Shown in pieces: positions 1-64,000 of a DNA stretch of 64,000 nucleotides. The first letter of the stretch is position 1, and every line of letters starts with the position of its first letter. Source of the stretch: Rhizobium sp. TH135. Its GTDB lineage: Bacteria; Pseudomonadota; Alphaproteobacteria; Rhizobiales; Rhizobiaceae. A model generated the notes under the pieces. That model was not told the origin of the DNA. It saw only the letters and a program-made list of their open reading frames with translations, and made no database searches. A program made the position numbers and the translations under genes. The stretch covers positions 62,001 to 126,000 of the forward strand of contig NZ_PKRP01000001.1 in the NCBI RefSeq assembly GCF_002855515.1, given 5' to 3'.

Positions 1-753
1 GGCGAGCAGGCCTATAACGACGACAGCGGCAAGACCTATGGGGTGATGATCCTGACCGCCATGGGCATCTCGATGATCGTGCCCGAATTCATCCCGCGCG
101 ACCGCTGGCAGTATTATTCCGTCTTCACGATCGGCGCGATGATTGCGCTCTATGCACTCTTCCTGCGCATGCAGGTGGGCACGCATAGCTATTTCTTCTC
201 CTACAGCTATCCGGGTCGCCAGGCCGGCCGGCCCTGGGATCGGCAGGACGAGACACCGGCGGACAGCGCGCCCCATGCCGTGAAAGACGAGCATGAGGGA
301 TCAACCCTCTGGTCGATCGGCGTCATCCTGTTCGGCGTCGTTCTGATCGGTGTTCTCGCGGAAGTCATGTCGGTCCTCATGGATGCCGGCCTCGAAGGCA
401 CCGGTGCGCCGGTTGCCCTGACCGCTATCCTGGTTGCCGGCATTTCGGCTGCGCCTGAAATCCTAACCGCGCTGCGCGCCGCCTTGCGAAACCGGATGCA
501 GGCGGTCGTCAACATCGCGATGGGCGCATCGCTTTCGACAGTCATTCTGACGGTCCCGGTGATGGAGGCGATTGCCCTCTACACAGGCCAGCCCTTCGTC
601 ATGGCCATGACCCCGGTGCAGACCACCATGGTTGCGATAACCCTGGTCGCAGCAGCTATCAATCTCAACGACGGCGAGACCAATGCGATTGAGGGCATGA
701 CCCATTTCGTCCTCTTCGCCACCTTCATCATGCTCGCCTTTCTCGGCCTCTGA
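1..753 (+). CDS. Calcium/proton (cation) antiporter, C-terminal part
   Basis: The reading frame is open from the first base, so the gene is cut by the window edge; about 250 residues remain of a family usually near 360. The visible part has hydrophobic segments, a hydrophilic loop rich in Asp and Glu at about residues 75-105, then a long segment containing APEILTALRAALRNRMQAV followed by NIAMGASLSTVILTVPV. That segment matches the second alpha-repeat of ChaA/CaCA-type cation:proton antiporters, where the buried acidic residue takes part in Ca2+ (or Na+) exchange across the inner membrane. An internal ATG at 43 is not the true start because the frame continues upstream. No distinct terminator was seen before the next gene. 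The ChaA-like assignment rests on the repeat; the substrate is inferred. Confidence 0.8.
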   Translation, partial: GEQAYNDDSGKTYGVMILTAMGISMIVPEFIPRDRWQYYSVFTIGAMIALYALFLRMQVGTHSYFFSYSYPGRQAGRPWDRQDETPADSAPHAVKDEHEGSTLWSIGVILFGVVLIGVLAEVMSVLMDAGLEGTGAPVALTAILVAGISAAPEILTALRAALRNRMQAVVNIAMGASLSTVILTVPVMEAIALYTGQPFVMAMTPVQTTMVAITLVAAAINLNDGETNAIEGMTHFVLFATFIMLAFLGL

Positions 754-944
754 ACACCACTGATTCGCTCGCCTCTGCGACATCTGGGCACGGATCCGTG
801 AGTACTTTTGCGCGGAACTTTTGGGGAAAGCTGCCGTTCCCCCCGCACGGATCGGCCCCCATTGGGCCTCCCGCCGCATTCTCAACATGATGCGGATGAT
901 GATCGCCGCCGCGGGTTACCGGGGGGCCAACTCGGGAGTCGAAC

Positions 945-2150
945 GTGAAGAGATTGGACGTGATCGACGGCATGCGGGGTTACTTCCTCGTCTTCATGCT
1001 GATCAACCACCTGGTGTTCACGGGGGGCCTTTGGCTCGTTGAAATCAACCACCGCAACCTTGCCTTCGTCGAAGATGCGCAGGGCTTCGTTTTCCTGTCG
1101 GGCCTGCTGACCGGCATGGTCTACAGCCGCAAGATGATGAAGGATGGCTATACCGTCGGCCGCGACAAGATCTGGTCCCGGGCTCTCGAGCTCTATCGTT
1201 ATGCCATGGCGATCATCCTGATCGTCCTTGCCCTGCAGCTGATCCTGCCGGGCGCGGTGTCCGCCTGGGAAAACTGGCTGGGCGACGCAAGTCTGCTCAA
1301 CCCGAGCTCGCTCGCACCGATCGCGACCTTCCTGGTCCAGCCGACCTTCATGGACATCCTGCCCCAGTACATTGCCTACATGGTCTTCGCGCCGGTCGTG
1401 ATCTGGCTCTGCCTGCGCGGCCATTGGCTTGGCGTCGCCGTCGGCTCCCTGCTCGTCTGGCTCGCTGCCCAGCTGGGCCTGCACCGCATTGTCACCTACC
1501 CTCTCGACACGTGGCTGGCCGGCGCACCGGATGAGGAAGGGTTGCGCGTCTCCTTCAACCTGCTCGGCTGGCAGATCGTCTTCTTCGCGGGCATCATCGC
1601 AGGCACGCTGACCTCGATGAAAAAGATCGAGTGGCAGAAGGTCTTTGATCCCAACCGCACCACGCTCGCCTGGACGGCGCTTGCCATCACCCTCTTCTTC
1701 CTGCCGCTCCGCGTCGCGACCGCCCATGGCTTCATGCCGGGCTTCGTGTTGGAAAAATTCGGCCTCATGGAAGTGCGTGCCGACTTCGGCCCGGTCTATC
1801 TGATCAACTTCGCCGCCGTCGCCTATGGCCTCGCCTGGATCCTTATCGCCGGCCCGCGCCACGAAAGCCCGGTCATCCAGAAGATCGCCTCGGCACTGAC
1901 CAGCCTCTTCACGCTGAACTTCCTTCAGCTGCTGGGTCGCCACTCGCTGCAGATCTATGTCTGGCACGTGCTGATTGTCTATGCGGTCTATTACCTCGAC
2001 GCCCGCACCCCGGAACTGTCGCAGCTGACCAAAACCTTCATCACCATCGCCGCGCTTGGCATTCTTGCGCTTCCGGCCTTGTGGCGAGACCGTGAGAAGA
2101 TCTTCGCAAATGCGCCATACCTTGGCAGCTGGATCAAATCCCCGGCATGA
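945..2150 (+). CDS. OpgC-family membrane acyltransferase-like protein
   Basis: 401 residues, about ten hydrophobic helices, beginning MKRLDVIDGMRGYFLVFMLI, the characteristic start of the OpgC family (PF10129). In other proteobacteria OpgC attaches succinyl groups to osmoregulated periplasmic glucans; related membrane acyltransferases modify other envelope glycans. The start is GTG at 945, chosen because GGGAG lies at 934-938 and the family's conserved N-terminus follows directly. The gene stands alone between the antiporter and a secreted sugar dehydrogenase, and a GC-rich hairpin follows the stop. No glucan synthase gene is nearby, so the substrate cannot be read from context. Confidence 0.8.
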   Translation: MKRLDVIDGMRGYFLVFMLINHLVFTGGLWLVEINHRNLAFVEDAQGFVFLSGLLTGMVYSRKMMKDGYTVGRDKIWSRALELYRYAMAIILIVLALQLILPGAVSAWENWLGDASLLNPSSLAPIATFLVQPTFMDILPQYIAYMVFAPVVIWLCLRGHWLGVAVGSLLVWLAAQLGLHRIVTYPLDTWLAGAPDEEGLRVSFNLLGWQIVFFAGIIAGTLTSMKKIEWQKVFDPNRTTLAWTALAITLFFLPLRVATAHGFMPGFVLEKFGLMEVRADFGPVYLINFAAVAYGLAWILIAGPRHESPVIQKIASALTSLFTLNFLQLLGRHSLQIYVWHVLIVYAVYYLDARTPELSQLTKTFITIAALGILALPALWRDREKIFANAPYLGSWIKSPA

Positions 2151-2166
2151 CGAGAAACCATCAAAA

Positions 2167-2190
2167 CGGGCCGTCGGGGCCCGCTCTTTC
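2167..2190 (+). terminator. Terminator-like hairpin after the OpgC-family gene
   Basis: CGGGCC (2167-2172) pairs with GGCCCG (2178-2183) across a five-base loop and is followed by CTCTTTCG, a weak T-rich tract. It starts 16 bases after the stop codon. Confidence 0.5.
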
Positions 2191-2315
2191 GTTTGAGACC
2201 ACGCCTCTCCTCACCAACAGATAAAGCGAACTTGATCTCACCTGCCCTACCGGTCGGGAGCTTTGTGACCACTTGAGGCGTTGAACGGGTCCAATCATTC
2301 GACCAGGAGGAACTG

Positions 2316-3542
2316 ATGAAACGACTGCCGCACATTTTCGCCGGAACCATGCTGAGCCTTGGTGTCGCGACAATCCCCGCTATCGCCCAGCAGGCCGGCA
2401 CTCCGGCGGAGACACAGGCACCCAACGCGCCGGACCAGCAGCCGGCTTTCACCGGCCAGACCCGCGCGCCCCAACCCGCTCAGGCGGTCGAGATCAAGCA
2501 GGAAGTCGTAGCCGAAGGACTGCCGCATCTGTGGGCAATGGAGTTCCTGCCCGATGGCCGGATGCTGGTGACCGCCAAGCAGGGCGCAATGCACATAATC
2601 GGTGAAGACGGCAAACCCGGCCCCGAGATCGCAAACGTGCCAGAAGTCCTGGCTGACGGTCAGGGCGGCCTGCTCGATGTCGCGCTTGCACCCGACCACG
2701 AAACCTCAGGCAAGATTTTCTTCTCGTTTGCCGAACCGCGCGATGACGGCAACGGCACCTCGGTCGCCTCCGCCCGCCTCGTCCCCGATGATCAGGGCGG
2801 CGGTTCGCTGGAAGACGTGAGCGTCATCTTCCGCCAGACACCGGGCTATGACGGCAACAAGCATTTCGGCTCGCGCCTGGCATTTGGCCCTGAAGGCCAA
2901 CTCTACGTGACCGTCGGCGAGCGTTCCGACGCCGAACCGCGTGTCCAAGCGCAGGATCTGCAGAGTGGACTGGGCAAGATCTTCCGCATCAGTCAGACCG
3001 GTGAAGCCCTGCCCGACAACCCCTTTGTCGGCCAGGAAAATGCCCAGCCGGAAATCTGGTCGCTCGGCCACCGCAATCTCCAGTCTGCCACGGTCGACGG
3101 CCAGGGTCGCCTCTGGACCGTCGAGCACGGCCCCAAGGGCGGCGATGAGCTGAACCTGCCTGAACCCGGCAAGAACTATGGCTGGCCGGAAGTCACCTAC
3201 GGCGTCGAATACAGCGGCGCCAAGGTCGGCGACGGCGTCACTCAGATGGCCGACACGGAACAGCCCGTCTACTACTGGGATCCGGTCATCGCGCCCTCGG
3301 GCATGGCCTATTATGACGCCGACGCCATCCCGGAATGGAAAGGCGCCTTCCTGGTCGGCGGCCTCGTCAGCCAGGGCGTCGTCGTCCTGCACATGGAGAA
3401 CGACCGCGTGAAATTCGAGGAGCGCGTCAATCTTGATGCTCGTATCCGCGATGTGAAGGTCGGGCCCGATGGCGCGGTCTACGCCGTCACAGAACAGCGA
3501 GGCGGCGGCAACTCGACCATCGTCAAGCTGACCAAGGGTTAA
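2316..3542 (+). CDS. PQQ-dependent aldose sugar dehydrogenase (YliI/Asd type)
   Basis: 408 residues. A Sec signal peptide (cleavage likely after Ala24, PAIA|QQ) and a Pro/Gln/Ala-rich linker to about residue 60 precede a six-bladed beta-propeller of the glucose/sorbosone dehydrogenase family. Diagnostic stretches are the HLWAMEFLPDGRMLVT blade, GHRNLQS, VEHGPKGGDELN and PGKNYGWPEVTYG. Family members bind PQQ and Ca2+ and oxidise aldoses in the periplasm, passing electrons to the respiratory chain. The ATG at 2316 follows a strong AGGAGG at 2305-2310. No PQQ biosynthesis genes are in the window, so holoenzyme formation cannot be judged. A paralogue lies at 7692-8834. Confidence 0.85.
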   Translation: MKRLPHIFAGTMLSLGVATIPAIAQQAGTPAETQAPNAPDQQPAFTGQTRAPQPAQAVEIKQEVVAEGLPHLWAMEFLPDGRMLVTAKQGAMHIIGEDGKPGPEIANVPEVLADGQGGLLDVALAPDHETSGKIFFSFAEPRDDGNGTSVASARLVPDDQGGGSLEDVSVIFRQTPGYDGNKHFGSRLAFGPEGQLYVTVGERSDAEPRVQAQDLQSGLGKIFRISQTGEALPDNPFVGQENAQPEIWSLGHRNLQSATVDGQGRLWTVEHGPKGGDELNLPEPGKNYGWPEVTYGVEYSGAKVGDGVTQMADTEQPVYYWDPVIAPSGMAYYDADAIPEWKGAFLVGGLVSQGVVVLHMENDRVKFEERVNLDARIRDVKVGPDGAVYAVTEQRGGGNSTIVKLTKG

Positions 3543-3549
3543 GCGAGTT

Positions 3550-3583
3550 TTCCGCCCCTGGTCTGAAACGATCAGGGGCGGAA
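3550..3583. terminator. Hairpin between convergent genes
   Basis: An 11-bp perfect inverted repeat, TTCCGCCCCTG (3550-3560) and CAGGGGCGGAA (3573-3583), with a 12-base loop. It begins eight bases after the dehydrogenase stop and its right arm contains the end of the convergent toxin gene. No T-run follows on either strand, so it may act as a weak bidirectional terminator. Confidence 0.5.
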
Positions 3584-3958
3584 CGCCAAGGGGTGATTGA
3601 CGAGGGCACGATCAACCGTGATCAATTTGCGCCCTTCCACATGACATTGGGCGAGCAACAGCCGGTCGAAGGGATCCCGGGTGGGCGGCTCGGGATCGAG
3701 TGTGTGAAGAACGTGAGGCATAGAAACGGGCAGGATCGTCGCGCCAATTTTCTCAAGTGCTATGGGAATTCTGTCCAGATCCGTTAAGGGGTAAAGCTTG
3801 CCAAGCCTAGACTTGAGAGCAATTTCCCAGACACTCGCCACACTGACAAACCCGAAGAAACCTGGAGCTTGGACTACCCGAGCGGGCCCCGGAAAACGCT
3901 CGATCAGCTCATCCTGCAACATCGAAATTACGATGTGGGTGTCGAGCAGGCAGCGCAT
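3572..3958 (-). CDS. PIN-domain toxin, VapC family
   Basis: 128 residues, the usual size for VapC. The acidic PIN catalytic residues are visible: Asp6 in CLLDTH, Glu45 in SVWEIALKSRLGK, Asp95/Asp98 in RDPFDRLL and Asp116 in ITVDRAL. PIN toxins are Mg2+-dependent ribonucleases that inhibit translation by cleaving tRNA or rRNA. The ATG lies two bases after the stop of the upstream antitoxin gene, consistent with one transcript and coupled translation. The order antitoxin-then-toxin and the Phd-like partner fit a type II module. The RNA target is unknown. Confidence 0.88.
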   Translation of the reverse strand: MRCLLDTHIVISMLQDELIERFPGPARVVQAPGFFGFVSVASVWEIALKSRLGKLYPLTDLDRIPIALEKIGATILPVSMPHVLHTLDPEPPTRDPFDRLLLAQCHVEGRKLITVDRALVNHPLAFRP

Positions 3959-3960
3959 GG

Positions 3961-4242
3961 TTAGGGAAGCGGCCTGAGCAAGAAGTCTTCGGGCAGTGGC
4001 TCGTCAAAATCCTCCGCGATATAATCGAAGGCTTTCGTTACGCCTATTGACCGCAAATACGCCTGCCCAGCTTCAAAATCCAAACCGCCCTTCTTCTCCT
4101 GCGCCGATCCCGCCCCCACATGCGGCACCAGATCCACCACCGGCTTGCCGTCCCGCGTCACAGTCACGACCTCGCCCTGCTCGACCGCACGGGCGAGCGC
4201 ATCCAGATCACGTGTGGCTTCCTGCAGGCTGACCGTCTTCAT
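3961..4242 (-). CDS. Phd/YefM-family antitoxin
   Basis: 93 residues from the ATG at 4242. The frame can be extended 13 codons upstream, but MKTVSLQEATRDLDALARAV is the typical Phd/YefM beginning. The N-terminal half (VVTVTRDGKPVVDLVPH) matches the DNA-binding/dimerisation fold, while the C-terminal half is acidic and expected to wrap the toxin's active site. It should neutralise the downstream PIN toxin and repress its own promoter. The ribosome binding site before 4242 is weak, so the exact start is less certain than the identity. Confidence 0.85.
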   Translation of the reverse strand: MKTVSLQEATRDLDALARAVEQGEVVTVTRDGKPVVDLVPHVGAGSAQEKKGGLDFEAGQAYLRSIGVTKAFDYIAEDFDEPLPEDFLLRPLP

Positions 4243-4294
4243 GCAACCGAGAATACCACAAGCACTCGGCCCCCTCAACAAACCCGGAAAATGC

Positions 4295-4320
4295 GAAAAC
4301 GGCCCGCCGTTCGGCGAGCC
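4295..4320 (-). terminator. Terminator of aatA
   Basis: On the minus strand GGCTCGCC and GGCGGGCC (plus 4301-4308 and 4313-4320) form a stem with one imperfect pair, followed by GTTTT. It lies just beyond the aatA stop. Confidence 0.55.
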
Positions 4321-4347
4321 CTTCCCAAAACCGATAAAGCTCAGTGC

Positions 4348-5598
<1,251 letters not shown>

Positions 5599-5816
5599 TC
5601 AGGTTCAAGCTCTATGGCGAAAGAGCCCCTGGCTTTCAAGCGGAAAGCACCGCGTGCCGAAGAGATTTGCGTCACCATGGCAATGGCGGAATTCGCCACG
5701 ATTTCGCGCCACCGCCGAAATCACAATTCGGCACGGGGACCGCCACATTTCCGTCGCTCTACCGACGCGATCACGCTGTTTCATGCGGTCAACGCAACGA
5801 GACGGAGGTTCTCGCC

Positions 5817-6218
5817 ATGGATTTCGAACTGGAGACATTTCGACGGCCCTCCCGCCGCAGCCGCCCCCTCGCTTGGCTCGCAGCGATCAGCGGCGTTGCT
5901 TTGGTCACTTTGGCGCTCGCCAGCACGCCTGCGACCCTGGCACCCGGTTCTAGGTCTTTCGCCGCGAGCACAGAGATTTCTCACACCCGCCCAGACGCAA
6001 TAACCACCTCGAGCATCGCCGCATCCACCACGCCGCTAAATGTGTCGGCCGCCATGGTTGATCGCAACCACCAGACGCCCCTGCCCCAGAACGAGCGCCA
6101 TTTGCTGATCCTTCTGATCTTCGCCTGCTTCACAGTGATGGCGATCGGTGGTTTTGCCCTGTGGAAGCGTGGCTGGCAGGACCTGGTCCAGCGAGCGCGT
6201 GGGCACCAGAACCTATAA
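5817..6218 (+). CDS. Hypothetical protein with two membrane segments
   Basis: 133 residues, not recognised. The ATG at 5817 is chosen because GGAGG lies at 5804-5808; the frame is open further upstream but that part is low-complexity and overlaps the aatA promoter region. An N-terminal basic stretch (RRPSRRSR) precedes a hydrophobic helix at about 17-37. A Ser/Thr/Ala-rich region follows, then a second helix at about 95-115 (LLILLIFACFTVMAIGGFAL) and a basic tail. Two helices with a flexible loop suggest a small inner-membrane protein. It lies between aatA (divergent) and the flavoprotein gene. Confidence 0.6.
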   Translation: MDFELETFRRPSRRSRPLAWLAAISGVALVTLALASTPATLAPGSRSFAASTEISHTRPDAITTSSIAASTTPLNVSAAMVDRNHQTPLPQNERHLLILLIFACFTVMAIGGFALWKRGWQDLVQRARGHQNL

Positions 6219-6232
6219 AATAGTCTACTTGT

Positions 6233-6254
6233 TATCTATGTAGTTTCGTAGATA
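6233..6254. promoter_or_regulatory. Palindrome upstream of the SQR-like gene
   Basis: Arms TATCTATG (6233-6240) and CGTAGATA (6247-6254) match at 7 of 8 positions around a six-base centre. The site sits 29 bases before the flavoprotein ATG and overlaps its probable promoter. The size and AT-rich arms resemble ArsR-family operators, including those of sulfide-responsive regulators, but no regulator gene adjoins it. Confidence 0.5.
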
Positions 6255-6283
6255 CTTCCTCTTATCAAATGGGAGGAACCGTC

Positions 6284-7570
6284 ATGAAACGCATTGCAGT
6301 CCTGGGTGCCGGTCTCGGCGGCACGATCATGGCCTATGAATTGAGAGATCGCCTCGGCAAAGAGGTCGAGATCCATCTGCTGAGCAAGGGAGCGACCTAT
6401 TCCTTCGTCCCCTCCAACCCTTGGGTCGCGGTCGGCTGGCGAGGACGCGAGGAAATCGAAGTCGACCTCCGCCCCGCCTGTGCCAAACGCAATATCACCC
6501 TGCACAGCCAGGGGGCGACACGCGTCCACCCCGCCGAGAACCGGATCGAAATGCTCGATGGCAGCTCTCTCGACTATGATTATCTGGTGATCGCCACCGG
6601 CCCCGATCTCGCCTTCGACGAGATCGAAGGCTTCGGCCCGCATCAGCACACCCAATCCGTCTGCCACATCGACCACGCACTGGCTGCCAAGCAGGCCTTC
6701 GACAGGCTGGTCGCCAATCCCGGACCGGTGGTGATCGGTGCCGTGCAGGGTGCCTCGTGCTTCGGCCCGGCCTATGAATTCGCCTTCATCCTCGACAAGG
6801 CCCTGCGGGACGCCAAGGTTCGCGACCGTGTGCCGATGACCTTCGTCACCTCGGAGCCCTATATCGGCCATCTCGGCCTCGACGGCGTCGGAGATACCAA
6901 GGGGCTGCTCGAAAGTGCGATGCGCTCCAAGCACATCAAGTGGGTCACCAACGCGCGTGTGAACCGTTTCGAGAGTGACAAGGTCGTTGCCGAGGAGATC
7001 AATGACGACGGCAGCATCAAGGCGACCCACGAGATCCCGTCGCTGTACACGATGATGCTGCCGGCATTCCGTGGCGTCGAGGCCATCAAGGGCATAGAAG
7101 GCCTGACGAACCCGCGCGGCTTCGTGCTGGCCGACAAGCACCAGCAGAACCCGACCTTCAAAAACGTCTTCTCTGTCGGCGTCTGCGTCGCGATCCCGCC
7201 GATGGGCAAAACACCCGTGCCCGTCGGCGTGCCGAAAACCGGCTTCATGATCGAATCCATGGTAACGGCCACAGCCCACAACATCGCCAACTTGATCGCT
7301 GGCGAGGAAGCCAATGCTCAAGGAACCTGGAACGCCGTCTGCCTCGCCGATTTCGGCGATGGGGGTATAGCCTTCGTCGCGCAGCCGCAGCTGCCACCGC
7401 GCAACGTCAACTGGTCGTCCCAGGGCAAATGGGTTCACGCAGCCAAGATCGGCTTCGAGAAATACTTCCTCTACAAGGTGAAGCTCGGAAAGTCGGAGCC
7501 CTTCTACGAGAAGCTGGCGCTTCAGGCGCTTGGCATCGACAAGCTGAAAGCGGTGAGCTTCGACACCTGA
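6284..7570 (+). CDS. FAD-dependent oxidoreductase, sulfide:quinone-oxidoreductase-like
   Basis: 428 residues. The N-terminal GAGLGG (8-13) is an FAD-binding glycine motif, and LVIATGPDL (about 101-109) is the second dinucleotide-fold signature. Cysteines at 127, 159 (in GASCFGPAYEF) and 301 (GVCVAIPP) are spaced much like the redox-active cysteines of sulfide:quinone oxidoreductases, and VPVGVPKTGFMIE is also found in that family. Such enzymes oxidise sulfide at the membrane and reduce ubiquinone. The ATG at 6284 is preferred over an ATG at 6269 because GGGAGGA (6271-6277) falls between them. No persulfide dioxygenase or rhodanese is adjacent, so sulfide as substrate is an inference. Confidence 0.72.
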   Translation: MKRIAVLGAGLGGTIMAYELRDRLGKEVEIHLLSKGATYSFVPSNPWVAVGWRGREEIEVDLRPACAKRNITLHSQGATRVHPAENRIEMLDGSSLDYDYLVIATGPDLAFDEIEGFGPHQHTQSVCHIDHALAAKQAFDRLVANPGPVVIGAVQGASCFGPAYEFAFILDKALRDAKVRDRVPMTFVTSEPYIGHLGLDGVGDTKGLLESAMRSKHIKWVTNARVNRFESDKVVAEEINDDGSIKATHEIPSLYTMMLPAFRGVEAIKGIEGLTNPRGFVLADKHQQNPTFKNVFSVGVCVAIPPMGKTPVPVGVPKTGFMIESMVTATAHNIANLIAGEEANAQGTWNAVCLADFGDGGIAFVAQPQLPPRNVNWSSQGKWVHAAKIGFEKYFLYKVKLGKSEPFYEKLALQALGIDKLKAVSFDT

Positions 7571-7579
7571 CGCCACGTC

Positions 7580-7611
7580 GGCGCCTCTTCACTTTTCGGT
7601 CAGGAGGCGCC
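7580..7611. repeat. Inverted repeat between two genes
   Basis: GGCGCCTC (7580-7587) and GAGGCGCC (7604-7611) form an 8-bp perfect dyad with a 16-base loop, ten bases after the flavoprotein stop. There is no T-run. It could be a weak terminator or an operator for the next gene. Confidence 0.35.
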
Positions 7612-7691
7612 CTCCGTCATCGCGCTGCCTTGTCGCCGGCACCGCTGTTCCCACATTCTGAGCGGGTTAGCCGCCGGACAAGGAGATGACG

Positions 7692-8834
7692 ATGCCAAAC
7701 CGCTTGAACCAGACTGCGTGGATGGTCGCGCCGCTTCTCGCTCTGTCCATGGCTCTACCACTCTCGGCGCAAGAAACCCGCGAGCATGCTGTCGGCACCG
7801 TCAAGATCGAGGTCACCAGCATCGCCGGCGGCCTGGAGCACCCCTGGTCGGTCGAGGTCGTGCCTGATGGTGCCTATATCGTGACCGAGCGCCCCGGCCG
7901 CATCCGCATCATCCGTGACGGCGAGGTCGGCCAGCCCTTGGGCGGCTTGCCGAGGATCGCTGCCGTCGGCCAGGGCGGCCTACTCGACATCGCCCTCGCC
8001 CCCGATTTTGCCGAAACGCGGCGCCTCTTCTTCACCGCAGCCACTCCCGGCCCGGGCGGCCAGGGCACTGGCGTCTTTTCTGCCCGCCTCAGCCAGAATG
8101 AGAGGCGCCTTGAAGACGTGCGCCGTATCTTCCTGATGAACAAGCTGACCCGCGCCGGCCAACATTTCGGCTCACGCATCGCGATCGCTGCAGATGGCAG
8201 CCTGTTCTTCGGCATCGGCGACCGCGGTGAGGAAGATCGCGCGCAGGATCCCGCCGATCACGCCGGCAAGATCATGCGCATCAATGCCGACGGAAGTCCG
8301 TCCGCAGCCAACCCCAAGGGCCAGCCCTTGGCCGAAGTCTGGTCGAGCGGTCATCGCAATCCGCAAGGCCTCACCATCGATCCCGCCGACAACAAGCTCT
8401 ACACCGTCGAGCATGGTGCGCGCGGCGGCGACGAGATCAACGCTCCGGATGCCGGCAACAATTACGGCTGGCCGGTCATCTCCTACGGCAAGCACTATTC
8501 GGGCGCCGAAATCGGTATCGGTCAGTCCGCCGACGGCTACGAACAACCCCTCCACTACTGGGATCCCTCTATTGCTCCGGGGGCGCTTGCCATCTATCGC
8601 GGCGCGATGTTCCCGGAATGGGAGGGTGACTTCCTCGTTGCGGCCCTCAAGTACCAGCTTGTTGCCCGTATCGATCGCAGCGCCGATGGCTCGATTGGCG
8701 CAGAGGAGCGAATGCTGCAGGGCGAGTATGGCCGCATCCGCGACGTCAAGGTCGCCCCTGATGGCTCGATCCTGCTCGTGACCGACGACGAAGATGGTCA
8801 GCTCCTGCGGATTACCCGCAGCGGCGAGAGCTGA
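7692..8834 (+). CDS. PQQ-dependent aldose sugar dehydrogenase, second copy
   Basis: 380 residues from the ATG at 7692; an ATG at 7686 directly abuts AGGAG (7681-7685) and is too close. A signal peptide (LLALSMALPLSAQ) leads into the same beta-propeller as the gene at 2316: HPWSVEVVPDGAYIVTERPG, FGSRIAIAADGSLFF, GHRNPQGLTID, VEHGARGGDEIN and NNYGWPVISYG. Expected role: periplasmic PQQ/Ca2+-dependent oxidation of aldoses. Unlike the first copy it lacks a Pro-rich linker and is closer to the canonical YliI length. A small secreted paralogue pair within 5 kb suggests old duplication or different substrates. Confidence 0.85.
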   Translation: MPNRLNQTAWMVAPLLALSMALPLSAQETREHAVGTVKIEVTSIAGGLEHPWSVEVVPDGAYIVTERPGRIRIIRDGEVGQPLGGLPRIAAVGQGGLLDIALAPDFAETRRLFFTAATPGPGGQGTGVFSARLSQNERRLEDVRRIFLMNKLTRAGQHFGSRIAIAADGSLFFGIGDRGEEDRAQDPADHAGKIMRINADGSPSAANPKGQPLAEVWSSGHRNPQGLTIDPADNKLYTVEHGARGGDEINAPDAGNNYGWPVISYGKHYSGAEIGIGQSADGYEQPLHYWDPSIAPGALAIYRGAMFPEWEGDFLVAALKYQLVARIDRSADGSIGAEERMLQGEYGRIRDVKVAPDGSILLVTDDEDGQLLRITRSGES

Positions 8835-9372
8835 GTACCGGCTCAGCGCCCTCTCAAAGCCGTCAATCGTCCCTTTTAGGGGCTAATTTGCGGCTCTAGC
8901 GCCGCTCGTTTCCACGCTGCGCAGAAGCGAACACGGAAAATTTTCATCCGCAATTTTCCGTGTTTGCGCAGGCTTTTCCCGCGATCTCCATCGCAAGCGA
9001 TGCAAATTTTCGCCAAAACGACGCAAAGCGGGCTTGCCGCCAATTCGAATCACCCTGTTCGCACTGAAAACAAAGGACTCTCCCCTTCGGAAGGGTTAAA
9101 ACTTTCACTTGCCAATTTCCGCCAAACCAAGCACTCTTCGTGAGTTCGGGCAATTTTGCGAGCATGGGAAGACCTATAAAGTAATGCGCGCCGGGGACGC
9201 TATAACAACCCCGGGCAGTCGAACTTGAGAAGATGGAAACATTGACTGGAGTTAGTCTGCGGTAACAGGGCCCCTTTCCTCCAATATCGACAAATGCCTG
9301 TCGCTCACCCGCTTGCGGGTACATTGCAATGCTGCCCCGCCGAATACGGGCAGAGAGAAAAGGACCTGACGC
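8835..9372. other. 538-base non-coding region upstream of cspA
   Basis: No convincing gene is present. It holds a long hairpin (8927-8967), a short CCCTTC/GAAGGG hairpin near 9083-9096, and a recurring motif AATTTTCGCCAAA (near 9004) and AATTTCCGCCAAA (near 9115). Cold shock genes often have long structured leaders, so part of this may be cspA leader RNA. Confidence 0.45.
8927..8967. repeat. 16-bp hairpin upstream of cspA
   Basis: GCGAACACGGAAAATT (8927-8942) and AATTTTCCGTGTTTGC (8952-8967) pair at 15 of 16 positions around the nine-base loop TTCATCCGC. It is about 90 bases beyond the dehydrogenase stop and 400 bases before cspA. No T-run follows, so a classical terminator is doubtful. Confidence 0.6.
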
Positions 9373-9588
9373 ATGGCCGAGACTGGCACTGTAAAATTCT
9401 TCAATACCGACAAGGGCTTTGGCTTCATCAAGCCCGACAATGGCGGCGCGGACATCTTCGTCCACATCTCCGCTGTTCAGGCATCGGGCCTGTCGGGTCT
9501 GACCGAAAACCAGAAGGTCAGCTTCGACACCGAACCCGATCGCCGTGGCAAGGGCCCTAAGGCCGTAAACCTGCAGATCTCCGGCTGA
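9373..9588 (+). CDS. cspA: Cold shock protein (CspA family)
   Basis: 71 residues, a single cold-shock (OB-fold) domain. RNP1 is KGFGFIKP and RNP2 is DIFVHISAV, the two motifs that bind single-stranded RNA or DNA. It begins MAETGTVKFFNTDKGFGFI, typical of alphaproteobacterial Csp proteins, with AAAAGGA at 9358-9364 as ribosome binding site. Likely role: RNA chaperone that melts secondary structure at low temperature or in stationary phase. It is monocistronic, with a long non-coding leader region upstream and a strong terminator downstream. Which of the several rhizobial paralogues it is cannot be told from this window. Confidence 0.93.
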   Translation: MAETGTVKFFNTDKGFGFIKPDNGGADIFVHISAVQASGLSGLTENQKVSFDTEPDRRGKGPKAVNLQISG

Positions 9589-9615
9589 TATCATCCGGTT
9601 TTCGACGAATTGCGG

Positions 9616-9639
9616 CCCGGCATTTTTGCCGGGTTTTTT
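9616..9639 (+). terminator. Rho-independent terminator of cspA
   Basis: CCCGGC (9616-9621), loop ATTTTT, GCCGGG (9628-9633), then six T residues. Confidence 0.85.
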
Positions 9640-9744
9640 CGTTCAGTTTGCGTTCAGGCGGCGCCTCATAGATTGCAATCATCGCCGGTGGCCCGAACAG
9701 CCCGCACCGGCCCCTGGTTAGCCAAGGCTTGAGGAACAGACGTC

Positions 9745-10200
9745 ATGATGAAATTCGCGCAAAACGCTCTTCTCGCGGCCGCAGTCACCCTGACGCCGAT
9801 CGCCGCTACAACACAGGCCGAGGCCGGTGACCGCTACTATCGCCATCACCGTGGCGATGATGCACTCGCCCTCGGCGTGATCGGTCTGGCGACCGGCGTG
9901 ATCGTCGGCTCCGCACTCGCAAATCCGGCACCGCAGCGCCGCGTCTATATCGACCGTCCGGTCTCCGTTTATGACGACCGCGACTACTATGTCGACGATT
10001 ATCCGCCGCCGCCGCCGCGTCACACCTATCGCCCGCGCCCGGTCTATCAGCAGCCGCGCCCTGTTGTTCAGTCCTACGGTGTCGAGCCCTGGACCGGCGC
10101 CTGGTATGACTACTGCTCGCAGCGTTACCGCAGCTTCAATCCGCGCACCGGCACCTTCGTCGGCTATGACGGCCGCACCCATTTCTGCACGGCCGGCTGA
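9745..10200 (+). CDS. BA14K-family secreted protein
   Basis: 151 residues. A signal peptide (cleavage likely after Ala27, AEA|GD) is followed by a Tyr/Arg/His-rich start, a glycine-rich hydrophobic stretch (LGVIGLATGVIVGSAL) and a Pro/Tyr/Arg-rich linker with PPPPP. The C-terminal domain YDYCSQRYRSFNPRTGTFV ... GRTHFC is the BA14K signature, with two cysteines likely forming a disulfide. The family was described as an immunoreactive, lectin-like envelope protein in Brucella and is widespread in Rhizobiales; its function there is unresolved. GAGGAA at 9731-9736 supports the start at 9745. Confidence 0.85.
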   Translation: MMKFAQNALLAAAVTLTPIAATTQAEAGDRYYRHHRGDDALALGVIGLATGVIVGSALANPAPQRRVYIDRPVSVYDDRDYYVDDYPPPPPRHTYRPRPVYQQPRPVVQSYGVEPWTGAWYDYCSQRYRSFNPRTGTFVGYDGRTHFCTAG

Positions 10201-10223
10201 GCCAAGCAGTGCCGCACAAATGA

Positions 10224-10249
10224 AAAAGCGCCGGTCATCCGGCGCTTTT
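10224..10249. terminator. Bidirectional terminator
   Basis: AAAAGCGCCGG (10224-10234), loop TCAT, CCGGCGCTTTT (10239-10249), between the BA14K gene and the convergent hydrolase gene. It gives a T-run on both strands. Confidence 0.85.
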
Positions 10250-10254
10250 GTCGT

Positions 10255-10899
10255 TCAGAGACCCTGGATGAAGGGATTGGAGCGACGCTCGTCCCCAATC
10301 CGGCTGCCAGGGCCGTGGCCGCAGATGAAGCCGACGTCATCGCCGAGCGGCAGGACCTTGTCGCGGATCGAGTTCATCAACGTCTGATGATCGCCGCCCG
10401 GAAGGTCCGTGCGTCCGACGGAGCCACTGAACAGCACGTCACCGAGATGGGCGAACTTCTGCGACCGGTTGAAATAGATGACATGCCCGGGGGCGTGGCC
10501 CGGGCAATGATAGACCTCGAATATGTGGTCGCCGAACGAAACCGTTTCGCCGTCTTCCAGCCACTGGTCCGGAACGACGCTGCGCAAACCGTCGATGCCA
10601 TAGGTCGCCGCCTGGGTTTCGATCCGCTGCAGAAGCGGCAGGTCGTCCTTGTGCGGCCCGATGATGGTGAGGCCGGTCTTTTCCTTGAGTTCGGCCGCAC
10701 CGCCCGCGTGATCGAGGTGACCATGCGTCAGCCAGATCGCCTTGAGCGTGATCGCATTCTCCGTGATCACCTGCAGGATGACGTCGACATCGCCGCCCGG
10801 ATCGACGATCACGCCTTCGCGCGTCTCGTCATCGAACAGGATGGTGCAGTTCTGCTGAAAAGGGGTGACGGGGATGATGCCCGCTTGAATCTGTCCCAT
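10255..10899 (-). CDS. Metallo-beta-lactamase-fold hydrolase (YcbL/glyoxalase II-like)
   Basis: 214 residues. The metal site motif THGHLDHAGG (about residues 58-67) gives the HxHxDH ligands, and CPGHAPGH, HLGDVLF and CGHGPGS supply the remaining histidines and bridging Asp. This short form without a C-terminal helical domain matches the YcbL type of glyoxalase II-like thioesterases rather than true GloB. It probably hydrolyses a glutathione or other thioester in the cytosol. It is transcribed alone and converges on the BA14K gene with a shared terminator. Confidence 0.85.
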   Translation of the reverse strand: MGQIQAGIIPVTPFQQNCTILFDDETREGVIVDPGGDVDVILQVITENAITLKAIWLTHGHLDHAGGAAELKEKTGLTIIGPHKDDLPLLQRIETQAATYGIDGLRSVVPDQWLEDGETVSFGDHIFEVYHCPGHAPGHVIYFNRSQKFAHLGDVLFSGSVGRTDLPGGDHQTLMNSIRDKVLPLGDDVGFICGHGPGSRIGDERRSNPFIQGL

Positions 10900-10984
10900 C
10901 GGCTGGCGGTCCTTCCATCGGTTCGGTGAAGCGCATTAACACGCCTTGGAAACGAGAGAAACCGCAAGCGAAGCGGCGCAGAGA

Positions 10985-11140
10985 TCAGCGCGACAGGCCG
11001 TAGACCTGCGACACCGGAGATGCCGGCAGAATTGAGGCCTGGGCCACCAGGAAGCTCGCAACCATGATCTTTGCGGTAAAGACCAGCATGGCCACAGGGC
11101 GCAGGCTGGATGTCTCGGTGGTCTGCTCACGATCCGTCAT
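10985..11140 (-). CDS. 51-residue membrane miniprotein
   Basis: A short gene beginning MTDREQTTETSSLRPVAMLV and ending VYGLSR. A polar N-terminus of about 15 residues precedes one hydrophobic helix (about 16-38) with an embedded lysine, then a short polar tail. AGAGGA lies about nine bases before the ATG (minus strand), with GGAG a little further up. It is divergent from the MarR gene and follows no other gene. The product is not recognised; coding status is inferred from the ribosome binding site and the ordered polar-helix-polar layout. Confidence 0.5.
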   Translation of the reverse strand: MTDREQTTETSSLRPVAMLVFTAKIMVASFLVAQASILPASPVSQVYGLSR

Positions 11141-11449
11141 GGTGAAAGTCCTCTCTCCTTCGCCAAGCTTCGCCCAAATGGCTTGTCCCGGGCTTGCGCT
11201 TGATCAGTGCTGTAGTAACGAGGCTGGTGGCGATAGGTTTCGCATCCCGCTCGTAAGCTGTGCGATCAGCGTAAATTTGTTGGAAATTTGCTACACTTGC
11301 GCATAGTTTTGCCGGCAATCACCGTCAGTGAGACGTGGATCAATGGCCGCCCAGAAAACGGACCGGCCACGGGGGAAGCATCGGCCCTGAGCGATGAGTG
11401 GATGAACCGGCGTGGGCGATCTGACAGTCGCTTGCGCCGGAGGAAAGGA
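11141..11449. other. 309-base divergent intergenic region
   Basis: Lies between the divergent miniprotein and MarR-family genes and must hold both promoters. AAATTT occurs twice ten bases apart (11274-11289). No clear operator palindrome was identified. Confidence 0.4.
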
Positions 11450-11974
11450 ATGACGAGCGTGGCCCGACAGTCTGCGACGAAGACTGCCAAGAAGACCCTG
11501 CCGGACCTGCCGGTGGTCGATGACAAGACGATTGACTTCGAAACCATCGAAAGCCTGTTTTTCGCCTATCGCGATTTCGTGTCTGATCCGGATGCCATCC
11601 TGGCCAAGCTCGGCTATGGCCGCGCCCATCACCGCGTTGTACATTTCGTCAGCCGCCGGCCGGGCATGACGGTCGCAGACCTCCTGGGCATCCTGCAGAT
11701 CACCAAGCAGAGCCTCGCCAGGGTTCTGAAGGAGCTGATCGACAGCGGCTATATCCGCCAGATGGCTGGTCCCGCCGATCGCCGCCAGCGCCGCCTCTAT
11801 CCGACGCTTGCCGGCCGCGAGCTGTCGCTGGCGCTCTCCGAGCCGCAGTCCCGCCGCATTGCCCACGCCATGGACGGCATGACATCAGACGAGCGCGCGA
11901 CCGTGCGTCGCTTCCTTGAAGGCATGCAGAAACAGACCGTGACCCAGCCCCTCGAGACGGATGGAGCCGACTGA
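11450..11974 (+). CDS. MarR-family transcriptional regulator
   Basis: 174 residues from the ATG at 11450, selected because AGGAAAGGA precedes it; the frame is open upstream but without family similarity. The winged helix-turn-helix spans about residues 50-125: MTVADLLGILQITKQSLARV (recognition helix) and AGPADRRQRRLYPTLAGREL (wing with the MarR-typical D-R-R). It is followed one base after its stop by the response regulator, forming a three-gene operon with a histidine kinase. MarR proteins usually repress and release DNA on ligand binding. The association with a two-component pair suggests one shared regulon. Confidence 0.85.
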   Translation: MTSVARQSATKTAKKTLPDLPVVDDKTIDFETIESLFFAYRDFVSDPDAILAKLGYGRAHHRVVHFVSRRPGMTVADLLGILQITKQSLARVLKELIDSGYIRQMAGPADRRQRRLYPTLAGRELSLALSEPQSRRIAHAMDGMTSDERATVRRFLEGMQKQTVTQPLETDGAD

Positions 11975-11975
11975 C

Positions 11976-12677
11976 GTGTCGAAGAAGATTGAGCTCACTG
12001 ACGACGCCCCGCACCTTCTCGTGGTCGACGACGACACCCGCATCCGCGACCTGCTACACCGCTTCCTGACGGAAAAGGGATTTCGCGTCTCGGTCGCCGC
12101 CGACGCCGCAGAGGCTCGCCGCAAGCTGGAGGGGCTGAGCTTCGATCTCCTCGTCCTCGACGTGATGATGCCCGGCGAATCTGGCCTGTCGCTCACCCAG
12201 AGCCTCTCCGATGAGAAGCGGGTGCCGATCATTCTCCTCACCGCCCGCTCGGAAGCCGACAGCCGCATCGCAGGCCTTGAAGCCGGCGCCGACGATTATC
12301 TCGCCAAGCCCTTCGACCCGCGCGAACTCGTGCTCCGGATCAACAACATCCTGAAGCGCAACATGAACCCGGACGCGCCAAAGATCGAGCAGGTCATGTT
12401 CGGCCCCTACACCTTCTCGGTGCTGCGCAAGGAATTGCGCAAGGGCGCCGAGGTGATCCGCCTCACCGACCGCGAGCAGGATATCATGTATCTCTTCGCC
12501 ACCCGCGCGGGCGACACGATTCCGCGCCACGAACTCGTCGGCAACGATGCCGAGGTGGGCGAGCGCACGATCGATGTGCAGATCAACCGCTTGCGGCGCA
12601 AGATCGAAGACGACCCGGCCAACCCCGTCTGGCTGCAGACAGTCCGTGGCATCGGCTACCGCCTGAGCATGGATTGA
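11976..12677 (+). CDS. OmpR-family response regulator
   Basis: 233 residues from GTG 11976, chosen because GGAG lies nine bases upstream; an in-frame ATG at 11961 overlaps the MarR stop and has no ribosome binding site. Receiver domain: acidic pocket VVDDD, phosphoacceptor Asp62 in LLVLDVMMPGESGL, Thr/Ser of LLTARS, Lys of YLAKPFDPREL. C-terminal winged helix of the OmpR/PhoB type: LTDREQDIMYLFATRAGD and GERTIDVQINRLRRKIEDD ending VRGIGYRLSMD. It is paired with the kinase 40 bases downstream. The target genes are not visible. Confidence 0.9.
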   Translation: MSKKIELTDDAPHLLVVDDDTRIRDLLHRFLTEKGFRVSVAADAAEARRKLEGLSFDLLVLDVMMPGESGLSLTQSLSDEKRVPIILLTARSEADSRIAGLEAGADDYLAKPFDPRELVLRINNILKRNMNPDAPKIEQVMFGPYTFSVLRKELRKGAEVIRLTDREQDIMYLFATRAGDTIPRHELVGNDAEVGERTIDVQINRLRRKIEDDPANPVWLQTVRGIGYRLSMD

Positions 12678-12717
12678 AGCCCTCGGCAACGGCGCAGAAT
12701 GCGTCGAGGAAAGTGAC

Positions 12718-14100
12718 ATGACGCTGTTCGATCAGATCCGCCGCGATCAGGACCGCAGCCCGGCGACCGGCATCTCCGGCATGCTGCGCTGGCTGCGGCA
12801 CCGTCTGCCGACCGGCCTCTATGCCCGCTCGCTGCTCATCATCATCCTGCCGATGCTGATCCTGCAGACCGTAGTCGCCTTCGTTTTCATGGAACGCCAC
12901 TGGCAGCTGGTGACCGAACGCCTCTCCGAAGCCGTCACCCGTGACATTTCCGCGGTGATCGAACTCATCGAGCTCTATCCGGAGCGGGAAGACTTCGACA
13001 AAATCGTCAACGTCGCAGCCAGCCGCCTGAACCTCATCGTCTCTCTGGAACCCGGCACCGAACTCCCCTCACCCCGCCAGCGGCCCTTCTTCTCCATTCT
13101 TGACCAGATCCTGTCCGACGAGATCGCCGAACAGATCCGCCGCCCCTTCTGGATCGACACCGTCGGCATGTCGCGGCTGGTCGAGATCCGCATCGTGCTC
13201 GAAGACCAGACGCTGCGCATCTTCGCCTCGCGTAACTCCGCCTATGCGTCCAACACTCACATCTTCCTTGTCTGGATGGTCTCGACGGCGCTCGTGCTGA
13301 TCGTCATCTCGATCCTCTTCCTGCGCGGCCAGATCCGGCCGATCACGGCGCTCGCAAACGCAGCCGAGAGCTTCGGCAAGGGCCAGCGCCCGCCGGAAGG
13401 CTTCTCCCCCCGCGGCGCCGACGAAGTCCGCCGCGCCGGCCTCGCTTTCATCCTCATGCGCGAGCGCATCGAGCGTCAGATGGAACAGCGCACGGCCATG
13501 CTCGCCGGCGTCAGTCACGACCTGCGCACCATCCTCACACGCTTTCGCCTGCAACTGGCGCTCGCCGGCGACGGGCCGGAACTCGACAGCCTGAACCAAG
13601 ATATCGACGACATGCAGAGCATGCTCGAAGGCTACCTGGATTTCGCCAAGGGAGAGGTCGAAGAAGATGTCGGCAGGCTCGACCTCAGCGAACTGTTCGA
13701 GCGGGTCGAAGCAGACTTTGCGCTGCATGAGCGCGCGCTCACCTGGAAGCTCGAGGGCGATCCGCTGGTCTTCGTGCGTCCGACCGCCTTTACGCGCCTC
13801 GTCACCAACCTCGCGTCGAATGCCCGCCGCTATGCGAACCGGCTCGACATCGATGCGAGACACACCGCGAAATGGCTGGTGATCATATTCGACGACGATG
13901 GACCGGGCATCCCCAAGGAAGCCCGCGACGACGTCTTCAAGCCCTTCTACCGCCTCGATGAAGCGCGCAACCTCGACGCATCGGGCACGGGCCTCGGCCT
14001 TGCCATCGCCCGCGACATCGCGCGCAGCCATGGCGGCAACGTCACGCTCGAAGACAGCCCGCTCGGCGGCTTGCGCGCCGTGATCCGCGTGCCCGTTTGA
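12718..14100 (+). CDS. EnvZ-like sensor histidine kinase
   Basis: 460 residues. Transmembrane helices at about 36-57 and 182-203 flank a periplasmic domain of about 125 residues. A HAMP segment follows, then a HisKA domain with His267 in AGVSHDLRTILTR, and a HATPase domain with N-box NLASNARRYA, G1 DDDGPGIPKEARDDVFKPF and G2 GTGLGLAIA. The HDLRT motif also supports phosphatase activity, as in EnvZ. The usual Pro after HDLRT is Ile here. GAGGAAA precedes the ATG. It should phosphorylate the response regulator encoded just upstream; the stimulus is unknown. Confidence 0.9.
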   Translation: MTLFDQIRRDQDRSPATGISGMLRWLRHRLPTGLYARSLLIIILPMLILQTVVAFVFMERHWQLVTERLSEAVTRDISAVIELIELYPEREDFDKIVNVAASRLNLIVSLEPGTELPSPRQRPFFSILDQILSDEIAEQIRRPFWIDTVGMSRLVEIRIVLEDQTLRIFASRNSAYASNTHIFLVWMVSTALVLIVISILFLRGQIRPITALANAAESFGKGQRPPEGFSPRGADEVRRAGLAFILMRERIERQMEQRTAMLAGVSHDLRTILTRFRLQLALAGDGPELDSLNQDIDDMQSMLEGYLDFAKGEVEEDVGRLDLSELFERVEADFALHERALTWKLEGDPLVFVRPTAFTRLVTNLASNARRYANRLDIDARHTAKWLVIIFDDDGPGIPKEARDDVFKPFYRLDEARNLDASGTGLGLAIARDIARSHGGNVTLEDSPLGGLRAVIRVPV

Positions 14101-14109
14101 GGGCTTGAG

Positions 14110-14132
14110 AAAAAGAAAGGGCCCGAAGGCCC
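14110..14132 (-). terminator. Terminator of the ybjN-proC-csaA operon
   Basis: On the minus strand GGGCC, loop TTCG, GGCCC (plus 14119-14132) followed by TTTCTTTTTC. It lies between the convergent kinase and csaA genes. Confidence 0.6.
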
Positions 14133-14138
14133 CGCAGA

Positions 14139-14483
14139 TCACATCAGCTTCTTGCCGTTGGGCACCGGCTGTTCGACTGCCGCCAGGACGATCGCGCCAT
14201 GCTCATCCTCGAAGCCGAGGGTCAACACCTCGGAGCGAAACGGTCCGATCTGGCGTGGCGGAAAGTTGACCACACCCAAAACCTGACGGCCGACCAGCGT
14301 CTCCGGCGTGTAATGCACGGTGATCTGCGCAGAGGACTTCTTGATGCCGATCTCGGGACCGAAATCGATCTTGAGCTTGAAGGCAGGCTTGCGCGCCTCC
14401 GGAAATGCCTCGACCTCGACGATCGTGCCGACACGGATGTCGACCTTTTCGAAATCGGCAAAGGTGATCTCGGTGCCGCTCAC
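14139..14483 (-). CDS. CsaA-type tRNA-binding domain protein
   Basis: 114 residues, a stand-alone tRNA-binding OB-fold domain: [40 protein letters not shown] and [20 protein letters not shown]. This matches CsaA/YgjH-like proteins, which bind the tRNA elbow and have been given chaperone-like activities; the physiological role is open. It begins with GTG, and GTGA is shared with the proC stop, a four-base overlap indicating translational coupling. It ends the ybjN-proC-csaA operon. Confidence 0.88.
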
Positions 14484-15298
14484 TGGGCGAGTTCCTCTGC
14501 TCGCTTGCGCGCAGCCTCGATCGCCACATCGAACAGCGGCTGCATGCCATCCTCGGCCATCAACACGGAGAGTGCTGCCGCCGTCGTGCCACCGGGCGAT
14601 GTCACGTTCTTGCGCAATTGAGAGGCAGGGTCGGGGGACTGGTGCAACAATTCACCAGCCCCCGCGACCGTTTCTCGTGCGAGACGCATGGCGAGGTCCG
14701 CCGGCAGGCCCGCTTTCCGGCCTGCCTCTGCCATGCATTCGACGAGGTAGAATACATAGGCCGGACCACTGCCTGAAAGCGCAGTCACGGCATTGATGTC
14801 TGCTTCGCTGTCGACCCATTCGACGGGCCCCGAAACCTGGAGCAGACGGTGAACGATATCACGCTGAGTGGCGGAAACAGCCGCATTGGCATAGGCACCA
14901 GTGACGCCACGGCCGACCATGGCTGGCGTATTCGGCATGGCGCGCACCATGGCCGCCTTGCCGAGATGGGCTTCCATCGAGGCGATGGTCTTGCCGGCTG
15001 CGACGGAGACGACCGTTGTCGGCGGGCCAACGACGGATGCCAGTCCCGGAAGAACGGCGTCCATCACCTGCGGCTTCAAGGCAAGGAAGAGAATGTCCGC
15101 GACCAAGCCATCCGGCGGCGCAATAGAGTGGCTTGCACCCGCCTCGCGGATCGCGGCCATCATTTTATCAGAAGGACCGGGATCGAGCACCGTGACCGAC
15201 GCCCCCGGCACGCCACTCTTCAGCCAGCCGGCCAGCATCGCGCCGCCCATATTGCCGGCCCCGACGAGGACGATGCGTCCGAATGCGGCATTCGTCAT
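14480..15298 (-). CDS. proC: Pyrroline-5-carboxylate reductase
   Basis: 272 residues from the ATG at 15298, three bases short of the ybjN stop; the frame is open upstream but that is the opposite reading of ybjN. The N-terminal Rossmann motif is [18 protein letters not shown], followed by LALKPQV and [14 protein letters not shown]. The C-terminal ProC signature includes [20 protein letters not shown] and [12 protein letters not shown]. The enzyme reduces pyrroline-5-carboxylate to proline with NAD(P)H. It lies in the middle of a three-gene operon, overlapping csaA by four bases. Confidence 0.95.
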
Positions 15299-15300
15299 GC

Positions 15301-15801
15301 TCAGGCTTCTCCGACGGTCTCGAAAAGGACCGCATCCATGGCGCTCTTGGCGTCCATGCCGGACCAGACGACGAACTGGAACGCCTGGTAATAGGCTTCG
15401 CAGGCATCGACGGCTGACGAAAGCAAGACCTCGACCTGTCGATTGGTCGGCTCGGCACCACCGGCCAGCAGCAGAGACTGGCGAAAGATTACCACGTCCT
15501 CGTTCCGCCACAGGTCGAAATGCCCCATCAGCACCTGGCCATTGACGTAGGAGAGAAGCTTGATGACTTCGTTGAGCCGGTTCTCAGGGATTTTCAGATC
15601 GAAGGCAGAGGCGAGATGCAGTGCCTCGAACTCCTCCATCCAGGAGAAGGAGACGTGATAGTCGGCCCAACGGCCTTCGACTGTCATCGCGATTTCGTCT
15701 TCGCCCGAACGTTCGAACGACCAGTCATTGGTCGCCGCAACAAACTCGATCATGTCGACCGGGTTTGACTGGCGTTCGATTTCGATTTCCATGAGGCTCA
15801 T
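15301..15801 (-). CDS. YbjN-domain protein
   Basis: 166 residues of the YbjN family (PF10722), whose fold resembles type III secretion chaperones. Recognisable parts are the early DMIEFVAATNDWSFERSG and the central LHLASAFDLKIPENRLNEV. It is the first gene of an operon, two bases before proC, an arrangement seen in many Rhizobiales. AAGGTG lies six bases before the ATG at 15801; a second in-frame ATG occurs at 15792. In Escherichia coli YbjN affects stress and motility phenotypes; the biochemical role is unknown. Confidence 0.8.
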   Translation of the reverse strand: MSLMEIEIERQSNPVDMIEFVAATNDWSFERSGEDEIAMTVEGRWADYHVSFSWMEEFEALHLASAFDLKIPENRLNEVIKLLSYVNGQVLMGHFDLWRNEDVVIFRQSLLLAGGAEPTNRQVEVLLSSAVDACEAYYQAFQFVVWSGMDAKSAMDAVLFETVGEA

Positions 15802-16162
15802 GCATCACCTTCTTGACCGGAATGAATACGGGCACCCGGCGAACCGCCGGGCCACTCGGACACCTGAACCGGAAACTACTGAAAACGATTCCGAAGGACC
15901 CCAGGGTAGAACACGCACCCTGCCCGAAACTTACGCGGCCCCCGCTCAGAATCATCGTTGAAAATCAGTGTATAATCGTGGGGGGCCAGCACCAGCCCCC
16001 TCAGCCACATTTGGCTCAGACGCCTGTGGATGGCGCTTTCAGAATCGCCTTTGCATCACCCCATAAGCGACTCTGCCGATTGGCTTTTTGGGAGATGTCC
16101 ACAAGCTGCAATTTTTTCGTGAGAAAACACCTTGGCGTCGCCGGTCAAGGCTCTGAAAAGAC
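15802..16162. other. Non-coding region between ybjN and ubiK terminator
   Basis: About 360 bases without a credible gene; the only open frames are short or lack any ribosome binding site. It must contain the promoter of the ybjN operon on the minus strand. On the plus strand a TATAAT hexamer is followed by several consecutive hairpins (see the candidate RNA). Confidence 0.45.
15981..16089 (+). ncRNA. Candidate structured small RNA
   Basis: A TATAAT hexamer at 15971-15976 is followed by three hairpins in a row. These are GGGGGC/GCCCCC (15981-15986, 15995-16000), AGCCA/TGGCT (16003-16007, 16012-16016) and CGCC/GGCG (16021-16024, 16032-16035). About 40 bases later GCC/GGC (16075-16077, 16082-16084) is followed by five T residues. 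Total about 110 bases. The -35 region is poor, the final stem is short and no known RNA family is recognised, so this is a hypothesis. Confidence 0.3.
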
Positions 16163-16194
16163 AAAAAGACCCAAAGCCACAGGCAATGGGTCTT
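16163..16194 (-). terminator. Terminator of ubiK
   Basis: Minus strand: AAGACCCA, 13-base loop, TGGGTCTT followed by a T-run (plus arms 16166-16173 and 16187-16194, A-run 16163-16167). It lies 51 bases beyond the ubiK stop. Confidence 0.75.
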
Positions 16195-16244
16195 CGACAC
16201 ACATGACAGCGAAGCGCTAAGCGTTTCGAAACGGAACAGCGGCC

Positions 16245-16505
16245 TTACTTGGCCTGGGCCGAAAGCTGTGCTTCCAGGGCCTCGAGGCGCGTTTTCAGTG
16301 CCTCGTTCTCCTCAAGCGCCTTCAGTGCCAGTTCCCTGACCACATCGAACTCCTCGCGCTTGACGAGGTCCATGCTGTTCAGCCAGCGCTCGGCCTGGGC
16401 GTGGAAGGCGGTTTCCACCTCTTTGCGAACGCCCTGCGCCGCACCCGCGGCATCGGTCATCAACTTGGCGAAATCATCGAGAATACGGTTGGGGCCGGTC
16501 GACAT
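16245..16505 (-). CDS. ubiK: Ubiquinone biosynthesis accessory factor UbiK (BMFP family)
   Basis: 86 residues of the BMFP/YqiC family (PF04380). An N-terminal amphipathic helix (NRILDDFAKLMTDAAGAAQG) precedes a central helical region with VKREEFDVVRELALKALEE, and a Leu/Glu-rich coiled coil (NEALKTRLEALEAQLSAQ) ends the protein. Such proteins trimerise through the coiled coil, associate with membranes and assist the soluble Ubi complex in ubiquinone synthesis in Escherichia coli and Salmonella. It is divergent from lgt, with about 190 bases between, and has its own terminator. Confidence 0.85.
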   Translation of the reverse strand: MSTGPNRILDDFAKLMTDAAGAAQGVRKEVETAFHAQAERWLNSMDLVKREEFDVVRELALKALEENEALKTRLEALEAQLSAQAK

Positions 16506-16695
16506 GGAAAACTCCTCTCAAGCAGACAACGGACTGGGATTGAACCCTTGGAAAAGGAGGTAGGACCAGATCCGTCGGCATGCAAGACGGCAGCAGCAGA
16601 TAAAGGTGGTTGACGGTGTCGCAGACGGCCCGATTCCATCTTGACCCTGCCTATCCGCAACGCCATTTTCCAGCAGCATTAACGAAAGTACTCCA

Positions 16696-17544
16696 TTGTT
16701 GTCAGTCCTGGACCTTTTCGCCGCCGTATCCTTTCCCGCGATCGACCCGGTCGCCTTCTCGATCGGCCCGCTGGCGGTCCATTGGTATGGGCTGGCCTAT
16801 GTCGCCGGCATCCTTCTCGGCTGGATGATCGCCCGCGACTTGCTGAAACGCCCGCATCTGTGGCCGAACGGCCAGGCTCCGGCCACCCTGCAGCAGATCG
16901 ACGACTTCGTCCTGTGGGCCGCAATCGGTGTCGTCGCCGGCGGTCGGATCGGCTACATCTTCTTCTACGATTTCGCCTCGGTGGCTGCCAATCCGATGCG
17001 CGCCATCGAGGTCTGGAACGGTGGCATGTCCTTCCATGGCGGCTTCATCGGCGCCACGCTGGCCATGGTCTTCTTTGCCCGCAAGCATCAGATCCGGCTC
17101 TGGAGCCTCTTCGATCTCGTGGCGAGTGTCGTCCCGCTCGGCCTGTTCTTCGGCCGCATTGCCAACTTCATCAATGGCGAGCTCTGGGGCCGCCCCGCCG
17201 ATGTGCCATGGGCCATGGCCTTCCCGACCGGAGGCCCCTTCCCCCGCCATCCGAGCCAGCTCTATGAAGCAGCCCTCGAAGGCATCGTGCTTCTGATCGT
17301 ATTGCAGATCCTTGCGCGCGCCTTCGGAGCCTTGGCCGCACCCGGACGCATCACCGGCATTTTTGTCGCCGGCTACGCCGCCGCCCGCATCTTCGTCGAA
17401 TTCTTCCGCGAGCCGGACGTACAGATCGGCTACCTCTTCGGCGGCTGGCTCACCATGGGCATGGTGCTCTCACTACCCATGGTGTTGATCGGGATTTGGA
17501 TTTTCGTGCGATCGGGCCGACGCGCCCCCGCGACGCAAGGCTGA
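16696..17544 (+). CDS. lgt: Prolipoprotein diacylglyceryl transferase
   Basis: 282 residues with about seven membrane helices. Family signatures: [16 protein letters not shown] near the N-terminus, [13 protein letters not shown], and the Lgt box [17 protein letters not shown]. Lgt transfers diacylglycerol from phosphatidylglycerol to the lipobox cysteine of prolipoproteins in the inner membrane. No ATG or GTG is available before the conserved N-terminus, so TTG at 16696 (or the TTG directly after it) is the likely start, with only a weak ribosome binding site. The downstream methyltransferase starts nine bases after the stop, indicating an operon. Confidence 0.95.
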
Positions 17545-17553
17545 GGAGCGCCG

Positions 17554-18654
17554 ATGGCCACACCGCTCTCCGAGAAGATCAAGTCGCTGATCGCAGCCAA
17601 TGGGCCGATCAGCGTCACCGACTATTTCGCCCTTTGCCTAGCCGACCCCGAGCATGGCTACTATCGCACGCGCCACCCCTTCGGCCGCGCCGGTGATTTC
17701 GTAACCGCCCCTGAGATCAGCCAGCTCTTCGGCGAGATGCTCGGCATCTTCATGATCAACGCCTGGCAGCGCCACGGCGAACCCCGGGACGTGCGCCTCG
17801 TCGAGATCGGCCCCGGCCGCGGCACGATGATGGCAGACATGCTGAGGGTCATCGCGCGTGCGGCCCCCAATCTCTATGAGACAGCGACCGTGCATCTGGT
17901 CGAAACCAGCGCGCTCCTGAAGCTCACCCAGATGGAAACCCTCTCCTCGCATGGCGACAAGGTTTCCTGGCACGAGAGCTTTGACGGCGTGCCCGACGGT
18001 TTCACCCTGCTCGCCGCCAACGAACTCTTTGACGCGATCCCGATCCGCCAGTTCGTCAAGACGCCGAATGGCTTTCGCGAGCGCATGGTCGGGCTGGACG
18101 AAAACGACGAGCTCTGCTTCACGCTCGGCGTCGCGACGCTGGATCCTGCCATGCTGCCCCAGGGCATCAGCCAGCCGCCCGACGGAGAAATCTTCGAGGT
18201 GGCCCCTGCCCGCCAGTCGGTGATGCTGACGATCTGCGAGCGTCTGATCGCACATCACGGCAGCGCCTTGATCATCGACTATGGCCACATGGTCAGCAAT
18301 TTCGGCGACACGCTCCAGGCCGTGCGCGCCCATGAATACGATCCGCCGCTCGCCCATCCCGGCCTCGCCGACTTGACCAGCCATGTCGACTTCGAGAACC
18401 TCGCCCGCACAGCGCTCGCAGCCGGGGTGCATCTCAACGGCTGCATGCACCAGGGCGACTTCCTCGTCGGCCTCGGCATCGAGCAACGTGCCGCCTCTCT
18501 CGGCCGCGACAAGGACGACGCGAAACAGGCCGAAATCGTCGATGCGCTGCATCGTCTGGCCGGTTCCGGCAACGGCTACATGGGCGAATTGTTCAAGGTG
18601 CTCGCCGTCTCCATGCCTGCCGTACAATTGCTGCCATTCAAGCCGAAGCATTGA
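17554..18654 (+). CDS. MidA/NDUFAF7-type SAM-dependent methyltransferase
   Basis: 366 residues of the COG1565/DUF185 family. It has the family start PISVTDYFALCLADPEHGYY, the FVTAPEISQLFGEMLG segment and the SAM motif VEIGPGRGTMMADMLRV. The LLAANELFDAIPIRQF motif and ALIIDYGH follow. The eukaryotic member NDUFAF7 dimethylates an arginine of a complex I subunit; bacterial targets are not settled. A good GAGG site precedes the ATG. It is co-transcribed with lgt, a gene order common in alphaproteobacteria. Confidence 0.88.
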   Translation: MATPLSEKIKSLIAANGPISVTDYFALCLADPEHGYYRTRHPFGRAGDFVTAPEISQLFGEMLGIFMINAWQRHGEPRDVRLVEIGPGRGTMMADMLRVIARAAPNLYETATVHLVETSALLKLTQMETLSSHGDKVSWHESFDGVPDGFTLLAANELFDAIPIRQFVKTPNGFRERMVGLDENDELCFTLGVATLDPAMLPQGISQPPDGEIFEVAPARQSVMLTICERLIAHHGSALIIDYGHMVSNFGDTLQAVRAHEYDPPLAHPGLADLTSHVDFENLARTALAAGVHLNGCMHQGDFLVGLGIEQRAASLGRDKDDAKQAEIVDALHRLAGSGNGYMGELFKVLAVSMPAVQLLPFKPKH

Positions 18655-18785
18655 CAGGGGCGGGTGCGATCTGCACGATCGCGCCTGCTCCGAACGGCTA
18701 AAATCGACAAAAGCCAATTGAATTCAACACTTTCGCCGCATCCGCATAGCATACGCGTGATTTGCCAAGGCTCAGGAGACCGATC

Positions 18786-19580
18786 ATGAGCACAGCCGAC
18801 CAGCCGCGCCCCGTCACAGCCAACAGCCTCGAAAATCTTGGCACAGCCGGCATCCGCCACGGTTTCTTCACCCGCGACGGCGGCGTCTCCGAGGGCATCT
18901 ATCGCGGCCTCAATGTCGGCCTCGGTTCCAACGACGATCCCGACAAGGTGCGGGAGAACCGTCGCCGCGTCAGTGCCTGGTTCGGCCTGCCACTGGAACG
19001 CCTTGCCACCGCCCATCAGGTGCATTCGCCCGACGTCGTGGTGGTGACAGGCGATTACGATGGCAACCGTCCCCAGGCCGATGCGCAGGTCACCGCAAGC
19101 CGCGGCATCATCCTCGGCGTACTCACGGCCGATTGCGGCCCTATCCTCTTCGCCGATCCTGAAAACCGGGTCATCGGTGCTGCCCATGCCGGTTGGAAAG
19201 GCGCCCTTGGCGGTGTGCTGGAGAATACGATCGAGGCGATGATCGGCCTTGGCGCAAAGCGCGACAACATCCGCGCCACGCTCGGCCCGTCGATCTCCCA
19301 GGCCAGCTACGAAGTCGGCCCCGAATTCGTCGATCGCTTCCTCGCATCCAACCGCGACTTCGAAGCCTTCTTCACGCCGTCGCCTAAACCCGGCCACGCA
19401 ATGTTCGACCTGCCGGGCCTCACCGTCCGGCGCCTGACACAAGCCGGTGTCACCGCCGACAGCGTCGGCCTCTGCACCTATGCCGCCCCTGAAACGTTCT
19501 TTTCCTATCGCCGGACCACCCATGCGGGCGAACCCGATTATGGGCGGCAGATTTCGGCGATAGCGATCAAGGAGGACTGA
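18786..19580 (+). CDS. pgeF: Laccase-domain purine nucleoside phosphorylase/polyphenol oxidase PgeF
   Basis: 264 residues from the ATG at 18786, with AGGAG before it. Motifs of the YfiH/PgeF family: RHGFFTRDGGVSEG, TAHQVHSPDVVVV, LTADCGPILFAD and AAHAGWKGALGG, which carry the Zn-binding His and Cys residues. E. coli YfiH/PgeF corrects misincorporated serine in peptidoglycan precursors; related proteins act on purine nucleosides. It ends one base before the next gene and follows the lgt pair on the same strand, so the four genes may form one unit. Confidence 0.9.
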   Translation: MSTADQPRPVTANSLENLGTAGIRHGFFTRDGGVSEGIYRGLNVGLGSNDDPDKVRENRRRVSAWFGLPLERLATAHQVHSPDVVVVTGDYDGNRPQADAQVTASRGIILGVLTADCGPILFADPENRVIGAAHAGWKGALGGVLENTIEAMIGLGAKRDNIRATLGPSISQASYEVGPEFVDRFLASNRDFEAFFTPSPKPGHAMFDLPGLTVRRLTQAGVTADSVGLCTYAAPETFFSYRRTTHAGEPDYGRQISAIAIKED

Positions 19581-19581
19581 G

Positions 19582-20733
19582 ATGGCCCTGCACTTCCCCG
19601 AGAGCGAATTTTCCGCCCGCCGCGCCCGCCTGATGGCCCGCATGGCCGAGGAAAAGCTCGATGCCCTGCTGCTCTTCGCGCAGGAAAGCATGTACTGGCT
19701 GACCGGCTTCGATAGCTTCGGCTACTGCTTCTTCCAGACCCTGATCGTCCGGGCAGACGGCAGCCTCACGCTGCTAACCCGCACGCCCGACTTGCGCCAG
19801 GCTAAGCACACCTCGACCATCGACAACATCGTTGTCTGGGTCGACAGGCCGAATGCCGACCCCGCCGTCGACCTGCGCAACCTGCTGAGCGACCTCGATC
19901 TCCTCGGCATGCGCGTCGGCGTCGAATACGACACTCATGGCATGACGGGCCGCGTCGCGCGCCTCGTCGACAATCAGCTGACCAATTTTTGCGAGGCGAT
20001 TGATGCCTCCTACATCGTCAGCAACTTGAGGCTGGTGAAATCCGCAGCCGAGATTGCCAAGGTAACCCATGCGGCAGAGCTTGCCGACCTCGCGTTTGAT
20101 GCGGCGCTGCCATTGATCGGCGAGGATGCCGACGAAGCAGAGATCCTAGCCGCCATGCAGTCTGCAATCCTGGCCGGCGGGGGTGACTATCCCGCCAATC
20201 CCTTTGTCATCGGCTCGGCCGCAGACGCACTTCTCTGCCGCTACAAGTCCGGGCGGCGCAAGCTGTCGGCCTCGGATCAGGTGACGCTGGAATGGGCGGG
20301 CGTCTCCTCGCACTACCACGCGCCGATGCTGCGCACCGTCTTGGTCGGCGACCCCTCGCCCCGCCACCGCGAGCTTTATGCCGCCGCCCTCGAAGGCATG
20401 CGGGCAATAGAGCATGTCCTGCGCCCCGGCCACACCTTCGGCGAGGTCTTCGACGCGCATGCCAAGGTGATGGATGATCGCGGCCTCACCCGCCATCGCT
20501 TCAATGCGTGCGGCTATTCGGTCGGCGCCCGTTTCGCGCCCTCCTGGATGGAGCACCAAATGTTCCATGCCGGCAATCCGCAGGAAATCTCCGCCGACAT
20601 GAGCCTCTTCGTCCATATGATCATCATGGACAGTGATCGGGAAACCGCCATGACGCTCGGCCACACCTACCTGACGACCGAGACCGCGCCGCGGGCGCTC
20701 TCGCGTCATTCACTCGACCTGATCAACTTGTGA
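19582..20733 (+). CDS. M24-fold (creatinase/aminopeptidase P-like) protein
   Basis: 383 residues. The N-terminal creatinase-like domain (about 1-160) and the C-terminal pita-bread domain are recognisable (LRLVKSAAEIAKVTHAAELA, ALEGMRAIEHVLRPGHTFGE). The metal-binding positions of true Xaa-Pro peptidases are not kept: where D...D is expected the sequence reads VTLEWAGVSSHYHAPMLRT. The GHGIG-type histidine region reads GYSVGARFAP, and the two late Glu positions are replaced around FVHMIIM. It resembles creatinase-, ectoine-hydrolase- or DddP-like branches of M24 more than peptidases. It lies one base after pgeF; the substrate is unknown. Confidence 0.75.
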   Translation: MALHFPESEFSARRARLMARMAEEKLDALLLFAQESMYWLTGFDSFGYCFFQTLIVRADGSLTLLTRTPDLRQAKHTSTIDNIVVWVDRPNADPAVDLRNLLSDLDLLGMRVGVEYDTHGMTGRVARLVDNQLTNFCEAIDASYIVSNLRLVKSAAEIAKVTHAAELADLAFDAALPLIGEDADEAEILAAMQSAILAGGGDYPANPFVIGSAADALLCRYKSGRRKLSASDQVTLEWAGVSSHYHAPMLRTVLVGDPSPRHRELYAAALEGMRAIEHVLRPGHTFGEVFDAHAKVMDDRGLTRHRFNACGYSVGARFAPSWMEHQMFHAGNPQEISADMSLFVHMIIMDSDRETAMTLGHTYLTTETAPRALSRHSLDLINL

Positions 20734-20808
20734 GGCCGATGAGCCGGAAAGCGTGAGGTAAAGAGGCATTGCCCGCTTGTTCAGGGAATTGACAGGCTGA
20801 GAATGCTA

Positions 20809-20825
20809 GTCACATTAATTGTGAC
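20809..20825. promoter_or_regulatory. Perfect palindrome before the lipoprotein gene
   Basis: GTCACA (20809-20814), TTAAT, TGTGAC (20820-20825): a perfect 6+5+6 dyad that ends 23 bases before the start codon. A TTGACA hexamer lies at 20789-20794, so the palindrome overlaps the expected -10 region and could act as an operator. Confidence 0.55.
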
Positions 20826-20848
20826 AGAGTGAAGGGGAAGGACCCGCA

Positions 20849-21652
20849 GTGGTGAGACGTTCCCGTAGAATGACCACGAGACTGGCCGGAGCCTTCGGCC
20901 TTCTCCTCATGCTTGCCGGCTGCAACAGCACCGAAGTGCTGACACCGCCTGCGGAGGTCGGTGACGGCAGCCAGCCTGCCACCTATTCCCAGCAGCTCGC
21001 CTCACCGGCAGTCGGCACCCAGCCGGTGCAAAGCGCACCGCTCGGCCAGCCGGGCGGCTATGCAGAACCTGTCCGCGGCCCGCAGAACTCGCTGGAAGCC
21101 CAGGCTGCGGCTCTGGCGCAAGGCGGTCGCAACCCCGTCGCCTCCGCCCCCCTCGAAGGTGCCGACACCCAGGCCTTCCCAGCCGCCCCGCAACAAACGG
21201 CGGCCCAGCAGCCCGCAAGCCAGTCACAACCCGCCCCGCAACAGGCACAAAGCCAGCAGGCCGCCCTACCCCCTGCCGCTCAGGCGACCGGCAGCATCCG
21301 CTTTCTGCCGATCATCGGCGCGCCGGTTCAGGCCGTCACGCCGCTCTCCCGCCAGCTTGGTGCCGAGGCTCGTGCCCGCGGCCTCACCATCAAGAGCGCG
21401 AGCGACGCTTCGAGCGAGCACATCCTCAAAGGCTACTTCTCCGCCTTCGCCGACAGCGGCAATGTGACGATCACCTATGTCTGGGATATCCTCGATGCCA
21501 GTGGCGGTCGCCTGCACCGGATCCAGGGCCAGGAGATCGTCCCCTCCGGCGCACAGGACCCCTGGGCTGCCGTTCCCGCCTCGGTCATGCAGCAGATCGC
21601 CACGAAGAGCATGGCAGAATATGTATCATGGCGGAACAGTCGCGCCGGCTGA
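20849..21652 (+). CDS. Predicted lipoprotein, Gln/Pro/Ala-rich
   Basis: 267 residues, GTG start with GGGGAAGGA seven bases upstream. A basic N-terminus and hydrophobic core end in the lipobox LMLAGC (Cys25), so it should be processed by Lgt, encoded 4 kb upstream. Residues about 30-145 are low complexity, rich in Gln, Pro and Ala. A compact C-terminal domain follows from about 150 ([20 protein letters not shown] ... [20 protein letters not shown]). The C-terminal domain is recurrent in rhizobial lipoproteins of unknown function. The site of action is probably periplasmic, anchored to a membrane. Confidence 0.75.
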
Positions 21653-21688
21653 GAACCGAGCGATATCCGTCCTGTAAAACCGCAAATC

Positions 21689-21708
21689 ATGCGCCCCATT
21701 TGGCGCAT
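21689..21708. repeat. Hairpin between the lipoprotein gene and prs
   Basis: ATGCGCC (21689-21695), six-base loop, GGCGCAT (21702-21708). A perfect 7-bp stem without a T-run, 37 bases after the lipoprotein stop. Confidence 0.45.
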
Positions 21709-21770
21709 CAACCGAAAATATGGGCCTTACCGTCCAAACCTCTTGCATTCAGGGGGAAGGGCGCTAAAAA

Positions 21771-21800
21771 GCCCGCATCTCAGCATGGTAACAGGCGGGC
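21771..21800 (+). promoter_or_regulatory. Leader stem directly before prs
   Basis: GCCCGC (21771-21776) can pair with GCGGGC (21795-21800), closing just five bases before the prs ATG and therefore covering its ribosome binding region. It could influence translation initiation; no known riboswitch is recognised. Confidence 0.3.
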
Positions 21801-21804
21801 CAAG

Positions 21805-22737
<933 letters not shown>

Positions 22738-22843
22738 GGAAAACGCGGCCTCGCAAGTTAACTCTAAGCAACGAAATGCAGTGTCAGCGGTGTCACGGCC
22801 TCTTGCACTGCGTCTACGCTTTGCATACAGCTTGCCGCGCATT

Positions 22844-22858
22844 GTTCCATCTTGGAAC
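22844..22858. promoter_or_regulatory. Palindrome before the HTH-protein gene
   Basis: GTTCCA (22844-22849), TCT, TGGAAC (22853-22858): a perfect 6+3+6 dyad 38 bases before the ATG at 22897. A CTTGCA hexamer lies upstream at 22803-22808. The position suggests an operator, possibly for autoregulation. Confidence 0.5.
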
Positions 22859-22896
22859 GGGGCATTTCGGACGACGACACCCTTACGCGTGATTTG

Positions 22897-23751
22897 ATGT
22901 CACTGACCGTTGAACAGCTGCTTGCCAATCTGGACCTGCATGAGGCGGTGAGAGACCAGTCACGGGCACTCCTGCAAGTCAATGACGAAACCCCTCGCCT
23001 GGCAGCCGTCTTCGGCACACAGCAGCGCTGGCTGCTCGGCCATCTCGCCATGGGACAGTATTTCTCGGAAGTCGCACGCGGTAATCCAGAACCCGTCATC
23101 CTGATGGCCCGCTACCTCGAGCAGGTGAAAACGCTCGGCATCTCCTCGGTCAACACCGCAGACGCCTTCATCAAGGAAATGCTGGTCTACGGCATCGCGC
23201 AGCACGGTCAGACGCCTGACCGCCGCAACCGCCCCTTCGTGCCGGCCCCGCAGACCATCGCCGCCACCCGCCGCTGGGTCTCCATTCACTTGGCCACCCT
23301 CGATCGCCTCGACGGTGGCAGGAGGCTCGATGGCCTGGAGACGGACGACAGGATCCTGTCGCGCCTGCACCCGGAAATCACGACCCGCGCCATGATCTCG
23401 CCGGAACTGCGCAGCCCCACCCAGACCTGGTCGCTGTTCACCTGGCTCAACAACGGCGGCATTGTCATGGACTGGCTGATGGTAGGCGTGGAGCCGGTCG
23501 ATCCGTCGGTCAAGCGCATTCCGACCCAACTCCGCTCGGTACCTGAACTGGCCGAAAACTTCCGCCTGTCGCGCACCCACCTCACCCGCAAGCTGCGCGA
23601 GGCAGAAGCAATCGGCAGCATCGGCTGGGAGGGTAATCGCGGCCGCTCCGTGATGTGGATCTCAAGGGAATTCCTGCTCGAATATCACACGACGCAGGCC
23701 TACAAGCTCGCGATCATCGATGCCGCCTGCGAAAAGATCGGCCTGCGCTGA
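22897..23751 (+). CDS. Uncharacterised protein with C-terminal helix-turn-helix
   Basis: 284 residues from the ATG at 22897. A TTG at 22852 would add 15 codons but lies inside a palindrome, so the ATG is preferred although its ribosome binding site is poor. The N-terminal two thirds are mixed helical without a recognised domain. The last third (about 205-265: LAENFRLSRTHLTRKLREAE, AIGSIGWEGNRGRSVMWISR) looks like a winged helix-turn-helix with a basic wing. It is most likely a transcription factor. It sits between prs and the aldehyde dehydrogenase module, convergent with the latter. Confidence 0.55.
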   Translation: MSLTVEQLLANLDLHEAVRDQSRALLQVNDETPRLAAVFGTQQRWLLGHLAMGQYFSEVARGNPEPVILMARYLEQVKTLGISSVNTADAFIKEMLVYGIAQHGQTPDRRNRPFVPAPQTIAATRRWVSIHLATLDRLDGGRRLDGLETDDRILSRLHPEITTRAMISPELRSPTQTWSLFTWLNNGGIVMDWLMVGVEPVDPSVKRIPTQLRSVPELAENFRLSRTHLTRKLREAEAIGSIGWEGNRGRSVMWISREFLLEYHTTQAYKLAIIDAACEKIGLR

Positions 23752-23765
23752 AGCCTGCCCCGATC

Positions 23766-24143
23766 TCAGCCCCGCTGTAGCGGCAGCGGACAGGCCTCAT
23801 CTCCGGAAAACAAACGTGACCGTGTGAGGAAGCGCCGCTCGCGGCCATTGTCGAGCGAGAACATACCCCCTCGCCCCGGCACGACATCGATGATCAGCTG
23901 CGTATGCGCCCAGACGGCATACTGGCTGCCGCTGATGTAGAAGGGCACGCCACCGATCTCGCCGAGCTTCACGTCGGTCTCGCCGACCCGGTAGTCGCTC
24001 GCCGGATAACACATCGGCGAAGACCCGTCGCAGCATCCGCCGGACTGGTGGAAGAGGATCTCGGGATGATCCCTCTGGATTTCGGCGAGAAACGCGAGTG
24101 CGGCGTCCGTTGCCACCACACGCGGCTGAATTTCGCTGGTCAC
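23766..24143 (-). CDS. DUF779 protein, aldehyde dehydrogenase partner
   Basis: 125 residues of the DUF779 family. The central GGCCDGSSPMCYP motif with three cysteines and the following DVKLGEIGGVPFYISG are typical. Members are nearly always encoded beside AcoD/ExaC-type aldehyde dehydrogenases, as here (105 bases downstream of the dehydrogenase stop, same strand). The cysteine cluster suggests metal binding or a redox role, but no function has been established. The end RSRLFSGDEACPLPL contains a further cysteine. Confidence 0.85.
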   Translation of the reverse strand: MTSEIQPRVVATDAALAFLAEIQRDHPEILFHQSGGCCDGSSPMCYPASDYRVGETDVKLGEIGGVPFYISGSQYAVWAHTQLIIDVVPGRGGMFSLDNGRERRFLTRSRLFSGDEACPLPLQRG

Positions 24144-24248
24144 TGTCTGCCCTCCTGGTTTCAGAACGAAAGAACCCCTCCCCCTGAATAGGAACAGGAA
24201 GAGGGGTATCGGGGCGGTATTGGCGGAACACCGCCCCTGGGGAGGGCC

Positions 24249-25763
<1,515 letters not shown>

Positions 25764-25806
25764 CTGTCATCCTCCCTGTGAAAGGACCCCTCCTCGGGTC
25801 CCGATG

Positions 25807-25820
25807 GCAGGATGATTGCC
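25807..25820 (-). promoter_or_regulatory. Possible sigma-54 type -24/-12 element
   Basis: On the minus strand CGGCAATCATCCTGCC has GG and GC separated by ten bases, as required for sigma-54. It matches the usual element at GGCA and TGC only. The inferred start site would be about 33 bases before the aldehyde dehydrogenase ATG. A weak match. Confidence 0.3.
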
Positions 25821-25847
25821 GCCTTCTCTCTTCAGGAATAGTGCCGC

Positions 25848-25875
25848 GAAACAGTGCTGCAGCGCACAGTGTTTC
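25848..25875. promoter_or_regulatory. Dyad upstream of the aldehyde dehydrogenase gene
   Basis: GAAACAGTG (25848-25856) and CAGTGTTTC (25867-25875) match at 8 of 9 positions around a ten-base centre. It lies between the regulator stop and the dehydrogenase start, 85-112 bases before the latter's ATG, where an activator site would be expected. Confidence 0.5.
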
Positions 25876-25898
25876 AGTCTTGCGACACATATTGGAGA

Positions 25899-26855
25899 TC
25901 AGTGCAGCTGGAAGCGCTTCATCTTCCGGTGCAGCGTCGCGCGGCTGATGCCGAGCATCTGGGCTGCCTGCGAAACATTGCCATTGGCACGCGACAGCAC
26001 CCGGCGGAGCGCCGCCCGCTCGGCATCGTCGAGATCGCTGGTGCGGCCATTATGGGTTTCGCGAAGCGCATCGGCGGCCGGCAACCCTTGCGCAATCAAC
26101 CCGTCATCGAGCTTCAGCGCCACCCGTGCAGCCTTGGTCGCACCGAGGATCAGGTCGTCGCCATCGACGGCGATCAAGGCTGAAAGCGACTGGGCCTGCG
26201 GCACCACGACGATGCGTGCGCCGGCAAAGGCCTGCCGAAACAGATTGCTTTCCACCCTTGCCGCCGCATCGCGCACCGCCTGAGACAGGACAGCGAGCGT
26301 CATGTCGGAAACATCGTTGCGGCAGGTGGATACATCGAGTGCCGCTGTAACACGGCCGAGATGGTCTCGGATCGGCGCCGTCGCGCAGGAGAGTTCGATA
26401 TTCGCGCTCATGAAATGCTGATCGCGATGGATGACGACGGTCCGCTCGTCAGCGAGTGCGGTGCCGATCCCGTTGGTGCCGACACTCGCCTCGCTCCACA
26501 GCGTCTGCTGCCAGAGCCCAAGCGCCCGGAACTCGACATCATCACCCGGCGCACCACGCCTGTCGACCACGATCCCACTATGATCCGCAAGGACGATGCA
26601 GCAACCGGATCGCCCGACCATCTGGTAAAGCCGATCGACCTCATCGGCGGAACTGCCGATCAAGCGCTCCATGCGCTCCCGCGCCTCGCGAAACGTCGCC
26701 TCGTCCACCTGGACTGGCTTTCGCGCCTCTTCCGGCTGCAGGCGATAAAGGTTGAGACACCGGCTCCACGAGGCGGCGACCGGTGAGGTCACCGCCGCGG
26801 ATGCCTTCTGCGCCGTCGAGTAGACGAGATCGGAATGACTGATATCCTGACGCAT
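25899..26855 (-). CDS. GAF-domain Fis-type regulator without AAA+ domain
   Basis: 318 residues from ATG 26855, chosen for the GGGAGGAG site five bases upstream; an ATG at 26879 lacks one. The N-terminal part (SPVAASWSRCLNLYRLQPEE, WSEASVGTNGIGTALADERT, APIRDHLGRVTAALDVS) matches the GAF sensor region of AcoR-type activators. The C-terminus (LRRVLSRANGNVSQAAQMLG, ISRATLHRKMKRF) is a Fis-type helix-turn-helix. The sigma-54-activating AAA+ domain with its GAFTGA loop, which normally sits between them, is absent. It probably controls the adjacent aldehyde dehydrogenase and DUF779 genes in response to an alcohol- or aldehyde-related ligand. Confidence 0.82.
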   Translation of the reverse strand: MRQDISHSDLVYSTAQKASAAVTSPVAASWSRCLNLYRLQPEEARKPVQVDEATFREARERMERLIGSSADEVDRLYQMVGRSGCCIVLADHSGIVVDRRGAPGDDVEFRALGLWQQTLWSEASVGTNGIGTALADERTVVIHRDQHFMSANIELSCATAPIRDHLGRVTAALDVSTCRNDVSDMTLAVLSQAVRDAAARVESNLFRQAFAGARIVVVPQAQSLSALIAVDGDDLILGATKAARVALKLDDGLIAQGLPAADALRETHNGRTSDLDDAERAALRRVLSRANGNVSQAAQMLGISRATLHRKMKRFQLH

Positions 26856-27000
26856 CGGCTCCTCCCAAAGCACTGGCATCAGTATGCGCCATCCGCCTGA
26901 AGAGGCAATCGCTCATGTGAGCGTCAAATGACCACCCCTCACGGCCGTCCGCAAAGTGGCGCAAATCTGCGACAGTTCACCCAGACAAAGACCAAAGCGC

Positions 27001-29085
27001 TTAAGCCGCAAGCCCGTCCTTCGTATCATCGGCCACAATCCGCTCATCTGCATCAGCGGGCGCTGCCGGATTGACGATGGCCTGGAGTTCGGAAAGCGGC
27101 ACCGGGCGACCGTAGAAATAGCCCTGCACCTGCGCGCAGCCTTCGTCCTGCAGGAACCGCAGATGCTCGGCATTCTCCACGCCCTCGGCCAGAACCGGGA
27201 TATCGAGGCTCTGCGCCAGGATCAGCGTCGAGCGCACGATCGCCGCCGACTGCCGGTTATCGGCAACGTTGTCGATGAAGCCCCGATCGATCTTGATCTT
27301 GTCGAAGGGGAAGAGCTTCAGCGTCGAGAGCGACGAGTAACCGGTGCCATAGTCATCCATCGCGATCTTCACGCCGATCGTCTTCAGCTGCCGAATGATC
27401 GAGAGCGCGTTCTGCTGGTCGGCGATAATGCCGGATTCGGTGATTTCGAGCTCAAGGCGGTCGGCGGCAAGGCCGGTTTCCTTGAGAATATCCCGCACAC
27501 GCTGCGGGAAATTGCTGTTGGCGAGCTGCTTCGGCGCGACATTGACGGCGATCCGCAAGGGATTGTTCCACTTGATCGCAGCCAGGCAGGACTGCCTCAA
27601 CACCCAGTCGCCGAGCTCCATGATGAAGCCGGTCCGCTCTGCGATCGGGATGAACTCGACGGGCGATACCATGCCGCGCTTCGGATGCAGCCAGCGCAGC
27701 AAAACCTCGAAACCGACGACTTCGCCCGTCACCGTGTTGTTCTGCTGCTGGAAGTAGAGCATGAACTCGCCGCGTTCGAGACCGGCCCGCATGTCCATGG
27801 CAAGGGCGCTGCGTTCGCGGGCTGCCTGGTCCATCGACCGGTCGTAAAAACAGATCTGGTTGGAACCGATGGACTTGGCGCGGTACATCGCCGTATCCGC
27901 CTGCGCCAAGAGGTCATCGATCGTCTCGGCGCCGTCAGGCGAGACGGAAATACCGATGCTGGTGCCGATGGAGAGTGTCATGTTCTCCCACTCGATCGGC
28001 TCACCGAGATCCCTGACGATCCGTGCCGCCATCTGCTCGGCTTCCGAATGCGTAAACAACCGGGACGTCACGGCGACGAATTCGTCCCCGCCGATGCGGG
28101 CAACGAACTCACCCTCGCGAAGGCGGCGCCCCAGTCTCTCGGCAGCAATCCTCAGAACGTGATCGCCAGCCGCGTGCCCATGCACGTCGTTGATTTCCTT
28201 GAAGCGGTCGAGATCGAAGGACAGGAGATAGACCCGGTCGCCCCCTGCCGCCGGCCGCTCCAGCATGTCGCTCAGTCGCTCGACAAAGGCGCTCCGGTTC
28301 GGGAGGCCTGTCAGCGCGTCATGCAGCGAAAGCTGGCGGTAGCGCTCGACGGCCGACTTGGTGGACTGCCGGTCGATCACATAGGTCATCGAACCGATGG
28401 AGAGGATAAGGACCGTGACCAGCATCAAGACGACGGTCAGCACGCTTTCGGGTAGCATGTCGGCCGGCAGGGCCGCGGATGCATCCGGCACGACGGTGAC
28501 GCCGGTCATGCCGATGAAATGAGTGGAGGCAATCGCCAGCACAAGCGCCACACCGCCGCCATAACGGCAGAACCGGGTCACGGGCCGCGCCACGCGACTC
28601 GTCGCAATCGCTCCGAAAAGCGCACCGGCCACGAGCGAAACGGCAACATAAGTGCCGTTCCATTCGAGATGCCCCTGCACCTGATAGCCCGCCATGCCGA
28701 CGTAATGCATGGCGGCGATGCCGGCGCCCACCACCGCACCGCCCGCCTCGATCAGCAGGCTGCGCTGGGTCGCCGCTGCAATCGCAAAGCCGATCCCGGT
28801 AACGGTGATGGCAAGAACAAGCGACGCCAGCGTCGCCTTTGGCTCGTAACCGGCCAAGACGTCTGCCTCATAGCCCATCATCGCCACGAAATGGGTTGTC
28901 CAGATCGCGGCGCCACCGATCACGCTGGTCAGCGAGATCCAGCTCGCCCGTGCCACACCCCGCGTGTTTCTCACCCTGCCGAAGAGCCGCATGGTCAGCA
29001 GCGAACCGAAGACGCAGATTGAGACAGCCGCAATCAGCGACAGCGGGTCATGTTCAACAACGATACAAGTGAGAACTTCGAGCAT
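27001..29085 (-). CDS. MHYT-GGDEF-EAL cyclic-di-GMP protein
   Basis: 694 residues. The N-terminal MHYT sensor (about 1-240, seven helices) shows repeated M-H-Y/F-x-G/A patterns (THFVAMMGYEAD, AAMHYVGMAGYQV, THFIGMTGV), proposed to bind copper and sense oxygen, CO or NO. The GGDEF domain has RIGGDEFVAV with a near I-site REGE five residues before. The EAL domain reads FEVLLRWLHP (EVL variant) but keeps EITESG, DDYGTGYSSL, KID and AEGVEN. Both synthesis and hydrolysis of c-di-GMP look possible. It is transcribed alone. Confidence 0.92.
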   Translation of the reverse strand: MLEVLTCIVVEHDPLSLIAAVSICVFGSLLTMRLFGRVRNTRGVARASWISLTSVIGGAAIWTTHFVAMMGYEADVLAGYEPKATLASLVLAITVTGIGFAIAAATQRSLLIEAGGAVVGAGIAAMHYVGMAGYQVQGHLEWNGTYVAVSLVAGALFGAIATSRVARPVTRFCRYGGGVALVLAIASTHFIGMTGVTVVPDASAALPADMLPESVLTVVLMLVTVLILSIGSMTYVIDRQSTKSAVERYRQLSLHDALTGLPNRSAFVERLSDMLERPAAGGDRVYLLSFDLDRFKEINDVHGHAAGDHVLRIAAERLGRRLREGEFVARIGGDEFVAVTSRLFTHSEAEQMAARIVRDLGEPIEWENMTLSIGTSIGISVSPDGAETIDDLLAQADTAMYRAKSIGSNQICFYDRSMDQAARERSALAMDMRAGLERGEFMLYFQQQNNTVTGEVVGFEVLLRWLHPKRGMVSPVEFIPIAERTGFIMELGDWVLRQSCLAAIKWNNPLRIAVNVAPKQLANSNFPQRVRDILKETGLAADRLELEITESGIIADQQNALSIIRQLKTIGVKIAMDDYGTGYSSLSTLKLFPFDKIKIDRGFIDNVADNRQSAAIVRSTLILAQSLDIPVLAEGVENAEHLRFLQDEGCAQVQGYFYGRPVPLSELQAIVNPAAPADADERIVADDTKDGLAA

Positions 29086-29234
29086 GAAATGGGACCACGT
29101 GAAAAACCAGAGCCTGATTTAGCATTGGTCAATTTCGAAGTGCTTGAGCGGAATGGTTACCAAATCGACTTCGCCGCACCGAATGCACTTAACGCGATCA
29201 CAAATGTGTAATCGGCACCGGCAGCCCGCAGAAC

Positions 29235-29263
29235 CTTGCTATTGCGCATCATCTGGTCTATAG
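29235..29263 (+). promoter_or_regulatory. Probable promoter of rplY
   Basis: CTTGCT (29235-29240), 17 bases, CTATAG (29258-29263), close to the rhizobial sigma-70 consensus CTTGAC-N17-CTATAT. The leader of about 110 bases contains a GACCG-GCAA-CGGTC hairpin with a GNRA loop at 29306-29319. Confidence 0.5.
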
Positions 29264-29380
29264 GCGCCCGATCCGCACAGACACCCTTGGAGGCAATGTG
29301 GATGGGACCGGCAACGGTCTCCGGTTCTGGCATGGCATCTAAGCCGCCAGGGCTCTCCAGTAACTTGAAAGGTAAAAGCC

Positions 29381-29983
29381 ATGAGCCACGCTTCTTACGA
29401 GCTCAAGGCCGTAGCACGCGAACGGGTAGGTAAGGGGTCCTCCCGCGAACTTCGCCGCAACGGTCTCATCCCGGCTGTCATCTATGGTGACAAGCAGGCC
29501 CCGATTGCGATCTCGATCAATACGAACGAGGTCACCAAGCGCATCCACGCCGGCGGTTTCATGACCACGGTTGCAACCATCGATCTCGATGGCCAGAAGA
29601 TCCGCGTTCTGCCCAAGGACTACCAGCTCGACGTCGTTCGTGATTTCACGATGCACATCGACTTCCTGCGCGTCTCGGCAGACAGCCAGGTTTCGGTTCA
29701 GGTTCCGGTTCACTTCGTCAACGAAGAGAAGTCGGCCATCAAGACCGGCGCCGTTCTCAACATCGTTCGTCACGAAGTTGAACTGCACTGCCCGGCTTCC
29801 GACATTCCGGAAGCGATCACTGTTGACCTCGCCGGCCTGAAGGTTGGTGATGCGATCCACATTTCGGCCGTCAAGCTGCCGAAGGGTGTGACCCCGGTCA
29901 TCGCTGACCGCGACTTCACGATCGCCACGATCGTAGCTCCGGCAGGCGGCGTTTCCGAAGAAGAAGAAACGACCGAAGCCTGA
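29381..29983 (+). CDS. rplY: 50S ribosomal protein L25/general stress protein Ctc
   Basis: 200 residues, the long (Ctc/TL5) form. The N-terminal L25 domain, which binds 5S rRNA, includes [20 protein letters not shown] and [14 protein letters not shown]. The C-terminal TL5-type beta domain covers [20 protein letters not shown] and ends in an acidic tail (EEEETTEA). GAAAGG precedes the ATG. The gene has its own promoter and strong terminator, and is separated here from prs and pth, with which it usually clusters. Confidence 0.95.
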
Positions 29984-30008
29984 TCTTCAGCTCGGTTGTA
30001 ACAATTGA

Positions 30009-30037
30009 GCCCATCCCTTCGCGGGGATGGGCTTTTT
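30009..30037 (+). terminator. Rho-independent terminator of rplY
   Basis: GCCCATCCC (30009-30017), loop TTCGCG, GGGATGGGC (30024-30032), then five T residues. Confidence 0.9.
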
Positions 30038-30180
30038 GCTGTCCGATAGACTCGATTCCGACCATTTCTCTTTAGTTAGATTTAAAGTATTTCGTGAAAG
30101 CCTTCGCCTCGCAATTATTGCGTGAGGGGAGTTTTGAGCATCATGCTGCATCATCCCGCGCCTCCCGAGGCGGACTGCTG

Positions 30181-32559
30181 ATGACACGTTCGGTCGAGAG
30201 CCGATTTCTCGCCATTGTGGGGATCACGATCTTTATTCTGGTCGTGCCGCTCTTTGCGCTGTTCCTGTCTCTGGCGACGGAACGCGCTTCCAACGAACTG
30301 CAGCAAAACCTGGACATCCTGCTGGCGGCCAACGCTCAGGCCCTGGCAAAACCGCTCTGGGACTTCGACGAGGAAAGCGTCGAGCAAATCACCGCCACCA
30401 TCGTCTCCAACGGCCCCGTCAGCCGCGTCAACGTCAAGGATATCTCCGGCGGCATCTCGGTCTCCATGCCAGCGCTGCCAAAATGGCCGAAGAACGGCCT
30501 GGAATCGATCACCCGCGAAATTTTCTACCGCGCCGTCGAAGGCCCCAAGTCGGTCGGCACCATCACCATCTATTATAGCCGCATCGACATGTTTTCCTCG
30601 CTGCGCCAGGCAGAGGTCATGCTGATCGGCATCTTCATGCTCGCGGTCGTGGGCGTGGTCGGCGCAGCCATCGTCGGTAACCGGCTGATGGTCATGAAGC
30701 CGCTCCTGAAGCTCACAGCAGCAATTGAGGCGACCCGCCGGCTCGGCTCCCGCCACCATGTCGACTGGCAGTCCAACGACGAGATCGGGCGGCTGGCGCG
30801 CAGCTTCAACGCCATGCAGATCAAGCTGGAGCAAGAAGAGGCCGAACTTCGCCTCGCCCACCGGCGCTCGACCGATATCTACAACACCACCCCCGCCATG
30901 CTGTTTTCCCTCGACGAGGAAGACCGTATCACCGGCGTCAGCGACTACTGGCTCGTCGCCACAGGCTATCAGCGCCACCAGATCGTCGGCCGTCGCTTCA
31001 TCGAACTCGTGCCTGCTGAGGCCCGCTCCGGCTACCTGGAGCGCAAGAAAACCCGCTCCATCGCCGACGTGCTGGAGGCCACCACCCAGTTCGTCTGCGC
31101 CGATGGATCCGTGATGGATGTGCTAATTGCGGAAGCAAACCGCACGATCGAGGGTGCACAGGAAGACTTGTCCCTGTCGGTCATGACCGATGTCACCGCG
31201 CTTAAGCAGTCCGAAGAGCGCAACCATCGCCAGGCGATCACCGACCATCTGACCGGCCTGCGCAACCGCCAGGGCTTCGAGACCGCCCTCGACAGCGAGA
31301 TTATCGCAACCGATGCCGCAGGCGAGGAACTGGCCTGCATCTTCGTCGATCTCGACCGCTTCAAGTGGATAAACGACAATCTCGGCCATCAGGCCGGTGA
31401 CATCGTGCTCTGCCGTTTTGTCGAGCGCATGAATGATCGCCTGCCAAAGGGTGCGATTGCCGCCCGTCTCGGCGGCGACGAATTCGCCGTTCTCTTGCGC
31501 GGTCATGCGATCGAGCCTGTCGCAACCGAAATCAGCCGCGCCCTCTGCGAGATCTTCGTCGACCCCTTGACGATCGAAGGCTCGACGGTGCGCCTCAGCG
31601 CCAGCATCGGCATCGCGCTTTATCCCCGCCACGCCGCCAATGCCGCCGAGCTGCTGCAGAAGTCGGACATGGCGATGTACAGCAAGAAGCGCGACGGCAA
31701 GAACGGCGCGATGCTCTACAATTCGGAGATCCAGGACCACACCCGCCGCCGCGCCGAAATCGAGCACGACATCGAAGAAGGCTTGGCGGAAGACTGGTTC
31801 GACGCCTTCTTCCAGCCGATCGTCGAAGTCGGCACCGGTCGCACCGTCGGTTACGAGGCCCTGATGCGTCTCGTTCATCCAGAACGTGGCGTCATCCCGC
31901 CGGCCGAACTCATCTGCGTGGCGGAAGAGACCGGCGCGATCAGCCGCCTCGGCGGCCAAGTGCTGGAAAAGGCGCTCTCGAACCTTGCCCGCCTGAGTGC
32001 CGCGACCGGCGATCACGACGCCTATCTCGCCGTCAACTTCTCGCCGCTGCAGTTCGATCAGTCACTGCCCGTCCGCCTCGCCGCGCTGACCACCCATTTC
32101 GACATCGCCCCGCACCGCATCGTCATCGAAATCACCGAAGCGACGCTGCTGCATGACAATCCGCAGATCCGCACGATCCTCGATGAATTCAACCGCTACG
32201 GCTATCGCCTCGCGCTCGACGACTTCGGCACGGGCTACTCCTCGCTCAGCTACCTGAACCGCTTCCCCGTCGACATCGTTAAGATCGACCAGTCCTTCAT
32301 CCGCTCGCTGACAGAGGATGAAGCGGAACTGCGCCACAAGAGCCGCATGCTCGTGGAAGGCATCACCGCAATCTCCCACAAGATGGAATGCGCCGTGGTC
32401 GCAGAGGGCATCGAGACCGATGAACAACGGCAGATCCTGGAAGAATTCGGCGTCGACTACGGCCAGGGCTATCTCTTCGCCCGGCCACAGCCGCTGGCCA
32501 AACTGATCGAACAAGCCACCGCCACACCGGCCCGCCTGCAAATGGCCTCCGCCGGCTGA
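30181..32559 (+). CDS. Membrane sensor HAMP-PAS-GGDEF-EAL protein
   Basis: 792 residues from ATG 30181; a GTG at 30094 is in frame but adds only low-complexity sequence. TM1 (about 10-32), a periplasmic domain of about 125 residues containing ALAKPLWDFDEESVEQI, TM2 (about 145-168) and a HAMP region follow. A PAS domain (TTPAMLFSLDEEDRITGVSD), GGDEF (ARLGGDEFAVLL, no RxxD inhibitory site) and EAL (GYEALMRLVHPE, EITEAT, DDFGTGYSSLSYL, KIDQSF, AEGIET) complete it. Residues for both cyclase and phosphodiesterase activity are present. Twenty-four bases later a solitary periplasmic binding protein gene begins, which may supply the ligand input. Confidence 0.92.
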   Translation: MTRSVESRFLAIVGITIFILVVPLFALFLSLATERASNELQQNLDILLAANAQALAKPLWDFDEESVEQITATIVSNGPVSRVNVKDISGGISVSMPALPKWPKNGLESITREIFYRAVEGPKSVGTITIYYSRIDMFSSLRQAEVMLIGIFMLAVVGVVGAAIVGNRLMVMKPLLKLTAAIEATRRLGSRHHVDWQSNDEIGRLARSFNAMQIKLEQEEAELRLAHRRSTDIYNTTPAMLFSLDEEDRITGVSDYWLVATGYQRHQIVGRRFIELVPAEARSGYLERKKTRSIADVLEATTQFVCADGSVMDVLIAEANRTIEGAQEDLSLSVMTDVTALKQSEERNHRQAITDHLTGLRNRQGFETALDSEIIATDAAGEELACIFVDLDRFKWINDNLGHQAGDIVLCRFVERMNDRLPKGAIAARLGGDEFAVLLRGHAIEPVATEISRALCEIFVDPLTIEGSTVRLSASIGIALYPRHAANAAELLQKSDMAMYSKKRDGKNGAMLYNSEIQDHTRRRAEIEHDIEEGLAEDWFDAFFQPIVEVGTGRTVGYEALMRLVHPERGVIPPAELICVAEETGAISRLGGQVLEKALSNLARLSAATGDHDAYLAVNFSPLQFDQSLPVRLAALTTHFDIAPHRIVIEITEATLLHDNPQIRTILDEFNRYGYRLALDDFGTGYSSLSYLNRFPVDIVKIDQSFIRSLTEDEAELRHKSRMLVEGITAISHKMECAVVAEGIETDEQRQILEEFGVDYGQGYLFARPQPLAKLIEQATATPARLQMASAG

Positions 32560-32583
32560 CACCAAACGCAAGAGGGAACCGCA

Positions 32584-33324
32584 ATGAAAGTCCTTGGCCT
32601 TCTACTTTCACTTGCGGCGGCCCCGGTCGCCGCCGCAGACATCGTCCACTTCACGACGGAAGACTACCCACCCTACAACTTCCGCGTCGGAGCGGAGATC
32701 CGTGGCGCAGGCTACGATCAGGTCCTCCTGATGATGGAAGAGATCAAAGTCCCCTACACGCTCGAGATGATGCCCTGGGCGCGCGCCATCGCCCTGGCTG
32801 AAACCGAGCCAATGCATTGCGTCTTCACGACCGCCCATATTCCGGAACGTGACAAGAAGTTCAAATGGGTGGAGCCCATCGCCGTCGGCCGCAACTTCAT
32901 GGTCTCCGACAAGAGTTCGGGCATCAAGGTCGCCAATATCGAAGAGGCCAAGCGCTACATCGTTGGCACCCAGCGCAACGACTACACCCAGACGCTTCTG
33001 GAAAACGAAGGCTTCCCCAAGATCGACCTCGCCACCGACCTGAAGCTGACGCTGAAGAAACTGCAGAGCAAGCGCATCGACCTGATGCCGATTTCCGAGC
33101 AGCATTATATCGAGCTGCAGGAAAAGGGTGAGGAGCTCGAGGCTCAGTTCGTCTTCTCGGAGCAGAAATTCGCCATCGCCTGCAACGCAAATTTCCCGGA
33201 AGATCTGCTTGCCCGAATGCAGGGCGCGCTCGACAAGCTGATCGCCGACGGCACCCAGGCCGAGATCTTTGAGACCTATAATCTGCGCTATTCGAACTTC
33301 GGAATGGTTGCCGCCAAACCGTGA
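32584..33324 (+). CDS. Solitary periplasmic substrate-binding protein (SBP_bac_3 type)
   Basis: 246 residues. Signal peptide MKVLGLLLSLAAAPVAA with cleavage before Ala-Asp. The mature start IVHFTTEDYPPYNF and the MPWARAIALAETEPMHCVFT segment place it in the family-3 solute-binding fold, with two lobes and the typical RIDLMPISEQHYIELQ hinge region. No permease or ATPase gene is nearby, so transport is unlikely. Its position 24 bases after the membrane GGDEF-EAL gene, with GAGGGAA as ribosome binding site, suggests a ligand-binding partner of that receptor. The ligand is unknown. Confidence 0.85.
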   Translation: MKVLGLLLSLAAAPVAAADIVHFTTEDYPPYNFRVGAEIRGAGYDQVLLMMEEIKVPYTLEMMPWARAIALAETEPMHCVFTTAHIPERDKKFKWVEPIAVGRNFMVSDKSSGIKVANIEEAKRYIVGTQRNDYTQTLLENEGFPKIDLATDLKLTLKKLQSKRIDLMPISEQHYIELQEKGEELEAQFVFSEQKFAIACNANFPEDLLARMQGALDKLIADGTQAEIFETYNLRYSNFGMVAAKP

Positions 33325-33401
33325 CGATCCGACATCCGTCTTGACATTCAAGCCGTTTCGCTGTCGGGAAAGGCAAAGAACCTCAAGACGGATCTCGGGC
33401 A

Positions 33402-34127
33402 ATGATCATCCTGGCCGGCCTCGGCAATCCCGGTGCGCAGTACGCGAAGAACCGGCACAATATCGGCTTCATGGCGGTCGACGCGATCCAGCGTCGCCAC
33501 GGCTTCTCGCCATGGGCGAAGAAGTTCAAGGCCGAGATCGCCGAAGGCACGCTCGCCGGCGAGAAGGTCATGCTGATCAAGCCGCAGACCTTCATGAACC
33601 TCTCGGGCGAGAGCGTCGGCGAGGCCATGCGCTTCTACAAGCTCGGCCCCGAAGACATCGTCGCGATCTATGACGAACTCGACCTCCTGCCCGGCAAGGC
33701 CCGCATCAAGACCGGCGGCGGTCATGGCGGCCACAACGGCATCAAGTCGCTCGACGCCCATTGCGGCCTGAACTACCGGCGCCTGCGCCTCGGCATCGGT
33801 CATCCCGGCGACAAGTCAAAAGTCCACAACCACGTGCTCGGGGACTTTGCCAAGCTGGACGCCGAATGGCTCGATCCGCTGCTCGAGGCGCTCGCCGACA
33901 ATGCCGAGATGCTGGTGCGCGGTGAGGATTCGCAGCTGATGAACAAGCTCGCGCTCGCAACCGGCGGCAAGGCCGAGGACGAGAAACCAGCCAAGGCCCC
34001 AAAGGCTCCGAAACCGGCTCAGTCCCACATCCACCAGGCCCGCAACTTCAACCAGCCGAAGAAGCTTCCCGAGAGCGGCCCCATGGCCGAGATGCTGAAG
34101 AAGATGTTCGGCCCCAAGGGCGACTGA
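33402..34127 (+). CDS. pth: Peptidyl-tRNA hydrolase
   Basis: 241 residues. Pth motifs: [20 protein letters not shown] with the catalytic His, [33 protein letters not shown] with the catalytic Asp, and [13 protein letters not shown]. It releases peptides from peptidyl-tRNA so the tRNA can be reused. The C-terminal extension of about 50 residues is Lys/Pro/Ala-rich ([14 protein letters not shown]) and ends [14 protein letters not shown], a tail seen in rhizobial Pth. It is part of the core set around prs, rplY and ychF. Confidence 0.96.
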
Positions 34128-34195
34128 CCACACCCTAACGGGCGCGCCCTGCCCCGCCCTAAAACAACAGCCGCGCAAACGACCGGAAGACGACC

Positions 34196-35125
34196 ATGAG
34201 CCACGACATCACCACCGACCTCGTCACCCTGCGCGACTACTGGCGTTATGCCATCTCCCGCTTCAATGCCGCCGAACTCAGCTACGGCCACGGCACCCAC
34301 ACCGCCGTCGACGACGCAGCCTTCCTCATCCTTGACAGCCTCGACCTTCCGATCGACACACTCGACCCCTTCCTCGACGCGAAACTGCTGCCCTCGGAAC
34401 GCCGCCTACTGGCAGACCGCATCGAGAAGCGTGTCGCGACCCGCAAGCCCTCGGCCTATCTGACCGGCCGTTCCTACATTCAGGGTCTGCGCTTCTTCGT
34501 CGACGAGCGCGTGATCGTACCCCGCTCGCATATCGGCGAGATCCTGTTCAACGAATATGGCGGCGAATTCGGCTCGACCTTCCTGCCCGATCCCTTCGCG
34601 GTGGAAAGCGTGGTCGACATCTGCACCGGCTCCGGCTGCCTCGCCATACTCGCCACGCGTTTCTTCCCGCTCGCTGCCGTCGACGCCGTCGATCTCTCCG
34701 CGGATGCGCTGGAAGTTGCCGAAAAGAACCGCCAGGCCTATGGCCTCGAAGACCAGCTGATGCTGCATCAGGGCGACCTCTTCACGCCGCTATCAGGCCG
34801 CAAGTTCGACCTCATCATCACCAACCCGCCCTATGTTGACCACGAAGCGATGGAGACCTTCCCGGCCGAATACCGCGCCGAGCCCGCCATGGCCCATGAC
34901 GGCGGCGAAGACGGCCTCGATCTCGTCCGCACGCTGCTCACTGAGGCCCCCAAGCATCTGAACCCGGGCGGCGGCATGCTCTGCGAAATCGGCCGCGGCC
35001 GCGATATCCTCGAAGCCGAATTCCCCGACCTGGACTTCCTCTGGGTCGAGACGACGGAAGAGGAAGACGCGGTGTTCTGGATCAGCGCGGAAGCATTGGG
35101 GGTGAAGACGAAGAAGGGCAAGTGA
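34196..35125 (+). CDS. prmB: 50S ribosomal protein L3 glutamine methyltransferase
   Basis: 309 residues. The start (TLRDYWRYAISRFNAAELSY followed by GHGTHTAVDDAAFL) matches PrmB specifically rather than PrmC. The SAM site is VVDICTGSGCLAILA, and the substrate-binding NPPY motif is ITNPPYVDHEAMETF. PrmB methylates the side-chain amide of a glutamine in ribosomal protein L3. It follows pth by 68 bases on the same strand. The C-terminal VETTEEEDAVFWISAEAL is also usual for the family. Confidence 0.92.
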   Translation: MSHDITTDLVTLRDYWRYAISRFNAAELSYGHGTHTAVDDAAFLILDSLDLPIDTLDPFLDAKLLPSERRLLADRIEKRVATRKPSAYLTGRSYIQGLRFFVDERVIVPRSHIGEILFNEYGGEFGSTFLPDPFAVESVVDICTGSGCLAILATRFFPLAAVDAVDLSADALEVAEKNRQAYGLEDQLMLHQGDLFTPLSGRKFDLIITNPPYVDHEAMETFPAEYRAEPAMAHDGGEDGLDLVRTLLTEAPKHLNPGGGMLCEIGRGRDILEAEFPDLDFLWVETTEEEDAVFWISAEALGVKTKKGK

Positions 35126-35135
35126 GGTTAGCGTA

Positions 35136-35534
35136 TCACCAAGTGAAGGTTTCGATCCGGTACCAGAAGAGATCGACGAGCGCTGCGAGGCTCCAGTCGA
35201 TCCAGTAGGCAATGACTTTCGAGACATCGGGAACGAGCAGCAGCACGACAAACCCGCTCAGCATGGCCCAGCACACCGCGAGCCGTAAGTTATGCAGGCT
35301 GTCGAGGCGGTAATAGCCCGCATCGTCATACTCGGTCTTGAAAATCATGTCGGTCCAGCTGTAACCGTCGCTGATCACGAGATCCATGACAGGTCGATCC
35401 GACAGGCGGTCCGGCAAGAGGTTGAAAACGGCGCGCGAAACATGCCCCAGCGCACCCAACAGGGCAAACACAGCCAGCGCCACGACATAGTGCCAGGTGG
35501 CTGCTTCGGCGAGTGTCTGCGGATCGGGCGTCAT
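35136..35534 (-). CDS. Hypothetical membrane protein
   Basis: 132 residues, not recognised. Hydrophobic helices at about 14-38 (TWHYVVALAVFALLGALGHV) and 86-110 (LAVCWAMLSGFVVLLLVPDV), plus a shorter one near the C-terminus. A polar loop of about 45 residues lies between, with YSWTDMIFKTEYDDAGYYRL. It converges on prmB with only ten bases between the stops and is read from the same strand as the TetR gene upstream. It is probably an inner-membrane protein. Confidence 0.6.
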   Translation of the reverse strand: MTPDPQTLAEAATWHYVVALAVFALLGALGHVSRAVFNLLPDRLSDRPVMDLVISDGYSWTDMIFKTEYDDAGYYRLDSLHNLRLAVCWAMLSGFVVLLLVPDVSKVIAYWIDWSLAALVDLFWYRIETFTW

Positions 35535-35577
35535 GGGGCAAGTCTAGCCAGCAGACGTAATGATTTGGTTTCTGGCC

Positions 35578-36177
35578 TTAAGTCTGCACCGGCTTCGCAA
35601 GCAACCCTTCAACAAGTGCCCGAAACGCCTCCTGCGCCCGCGGCAGCACGCTCTCGGGCTCCGCGCTGGCGGCAATCCACATCGCAGCATTGAGCGCTGC
35701 CCCGCTGATCAGCCGCGCCGCGGCTTCCGCATCGACCGGTTTGAGGATCCCTTCCGATATCAGGTCCTCGACGGCCTGACGTGTCACCTGGAGGCAGGAA
35801 TTCTGGCTCGGCCACTGCGAAGGGTCACCCAGCACCGCCGGACCGTCAAGCAGCACGATCCGCTGCACCTCGGGATCGAGCGCCATCTCGATATAGGCTG
35901 CCCCTTCCGCCAGCAGTGCATCCCATCCCTCCGCGGCCGCAGCACCGCGCGCCTTGGCCCGTTCGGCCATGTCGCTGTCGATCTGGTTTACGACAGCGGC
36001 GAACAGCCCGCGTTTGTCGCCGAAATTGTGGTAGAGCGCGCCGCGTGTCAGCCCCACATCTGCGGTCAGCGCATCCATGGACGCATCCGCATAGCCCTTC
36101 TCCGCAAAGGCTTTGCGCGCAGCCGCGATCAGCTTGCCGCGATTTTCCGCCATGCTTTCTGACCGTGTGCGCTTCAC
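35578..36177 (-). CDS. TetR/AcrR-family transcriptional regulator
   Basis: 199 residues. The N-terminal helix-turn-helix reads KLIAAARKAFAEKGYADASM and DALTADVGLTRGALYHNFGD with the usual YHNF recognition end. The rest is a helical ligand-binding domain with LFAAVVNQIDSDMAERAKA and EVQRIVLLDGPAVLGDPSQW, the last resembling the TetR_C domain of multidrug-type regulators. It is divergent from the Rid-family gene at 36344. Three copies of one palindrome fill the space between them and are the likely binding sites for both autoregulation and control of the neighbour. Confidence 0.9.
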   Translation of the reverse strand: MKRTRSESMAENRGKLIAAARKAFAEKGYADASMDALTADVGLTRGALYHNFGDKRGLFAAVVNQIDSDMAERAKARGAAAAEGWDALLAEGAAYIEMALDPEVQRIVLLDGPAVLGDPSQWPSQNSCLQVTRQAVEDLISEGILKPVDAEAAARLISGAALNAAMWIAASAEPESVLPRAQEAFRALVEGLLAKPVQT

Positions 36178-36196
36178 GCCAATCTCCTGACTTCAC

Positions 36197-36260
36197 ATAC
36201 ATTGCGTATATGAATTTGACATACGACCCGTATGCGGATAAATCTACATACGCAACGTAT
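36197..36260. promoter_or_regulatory. Three TetR-type operator palindromes
   Basis: Pattern ATACGNNNCGTAT occurs three times: 36197-36209 (ATACATTGCGTAT, one arm base differs), 36221-36233 (ATACGACCCGTAT, perfect) and 36248-36260 (ATACGCAACGTAT, perfect). Starts are 24 and 27 bases apart. They lie between the divergent TetR and Rid-family genes. Confidence 0.8.
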
Positions 36261-36343
36261 ATGAAATCTTCAGCCTGCAGCCAAGCGGCATTTCACCGAC
36301 CCACCCACGGGCGGAAGGATGCCGCATGCCCGAAAGGATACCC

Positions 36344-36742
36344 ATGACCAAGCCTGAACCCGTTTTCCCCGCAAACCGCCACGCCCTTTACGAAGAGCAC
36401 GGCTATTCCGCCGCGATCCGCACCGGCGACCTGCTCTTCGTCTCCGGCCAGGTCGGCAGCCGCGATGACGGCACGCCCGAGCCAGACTTCGAGGCCCAGG
36501 TCCGCCGCGCCTTCGCCAATCTCGAGGCAACACTGGCCGCCGCCGGCTGCAGCTTCGCCGATCTGGTCGATGTCACAAGTTTCCACACCGACCCGGAAAA
36601 CCAGTTCGCAACCATCATGAAGGTCAAGGCGGAAGTCTTCCCCGCTCCGCCCTATCCGAACTGGACGGCGGTCGGCGTGACCTGGCTCGCCGGTTTCGCT
36701 TTCGAGATCAAGGTCATCGCCCGCATTCCACAGGCGCGATGA
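36344..36742 (+). CDS. Rid-family protein lacking the catalytic arginine
   Basis: 132 residues from ATG 36344, supported by AAAGGA at 36333-36338. The YjgF/YER057c/UK114 fold is clear: AIRTGDLLFVSGQVGSRDDG, AFANLEATLAAAGCSFADLV, DVTSFHTDPENQFATIM and AFEIKVIARIP. True RidA enzymes deaminate reactive enamines/imines using an Arg in the PAR(S)xVEV stretch. The corresponding segment here is PNWTAVGVTWLAG without that Arg, so the imine deaminase activity is doubtful and it belongs to another Rid branch. It is divergent from and probably controlled by the TetR gene. Confidence 0.85.
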   Translation: MTKPEPVFPANRHALYEEHGYSAAIRTGDLLFVSGQVGSRDDGTPEPDFEAQVRRAFANLEATLAAAGCSFADLVDVTSFHTDPENQFATIMKVKAEVFPAPPYPNWTAVGVTWLAGFAFEIKVIARIPQAR

Positions 36743-36792
36743 GCAGGCGCAGGTACTCGCTTGCAAATGAAGAGGACGCGAGCAACGCGTCC

Positions 36793-37101
36793 TCACTCCT
36801 CCGGTTCGGCCGTAAACAACAGCGGCATGCCCGCCTCCTTGGCGAGATCCATGGCTTCCGTCACCTTCGTCTCGGCGATCTCCCGCGTGCAGACCACGAC
36901 CACCGCCGAGCCGAACTTGTGCGCCGTCATCATCACCCGGTAGCCCGTCTCCTCGCTCATCCGGAACACCACCTTCAGGACGATCGTAACGAATTCGCGC
37001 GGCGTATAGTCGTCATTGTGCAGGAGCACCTTGTAGAGCCGTGGCTTCTCCACCTTGGGCTTGGTCACCGTCTTCGGCGTCAGTACCGTATCTTTCGCCA
37101 T
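36793..37101 (-). CDS. clpS: ATP-dependent Clp protease adaptor ClpS
   Basis: 102 residues. The ClpS core begins LYKVLLHNDDYTPREFVTIV, containing the N-degron-binding Asn-Asp pair, and continues VVFRMSEETGYRVMMTAHKF. It hands N-end-rule substrates to ClpA. Rhizobia often have two ClpS proteins; the VMMTAHKFGSAVVVVCTREI stretch resembles the second type (ClpS2), though this is from memory. clpA is not adjacent. The gene converges on the Rid-family gene and diverges from ychF. Confidence 0.92.
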   Translation of the reverse strand: MAKDTVLTPKTVTKPKVEKPRLYKVLLHNDDYTPREFVTIVLKVVFRMSEETGYRVMMTAHKFGSAVVVVCTREIAETKVTEAMDLAKEAGMPLLFTAEPEE

Positions 37102-37142
37102 AGGTTCCTTCCGGATCTAGAGGCCGCATCAGGCCCGCAACA

Positions 37143-37171
37143 CTTGACCATGCCCTTCCTATACCCCATAG
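37143..37171 (+). promoter_or_regulatory. Probable promoter of ychF
   Basis: A perfect rhizobial -35 hexamer CTTGAC (37143-37148), 17 bases, and CCATAG (37166-37171, four of six matches to CTATAT), 43 bases before the ATG. Confidence 0.5.
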
Positions 37172-37213
37172 GCGTGGGCAACGAAAATCCATCCCGAGCA
37201 GGTATATAGAGCC

Positions 37214-38317
37214 ATGGGCTTCAAATGCGGTATCGTCGGGCTGCCGAATGTCGGCAAGTCCACTCTTTTCAACGCGCTGACCAAGACGGCGGCAGCCCAG
37301 GCAGCCAACTATCCCTTCTGCACGATCGAGCCGAACACCGGTGAAGTGGCAGTTCCCGATCCGCGCATGAAGAAGCTGGCCGATATCGCCGGCTCCAAGG
37401 AAATCATCCCGACCCGCATCTCCTTCGTCGACATCGCCGGCCTCGTGCGCGGCGCCTCGAAGGGCGAAGGTCTCGGCAACAAGTTCCTCGCCAACATCCG
37501 CGAAGTCGATGCCGTGGTCCACGTGCTGCGCTGCTTCGAAGATGACGACATCACCCATGTGGAAGGCAAGATCGACCCGGTCGGCGACGCCGACACGATC
37601 GAGACCGAGTTGATGCTCGCCGACCTCGAAAGCCTGGAACGCCGCGTCGAGCAGACCCGCAAGCGCGCCGCCTCCAAGGACAAGGAATCGACCGCCCAGC
37701 TGCCGATCATGGAGCAGGTGGTGAAGCTCCTCAACGAAGGCAAGCCCGCCCGTCTTCTCCTGAAGACGCTTGCCCCCGACGAGATCGAGATCCTCAAGGG
37801 CCTCAACCTCCTCACCTCGCATCCGGTCCTCTACGTCTGCAACGTCGCCGAAGGTGACGCCGCAACCGGCAACAAGCACACCGAAGCCGTCGCCAAAATG
37901 GCAACGGAACAGGGCGCCGAATGCGTCATCATCTCGGCAGCCATCGAAGCCGAAGTGGCCCAGCTGCCGGAAGAGGAGGCAACCGAATTCCTCTCGGCCC
38001 TTGGCCTCGACGAAGCAGGCCTCGACCGCCTGATCCGCGCCGGTTACCACCTGCTTGACCTGATCACTTACTTTACCGTAGGCCCGAAGGAATGCCGTGC
38101 CTGGACCATCGTCCGCGGCACCAAGGCGCCTGCCGCAGCCGGCGTCATCCACACCGATTTCGAACGCGGCTTCATCCGCGCCTTCACCATTTCCTATGAC
38201 GACTACATCGCCTTCAAGGGCGAAGTCGGCGCCAAGGAAGCCGGCAAGGGCCGCGACGAAGGCAAGGAATATGTCGTGCAGGACGGCGACGTCATCCACT
38301 TCCGCTTCAACACGTAA
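37214..38317 (+). CDS. ychF: Redox-regulated ATPase YchF (OLA1 family)
   Basis: 367 residues. Obg-related GTPase-fold protein that prefers ATP: G1 [16 protein letters not shown]2/G3 region with [20 protein letters not shown], a coiled-coil insertion around [17 protein letters not shown], and the C-terminal TGS domain ([20 protein letters not shown]). YchF associates with ribosomes and modulates oxidative stress responses and translation. It is usually encoded right after pth; here prmB, the membrane protein, the TetR/Rid pair and clpS lie between. A strong terminator follows. Confidence 0.96.
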
Positions 38318-38340
38318 GTGTACCGATCAGAACGAAGAAA

Positions 38341-38369
38341 GGCCGCGATCCCCTCGCGGCCTTTTTTTT
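38341..38369 (+). terminator. Rho-independent terminator of ychF
   Basis: GGCCGCGA (38341-38348), loop TCCCC, TCGCGGCC (38354-38361), then eight T residues. Confidence 0.9.
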
Positions 38370-38391
38370 GCATTTCAGAGCTCTGTGAGCC

Positions 38392-38598
38392 TCAGGCCCG
38401 CTTCACCGGGCAGGTCGAGAGACCCATGATCGAATAGAGCGGGCAGCTCGACATCAGGCCGGTTGCAAGTGGCACGATCCCGATAAGCGTGAAGTAGCGC
38501 CACCAGGCGCCCGGATAGATGAAGAACAGCGACAGAAGCGCGAGACCGGCAACGATGCGCAGGATGCGGTCGAGACCGCCGACATTCTTGGCAAACAT
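38392..38598 (-). CDS. Small membrane protein of the DUF2892/YgaP type
   Basis: 68 residues from ATG 38598 with GGAGGG before it. The start KNVGGLDRILRIVAGLALLS and the second helix region YFTLIGIVPLATGLMSSCPL match DUF2892 (the membrane part of the YgaP rhodanese). The conserved Cys of SSCPLYSIMG is present, and a second Cys lies near the end. It is encoded next to a Crp/Fnr regulator, with a palindrome between them. The family often accompanies sulfur- or stress-related genes; function is unresolved. Confidence 0.8.
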   Translation of the reverse strand: MFAKNVGGLDRILRIVAGLALLSLFFIYPGAWWRYFTLIGIVPLATGLMSSCPLYSIMGLSTCPVKRA

Positions 38599-38660
38599 GG
38601 TGATTTCCCTCCGTTGTTTTAACGATGGGATAACACTAGCGCCGCCTTGCCGCCGCGTCG

Positions 38661-38673
38661 GTGACTTAGTCAC
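38661..38673. promoter_or_regulatory. Palindrome upstream of the DUF2892 gene
   Basis: GTGAC TTA GTCAC, a perfect 5+3+5 dyad 63 bases before the small membrane protein's ATG and just downstream of the Crp/Fnr gene. TGAC/GTCA half-sites suit a Crp/Fnr-type protein, although the spacing differs from both the CRP and FNR consensus. Confidence 0.5.
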
Positions 38674-38688
38674 GGGCTTTGCAAAGTC

Positions 38689-39351
38689 TTAACCGTCTGA
38701 AGCCCGCGCCATGCGGGCAAGCTCGGCGCGGTTGATGATGCGGATTTGCCCGCGTTCATTGGCAACCACACCCTTCGAGACGAGCGCCTCCAGCCGCCGC
38801 GACACCACCTCGCGTGCCGTGCCGATGATCACGGCAAGGTCATGATGGGTGAGGGCGACATGCCGCTCCTCGTCCGCCCGCTCGAGAAGCGCATGCGCCA
38901 GCCGCTGCTCCACCTTCACGAAGGCCACCTGCTCCAGCACGAACATCAGGTCGCCCAGCCGGTCGGCGAAGGCTCGGAAGACGAAATTGCGGAAGGCCAT
39001 CGAATCCGCCATCAGCCGCTCGAAGACGGCGGGCGGAACCATCACGGCCACGAGGTCGCTCTCGGCCACCGCCTCGCCCGAATAGGGCGCACCGCCCAGC
39101 ACACCGAGCGTCGTCTGCACACAGGTCTCGCCAGGCGTCACGGAATAGAGGAGCAACTCCCGCCCGTTTCGCCCGGTGAGGTAAACGCCGATCCGGCCAG
39201 ATAGCAGAATGACGAAACTCTGCGCGGCATCACCGGGTCGAAACAGCGTCGTGCGGTGAGGCACATGCATAGGCGTCAGCGCCTCCAGCGCCTGCCGTGC
39301 CTCTGCATCGATGCCTGCCAGAAAGCCGGCCTGATCTGCCCAACCCGCCAT
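38689..39351 (-). CDS. Crp/Fnr-family transcriptional regulator
   Basis: 220 residues. The N-terminal cyclic-nucleotide-binding-like beta-roll includes RTTLFRPGDAAQSFVILLSG and RIGVYLTGRNGRELLLYSVT. The long dimerisation helix (FADRLGDLMFVLEQVAFVKV) leads to the winged helix-turn-helix with recognition helix IIGTAREVVSRRLEALVSKG. No N-terminal cysteine cluster for an FNR-type iron-sulfur centre is seen; one Cys is present in PGETCVQTT, so the signal is not obvious. It precedes the DUF2892 gene on the same strand, the likely target. Confidence 0.9.
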   Translation of the reverse strand: MAGWADQAGFLAGIDAEARQALEALTPMHVPHRTTLFRPGDAAQSFVILLSGRIGVYLTGRNGRELLLYSVTPGETCVQTTLGVLGGAPYSGEAVAESDLVAVMVPPAVFERLMADSMAFRNFVFRAFADRLGDLMFVLEQVAFVKVEQRLAHALLERADEERHVALTHHDLAVIIGTAREVVSRRLEALVSKGVVANERGQIRIINRAELARMARASDG

Positions 39352-39414
39352 GGACCACCTCTCGATTCCCGCTTATGACCATAGCGACTGGCAAGGCATT
39401 GGAGAACACGACGT

Positions 39415-39885
39415 ATGCAGGAAGACAGGCTTCACTACGAGGACTTCACGGAGGGCCGAAGCTTTGTGCTCGGGCCGCGTCTGGTGACATCAGAAGAGAT
39501 CATCGAATTCGCGACCGAGTTCGATCCGCAGCCCATGCATCTCTCGGAAGAAGCCGGCAAGGCCAGCATCCTCGGTGGCCTGTCGGCCTCCGGCTGGCAC
39601 ACGTCCAGCCTCTTCATGCGCCTGATGATCGATGCCTACGTGCTCAAAGCTGCATCCGAAGGCGCGCCCGGCATCGAGTTCATGCAATGGCGCAAACCGG
39701 TGCTTGCCGGCGACACACTCTCTGGCCAGTCGGTCGTCGAAGAGGTCCGGGTGATGCGCTCGCGCCCCCATCTCGGCATCGTCACCTTCGGCCATGAATT
39801 GCACAACCAGCGTGGTGAAACGGTGCTGAAGGCCCGCAATGCCGTCATGGTGCGCCGTCGCGAGACGTCGGAGGTGACCGCATGA
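39415..39885 (+). CDS. MaoC-family dehydratase, first copy
   Basis: 156 residues, a single hot-dog domain. The hydratase motif is FDPQPMHLSEEAGKAS with the Asp and His that activate water in (R)-specific enoyl-CoA hydratases; GLSASGWHTSSLFMRL follows. Expected reaction: hydration/dehydration of an acyl-CoA or related thioester. It overlaps the next MaoC gene by four bases (ATGA), so the two are translationally coupled and might form a heteromer. Confidence 0.85.
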   Translation: MQEDRLHYEDFTEGRSFVLGPRLVTSEEIIEFATEFDPQPMHLSEEAGKASILGGLSASGWHTSSLFMRLMIDAYVLKAASEGAPGIEFMQWRKPVLAGDTLSGQSVVEEVRVMRSRPHLGIVTFGHELHNQRGETVLKARNAVMVRRRETSEVTA

Positions 39886-40370
39886 GAATGCTCGACCTCT
39901 ATCCCGCCGGCACCCGCCTCGAACTCGGCAGCGTCACCTTTACCGCCGAAGACATCGTCCGCTTTGCCGAGAAGTTTGATCCGCAGCCTTTCCACATCGA
40001 TGCGGAAGCCGCAAAGACCTACGTCTTCGGCGCGCTCTGCGCCTCCGGCTGGCACACCTGCGCCAACTGGATGAAGAGCTTCATCGGCTTTATCGGCCGC
40101 GAAATCGAGCGCCTGAAAGCCGAAGGCATCGCGCCGCCGAAGCTCGGCCCCTCGCCTGGCTTTGCCGAGTTGCAATGGCTGAAACCCGTCTTCGCCGGCG
40201 ACACCATCACCTTCTTCATGATCCCGCTGGAAAGCCGCACCGTTCAGGGCCGAAACCGCTACATCCTGAACTCGGCCCTCTCCGAAGGCGTCAACCAGCA
40301 CGGCGAAACCGTGTTGCGCTTCAAGAGCAACCTGATCGAATTCTTTCCCGACGAGGAACAAGCCCCATGA
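39882..40370 (+). CDS. MaoC-family dehydratase, second copy
   Basis: 162 residues, paralogous to the gene before it. It has the same catalytic stretch (FDPQPFHIDAEAAKTYVFGA) and ALCASGWHTCANWMKSFIGF. It starts within the upstream stop (ATGA) and its own stop overlaps the start of the glutathione peroxidase gene in the same way. Two hot-dog hydratases in such tight array suggest a two-subunit enzyme. No polyhydroxyalkanoate or fatty-acid genes adjoin, so the substrate is open. Confidence 0.85.
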   Translation: MRMLDLYPAGTRLELGSVTFTAEDIVRFAEKFDPQPFHIDAEAAKTYVFGALCASGWHTCANWMKSFIGFIGREIERLKAEGIAPPKLGPSPGFAELQWLKPVFAGDTITFFMIPLESRTVQGRNRYILNSALSEGVNQHGETVLRFKSNLIEFFPDEEQAP

Positions 40371-40843
40371 GCGTCTACGATTTCACCATGACCGCCATCG
40401 ATGGCACCGAGCGCAGCCTGAAAGACTACGCAGGCAAGGTGCTGCTCATCGTCAACACGGCAAGCGCCTGCGGCCTCACGCCCCAGTACGAGGGCCTGGA
40501 AGCACTCCACAAGGACAATCCCAACCTCGTCGTGCTTGGCTTCCCCTGCAACCAGTTCGGTGCCCAGGAACCCGGCACGGAGAAGGAAATCGCCCTCTTC
40601 TGTGAGACACAGTTCGCCGTCACCTTCCCCCTCTTCGCCAAGATCGAAGTGAACGGCGCGGGCACCCACCCGCTCTACGCCTGGCTGAAGGCGGAAACAC
40701 CGGGCGCAGAACAGGGCCAGGAGATCGGCTGGAATTTCGCGAAATTCCTTATTGGCCGCGACGGCCAGCCCATCGCTCGCTACTCCCCGCGCACGGCTCC
40801 GTCGGATCTTGCCGACGACATCGCCAAAGCGCTCGCCCTCTGA
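40367..40843 (+). CDS. Glutathione peroxidase-family thiol peroxidase
   Basis: 158 residues from the ATG at 40367, inside the ATGA overlap with the preceding gene. The peroxidatic Cys35 is in VNTASACGLTPQYEG (Cys in place of selenocysteine). The other family residues are in FPCNQFGAQEPG (Gln, resolving-type Cys) and IGWNFAKFLIGRDG (Trp, Asn). Bacterial members usually use thioredoxin rather than glutathione to reduce peroxides. Coupling to two MaoC hydratases is unusual. Confidence 0.92.
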   Translation: MSVYDFTMTAIDGTERSLKDYAGKVLLIVNTASACGLTPQYEGLEALHKDNPNLVVLGFPCNQFGAQEPGTEKEIALFCETQFAVTFPLFAKIEVNGAGTHPLYAWLKAETPGAEQGQEIGWNFAKFLIGRDGQPIARYSPRTAPSDLADDIAKALAL

Positions 40844-40849
40844 TCCGCC

Positions 40850-41677
40850 ATGGCCGGCTTCCGCTTCCATCCGACATCTCTCAGCGGCCTGGAAGCGGTC
40901 TCGGCCACAAGCGCGCATGTCTTTCCAAAACACACCCATGACACCTATGGCATCGGCTTTCTCTCCGCCGGCGGCCAGATCTCGGCGTCGGGCCGGGGTC
41001 AGGTGGAAGCCGGAGCCGGCCAGCTGATCACGGTCAATCCGGGCGAAGTCCATGACGGCTCCCCGATCGGCCGGACGCCGCGCAGCTGGCACATGCTTTA
41101 CCTGACGCCAGCACTGCTCACCGACAGCGTATCCGATCTGGTCTCCTCGACTTCGGATCTGGAATTCGAGCTGCCCGTCTTCGCTGACCAAGATGTTCAC
41201 CATCATCTCACCGCCTTGCATCGCCGGTTTGACAATGGACCGGAAGACCTGCCCGCGGACGCCCTGCGCGAAGTGCTTGTCCTCATCGTCGGAAAGACGC
41301 TGCTCCGTAGCCGGGAGACAGCGCCTGCCCTGCCCGCCAGCCTTGCCCGTGTTCGCCAACGCCTGGACGAGGATCCGACAACACTTGCCGATCTCTCGGA
41401 CCTTGCTCGCGAAGCCGGCCTCAGCCGCTTTCAGCTGATCCGCACCTTTCGGCAGTACACCGGCCTCACGCCCCATGCCTACCGCATGCAGAGCCGCGCC
41501 AACCTCAGCCGCCGACTGCTCATGGACGGTCTCGCCCCCGCTGAGGTCGCAGCCGCCTGCGGTTACGTCGATCAGAGCCATATGCACCGCGAATTCCGCC
41601 GCCGCTTCGGGCTGACGCCCGGCGTATATCGCAGCGCCCAGCTCGGCTGCAATCCTGTACAAGACCACAGCGCCTGA
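40850..41677 (+). CDS. AraC-family transcriptional regulator
   Basis: 275 residues. An N-terminal cupin-like sensing domain (HVFPKHTHDTYGIGFLSAGG, LITVNPGEVHDGSPIG) is joined to two C-terminal helix-turn-helix units (LADLSDLAREAGLSRFQLIR and EVAAACGYVDQSHMHREFRR, ending FGLTPGVYR). It lies six bases after the peroxidase gene and 37 bases before a LysE-type exporter on the same strand. This AraC type with HTHDTYG is commonly paired with LysE exporters, so it probably activates the exporter in response to an amino acid. Confidence 0.9.
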   Translation: MAGFRFHPTSLSGLEAVSATSAHVFPKHTHDTYGIGFLSAGGQISASGRGQVEAGAGQLITVNPGEVHDGSPIGRTPRSWHMLYLTPALLTDSVSDLVSSTSDLEFELPVFADQDVHHHLTALHRRFDNGPEDLPADALREVLVLIVGKTLLRSRETAPALPASLARVRQRLDEDPTTLADLSDLAREAGLSRFQLIRTFRQYTGLTPHAYRMQSRANLSRRLLMDGLAPAEVAAACGYVDQSHMHREFRRRFGLTPGVYRSAQLGCNPVQDHSA

Positions 41678-41714
41678 CACCGGCATGCTCGCTCCACCAA
41701 CGCAGGAGACCAGC

Positions 41715-42323
41715 ATGACCCTCGATTTCCTACTGACGACCCTCATCATTGTCGCAACGCCCGGCACGGGCGCGCTCTACACGCTGGCAGCAGCCCTCGG
41801 CGGCGGACGGCGAAACGCACTCATCGCCGCCTTCGGCTGCACGCTCGGCATCGTCCCGCATATGCTGGCGGCAGCGCTGGGGCTCGCAGCCCTCGTTGCC
41901 GCAGAACCACGTCTCTTCGAACTGATACGCTATGCCGGCATCGCCTATCTGATCTGGATGGCGATCGGTCTCTGGAAAAGTGGCATCGTCCAGGAGCAGG
42001 CAGCCGATCCGCACCGCGCGGCCTGGCGGATCATCCGCAAGGCAGTGCTCATCAACCTGCTCAATCCGAAGCTGTCGCTCTTCTTCCTGGCCTTCCTTCC
42101 GCAATTCGTCGATCAGGCCGATCCGGCACCCCTGGCCACAATGGCCGGTCTCAGCCTCGTCTTCATGGCAGTGACATCAGTGGTCTTCGCACTCTACGGC
42201 CTTGCCGCAGCCGCAATGCGCCATGGCCTCGTTGCGCGCCCGCACCGGATGCGGATCGTCAACCGGCTACTCGCAGGTGGCTTCGTGCTGATGGCGGGGA
42301 AATTGGCGCTGGCGCAACGCTGA
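41715..42323 (+). CDS. LysE/RhtB-family exporter
   Basis: 202 residues from ATG 41715 with AGGAG before it. About six hydrophobic helices; the family region ATPGTGALYTLAAALGGGRR and the later AVLINLLNPKLSLFFLAFLP are typical of RhtB/LysE. These proteins export amino acids or their derivatives by proton antiport. The upstream AraC regulator probably controls it. The substrate cannot be told from sequence. Confidence 0.9.
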   Translation: MTLDFLLTTLIIVATPGTGALYTLAAALGGGRRNALIAAFGCTLGIVPHMLAAALGLAALVAAEPRLFELIRYAGIAYLIWMAIGLWKSGIVQEQAADPHRAAWRIIRKAVLINLLNPKLSLFFLAFLPQFVDQADPAPLATMAGLSLVFMAVTSVVFALYGLAAAAMRHGLVARPHRMRIVNRLLAGGFVLMAGKLALAQR

Positions 42324-42374
42324 GACACCAGCAGGAGGTCGACCGGGCGAGAGCGCCCGGTCGTCATAAAAGGC

Positions 42375-42920
42375 TCAGTGCCCCTCGAATTCCACGAGTG
42401 TGCGAACCTCGACGCCGAGTGCCTCGAGCTTCTTGCGGCCGCCGAGTTCCGGCAGGTCGATGACGAAGCAGGCAGACACGACGTCAGCGCCGATCTGGCG
42501 CAGCAGCTGGACGGCACCGACGGCCGTGCCGCCGGTCGCGATCAGGTCGTCGACCAGGATCACCTTCTCGCCGGGCTTCACGGCGTCCATGTGGATCTCC
42601 ATCTCGTCCACGCCATATTCCAGGCTGTAGGCGATCCGCACGGTCTCGTGTGGCAGCTTGCCCTTCTTGCGGATCGGCACGAAGCCCGCCGAAAGCTGGT
42701 GGGCAACAGCGCCACCCAGGATAAAGCCGCGCGCCTCCATGCCCGCGATCTTGTCGACCTTCAGACCGGCATAAGGCTGCACCAGCTCATCAACCGCGCG
42801 CCGAAACGCCCGCGCGTCACCGAGCAGTGTGGTGATGTCGCGGAAGATGATCCCGGGCTTCGGATAGTCGGGAATGGAGCGGATCGAGCTCGTGAGATAG
42901 TTCTGCGTGTCGGGGTTCAT
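42375..42920 (-). CDS. apt: Adenine phosphoribosyltransferase
   Basis: 181 residues from ATG 42920; the longer frame upstream runs into a terminator. Apt motifs: [38 protein letters not shown] and the PRPP-binding loop [20 protein letters not shown]. It converts adenine and PRPP to AMP, using the PRPP made by the prs product encoded upstream in this window. It follows petC on the same strand, but a terminator separates them. Confidence 0.95.
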
Positions 42921-42987
42921 GAGGCTTCCGGATTGTGTCGGGGAGGTCTTGCGCGGGACCTTACCAAGAATGGTGTGGGCTCCCAAT

Positions 42988-43016
42988 AAAAAAGGCGGCC
43001 CGAAGACCGCCTTTTT
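42988..43016 (-). terminator. Terminator of petABC
   Basis: Minus strand AAAAAGGCGG / CCGCCTTTTT (plus 42989-42998 and 43007-43016) with an eight-base loop, 23 bases after the petC stop and within the leader of apt. Confidence 0.85.
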
Positions 43017-43038
43017 CCATGAACGTGATCCCTTCGGA

Positions 43039-43914
43039 TCAGTGTTCCTTGTTCGCGTAGACCGACTTCTTCGTCAGGTAGATCAGCGCGGTGAAGATCG
43101 CGAGGAACACCATGACCATGAAGCCCATGCGCTTGCGGTCTTCGAGATGCGGCTCTGCAGCCCACATCAGGAAGGCGGAAACGTCACGCGAATACTGCTC
43201 AAGCGTTTCCGGCGAACCGTCGTCATAGGTGACCTGACCGTCGGAGATCGGCTGTGCCATGGCAAGCGACTGACCGGCGATGAAGTACGGGTTGAAGTAG
43301 GTGCCTTCGGCAACTTCAACGCCTTCCGGCGGATCCTGGTAACCGGTGAGCAGCGCGTGGATATAGTCCGGGCCGCCCTGCTGGTACTGGGTGAAGATGT
43401 CGAAGACGAAGGTCGGGAAGCCGCGGGTGACGCCGCGTGCCTTTGCGATCAGCGAAAAGTCCGGCGGAGCCGCACCGTTGTTGGCCGCAGCAGCCGCTTC
43501 CTTGTTCGGGAACGGTGCCGGGAAATGGTCGGATGCGACAGCCGCACGGGTGAACATCTCGCCATCGGCGTTCGGGCCGTCGGTCACTTCGTAGTTGGCC
43601 GCAAAAGCCTTCACCTGCGCTTCAGAGTAGCCCAGGTCTTCCAGCGTGCGGAACGCAACCAGGCTCATCGAGTGACAGGCTGCACAGACTTCAGAGTAGA
43701 CCTTGAGGCCACGCTGCAGCTGGCCCTTGTCATATTTTCCGAACGGGCCGGCAAACGACCAGTCCATCTGCTCGGGCTTCAGGATCGGGTAGTGACCGGT
43801 CTGCGCAGCATGATGCGTCATCTCGGCCAGATCGCCACCTTCCGCTGCCATCGCCTGGCCGGAGAACCCGGCCAAGGCGGCGATCAGCGCGATGCTCGTG
43901 ACAAGCTTTTTCAT
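43039..43914 (-). CDS. petC: Cytochrome c1 of the bc1 complex
   Basis: 291 residues. The signal peptide cleaves near AMA|AE (residue 23). The haem c motif is CAACH (Cys77, Cys80, His81), and a Met of the [13 protein letters not shown] region is the likely sixth haem ligand. A C-terminal helix ([20 protein letters not shown]) anchors it in the inner membrane. It passes electrons from the Rieske protein to soluble cytochrome c. It is the last of three genes in the petABC operon, followed by a terminator. Confidence 0.96.
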
Positions 43915-43935
43915 TGTTATCTTCCTCTCACGTGC

Positions 43936-45204
43936 TCAGGCTTGGGCAGCAGCGGACTTGCCGCTCTTTTCGAGAACCGCTTCGGTGATCGAGTTCGGGA
44001 TGCGCCTTGGCGTCTCGAACAGGCCCAGCAACGGCATGATCACAAGGAAGAAGCCGAAGTAGTAGGCAGTGCCGGCCTGCGACAGGACGACGTAGATGCC
44101 TTCTGCCGGCATCGCGCCGAGCCAGCCCAGCAGGATGGAGTTGGCAACGAAGATCCAGAAGAACAGCTTGTACCACGGACGGTAGACGGCCGAACGAACC
44201 TTGGACGTATCCAGCCAGGGCAGGAAGAACAGCACGATGATCGCACCGAACATCACCAGAACGCCACCGAGCTTGGAGTCGATCGGGCCAACGTTGAAGG
44301 TGATCGCACGCAGCATCGCGTAGAACGGCAGGAAGTACCATTCCGGAACGATGTGAGCAGGCGTCTTCAGCGAGTCAGCCGGGATGTAGTTGTCCGGATG
44401 GCCGAGATAGTTAGGCATGTAGAAGACGAAATACGCGAAGACCAGCAGGAAGACCGAGAGGCCAAGTGCATCCTTCAGCGTCGCATAGGGCGTGAAGGGA
44501 ACGGTATCGGTCTTGGACTTCACTTCGACGCCGGTCGGGTTGGTCTGACCAGTGACGTGCAACGCCCAGACGTGCAGGATAACCACACCGGCGATCATGA
44601 ACGGCAGCAGGTAGTGCAGCGCGAAGAAGCGGTTCAGCGTCGGATTGTCGACCGCAAAGCCGCCGAGCAGGAACTGCTGGATGCCCTCACCGACGAATGG
44701 GAAGGCGGTGAAGAAGCCGGTGATAACCGTCGCACCCCAGAAGGACATCTGACCCCAGGGCAGAACATAGCCCATGAAGGCGGTTGCCATCATCAGGAGG
44801 AAGATCACAACGCCGAGGATCCAAAGGATTTCGCGCGGTGCCTTGTAGGAACCGTAGTAGAGACCACGGGCAATATGCAGGTAGACGGCAATGAAGAAGA
44901 ACGACGCGCCGTTGGCATGCATGTAGCGCAGCAGCCAGCCGTTGTTGACGTCGCGCATGATCTTCTCAACCGAGTTGAAGGCGACGGTCGTTTCAGCGGC
45001 ATAGTGCATGGCGAGCACGACGCCGGTCAGGATCTGCACCAGCAGCATGACGGTCAGCATGCCACCGAAAGTGTAGGCATAATTCAGGTTGCGGGGAACC
45101 GGATAGGAAACGAAGCTGTCATACATCAGACGCGGCAGCGGAAGGCGCGCATCGATCCACTTCTCGACGCCGGTGGACGGCTGGTAACTCGAATGGCCAC
45201 TCAT
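43936..45204 (-). CDS. petB: Cytochrome b of the bc1 complex
   Basis: 422 residues, eight membrane helices. It is a full-length bacterial cytochrome b: [20 protein letters not shown] and [20 protein letters not shown] carry haem-ligating His pairs. The Qo-site sequence [14 protein letters not shown] is present, as is [14 protein letters not shown] on the N-terminal half. With petA and petC it forms the ubiquinol:cytochrome c oxidoreductase. It starts 14 bases after petA ends. Confidence 0.97.
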
Positions 45205-45218
45205 TGTATCTTATCCCC

Positions 45219-45797
45219 TCAGCCGATCGTGATGACAGTGTCGGATGTGAATGCGAAGGTCGGCACCGGCAGGTTCGTCGGCGCGGGACCCTTGCGGATA
45301 CGGCCCGCCGTATCGTAGTGCGAGCCGTGGCAGGGACAGAACCACCCGCCGAAATCACCGGACTGGCCAAGCGGCACGCAACCCAGATGGGTGCAGGAGC
45401 CGATCATGACGATCCAGTTTTCCTTGCCTTCACCGGCCGAACGCGCGAGGTCCGTCGCATCGGCAGTGGCCTCGACATTGGCGTTACGCGCGACCGGATC
45501 CTTGAGATCGGCCAGCTGAACGGCGTTTGCCTCTTCCACTTCCTTGTCGGTGCGGTTGCGGATGAACACCGGCTTGCCGCGCCACTTGACGGTCAGCGAC
45601 ATGCCCGGCTCGAGCGCCGATACGTCCACTTCGATCGAAGCGAGCGCGAGCGTCGATGCATCCGGACGCATCTGGTCGATGAACGGCCAGGCGAACGAGG
45701 CCGCACCGACCGCGCCGGCAATACCGGTCACCATATAGAGAAAGTCGCGGCGCGTAGGCTCGGCCGCATGTTCTGTCGTTGTCTCGTGTTCGCTCAC
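45219..45797 (-). CDS. petA: Rieske iron-sulfur protein of the bc1 complex
   Basis: 192 residues from GTG 45797, giving the family start MSEHET; a GTG two codons upstream and an ATG at 45836 are alternatives. The twin-arginine sequence TRRDFLYMVTG precedes the membrane helix, consistent with Tat-dependent insertion. The 2Fe-2S ligands are in CTHLGC and CPCHGSHYD. It takes electrons from ubiquinol at the Qo site and moves to cytochrome c1. It is the first gene of petABC. Confidence 0.96.
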   Translation of the reverse strand: MSEHETTTEHAAEPTRRDFLYMVTGIAGAVGAASFAWPFIDQMRPDASTLALASIEVDVSALEPGMSLTVKWRGKPVFIRNRTDKEVEEANAVQLADLKDPVARNANVEATADATDLARSAGEGKENWIVMIGSCTHLGCVPLGQSGDFGGWFCPCHGSHYDTAGRIRKGPAPTNLPVPTFAFTSDTVITIG

Positions 45798-46068
45798 GGT
45801 CACTTTTTCCTCTCGCAATCCTGCGACATACCGCATTTGCCCCCGCAGCGGGAATCACAGTTCGGCCACTGTGCAGCCACAGATTCCCCGCCAGATTGGC
45901 GCGTTCTAAGCCCGATAATCTATTCTGTCCAGTCTTCCGCAGGCAAGGAGCCACGATGTCGCGGATTTCATGGATACCATCCCCAATTGCTTGATTTATC
46001 GCAAGTGTGAGCGGCAGTTCATCAAGCGATGCAAATGGTTGCGGGTTCCGCCCAAGAGGGCGAAACGG

Positions 46069-47940
46069 TCAGGCCGTGGCAAGCTCGGTGCGCGTATCGA
46101 GGAAACCGCCGGATTGGCGCGCCCAGAGCTCCGAATAGAGCCCGCCCTGCGCCACCAGCTCCTGGTGGGTGCCCTGCTCGATGATCCGGCCCTTGTCCAT
46201 GACCACCAGGCGATCGAGCGCCGCGATGGTCGACAAACGGTGTGCGATGGCAAGCACGGTCTTGCCCTGCATCAGCCGGTCGAGATTGGACTGGATCGCC
46301 GCTTCCACTTCTGAGTCAAGCGCGGATGTCGCCTCGTCCAGCACCAGGATCGGCGCATCCTTGAGCATCACCCGCGCAATCGCGATGCGCTGACGCTGCC
46401 CGCCGGAAAGCTTCACGCCCCGCTCGCCGACATGGGCGTCGAAGCCCTTGCGGCCACGCTGATCCTCGAGCCGCTGAATGAAGTCGAGCGCCTCCGCCCG
46501 CTCCGCCGCCTTCAAGAGCAGGTCCTCGCTCGCATCCTCTCGACCGAACAGAATGTTGTCGCGGATCGAGCGGTGCAAAAGCGCCGTGTCCTGCGTGACC
46601 ATGCCGATCTGCGACCGCAGGCTCTCCTGCGTCACGGTCGAGATATCCTGCCCGTCGATCAGGATCCGCCCCCCCTCCAGATCGTAGAAGCGTAGCAGCA
46701 GGTTGACGAGCGTCGACTTGCCCGCGCCGGAACGCCCGACAATACCGACCTTCTCGCCGGGCTCGATCGTCAGCGTCAGGTGATCGATCGCGCCCTTCTT
46801 GCGGCCATAGTGGAAGCTCACGTCCTCGAAGCGGATTTCGGGAGACTTTACCTGAAGCTTGGCCGCATCCGGCTTATCGGTAAGACCGATCGGCTTGGCG
46901 ACCAGCTCCGCCGAATTCTGGATAGTACCGATATTGCGCATGATGCCGTTGAGCTGCGTCATCATCCGGCCGAGAAGCATATTGAGGCGCAGGACTAGGC
47001 CGAGCGTGAAGGCGACGCCACCCGCTGTCACTGCACCGGCAAACCAGAGATCGACGGACAGAAGTGCCACCATCAGGATCATGAAGCCGGACAGGATGGC
47101 AAGCGAAGCCCGCACGCCGGTGAGCAGCCGCGCAAACGGGCGCAGCGTGTCCTGGAACCGGTCGAAGCCGGCCCGGATGTAATGGTCGTTCTGCCGCTCG
47201 CGGGCGAAAAGCTTCAGAGTCTGGATGTTGGAATAGCTGTCGACAAGCCGGCCATTCAGCATCGACGACGCCTCCGCCGTCTCGCGTGCATGATGGCGGA
47301 TCTTCGGGACGAAATAGCGGGCGAGCACGAGGAAGATCGCTACCCAGGCGCCGATGATCGCCGCCAGTCGCCAGTCGAGCTGCGCGACCAGCGCCATGGT
47401 CGAAATGGTGTAGATCACCATGAACCACACGACCTGCAGCAATGACGTCAGCAGATCCCCAGTCGATTGTCCTGCCGACCAGACCTTGGTGACGATGCGT
47501 CCGGCAAAGTCGTTCTGGAAGAAGGAGAGCGATTGTCGCGCCACATGCGCATGCGCCTGCCAGCGAACGAGATTGAAGAAGTTGAGGACGATGACCTGCT
47601 CTTCGACCAGCGCCCCAACCGTCACCACCAGGAAGCGCCCGATGAGGATGATCAGCGCCATGGCCAGGAGCTCGCCGCCATGCGCCGCGATCAATCCGTC
47701 CCAGCCGGCCTCCTTCGGCACCGTATCGAGAAGGTCGACAAGCCGTCCGACGAACCAGAACAGCCCCGCCTCCAGCATGGCGACCGCCCCACCGAAGATT
47801 GCCATCAGGAAGAAGGCAAGCTTGGCCTGCCGGACATAGAACCACACGAAAGCCCAGGTCTTTTCCGGCGGACGCAGATTGTCCGTCCGGGCGAAAGGAT
47901 CGAGCCAGTTTTCGAAAAGGCGGGCGACAGCTTGAAACAT
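46069..47940 (-). CDS. ABC exporter (fused permease-ATPase), first paralogue
   Basis: 623 residues, a half-transporter of the MsbA/ABCB type. Six membrane helices lie within residues about 35-330, followed by the ATPase domain. Walker A is GRSGAGKSTLVNLL, signature LSGGQRQRIAIAR, Walker B ILVLDEATSALDS, and the switch His is in IAHRLST. It acts as a homo- or heterodimer to export lipids, drugs or peptides. A close paralogue is encoded at 54571-56487; both carry the shared LRFYDLE and TQDTxLLHRSIRDNI stretches. Substrate unknown. Confidence 0.92.
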   Translation of the reverse strand: MFQAVARLFENWLDPFARTDNLRPPEKTWAFVWFYVRQAKLAFFLMAIFGGAVAMLEAGLFWFVGRLVDLLDTVPKEAGWDGLIAAHGGELLAMALIILIGRFLVVTVGALVEEQVIVLNFFNLVRWQAHAHVARQSLSFFQNDFAGRIVTKVWSAGQSTGDLLTSLLQVVWFMVIYTISTMALVAQLDWRLAAIIGAWVAIFLVLARYFVPKIRHHARETAEASSMLNGRLVDSYSNIQTLKLFARERQNDHYIRAGFDRFQDTLRPFARLLTGVRASLAILSGFMILMVALLSVDLWFAGAVTAGGVAFTLGLVLRLNMLLGRMMTQLNGIMRNIGTIQNSAELVAKPIGLTDKPDAAKLQVKSPEIRFEDVSFHYGRKKGAIDHLTLTIEPGEKVGIVGRSGAGKSTLVNLLLRFYDLEGGRILIDGQDISTVTQESLRSQIGMVTQDTALLHRSIRDNILFGREDASEDLLLKAAERAEALDFIQRLEDQRGRKGFDAHVGERGVKLSGGQRQRIAIARVMLKDAPILVLDEATSALDSEVEAAIQSNLDRLMQGKTVLAIAHRLSTIAALDRLVVMDKGRIIEQGTHQELVAQGGLYSELWARQSGGFLDTRTELATA

Positions 47941-48046
47941 GACAAGCGATATAGGCGGTTTGCCCGGGACGGCAAAGCTTTTGCGCTGCAGACCAGATTA
48001 CATTTTGGTCAGCATCGGCGAAACGCGTCGACCGCGCCTCTGTGGC

Positions 48047-49063
48047 TCAGCGCATCCGGCGACCGTAGAGCGCCTCGTAACGGCGGAGCGTGGCGGCATC
48101 GGCCGAGACTTCCGCAAAGACCGGCACGAGGCTCTCCGTCAGCTCTGCCCGCTGCAGCGACTGGCGCGCGGCACCATAGAGCTGCGCCGCCAGCACCGGG
48201 CGATGGGTTCGCGCACACCCGAAATGGCAGGCGAGCTTGGGCATCGACTTAATCGACCGCCGCGCAATGGTTTCGGCATCCGTGACCACCCGCGCGATCT
48301 TCTCGCCGAGTTGGGAAAGATAGGTCTCGCTGCTGGCCCCGACGAGCAGGCTGAGTTCGTCCGGACCGGTCCAGTAGGCCGTATCGCTCTTGTCGATCAG
48401 ACGGTGCGTGAAGCGCGCCAGCGTATTCTTCATGTAGTCGCCGACCTGGGCAAGCCCGCTGCGGTTCATCGGCTCAAGCCCGTCGATACGACACAGCATC
48501 AGGCTCACGCCATCCTCCGGTACGCCCTCGCCGAATATCGATGCAAGCCGCTCTTCGAGCGCCGCATAACCCGGAAGGCCAAAGGTAAGTTGCACCGCCA
48601 GATGCTCCTGGCCTGCAGCATCCTGCGGCTCCGGCGTCACCAGCCGCGAGACAGCCTGCAAGGCCTCGATGCAATGGCCGATCTGCCCATCAAGCGCCGC
48701 CAGCTGCTCGGTCGCCCCTTGATGCGCCTCGGCAACGCTCACCGTTCCGCCTTCCAGCGCCTTGCGGAAACTGTCCAGCGCGCCAAGCGCCTCTTCGCTG
48801 ACGCTCTTGAGCGTCGCAAATAAAGGCCGCTCCGGCAGAAACTGCTGCGCAACCATCGACAGCGCAGCCTGGCTGACCGGTTTGGGCAACGCGACGAAGG
48901 CCTCGCGAAGTGCTTTGTCCCGGCCCGTCAAAACCTCATAGATCAGCTCGAAATTGCGCGGCGTGAGATCGAGCCGGTTCTTGCTCAGGAATTCCAGCGC
49001 CTTGCGGCCGATGATCTCGGCCTCTCTGGCATGCGGGGCTGTGCGATAAGCGAAGTTTGACAT
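48047..49063 (-). CDS. Degenerate GGDEF-domain protein
   Basis: 338 residues from ATG 49063, with GGAGGTG six bases upstream; the GTG at 49072 lies inside that site. The N-terminal helical region (RLDLTPRNFELIYEVLTGRD) resembles the N-terminal segment of many alphaproteobacterial diguanylate cyclases. The C-terminal half has the cyclase fold order (LTFGLPGYAALEERLASIF, VSLMLCRIDGLEPMNRSG), but the active-site motif is WTGPDELSLL instead of GGDEF. It is therefore probably not a cyclase, and may bind a nucleotide or act as an adaptor. No membrane segment is seen. Confidence 0.7.
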   Translation of the reverse strand: MSNFAYRTAPHAREAEIIGRKALEFLSKNRLDLTPRNFELIYEVLTGRDKALREAFVALPKPVSQAALSMVAQQFLPERPLFATLKSVSEEALGALDSFRKALEGGTVSVAEAHQGATEQLAALDGQIGHCIEALQAVSRLVTPEPQDAAGQEHLAVQLTFGLPGYAALEERLASIFGEGVPEDGVSLMLCRIDGLEPMNRSGLAQVGDYMKNTLARFTHRLIDKSDTAYWTGPDELSLLVGASSETYLSQLGEKIARVVTDAETIARRSIKSMPKLACHFGCARTHRPVLAAQLYGAARQSLQRAELTESLVPVFAEVSADAATLRRYEALYGRRMR

Positions 49064-49113
49064 GGGATGCACCTCCGTCGGGTGTTCCGGTCAAAACAGG
49101 CTACGCCCCAAAT

Positions 49114-49130
49114 CGAAACCGATCGTTTCG
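49114..49130. promoter_or_regulatory. Palindrome upstream of the degenerate GGDEF gene
   Basis: CGAAAC (49114-49119), CGATC, GTTTCG (49125-49130): a perfect 6+5+6 dyad 51 bases before the ATG at 49063 on the minus strand. It could be an operator or part of the promoter. Confidence 0.4.
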
Positions 49131-49180
49131 GAGATCGCTAAAATGCAACGGGCCAGAAACCTCGGCCGTCACCGCTAAAC

Positions 49181-49603
49181 TCACCGCGTATAGCGCGTGA
49201 GATAGATGCCCGTCAGGATCAGCCCCACGCCCGCCACCTGGCCGGGATGGAAATGCGCCGTGCCCCGGGCAAGGTCGATCAGCAGCCCGGTGATCATCTG
49301 GCCGCCGATGATCAGCAGGCCAGAGCGCGCCGCTCCGATCCGGGGAAAGACATAGGAGCTGATCACCACGAAGCAGGCCCCGATGACGCCGCCGACCAGA
49401 TAGAAAAACGGCACGTCGGCAAGCAGCGGCAGGCCGACCCGATGGAAGAGAAGGATATAGACTGAGAGCAACAGGAAGCCGATCCAGTGGTTCCAGGCCG
49501 ACGCCGTAAACGCCCCGCGGTCCATGGTCAGGCGCCCGTTGATCGAGCGGCTCATGCCAACAGCAGCACCGCCGATGAGCGCGATGAAGACAGCTCCGAG
49601 CAT
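49181..49603 (-). CDS. YdcZ/DUF606 small transporter, second of pair
   Basis: 140 residues with about five hydrophobic helices. The family features are AVGMSRSINGRLTMDRGAFT, the NHWIGFLLLSVYILLF helix and IGAARSGLLIIGGQMITGLL. It belongs to the small DMT-superfamily transporters (DUF606), which usually occur in pairs. It starts one base after the stop of its partner gene, so the two are probably co-translated and form a heterodimeric carrier. Substrate unknown. Confidence 0.85.
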   Translation of the reverse strand: MLGAVFIALIGGAAVGMSRSINGRLTMDRGAFTASAWNHWIGFLLLSVYILLFHRVGLPLLADVPFFYLVGGVIGACFVVISSYVFPRIGAARSGLLIIGGQMITGLLIDLARGTAHFHPGQVAGVGLILTGIYLTRYTR

Positions 49604-49604
49604 C

Positions 49605-50069
49605 TCAGGCCCCCTTCGAGAAGATGAGCAGCGCGCTGCCGCCGATCACGCAGATCGTGGCGAGAAAATCGAAGCGGTTCAACACGCGCTTCGGCGTCCC
49701 GAAAAGGCCGAACTGGTCGGAAAGAAGCCCGAACAGGATCTGCCCGACGAGAAGCAATGACAGCCCGCCGGCCAGCGCCAGCTCGGAATTGACGGCAATC
49801 GAGCTCAAGGCCACCGCGAAGGCACCCGGCGCGCCACCGAGATAAGACCAGAGCGGTGCCTTGCCACTAGCCGGCATCCGGCCAGCCCGCCTCGCGACAG
49901 CGCCGTTTGCGATCAGCAGGAAGAATGCCGCGACGCCACCCACGCCATGCACCACCCAGGACGCCGTAAACGGCGTCGTCAGCGCGGCAAGCCCGCTGTT
50001 GATGGTCACCATGACCGCCAGCAAGGCGCCGGCAAGCACAGCCCATGTCCAGTCGATGTATTTCAGCAT
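49605..50069 (-). CDS. YdcZ/DUF606 small transporter, first of pair
   Basis: 154 residues from ATG 50069, supported by AGGAG on the minus strand; the frame upstream is not family-like. It has the same helix pattern as its partner: LLAVMVTINSGLAALTTPFT, SWVVHGVGGVAAFFLLIANG, YLGGAPGAFAVALSSIAVNS and LLLVGQILFGLLSDQFGLFG. The C-terminal GTPKRVLNRFDFLATICVIG is typical of the longer subunit. It is the upstream gene of the pair, one base before the second. Confidence 0.85.
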   Translation of the reverse strand: MLKYIDWTWAVLAGALLAVMVTINSGLAALTTPFTASWVVHGVGGVAAFFLLIANGAVARRAGRMPASGKAPLWSYLGGAPGAFAVALSSIAVNSELALAGGLSLLLVGQILFGLLSDQFGLFGTPKRVLNRFDFLATICVIGGSALLIFSKGA

Positions 50070-50218
50070 GACGCTCCTGACCGGGCCTCCGGGACCGCGA
50101 TCGATCAAATCGACCCGGATGGCCGAAGGCACCGCATAGCCGCGACCCCGTCCCGGCGACAAGCCAATTCGGCAAATGAAACGATCAGCCCCGTGAATGG
50201 AGAGCCGATCGAAAAACG

Positions 50219-50244
50219 CAAAACGGGGCATCCCTGCCCCGTTT
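50219..50244 (-). terminator. Terminator of the first chemoreceptor gene
   Basis: AAACGGGGCA (50221-50230), loop TCCC, TGCCCCGTTT (50235-50244); on the minus strand this ends in TTTTGCG. It is 30 bases past the stop. Confidence 0.75.
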
Positions 50245-50273
50245 CAATGTGAGAAGCTTGCCGCCTGCGGCAA

Positions 50274-52193
50274 TCAGAATTCCGACCACTCCGAGGCAAC
50301 CGCCGCATTGCCCTTGAAGGCACCGGCGATCTTGCGGCCGAGCGCCCGCGCAGGCGAAGCCTGCGGCCGGCTGTCAGGCTGGGCCATCCGCGGCGCGACC
50401 ATGCGCTGCGTCTCCTCGCCAAGGCGGAACTGACCGAGCAGCTGCATCAGGGCGGTTGCCTGCTGCGCCAGACCATGGCTTGCAGCCGTCGACTGCTCGA
50501 CCATCGCCGCATTTTTCTGCGTACCCTGATCCATCTGGTTCACGGCCATGTTGATCTCCGCAAGCCCCGTGGACTGCTCGCGCGCCGAGGTAACGATCGC
50601 CGTGACGTTCTGGTTGATCTCCTGAACCTCGCGCACGATGGCTTCCAGCGCCTTGCCGGTCTCGCCGACAAGCGCAACACCGTTGCGCACCTGCTCGCCG
50701 GATGTGTTGATCAGCCCCTTGATCTCCTTGGCGGCACTCGCCGAACGCTGCGCCAGTTCGCGAACCTCCTGGGCGACCACGGCAAAACCCTTGCCGGCCT
50801 CGCCCGCACGGGCCGCCTCGACACCGGCATTCAGTGCCAGAAGATTGGTCTGGAAGGCGATTTCGTCGATCACGCCGATGATGTTGGAGATTTCCGAAGA
50901 CGACTTCTCGATCGCATGCATGGCATCCACGGCACGGCGCACCACTTCGCCGGAGCGCTCGGCGCCGACCCGCGTCCGCCCGACCAGCGCACCGGCCTCT
51001 TCGGCGCGCACCGCGCTGTCCTTGACCGCCGTTGTCACCTGCTCGAGCGCCGCAGCAGTCTCCTCGACGGAAGCTGCCTGCTGTTCAGTGCGCTTGGAAA
51101 GATCGTCCGCCGCCGCCAGCATTTCGCTGGCACCTGCGTCGATCGCCCGGGCATTGTCGCCCACCGCCTGCATGGCGTCACGCAGCCGCTCAACAGAATG
51201 GTTGAAGTTGACCCGCAACGGATCGAGATGTTCGGCAAAGCGCTCGCCGATCTCCACGGCGAGGTCTCCGTCCGAAAGCTTCTGCAGACCGCCGGCCAGC
51301 CGCTCGACGGCAAACTGCACCTCGGCAGCCTCGCGCGCCTTCTGCTCTTCCCGACGCATGCGCTCGGTTTCGCTGAGGCTGCGGCTTTCCTCCGCCTGGC
51401 GCTCCAGAGTGGCGCGTTCGATCGCATTGTCGCGGAAGACGGAGACGGCTGCCGCCATCTCGCCGATCTCGTCACGGCGATCGGCAAACGGGATCGCCGT
51501 TTCCGTGTTCCCAGCAGCCAGTGTGCGCATCGAACCGGTGATCGTCGAGATCGGACGGGCAACGCGCACCACCGAGACAATGGCCGCACCGAGCGCCATC
51601 AATGCCGCAAGGATAACGGCGGCCAGCGACAGACGCATCGCGAGCGTGGCCGAGGCATCGGCCTCTTGGCGAACCTGGACACCGGTTGCGCGGTTGATCT
51701 CGGTGATCTCCTGCAGGCTCTCTCCGGCGGCGTTGCCGAGCGGTACCATCTGGGCGATGGTTTCCTTTGCCTGATAGATCTTGGAAGCCAGCGCCTGCTC
51801 GACGAAGCTTTCGCCCAGCGTCCCATAGTCGGCGACGGTGGTTTTGAAAGCATCAAACCGCTCGCGCACCTCTGGGAGGACGATCACCGCATCGAACTGC
51901 GCGATCGCCGCATTCAGCCGCTCGCGAGCGCCTGCGAGCGTGTCGATCAGCGCCTTCTTCTCCGCCGAGGTGGCGGCCGTCAGGATCATCAGGTTGAGAC
52001 GGCGAACCTCGCCGAGAACGGAATCGATATCCGCAATCATGATGGACCGATCGAGGCGTCCGCCCAGCGCTTCCATCTGGCCGTCCATATCCGAGACCGA
52101 GTGGACGGCGATGGCGCCCTGGCCGAGCGACACAATTACCATCAGGCCGAAAAGGAGCGGCAGGAGAAGTTTGATCTTGAGATTTTGCACCAC
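50274..52193 (-). CDS. Methyl-accepting chemotaxis protein, first of tandem pair
   Basis: 639 residues. TM1 (about 9-30), a four-helix-bundle periplasmic domain to about 185, TM2 (about 187-209), then HAMP ([20 protein letters not shown]). The long cytoplasmic helical hairpin has the signalling tip [27 protein letters not shown]. Methylation-region glutamines/glutamates flank it. The last five residues are EWSEF, resembling the CheR/CheB-binding pentapeptide at the end of high-abundance receptors. It shares extended identity with the next receptor upstream (52385), a tandem duplication. No che genes are in the window. Confidence 0.93.
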
Positions 52194-52331
52194 TGAAATC
52201 CTGAATTGAAATGGAAGTAGGCGATCGGAAAAATACCCACAGCCTCCATGCCAATCCTAATTCTAACAAAGCCTTACGGTCCGAAGGGCAATTCTCGCCT
52301 CGTCCACAGGCACCCGGTGCGACGGCCAAAC

Positions 52332-52359
52332 AAAAAAGGAGGGGCATCGCTGCCCCTCC
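52332..52359 (-). terminator. Terminator of the second chemoreceptor gene
   Basis: GGAGGGGCA (52338-52346), loop TCGC, TGCCCCTCC (52351-52359), with a six-base A-run at 52332-52337 that reads as a T-run on the minus strand. Confidence 0.85.
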
Positions 52360-52384
52360 CTCTCTCATTGTCGAATGCGAATGA

Positions 52385-54307
52385 TCAGAATTCAGACCAC
52401 TCGGCCGCGACAGCCGTATTGCCCTTGAAGGCATTGGCGATCTTGCGGCCGAGCGCCCGGGCGGGTGACGGCTGCGGCTGGGCAGAAGACGTCGCCGGCG
52501 CGAGGCGCGACGATGCCTGATAGCCGCCCTCGTCCGTCTTGAACTGCGACATCAGCTGCATCAGCTGGCCCGCCTGCTGCGCCAGCCCATGGCTTGCAGC
52601 CGTAGACTGCTCGACCATAGCAGCGTTCTTCTGCGTCCCCTGGTCCATCTGGTTGACCGCCATGCTGATTTCCTGCAGGCCGGTCGACTGTTCGCGGGTC
52701 GAGGTGACAATGGCCAGAACGTTCTGGTTGATCTCCTGCACTTCACGGACGATGGTCTCGAGCGCCCGGCCGGTTTCGTCGACCAGGCTCACGCCGTTGC
52801 GAACCTGCTCGCCCGACGTGGTGATCAGCGCCTTGATCTCCTTCGCCGCATTGGCAGACCGCTGGGCAAGCTCGCGCACTTCCTGGGCGACAACGGCAAA
52901 ACCCTTGCCGGCTTCACCTGCACGTGCAGCCTCGACGCCGGCGTTCAGCGCCAGCAGGTTCGTCTGGAAGGCAATGTCATCGATCACGCCGATGATGTTG
53001 GAGATTTCCGAAGACGACTTCTCGATCGCCTGCATCGCAGAAACGGCGCGGCGGACGACCTCACCGGAATGCTCGGCCCCTTCCCGCGTGCGGCTGACCA
53101 GCTGGCCTGCCTCGTCGGCGCGGATTGCGCTGTCCTTGACGGCCGTCGTCACCTGCTCGAGTGCTGCGGCCGTTTCCTCGACGGACGCCGCCTGCTGTTC
53201 GGTGCGCTTGGACAGATCGTCGGCTGCCGCCAGCATCTCGTTGGCACCGGCATCGATCGAGCGGGCGTTTTCGCTGACGGCGCGCATGGCCTCCTTCAGG
53301 CGGGCAACCGACTGGTTGAAGTTGAGACGCAACGGGTCGAGGTGATCGGCAAACCGTTCGTTGATCTGGGCGACGAGGTCACCGTCCGACAGGCGCTGCA
53401 GACCGGAGGCCAGCTGGTCGACTGCAAACTGAACCTCGGCGGCTTCGCGAGCCTTCTGTGCCTCGCGTGCCTGACGCTCGGTTTCGCTCAACGAGCGATT
53501 TTCTTCTGCCTGGCGCTCCAGGGCAGCACGTTCGATCGCATTGTCGCGGAAGACGGCGACGGCAGCGGCCATATCGCCGATTTCGTCATGACGGCCGGCA
53601 AATGGGATCTCCGTCTTGGTGTCGCCGGCGGCAAGCCCGCGCATCGAGTCGGTGATGGCCGAAATCGGACGCACGACACGGGCAAAGCTGAAGAAGGCAG
53701 CACCGGCTGCAATCACGCCGCTGATGATAACGGCGAGGATGGTGATGCTGATCGCGGATGACGAAACCTGGTCCGCCTCCGCAATGGCGGCATCGCTCAG
53801 TTCGACATTGGCCTTGATCGTTTCATCCATCACGCTTACGAGTTCGCGAGCACTGGCAGCCATTGAGCCGGTAAACAGCGCCTTGGCCGCAGACTCGTTG
53901 CCCGTCCGCTTCAGTTCGACCATCTGCGAGGCAAGACGGTCATATTCGGCAAGCGCCACCTTCATCCGGTCGAAGCGTGCGCGCGTCGCCGGCATGGTGA
54001 TCATCGGCTCATAGGCAGCAAACGCGGCATCGCGATCTGACAGCGCTGTCTTGGTGGCCGCAGAAATGGCGTCCAGCTCGTCGGGTGCAGCACTGAGAAG
54101 CATGGAGTAGTCACGGCGCACTTCGGCGAAAGTCGCATTCATCCGCGCCACCGCCAGCGTTCTCGGCAGGCGCTCGCGGCCAATGATATCCACCTGTTCC
54201 TTGACGTTTTCGATGAAGGTGACGGCGAGGATGCCCTGGCCGATGCCGAATGCCAGCACGACAGCAAACAGCAGCGGCAAGACGACTTTGATCTTGAGAT
54301 TGGACAT
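52385..54307 (-). CDS. Methyl-accepting chemotaxis protein, second of tandem pair
   Basis: 640 residues from ATG 54307, with GGAG eight bases upstream; the frame extends further but [20 protein letters not shown] is the receptor start. It shows TM1, a four-helix periplasmic domain ([20 protein letters not shown]), TM2 and HAMP ([20 protein letters not shown]). The signalling tip is almost identical to the first receptor, as is the C-terminal [13 protein letters not shown] ... EWSEF. The ligand domains differ far more than the cytoplasmic parts, so the two should sense different compounds. Confidence 0.93.
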
Positions 54308-54498
54308 GATTGATCTCCGGAGAGGAAAAAGCATTCCCAACCCGACGTGGGAGGTCGCCAGGATGTAAGGACAAGACATCGTCCAATAGGTCGGGATGAA
54401 ACCGTTCTAAAGAATCAACAATGAATAAATTACTTAAACTGCACGCAACCTTTGATGGCGGCGCAGACGGGTGAGCCGGTCGCGAAATGGCATCGCCG

Positions 54499-54533
54499 AA
54501 AAAAGGGCGGCGGCGGATTGCTCCGCCGCCGCC
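54499..54533 (-). terminator. Terminator of the second ABC exporter
   Basis: GGCGGCGGCGGA (54506-54517), loop TTGC, TCCGCCGCCGCC (54522-54533), with six A residues at 54499-54504 giving a T-run on the minus strand. Confidence 0.9.
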
Positions 54534-54570
54534 AAGTCTCAAATGATCCAACGAGCAGGTGTGCCTCGTG

Positions 54571-56487
54571 TTACTCGGCCGCCTCATCGGCGGCATCGCC
54601 GAGCGCCTTCGCCTCGGCGTCCGCACGGCGCGTCTTCTCCAGCTCCTGCTCCGGATCTGTCTGGTCCGGCAGGAAACCACCCGACTGGCGGTTCCACAGA
54701 TCAGCATAGATGCCGCGGGTCTGGACCAGTTCCTGATGCGTGCCTTCTTCGACGATCCGGCCCTTGTCGAGCACGATCAACCGGTCCATCTGCGTCAGCG
54801 TCGACAGCCGGTGCGCAATCGCGATGACCGTCTTGTCCTCGATCAACTTGAACAGGCTTTCCTGGATCGCCGCCTCCACTTCCGAGTCGAGCGCCGATGT
54901 CGCTTCGTCGAGGATGAGGATCGGTGCGTCCTTGAGGAACACGCGAGCGATCGCGATACGCTGCCGCTGGCCACCGGAGAGCTTCACGCCGCGCTCACCG
55001 ACATGCGCCTCGAGACCGTTGCGCCCCTGCATGTCCGACAGGCCCTGGATGAAGTCCCAGGCATTGGCCCGCTTCGCCGCCTCGATGATTTCGGCATCGG
55101 TGGCATCGGGGCGACCATAAGCGATGTTGTCGCGGATCGACCGGTGCAACAGCGAGGTATCCTGTGTGACCACGCCAACGAGCGCCCGCAGGCTGTCCTG
55201 GCTGACCGCCGAGATATCCTGGCCATCGACAAGGATCTTGCCCTTTTCCAGATCGTAGAAGCGCAGGAGCAGGTTCATGAGCGTCGTCTTGCCCGCACCC
55301 GAGCGTCCGACCAGACCGACCTTTTCGCCTGCCTTGATGGTCAGGGAGAAGTCTTCGATCACGCCCTTCTGCTTGCCATAATGGAAGCGCACGGCGTCAT
55401 AGACGATCTCGCCCTTCGGCGCGGCAAGTGCCTTTGCCTCCGGCTTGTCGACGATGTCGTGACCCTTCGTCATCATGCCCATGCCGTCGTAGACAGTGCC
55501 GATGTTTTCGAACAGGGCTGCCACTTCCCACATGATCCACTGCGACATGCCGTTGATACGCATGGACAGACCGATGGCAACCGCGATTGCGCCGACCGTG
55601 ACCGTGCCGTTCAGCCAGAACCAGATGCCGAGCGCTGCAACGAAGAACTGCACGATGGCATTGTTGATGTCGACGCAGATGTTGAGCAGCGAGATCTGCC
55701 GCATCTGCCGGTGCACCGTGCCAAGAAACGCATCCATGCCCTCCCGCGCATAGACCTCTTCGCGGCCCGCGTGCGAGAACAGCTTCACCGTCGCGATGTT
55801 GGTATAGCTGTCGACAATCCGGCCAGTCATCATCGAACGGGCATCCGCCTGCTCGCTCGAAAGCTTGCGCAGCTTCGGAATGAAGTAGCGCAGGATCAGC
55901 GCATAGACGATCAGCCAGAGCACCAGCGGCACGCCGAGCCGCCAGTCGACGGAGGCGACCAGCGCCAGCATCGAGACGAAGAAGGTCGTGGCATAGATGA
56001 AGACGTCGATGATCTTCATCACGCTTTCGCGGATGGAGAGCGCCGTCTGCATCACCTTGGTGGAGACACGGCCCGCGAACTCGTTGGCGAAGAAGGTCAT
56101 CGAATGACGCAGCAGGAAGCGGTGCATCTGCCAGCGTGCAATCATCGGGAAATTACCCGCCAGCACCTGGTGCATGGTGATGCTGTGGATGGCTCCGATC
56201 ACCGGCAGACCGATCAGCAACAGAGCGGCCATCCAGGCGAGGGTACCGCCCTCCGTCTGAAGGAAGGTGGAACGTTCGGCCGTCGACAGCCAGTCGACGA
56301 TGTTGCCGAGGAACTGGTACAGAAACACTTCCGCGACTGCGATGAGACCCGAGCACAGCCCGAGCAGAACCAGCCACCAGCCCGCAGGTTTGGTGTAGTG
56401 CCAGCAAAAGGCGATCAGCCCCTTCGGCGGCAGGCTCGGTTCATCGACCGGGTAGGGATTCAGGCGGCTTTCGAACCACGAGAACAT
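54571..56487 (-). CDS. ABC exporter (fused permease-ATPase), second paralogue
   Basis: 638 residues from ATG 56487 (GGAG eight bases before). The N-terminal membrane domain (six helices within about 20-320) includes NIVDWLSTAERSTFLQTEGG. The ATPase domain has Walker A GRSGAGKTTLMNLL, signature LSGGQRQRIAIAR, Walker B ILILDEATSALDS and IAHRLSTLTQMDR. The C-terminal tail is Glu/Ala-rich. It is about as long as the exporter at 46069 and clearly paralogous. Substrate unknown; homodimer or a partner of the other is possible. Confidence 0.92.
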   Translation of the reverse strand: MFSWFESRLNPYPVDEPSLPPKGLIAFCWHYTKPAGWWLVLLGLCSGLIAVAEVFLYQFLGNIVDWLSTAERSTFLQTEGGTLAWMAALLLIGLPVIGAIHSITMHQVLAGNFPMIARWQMHRFLLRHSMTFFANEFAGRVSTKVMQTALSIRESVMKIIDVFIYATTFFVSMLALVASVDWRLGVPLVLWLIVYALILRYFIPKLRKLSSEQADARSMMTGRIVDSYTNIATVKLFSHAGREEVYAREGMDAFLGTVHRQMRQISLLNICVDINNAIVQFFVAALGIWFWLNGTVTVGAIAVAIGLSMRINGMSQWIMWEVAALFENIGTVYDGMGMMTKGHDIVDKPEAKALAAPKGEIVYDAVRFHYGKQKGVIEDFSLTIKAGEKVGLVGRSGAGKTTLMNLLLRFYDLEKGKILVDGQDISAVSQDSLRALVGVVTQDTSLLHRSIRDNIAYGRPDATDAEIIEAAKRANAWDFIQGLSDMQGRNGLEAHVGERGVKLSGGQRQRIAIARVFLKDAPILILDEATSALDSEVEAAIQESLFKLIEDKTVIAIAHRLSTLTQMDRLIVLDKGRIVEEGTHQELVQTRGIYADLWNRQSGGFLPDQTDPEQELEKTRRADAEAKALGDAADEAAE

Positions 56488-56854
56488 GGAAAATCTCCAG
56501 AAATGGCGCGCAGGCGACACCGGAAAAAGGTGACGCGGACACGCGAATATTCAATGATTGAGGCCACTTATGGCCGCAGGATGAATCAGTTTGGAAAAAG
56601 ACGCGAGGGTTACGCCGTCAGGCGGCAGCAGCCATAAATCGGGGCTGGCGCGAGATACCGAATAGATCCATCGATGGCCCTCCCTGGTGCGTGTGGAACA
56701 AGAGCCTCGTTCTAGCGGGCGCGCGCGCTTTTCGCCAGCCGGCTTTTCCCGCGAGCGCGACATTCGGCGCCAACTGTTGCAGACCGATCACAGAGCAAAC
56801 CCGTGGTATCTCGCCATGCTTGAGCGTCCGCCGGGGATCGCCTATGAGCCTTGC
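56488..56854. other. Divergent intergenic region, 367 bases
   Basis: Separates the ABC exporter (minus) from trmL (plus). Open frames here run into trmL upstream of its conserved start and show no protein family. No clear palindrome, terminator or RNA structure was identified. Confidence 0.4.
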
Positions 56855-57319
56855 ATGTCCGACCTTCGCATCGCCCTTTACCAGCCCGACATCCCCGGCA
56901 ATACCGGCACCATCCTGAGGCTTGCCGCCTGTCTCGGGCTGAAAGTCGACATCATCGAGCCCGCAGGCTTCGTCCTCTCCGACAAGAACCTCAAGCGATC
57001 CGGCATGGACTATCTGGCGAGTGTCGCCATGACACGCCACATCAACTGGGAGCGCTTCGACGCCTGGCGCCTTGAGGAAGGCCGCCGCCTTGTGCTCGCC
57101 TCGACCAAGGCAGCCCTGCCCTACACCACCTTCGACTACGCCCGGAACGACATTCTCCTCTTCGGTCGAGAGAGTGCAGGCGTCCCCGACCATGTGCACG
57201 ATCGGGCCGACCATCGTGTGATCATTCCAATGGTCGAAGGCCAGCGCTCGATCAATGTTGCGATGTCGGCGGCGATGATCGCCGGCGAAGCACTGCGCCA
57301 GACCGGCTTCCCGGCCTGA
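56855..57319 (+). CDS. trmL: tRNA (cytidine(34)-2'-O)-methyltransferase
   Basis: 154 residues from the ATG at 56855, where the family start SDLRIALYQPDIPGNTGTIL begins; longer in-frame starts add unrelated sequence. SPOUT-fold motifs: LRLAACLGLKVDIIEPAGF, LLFGRESAGVPDHVHDRADH and the knot region MVEGQRSINVAMSAAMIAGE. TrmL methylates the ribose of the wobble base of leucine tRNAs. It is divergent from the exporter gene, and no partner gene overlaps it. Confidence 0.93.
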   Translation: MSDLRIALYQPDIPGNTGTILRLAACLGLKVDIIEPAGFVLSDKNLKRSGMDYLASVAMTRHINWERFDAWRLEEGRRLVLASTKAALPYTTFDYARNDILLFGRESAGVPDHVHDRADHRVIIPMVEGQRSINVAMSAAMIAGEALRQTGFPA

Positions 57320-57375
57320 ACCTCGAAATCTCCACGTCATCAGCACCTCCTCTTTAGAACAGAGGTACCGTGCAA

Positions 57376-57393
57376 CCTCAACCGCAGTTGAGG
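57376..57393. repeat. Perfect 7-bp dyad after trmL
   Basis: CCTCAAC (57376-57382), CGCA, GTTGAGG (57387-57393), 57 bases after trmL and 110 bases before the next ATG. No T-run follows, so an operator for the downstream gene is as likely as a terminator. Confidence 0.4.
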
Positions 57394-57473
57394 TCAAGAG
57401 CTTTTGGTCTTCTCTCGAAACGCGTGCGCCAGAGGCCATTCGCGCATTGCCTATTTATCCGAAAACCGTTATG

Positions 57474-57487
57474 TTGCATTGCAGCAA
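57474..57487. promoter_or_regulatory. TGC-rich palindrome upstream of the hydrolase-like gene
   Basis: TTGC (57474-57477) and GCAA (57484-57487) enclose the nested palindrome TGCATTGCA (57475-57483). It is 16 bases before the ATG and so close to the ribosome binding site. TGC/GCA palindromes are bound by PhaR-type regulators of polyhydroxyalkanoate granules, which is only a suggestion here. Confidence 0.3.
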
Positions 57488-57503
57488 AATGGGAGATGGA
57501 GTC

Positions 57504-58823
57504 ATGTTTGAGACAGCATTCGCCCTGGGCCTTACCCAGTTCGCCCGATCCTTGAGCTTCCCCGAGCGCGTCCGGCATCGCACGATGCGCAATGCAGCGC
57601 TCGAACCCTGGCGGCTCCGCAACACCGGCATCGACGCCCTCTACTATGACGTGAAGGCGCTGACGGCCGACGAAACCTTCTATATCAGTGACAGCATCGC
57701 CTCCGAAGGCCTGATCATGATCGTCCCGCCCACAGGCGGCGGCATGCTGACCCTGTGTGACAGTGTCGAGGAATTCCGCCTGCGCGGTGGCCGCAACGTC
57801 CGTGCCATGGCAGTTGCCGGCATCGGCGGCTCGGCCATCGGGGCGGCCGCCTTTGCCCGCAACGTGGCGGACGCAATCGACGCACCGGTGGCAGCCGTCG
57901 TCTCCGGCTACGGCCTCGGCGACATCGTCAACGAGGCGATCGGCGGCGCCTTCCTCTTCGGCTGGCTCGGCCATATCAGAAGCAATCTCGAAGTGATCGA
58001 CGACGTTGTCGGTCGCCCCAAGCTCGGCGCCTATGGCAAGCGCGACGAAGACACCGATACGGACCGCAAGACCGGGCTCGATACCGATACGGTGGCAACC
58101 CTGCTCGCCGATCCGAGCCTTTCCTTTACCCTGATTGCCGGGCATTCCCGCGGAAACCGCGTCATCGCGGATGCCCTCCACGCGATCAAGGCCAGCGATC
58201 CGGGCCGGCTTGAAACCCTTGTGAACACCGCCCGCGTTATCACCTTCGGCGGCCGCATCAAGATGCCGGAAGCGTTCACCGAGGTGATCGACGTCGTCGG
58301 CGAACTGGATTGGTTCGGCGAGATGAATTCGCGCCCGAAAATCGCGACCGACATCAAGGTCCCCCTCTGCGGCCACTCGACGAACACCGACTTGCCGACG
58401 GCGCTCTCCGTGACCAAGATCCTCAGCGAGATCCTGAGGGGCGAAGCGCCGGTTTCGACAGCACTGCCAGAAACCATCGTGCCCGAGCCTATCGTGGCCG
58501 AACCCGTCGTCGCAGCCATTGTGGAAGAGGTTGTCGCCGAACAGGTAGCATCACAGGCCGAGCCGATCGAAGCAGCGCCCCTCCCTGCAATGGTCGAGGA
58601 CGCCCCGCTACCGGCCGTCATCAAACCCGAACCGTCAGTGCTAACCGAAACGGAAACGCTGCGGGCAGAGCCCGCGATCGCCACAGCGGCATCAGAGGAG
58701 GCCGAAGCGGAACCTCCGCCGACCGCGAAAGCCGCGCCGACGCCAAAAGCCCAGAAGGCGGCGACCCCGATCATGGTCCCGCTCCCACGCGGCAAGACCA
58801 AGCGCCCGCGGACCAAGACCTGA
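57504..58823 (+). CDS. Hydrolase-like protein with Pro/Glu/Ala-rich tail
   Basis: 439 residues from ATG 57504, which has GGGAGATGGAG upstream. Residues about 1-320 resemble an alpha/beta-hydrolase: a nucleophile-elbow-like GHSRGNR with Ser215, and a Gly/Ala-rich AVAGIGGSAIGAAAFARNVA helix earlier. From about 325 the sequence is low complexity with repeated xEPxVAEPVV-like units, Pro, Glu and Ala, ending in a basic tail (RGKTKRPRTKT). No assigned function. The layout resembles proteins that associate with granules or other polyanionic surfaces, which is inference. It is followed by a bidirectional terminator. Confidence 0.6.
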   Translation: MFETAFALGLTQFARSLSFPERVRHRTMRNAALEPWRLRNTGIDALYYDVKALTADETFYISDSIASEGLIMIVPPTGGGMLTLCDSVEEFRLRGGRNVRAMAVAGIGGSAIGAAAFARNVADAIDAPVAAVVSGYGLGDIVNEAIGGAFLFGWLGHIRSNLEVIDDVVGRPKLGAYGKRDEDTDTDRKTGLDTDTVATLLADPSLSFTLIAGHSRGNRVIADALHAIKASDPGRLETLVNTARVITFGGRIKMPEAFTEVIDVVGELDWFGEMNSRPKIATDIKVPLCGHSTNTDLPTALSVTKILSEILRGEAPVSTALPETIVPEPIVAEPVVAAIVEEVVAEQVASQAEPIEAAPLPAMVEDAPLPAVIKPEPSVLTETETLRAEPAIATAASEEAEAEPPPTAKAAPTPKAQKAATPIMVPLPRGKTKRPRTKT

Positions 58824-58839
58824 ACACAGGACCGACAGC

Positions 58840-58866
58840 AAAAGGCCCGCGCAAAGCGGGCCTTTT
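58840..58866. terminator. Bidirectional terminator
   Basis: AAAAGGCCCGC (58840-58850), loop GCAAA, GCGGGCCTTTT (58856-58866), between the hydrolase-like gene and the convergent flagellin-like gene. Confidence 0.85.
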
Positions 58867-58890
58867 CGATTCCGCATCAGAGAGATACGC

Positions 58891-59844
58891 TTAGAGCCTC
58901 AACCACGACGTCATCGAGACATTGGCCATGTTGAGCGACGAGGATTGCAACTGATCCTGCACCTTCTCGGCCGTCAGCCGCACGCTCTGTTCGTTGAGTT
59001 CCGTGTCCACCAGGCGGCTGACGCCGAGTTCCGTCGCTCCCTGCAGCCCTTGCGCAAGCACGCTGTCACCCGTCACTTGGTTGCGGGTCGCACTCACTTC
59101 GGCACTCGCCCCGACCATGTCGATCATCACCCGGTTGAGCGATGAAATCATGCCGTCGATCTCGTCACCGGTCGTCTGGCTGTCGATCTTGATCTCGCGA
59201 GCACCCGGCTCGTTCGGTTCGCGCGACTGAGCGTCCATGAGGTAGTAGTTGTAGGGAACGCCACCAAGGCTCGTACCGGCATAAGCCCGCGTCAGCGTGC
59301 CGTCCTTCGCCTCTTGGCGCGAGACCAGCGTCGACTTGGCCGTGTCGAAATCCACCATGTTGATCGACAGGCTGCCATCCTTGTCCGTCGTAACGGACGC
59401 GAGCAGCGAAGCGACCTTGGGCCGTCCGCCGGCCTCGACTGCCAGCCAGTTGTCACCGTTGAACGTGCTGTCCTCGACAACCGCGGCGAGATCCGTCTTC
59501 ATCTGGGAGATATCGGCATTGATCGCATCGCGATCGGCGCCAACGGTCTTGGCGAGCACGAGCTTCTGCTGAATACGAGCGACGATATCGGTTGCCTGCT
59601 CAAGCCCGAAAGCGGCGGTATCCGTGACCGCGGCTGCAATCTCATTCGCCTCCTGCACGCTGCCCATGGACAGGCTGCCCGCACGCATCGTGGTGGAAAT
59701 CGACCAATAGTTGGAGGAACTCGGATCAGTTTCGACGGCTGGCTTGGCAGCGGGCTGCGTCGTCACCCGGTCGAGCGCGGACACGGATGCCCCCGCCATC
59801 GAAGCGCCACCGGCAACGGACGGGTTGAGCCAGACTGAACTCAT
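58891..59844 (-). CDS. Divergent flagellin-like protein
   Basis: 317 residues. Both ends resemble rhizobial flagellin: NYWSISTTMRAGSLSMGSVQ (flagellin AYWSIATTMR-type) and the C-terminal GVSRLVDTELNEQSVRL followed by AEKVQDQLQSSSLNMANVSM. The usual flagellin N-terminus (MTSILTN-AA) is replaced by a Ser/Ala/Gly-rich start, and the helical D0 region is short. Flagellins are exported and polymerise into the filament; this protein may be a minor filament component or secreted protein. No other flagellar genes are nearby. Confidence 0.72.
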   Translation of the reverse strand: MSSVWLNPSVAGGASMAGASVSALDRVTTQPAAKPAVETDPSSSNYWSISTTMRAGSLSMGSVQEANEIAAAVTDTAAFGLEQATDIVARIQQKLVLAKTVGADRDAINADISQMKTDLAAVVEDSTFNGDNWLAVEAGGRPKVASLLASVTTDKDGSLSINMVDFDTAKSTLVSRQEAKDGTLTRAYAGTSLGGVPYNYYLMDAQSREPNEPGAREIKIDSQTTGDEIDGMISSLNRVMIDMVGASAEVSATRNQVTGDSVLAQGLQGATELGVSRLVDTELNEQSVRLTAEKVQDQLQSSSLNMANVSMTSWLRL

Positions 59845-59966
59845 GAGAAAACCTTGTGTCGCATGTCATGTCGATCCAAAGCCGGCATCATTCCGGCTGT
59901 ATGGCGACCACATTAGAGATCAGGTTTTGCAATTGGCTTTCTGCCAAAGTTAGGATTTTAGCGATT

Positions 59967-59981
59967 GGCGTTTTAAACGCC
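59967..59981. repeat. Palindrome upstream of the flagellin-like gene
   Basis: GGCGTTT T AAACGCC, perfect 7+1+7 dyad between the end of the small protein gene at 59999 and the flagellin-like start at 59844. The loop of one base makes a terminator unlikely, so an operator is more plausible. Confidence 0.4.
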
Positions 59982-59998
59982 TCAAGCGCCCGCGCCGC

Positions 59999-60259
59999 TC
60001 AGTCCGCTGAAGGCAGCCGCCGCATGGTGAACTCGATCTGGTCGCCGTCGAGCTGCCGCCAGCTTTCGACTTCTGTCCAGTAGGCGGCCTTGGGGAAGGT
60101 ATCGAACCATTCGCGCGCCTTGGCCCGCGCCTCTTCGCGCGTCAGGCAATAGGTCTCACGCACATACTGCCCGCCCACGCGTCCGGCGGTCCCGGCTCTG
60201 TGGTCGGCGATGCGCTTCTTGAGGCCGTTGAACGATGGCGGGCCAGGCATCTTCATCAT
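59999..60259 (-). CDS. Small conserved hypothetical protein
   Basis: 86 residues from ATG 60259 (with another ATG directly after), GAGGG upstream. It begins MMKMPGPPSFNGLKKRIADH and continues VGGQYVRETYCLTREEARAK and WFDTFPKAAYWTEVESWR. Basic, with aromatic residues and no membrane segment. The family is not recognised by name. It is divergent from hemF and so may share its promoter region. Confidence 0.6.
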   Translation of the reverse strand: MMKMPGPPSFNGLKKRIADHRAGTAGRVGGQYVRETYCLTREEARAKAREWFDTFPKAAYWTEVESWRQLDGDQIEFTMRRLPSAD

Positions 60260-60411
60260 GAAATCCCTCGCATGGCCCAAGATTAATGCAGCTGAAACCG
60301 GAAGGCGAGTCGAATTTCCGGGGACACCCCCGCCCCGATATGGTCGCCTGCGATTTCACCTGATATTCGTTTGTCCTGAGAGAGTTGCGTGAGGACGTGG
60401 AGGGGGACGAC

Positions 60412-61326
60412 ATGGAGCGACCGGTACTGGCGAAAGGCCTGCCCGAGGACATCGAGGAAAAGAAGACGGCTGCGCGTGCCTGGTTCGAAAGCCTGCGCGA
60501 CACGATCTGCGCCTCGTTCGAAACCCTGGAAGACGAACTGTCCGGGCCCATGGCCGATCGCGAGCCTGGCCGCTTCACTGCCAAGGACTGGCAGCGGGAG
60601 GAAGGCAAGGGCGGCGGCGGCCGCATGTCGATGATGTATGGCCGCGTCTTCGAAAAGGTCGGCGTGCACACGTCCACCGTCCACGGGGAGTTCTCGCCGG
60701 AATTCCGCAAGCAGATGCCGGGCGCCGAAGAGGATCCGCGCTTCTGGGCCTCGGGCATCTCGCTGATCGCCCACCCGGTCAATCCGCATGTGCCCACCGT
60801 GCACATGAACACCCGCATGGTGGTCACCTCCAGCCAGTGGTTCGGCGGCGGTGCAGACCTGACGCCGGTGCTCGACCGCCGGCGCACCCAGGACGATCCG
60901 GACACCCGCCTCTTCCACCGCGCGATGGAAGTCACCTGCGAACGCCATCCCGCCGTCGCCGACTACACCGCCTACAAGAAGTGGTGCGACGAATACTTCT
61001 TCCTGCCTCACCGCAACGAAGCCCGCGGCATCGGCGGCATCTTCTTCGACTGGCTGACGGCAGACGAGGAAAAGGGCGGCTTCGACGCCAATTTCGCCTT
61101 CGTTCAGGACGTCGGTCGCGCCTTCAATCTCGTCTATCCGAAGATCGTGCGCGCCAATTTCAACAATCCCTGGACGGACGAAGACCGTGAGGAACAACTC
61201 GTTCGTCGAGGCCGGTATGTCGAGTTCAACCTGCTCTACGACCGCGGCACGATCTTCGGTCTGAAGACCGGTGGCAATGTCGAATCAATCCTCTCCTCGC
61301 TGCCTCCGCTGGTCCGTTATCCCTGA
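60412..61326 (+). CDS. hemF: Oxygen-dependent coproporphyrinogen III oxidase
   Basis: 304 residues from the ATG at 60412, chosen for GGAGGGGG at 60399-60406; an upstream TTG at 60385 is in frame but without such a site. Family features: [40 protein letters not shown] with conserved His, [20 protein letters not shown] and [20 protein letters not shown]. It decarboxylates coproporphyrinogen III to protoporphyrinogen IX using O2, in the haem pathway that supplies petABC and other cytochromes. It is monocistronic here. Confidence 0.96.
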
Positions 61327-61497
61327 TCCCAGGGGTTACCGCTGACATAGGTTATGCACAGCTTGCTCACGAAAAAGAATGAGCGGTGATTCCCGCCGCT
61401 TACGACAATGTGTGTCGTTAACTTGACAGTTTGCATTGCGCTCCGCCCGCGCCCGGCCCATTCTGCGGCCTCACGCAGTATCGAGGAGGAGATTGCG

Positions 61498-61773
61498 ATG
61501 ACCCCATCCAGCTCAGTATCCGTGTCCCGCGTCAGTGAACCCGCAGACCGCGCGCTTCAGGCGCCCGAACTCATCGATCGTCTGGCCGAACAGATGCGCC
61601 AGTCGAGCGATATCGACCTGCCCCATTCCTATTTCGTCGAGCAGGTGCGCCTCGGTTTAGCCGGCAAGGACCTGGCCGACCGGCTTGCCGCCAACGACAT
61701 CGAAAGCGGAGCCCACCGTGGCAAGCGCCAGCCAGCCCGCTCCGTTTTCCACGCCTGGGCCATGCCCGACTGA
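61498..61773 (+). CDS. Small hypothetical protein
   Basis: 91 residues from ATG 61498 with a very strong GAGGAGGAG upstream. It is Ser-rich at the start (TPSSSVSVSRVSEPADRALQ), has a helical middle (APELIDRLAEQMRQSSDIDL, HSYFVEQVRLGLAGKDLADR) and a basic C-terminal region ending HAWAMPD. No signal peptide or membrane helix. A terminator follows. The product is not recognised. Confidence 0.6.
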   Translation: MTPSSSVSVSRVSEPADRALQAPELIDRLAEQMRQSSDIDLPHSYFVEQVRLGLAGKDLADRLAANDIESGAHRGKRQPARSVFHAWAMPD

Positions 61774-61802
61774 ATATTCCTATCCACCGCGTCGGTTGCC
61801 TC

Positions 61803-61830
61803 TGCCCGCACCTGGTGCGGGCATTTTTTT
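61803..61830 (+). terminator. Rho-independent terminator
   Basis: TGCCCGCA (61803-61810), loop CCTGG, TGCGGGCA (61816-61823), then seven T residues, 29 bases after the small protein gene. Confidence 0.9.
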
Positions 61831-61899
61831 GCGCCTGAAGCCGAACAAAAGCAGGCAGCCCGTGTTTGATCCTGCATCATGACACGGGAGGAAACGATC

Positions 61900-62100
61900 A
61901 TGAAACGCTTCGAATGTGGCACCCTGGTCCCCGGCTGCGAATGGCACACGCGTGCCGAAGACGAGGCAGAAGTGGTGCGGCGAGCCGTGGAGCACATGCG
62001 CGGCACCCATGGAGAAGAGGTCATTCATCCCAAGATGGTGGAACACATCAAGGAACGCATCCTCGACGACCAACAGGCGGCAGCAGCCAATCAAGACTGA
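61900..62100 (+). CDS. DUF1059 small protein
   Basis: 66 residues from ATG 61900 (GGAGGAAA upstream). It is a DUF1059 protein: MKRFECGTLVPGCEWHTRAE with the conserved Cys pair, then EVVRRAVEHMRGTHGEEVIH with HxxxxH spacing. The two Cys and the His residues suggest a metal site. The function of the family is unknown. It converges on the fasciclin gene. Confidence 0.85.
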   Translation: MKRFECGTLVPGCEWHTRAEDEAEVVRRAVEHMRGTHGEEVIHPKMVEHIKERILDDQQAAAANQD

Positions 62101-62152
62101 TCTGGCCCGGCAAGATGCGGAGCCCGAAGAACAGGCTCCGCCAACGTCAGGC

Positions 62153-62641
62153 TCAGCTGCTCGGCAGCATGACTTTGTCGATGACGTGAATGACGCCGTT
62201 ATCCGTGCGGATATCGGCGGACACGACGTTTGCGCCATCCACGGTCACGCCCGCGCCCGACTTGGAGACGGCAAGTGTCCGGTCACCACCGCCCTTGATG
62301 GTGCGGACATGGATGGTCCGGCCCGGCAGCATGGTCGAGGTCAGTTCGCGACCCACCACGTGATAGCTCAGGATGGCGGCCAGCTGATCCTTGTTTTCAG
62401 GCTTGAGCAGGTTCTCGACGGTCCCGGCCGGAAGCGCGGCAAAGGCTTCGTCGGTCGGTGCAAAGACGGTGAGCGGGCCGCCGCCGGAGAGCGCGTCGAC
62501 CAGGCCTGCAGCCTGTGCCGCGGCGAGAAGCGTCTTGAAGCTGCCGGCCTGCTGGGCAGTCTCGACGATGTTGGCGGACTGCGCCGAGGAAGCGGCGACC
62601 GTCATGCCTGCGGCGACAATTGCAAATGCGATGCGTTTCAT
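62153..62641 (-). CDS. Fasciclin-domain secreted protein
   Basis: 162 residues from ATG 62641, with GGAGGG before it. A signal peptide (cleavage likely near SAQSA|N) is followed by one FAS1 domain: NIVETAQQAGSFKTLLAAAQ, LTVFAPTDEAFAALPAGTVE, ILSYHVVGRELTS and DNGVIHVIDKVMLPSS. FAS1 proteins mediate adhesion or envelope interactions; rhizobial members influence surface properties and symbiosis. It converges on the DUF1059 gene. Confidence 0.92.
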   Translation of the reverse strand: MKRIAFAIVAAGMTVAASSAQSANIVETAQQAGSFKTLLAAAQAAGLVDALSGGGPLTVFAPTDEAFAALPAGTVENLLKPENKDQLAAILSYHVVGRELTSTMLPGRTIHVRTIKGGGDRTLAVSKSGAGVTVDGANVVSADIRTDNGVIHVIDKVMLPSS

Positions 62642-62816
62642 GGAAGTCCCTCCTTTGATGGGCCAGACCGACGTCATGTCGATCATCTGAAGCCGACAGG
62701 GATACGCGCCCCACCTCGCCCTTGGATCGCGCAGCTTCAGACACTCTTTGTTGAGGGCCGCCCGCAAATCCGATGGCGAAATTGAACGTATTGGCTCATT
62801 CCGTTTTCATGAAACG

Positions 62817-64000
62817 TCAGGACTTGGCGAGCGTCTCGATCCGCGCCAGCAGATCTTCACGGCTGAGGTTGAACTGCGAAGCAATCCACCCCTCCTCTAG
62901 TTTGCCTAGGATCTCGCCCACCTTGGGGCCGGCCGCGATCCCGGCTGCGAGCACATCGGCACCCTTGATCGGCAGCACCGGCCGCACGAAGCCCTCGGCC
63001 CGCTTGAGAAGCGCAAACAGCCGCGCACTGCGGGCCATCGCCTTCTGGTCGCCCTCGGCCCGCGCACGGACAGAAGCTAGCTCCAGCTTCAGCACAGAGA
63101 TCATGCCATCCTTGCCGAAGCGATAGAGATCGCGGTCGAAGGCGACATCCGTCACCGTCTCCTGCGGCTTCGGCGCCCGTGCGAAGCGATCAAGTGCCAG
63201 CGCCTCGGCATTGGAAAGCTTGAGCCGCTCAGACAGCGTCACCAGCCTTGCTGCATCCTTCGGCACCATGGCGCAGAGCCTGAGCAGTGCATCAGGCTCC
63301 CAACCGAGTGCCTGTTCGGCCGCGATCAAACCAGGGATCGCGTCGATGCCCCACTTCTCTGTCTCCGGTAGGATTTCGGTCAGAACTCCCGACTGCCGCA
63401 TCCAGAGCAGCGCCCGGCCCGGATCACGCGCGGACAAGAGCTTCTTGATCTCGCTCCACACCCGCTCCGCCGACAGCGTCTTGAGCTGTGCCCGCGCCCG
63501 AGCGCATGCCTTCAGGCCATCCGTATCGGGACGGCCGCTGCCATAATGGGCAAAGAAGCGGAAGAAGCGCAGGACGCGCAGATAGTCCTCGGCAATCCGC
63601 TGCTCGGCATCGCCGATGAAGCGCACCGTCTTCGTCTCGATATCCTTCAGCCCCCCGACGAGATCAACCACCTCGCCGTCGGCGCCGACATAAAGCGCAT
63701 TGATGGTCAGGTCGCGCCGGTCGGCATCCTCCTGCCACGTCGCCCCGAAGGCCACCTGTGCATGCCGTCCGTTCGTCTCGACGTCGCGCCTCAGCGTCGT
63801 CACCTCGTAACCCTTGCCGTCGATCACAAGCGTCACCGTGCCGTGCTCGATGCCCGTCGGCACCGCCTTGATGCCCTTGGCAGCCGCCCTTCCGCTCACC
63901 TCTTCCGGCAAAAGCGTGGTGGCCAGATCGATATCGCCGACGGCAAGCCCCATCAGGCTGTTGCGCACCGCCCCACCGACCACGCGCGTCTCCGCGCCGC
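62817..64000 (-). CDS. cca: CCA tRNA nucleotidyltransferase, 5'-truncated
   Basis: The gene is cut at the window's right edge; the frame continues to base 64000. At the top end the reading is GAETRVVGGAVRNSLMG, the start of the class II nucleotidyltransferase domain. The DIDLATTL metal-binding Asp pair follows, then RRDLTINALYVGADGEVVDL and IAEDYLRVLRFFRFFAHYG. The enzyme adds CCA to tRNA 3' ends without a template (alphaproteobacterial PcnB/CCA type). About 394 residues are visible; the missing N-terminal part is short. Confidence 0.93.
   Translation of the reverse strand, partial: GAETRVVGGAVRNSLMGLAVGDIDLATTLLPEEVSGRAAAKGIKAVPTGIEHGTVTLVIDGKGYEVTTLRRDVETNGRHAQVAFGATWQEDADRRDLTINALYVGADGEVVDLVGGLKDIETKTVRFIGDAEQRIAEDYLRVLRFFRFFAHYGSGRPDTDGLKACARARAQLKTLSAERVWSEIKKLLSARDPGRALLWMRQSGVLTEILPETEKWGIDAIPGLIAAEQALGWEPDALLRLCAMVPKDAARLVTLSERLKLSNAEALALDRFARAPKPQETVTDVAFDRDLYRFGKDGMISVLKLELASVRARAEGDQKAMARSARLFALLKRAEGFVRPVLPIKGADVLAAGIAAGPKVGEILGKLEEGWIASQFNLSREDLLARIETLAKS

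Follow-up and report, generated by a model that had tools for sequence, protein, structure and literature searches.

In the 64,000-nucleotide stretch of DNA that we analysed (the window), from the soil bacterium Rhizobium sp. TH135, a membrane receptor with GGDEF and EAL domains is encoded directly ahead of a family-3 solute-binding protein (SBP), and the two genes are conserved largely as a unit. Since relatives mostly keep, move or lose both genes together, the SBP probably informs the enzyme of a small molecule. We consider it likely that the SBP is dedicated to the receptor and reports a solute, perhaps an amino-acid-like one, to a bifunctional enzyme of the biofilm messenger c-di-GMP as one sensory unit, in which docking, ligand binding and the direction of the output are the parts that we infer.

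To our knowledge, few of the external signals that set c-di-GMP have been identified. Being soluble, a secreted SBP lends itself to direct ligand screening, and through it one could reach the signal of a c-di-GMP enzyme present in 63 of the 297 genomes sampled from one family. If our reading is true, a separate family-3 SBP joins the short list of SBP-coupled c-di-GMP receptors.

Locus and transporter context

The receptor ORF (30181..32559, plus strand, 792 aa) encodes a first transmembrane segment (TM1), a periplasmic part, a second transmembrane segment (TM2), and HAMP, PAS, GGDEF and EAL domains. After a gap of 24 nt (32560-32583), with an AGAGGGA stretch ahead of the ATG, follows the SBP ORF (32584..33324, plus strand, 246 aa), which has a hydrophobic, signal-peptide-like N-terminus. 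The flanking genes rplY (L25/TL5; 29381..29983) and pth (peptidyl-tRNA hydrolase; 33402..34127), both on the plus strand, lie outside this unit. Its upstream boundary is an intrinsic terminator 3' of rplY (30007..30034, plus strand; 12-bp stem with 7 GC pairs; -23.3 kcal/mol, z -3.86), which separates the pair from rplY. The receptor and SBP genes are presumably cotranscribed.

The upstream neighbours encode an MHYT-GGDEF-EAL protein and a GAF/Fis-type regulator; the six ORFs scanned further downstream encode a methyltransferase, TetR, L-PSP, ClpS, YchF and a 132-aa product without a family. No ABC gene was found among these upstream neighbours and six downstream ORFs. Thus both the gene arrangement between rplY and pth and the lack of a nearby permease or ATPase gene, as given in the preliminary description, are confirmed, the former by the ORFs and their Pfam matches. 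The genome has 10 SBP_bac_3 matches, and a BPD_transp_1 permease match lies within 3 kb of 8 of them. The window SBP, by contrast, is separated by about 85 kb from the closest permease match on its contig (judged by eye from coordinates), in a genome that holds 101 permease matches. The SBP is encoded with a receptor and has no transporter alongside.

The receptor

Two hydrophobic spans in the receptor, 4-37 (holding TM1) and 141-172 (holding TM2), enclose a periplasmic part of about 105 residues. Pfam matches cover HAMP (171-218, 31.1 bits), PAS (233-287, 22.9 bits against a cut-off of 22.6), GGDEF (352-508, 132.8 bits) and EAL (530-769, 217 bits), with the catalytic motifs GGDEF at 431 and EAL at 559. 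Across 92 aligned receptors, GGDEF, ITEA and DDFGTG are each present in all 92, and EAL in 89. The receptor is best read as a bifunctional c-di-GMP enzyme, with intact motifs for synthesis (GGDEF) and breakdown (EAL). Equivalog names from NCBIfam (DibA and others) were rejected, their scores being far under cut-off; among the best 25 NCBIfam models, the GGDEF domain model alone passes.

The receptor scores 12.6 bits against CHASE5 (PF17149), for which the curated cut-off is 27, and 13 of 25 relatives match this profile with E-values of 1 or lower, the best being 2.3e-4. The predicted model of the receptor N-terminus (pLDDT 76.3, pTM 0.39) probed the periplasmic fold poorly, with hit lists dominated by the cytoplasmic PAS domain; its first Foldseek row is a WalK-YycH model. 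In S. fredii, SFc23720 and SFb47640 are described as HAMP-PAS proteins with diguanylate cyclase activity in E. coli (PMC8546604), and an orthologue of the receptor may be among them.

Conservation in the genus and family

Among 60 genomes of the genus, 57 hold both genes and 3 hold neither, and in those three rplY and pth directly adjoin. In the 56 genus genomes other than the window's that carry the SBP, it is adjacent to the receptor on the same strand in 55 (G016 being counted through part of an SBP where a contig ends); the remaining one, G018, has its hits on two contigs, but the SBP contig opens with the C-terminal part of the receptor (L031). The 297 genomes sampled from the family gave 67 strong SBP hits, every one of them downstream of a receptor: 62 are the first SBP after it and 5 the second of a tandem. 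The arrangement recurs in 59 of the 297 genomes and 21 genera, which places it beyond chance.

Rhizobiaceae adjacency is nonetheless partly inherited, as shown by the stable neighbourhood: of 98 pairs read, 92 have rplY before and pth after. The receptor-SBP gap has a median of 26.5 nt, and of the 96 pairs measured 4 overlap by 4 nt (gene starts chosen by script). Four of the 63 receptor-bearing family genomes (G356, G191, G259 and G320) gave no SBP hit at E 1e-6 and have the order rplY-receptor-pth. In genus g55, all five family genomes with SBP hits carry two, the second directly after the first (L244, L253, L256, L257, L264), and G144, G236 and G300, all from a single genus, have a second receptor-SBP pair away from rplY and pth. 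Tree correlation was discarded as support. The SBP gave a partial r of 0.52 with the periplasmic domain and 0.53 with the GGDEF domain, and since the latter matches the former the co-evolution is not specific to the sensor. The names on records with the SBP include Rhizobium, Agrobacterium, Sinorhizobium and Ensifer, among others; many of these live with plants.

Relatives outside the family

Outside the family, two further genomes have a receptor homologue followed directly by an SBP at an unlinked locus: L156, where the gap is 66 nt if longest ORFs are taken, and L274, where it is 25 nt. SBP homologues also adjoin receptors with other outputs, some of which share the sensor domain: a nucleotide cyclase (L157), a histidine kinase (L153) and two chemoreceptors (L155 and L278). 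A profile of the periplasmic domain only gave 1.6e-8 for L157, 3.3e-8 for L153, 7.2e-4 for L155 and 4.8e-4 for L278; L155 had been retrieved via the SBP alone, L153 and L278 via the sensor, and L157 via both. Of the 40 best sensor-domain hits class-wide, 8 have a family-3 type SBP within 500 nt and 2 more have a phosphonate-type binding protein as neighbour (10 of the 37 other same-strand neighbours being scanned for this count), so that a binding-protein neighbour was found for 10 of 40. Viewed from the SBP, only 2 of 45 class-wide loci include an ORF matched by the sensor profiles at E 0.01. We rejected the notion of a receptor-bound SBP family overall: 42 scanned neighbours of SBP relatives outside the family (41 of 52 same-strand neighbours plus the divergent L200 kinase) included 5 MCPsignal and 1 GGDEF among the best 25 of 67 families, and rarer families such as permeases may also be present. 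Four of the five MCPsignal neighbours were pinned singly (L165, L173, L196, L118).

That genus members have both genes or neither, that receptor-SBP pairs occur at unlinked loci and that the adjacency extends to several output types together give good support to the earlier claim that the SBP is dedicated to the receptor. Evidence on the other side comprises the four family genomes with a receptor and no SBP, the partly inherited adjacency in Rhizobiaceae, the unspecific tree correlation, the class-wide counts of 10 of 40 and 2 of 45, a lone SBP in Roseibium, and the AgtS result discussed below. A wider reading, which we put forward tentatively and think somewhat doubtful, is that one family of mostly solitary family-3 SBPs and one CHASE5-like sensor domain form a mobile sensory cassette with at least four outputs across Alphaproteobacteria (c-di-GMP enzyme, nucleotide cyclase, histidine kinase, chemoreceptor), in which partners are swapped and adjacency is kept. 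In Rhizobiaceae it would be a conserved c-di-GMP switch for a non-polyamine rhizosphere solute, separate from NspS-MbaA.

Another way to view the locus is that the two genes are neighbours only, the SBP working with an ABC importer whose genes lie at another locus and the receptor sensing alone, both held in the stable stretch between rplY and pth. The 92 of 98 pairs so flanked, the 101 permease matches, the four family genomes with a receptor and no SBP, and a lone Roseibium SBP (L104, 48% identical to the window SBP, no receptor adjoining) are consistent with this. However, none of the 67 strong SBP hits in the family sample lacks a receptor, both genes are jointly absent in 3 of 60 genus members, pairs occur at unlinked loci (L156, L274, L160, L161) and some 85 kb separate the window SBP from the nearest permease match on its contig, which makes mere proximity an unlikely account.

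The solute-binding protein

The SBP matches SBP_bac_3 (PF00497) at 46.5 bits against a cut-off of 26.4, with no other family above cut-off. Its model (pLDDT 90.5) predicts a family-3 binding-protein fold, the nearest solved folds being LAO (Z 21.3; rmsd 2.5 over 218 residues) and NocT (Z 20.5). We aligned it to an ancestral Arg/Gln binder to read the pocket, with cleft positions taken from sequence only. Six residues, E26, Y28, W65, R67, R89 and D133, do not vary among the 92 aligned SBPs; the pocket roles of SBP residues are ones we presume. The LGST stretch of the ancestral binder is replaced by RNDY, and its Asp aligns to S171, a Ser in 76 of the 92. By this alignment the pocket differs from that of a standard amino-acid transporter SBP, and we would guess at a small carboxylated, amino-acid-like solute as ligand. 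A polyamine ligand is unsupported by the SBP family (family 3).

The altered pocket, together with two cysteines (C79 and C200) kept in at least 95% of the 92 SBPs, would also fit a receptor partner that senses no solute and acts as a constitutive or redox-controlled inhibitor, perhaps through these cysteines, much as YfiR inhibits YfiN. The six invariant residues, as expected of a kept ligand site if their sequence-based cleft positions are right, and the family-3 fold of the model argue against this, and we regard such an inhibitor as improbable. That the SBP serves several receptors, or the receptor reads several SBPs, in a larger exchangeable set and not a one-to-one switch is very improbable: it draws on the tandem SBPs of g55, on Roseibium, where L104 lies about 142 kb from a receptor with its own, more distant SBP, and on an SBP tree in which MCP-linked members are interspersed with GGDEF-EAL-linked ones, the forks in question being moderately supported, whereas the protein search of the window genome gave one match and no further SBP relative.

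Proposed mechanism

Under our preferred reading of a dedicated, solute-reporting SBP, the protein would be exported to the periplasm and close on a small solute. It would dock on the receptor's periplasmic domain, which is CHASE5-like, and the resulting change could be relayed via TM2, HAMP and PAS to shift the balance between c-di-GMP synthesis by GGDEF and breakdown by EAL. The solute would thereby set attachment and motility. Physical docking, ligand binding, the dominant activity (GGDEF or EAL) and the downstream behaviour are all inferred steps of this scheme.

Comparison with known systems

Among the titles and abstract openings listed by our searches of an open-access library, none describes this pairing of a family-3 SBP with a c-di-GMP receptor. 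A 2022 review names RmcA of Pseudomonas aeruginosa as the only PBP-clan domain studied in c-di-GMP networks (PMC8846402). RmcA likewise ties an SBP_bac_3 module to c-di-GMP control, but there the module is fused into the receptor, whereas the window SBP is a separate secreted protein and the system spans two ORFs. AruS of P. aeruginosa, described as having a CHASE5 sensor and an SBP gene nearby, resembles the pair in the nearby gene and perhaps in the sensor; for AgtS, the same account reports that nearby-encoded SBPs were tested with the sensor domain and did not bind, the AruS sensor being insoluble (PMC11113362). AruS and AgtS are, however, histidine kinases with SBP_bac_8-type SBPs, in contrast to a c-di-GMP enzyme with SBP_bac_3.

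The preliminary description likened the pair to NspS-MbaA of Vibrio, a system that S. meliloti is also described as carrying (smc00991-smc00992; PMC9993111). The likeness stands as a way of working, in that a gene for a periplasmic binding protein lies beside one for a HAMP-GGDEF-EAL membrane enzyme in both V. cholerae and S. meliloti. It fails in SBP type, gene order and sensor size, and nothing points to polyamines. NspS is PotD/PotF-like and its gene comes first (PMC9993111), overlapping or within 20 nt, whereas in the window the receptor comes first and an SBP_bac_3 protein follows 24 nt downstream. S. meliloti MbaA has periplasmic residues 24-256 and an SGDEF motif (PMC9993111), compared with about 105 residues, GGDEF and an additional PAS domain here. 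In ScrABC of Vibrio parahaemolyticus a periplasmic binding protein likewise switches a GGDEF-EAL membrane enzyme within one unit, the signal being produced by the aminotransferase ScrA (PMC11315295). The scrA gene is part of that operon, whereas the window pair is flanked by rplY and pth, with no aminotransferase gene in the unit. By analogy, the pair is best read as working like NspS-MbaA and ScrB-ScrC yet belonging to neither, ScrB and ScrC being set apart by their description.

Organisation of the pair

The receptor gene (30181-32559, + strand; 792 aa; Pfam HAMP, PAS, GGDEF and EAL) and the gene for the family-3 solute-binding protein, or SBP (32584-33324, + strand; 246 aa; Pfam SBP_bac_3), are separated by 24 nt in the window, which corresponds to contig C6:62001-126000 of its own genome, G000. 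By hydropathy, the receptor has two membrane spans and the SBP a single hydrophobic stretch at its N-terminus. The short gap, together with a strong terminator 3' of rplY, suggests that the two genes would be transcribed as one; a search of 29900-33500 returned no sigma-70 promoter match. The stretch from the rplY terminator to the receptor start contains an inverted repeat (30107-30127, around GCAATTATTGC at 30111-30121), possibly an operator. Directly upstream of rplY, and divergent, is a gene for an MHYT-GGDEF-EAL protein (27001-29085, - strand). A GGDEF/EAL-like ORF occupies the matching place in three other loci (L150, L151 and L152), so that two c-di-GMP enzymes flank rplY there.

The SBP had been described as solitary, and this was confirmed: no ABC gene was found among the genes scanned on either side of the pair, and no permease match within 3 kb of the SBP, the nearest on its contig being ~85 kb away (by eye). 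For 8 of the genome's 10 SBP_bac_3 matches, a BPD_transp_1 permease match lies within 3 kb (coordinates compared by eye). The second match with no permease match nearby (G000:C7:53733-54416) lies within an open frame of 471 aa. No other relative of the window SBP came up when the genome was searched at the protein level.

Conservation and co-inheritance

The SBP is present in 57 of 60 genus genomes (the window's own included), and the receptor in the identical 57. Both are missing from G023, G030 and G034, where rplY directly adjoins pth (gap of ~105 to 180 nt); only weak receptor matches occur in G030 (E 1.3e-4) and G034 (E 4.6e-5). Adjacency in relatives, one of the checks proposed by the preliminary description, bore the pairing out. 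In 55 of the other 56 genus genomes that have both genes, the start-to-start distance is what directly adjacent genes would give; in G018 the two matches fall on separate contigs, the SBP contig starting with the receptor's C-terminal part. Across 297 family genomes, every one of the 67 strong SBP matches (59 genomes, 21 genera) has a receptor upstream on its own strand; in 62 cases the match is the first SBP after the receptor, and in 5 the second. Tandem SBP genes after one receptor were seen in one genus, g55 (L244, L253, L256, L257 and L264).

Conversely, 62 of 67 receptor matches have an SBP. Four genomes (G356, G191, G259 and G320) keep the order rplY-receptor-pth with the SBP absent, and the G184 match is a hybrid histidine kinase carrying the sensor domain, with a divergent SBP directly upstream that fits the SBP profile (9.4e-15) and matches no Pfam family at 0.01. 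Fisher's test on presence gives p 5e-58, a figure that is not a probability because the genomes are kin. The pair was seen in 98 of 108 loci read, with rplY before and pth after it in 92 of the 98. Since this neighbourhood is itself stable, adjacency inside Rhizobiaceae alone is weak evidence; the weight is carried by the joint absences and the unlinked copies.

Such copies include a second receptor and SBP pair elsewhere in G144, G236 and G300, the second receptor of G144 being broken into two ORFs. Receptor homologues also precede an SBP by 66 nt at L156 (G095, from another family of the order) and by 25 nt at L274 (a Roseibium genome), with neither rplY nor pth in the stretches read around them. 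The SBPs at L156 and L274 form a lineage distinct from those of Rhizobiaceae, but their receptors align over the full length (sensor part 31-34%, PAS 42-44%, GGDEF-EAL 44-46%). Thus, the lineages of receptor and SBP have apparently swapped partners yet remained neighbours. In Roseibium hamelinense, a lone SBP (L104, 5956-6666) has 48% identity to the window SBP, and the receptor is adjoined by a more distant SBP instead.

Beyond what rplY and pth account for, SBP distances correlate with those of the periplasmic domain (partial r 0.52) and of GGDEF (0.53), and with TM+HAMP (0.35), PAS (0.27) and EAL (0.20). These correlations support co-inheritance and favour no specific interface. We conclude that the pair is real and conserved.

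Reach of the sensor domain

SBP relatives directly adjoin a nucleotide cyclase (L157), a histidine kinase (L153) and a chemoreceptor (L155). We searched 2106 ORFs from the outgroup loci, and 39 more from L274-L278, with a profile of the periplasmic domain only, its membrane and HAMP parts left out. Receptor proteins alone were matched, the non-GGDEF ones being at L157 (1.6e-8), L153 (3.3e-8), L278 (4.8e-4), L155 (7.2e-4) and L200 (8.9e-3); L196 was not significant (0.89). L155, L196 and L200 had been retrieved through the SBP alone. At L278, in the same Roseibium genome as L274, a sensor-like domain belongs to a chemoreceptor whose gene is divergent from an SBP gene 461 nt off, and G068 carries a sensor match and a weak SBP match (2.9e-5), divergent on one contig.

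The link thins in the wider class sample. A search of 385 class genomes gave 54 sensor matches; of the best 40, 8 lie within 500 nt of an SBP-profile match (one divergent), and 2 more adjoin a phosphonate-type binding protein (10 of 37 other same-strand neighbours scanned). The 8 read as chemoreceptors and the rest mostly as histidine kinases (alignment consensus, by eye). In itself, the domain does not require an SBP.

Receptor and SBP anatomy

All 92 aligned receptors retain the GGDEF motif and 89 of them the EAL motif; the further EAL-domain motifs that were checked are largely intact too, making both activities plausible. The periplasmic model, of modest confidence, shows four strands and two helices, one long and one short, the short one after an LWDFD-type motif, which we read as a Cache/PAS-like layout; CHASE5 is the nearest recurring Pfam family, scoring below cut-off.

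The SBP model is confident, and among its top fold rows are LAO (Z 21.3), a GlnPQ-type domain (20.8) and NocT (Z 20.5), tied at <1 Z apart. The TEER stretch keeps its Arg (R89) and W65 aligns to an aromatic, but RNDY replaces the LGST of the ancestral Arg/Gln binder, and S171 aligns to that binder's Asp (Ser in 76 of 92 relatives, Asp in 6). These residues suggest that the ligand is small and charged and is held in a non-standard manner; they point to no particular compound. C79 and C200 recur in at least 95% of 92 relatives and could form a disulphide or redox switch.

Comparison with known systems

No published description of a family-3 SBP/c-di-GMP receptor pair was found among the titles and abstract openings listed. 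In its available part, a 2022 review names RmcA alone for SBP_bac_3 in c-di-GMP networks (PMC8846402), and a comparison of c-di-GMP genes across Alphaproteobacteria has no word starting 'solute' in its main text (PMC9756655). The pair had been likened to NspS-MbaA of Vibrio. As far as the available parts of the papers describe them, NspS-MbaA (PMC9993111) and ScrB-ScrC (PMC11315295) serve as working models, but membership in NspS-MbaA or ScrABC is ruled out by the tested features. Most likely, the pair is a dedicated SBP-receptor switch for c-di-GMP. SBP-coupled control of a c-di-GMP enzyme is a known kind of system, of which the family-3 pair would be a new version.
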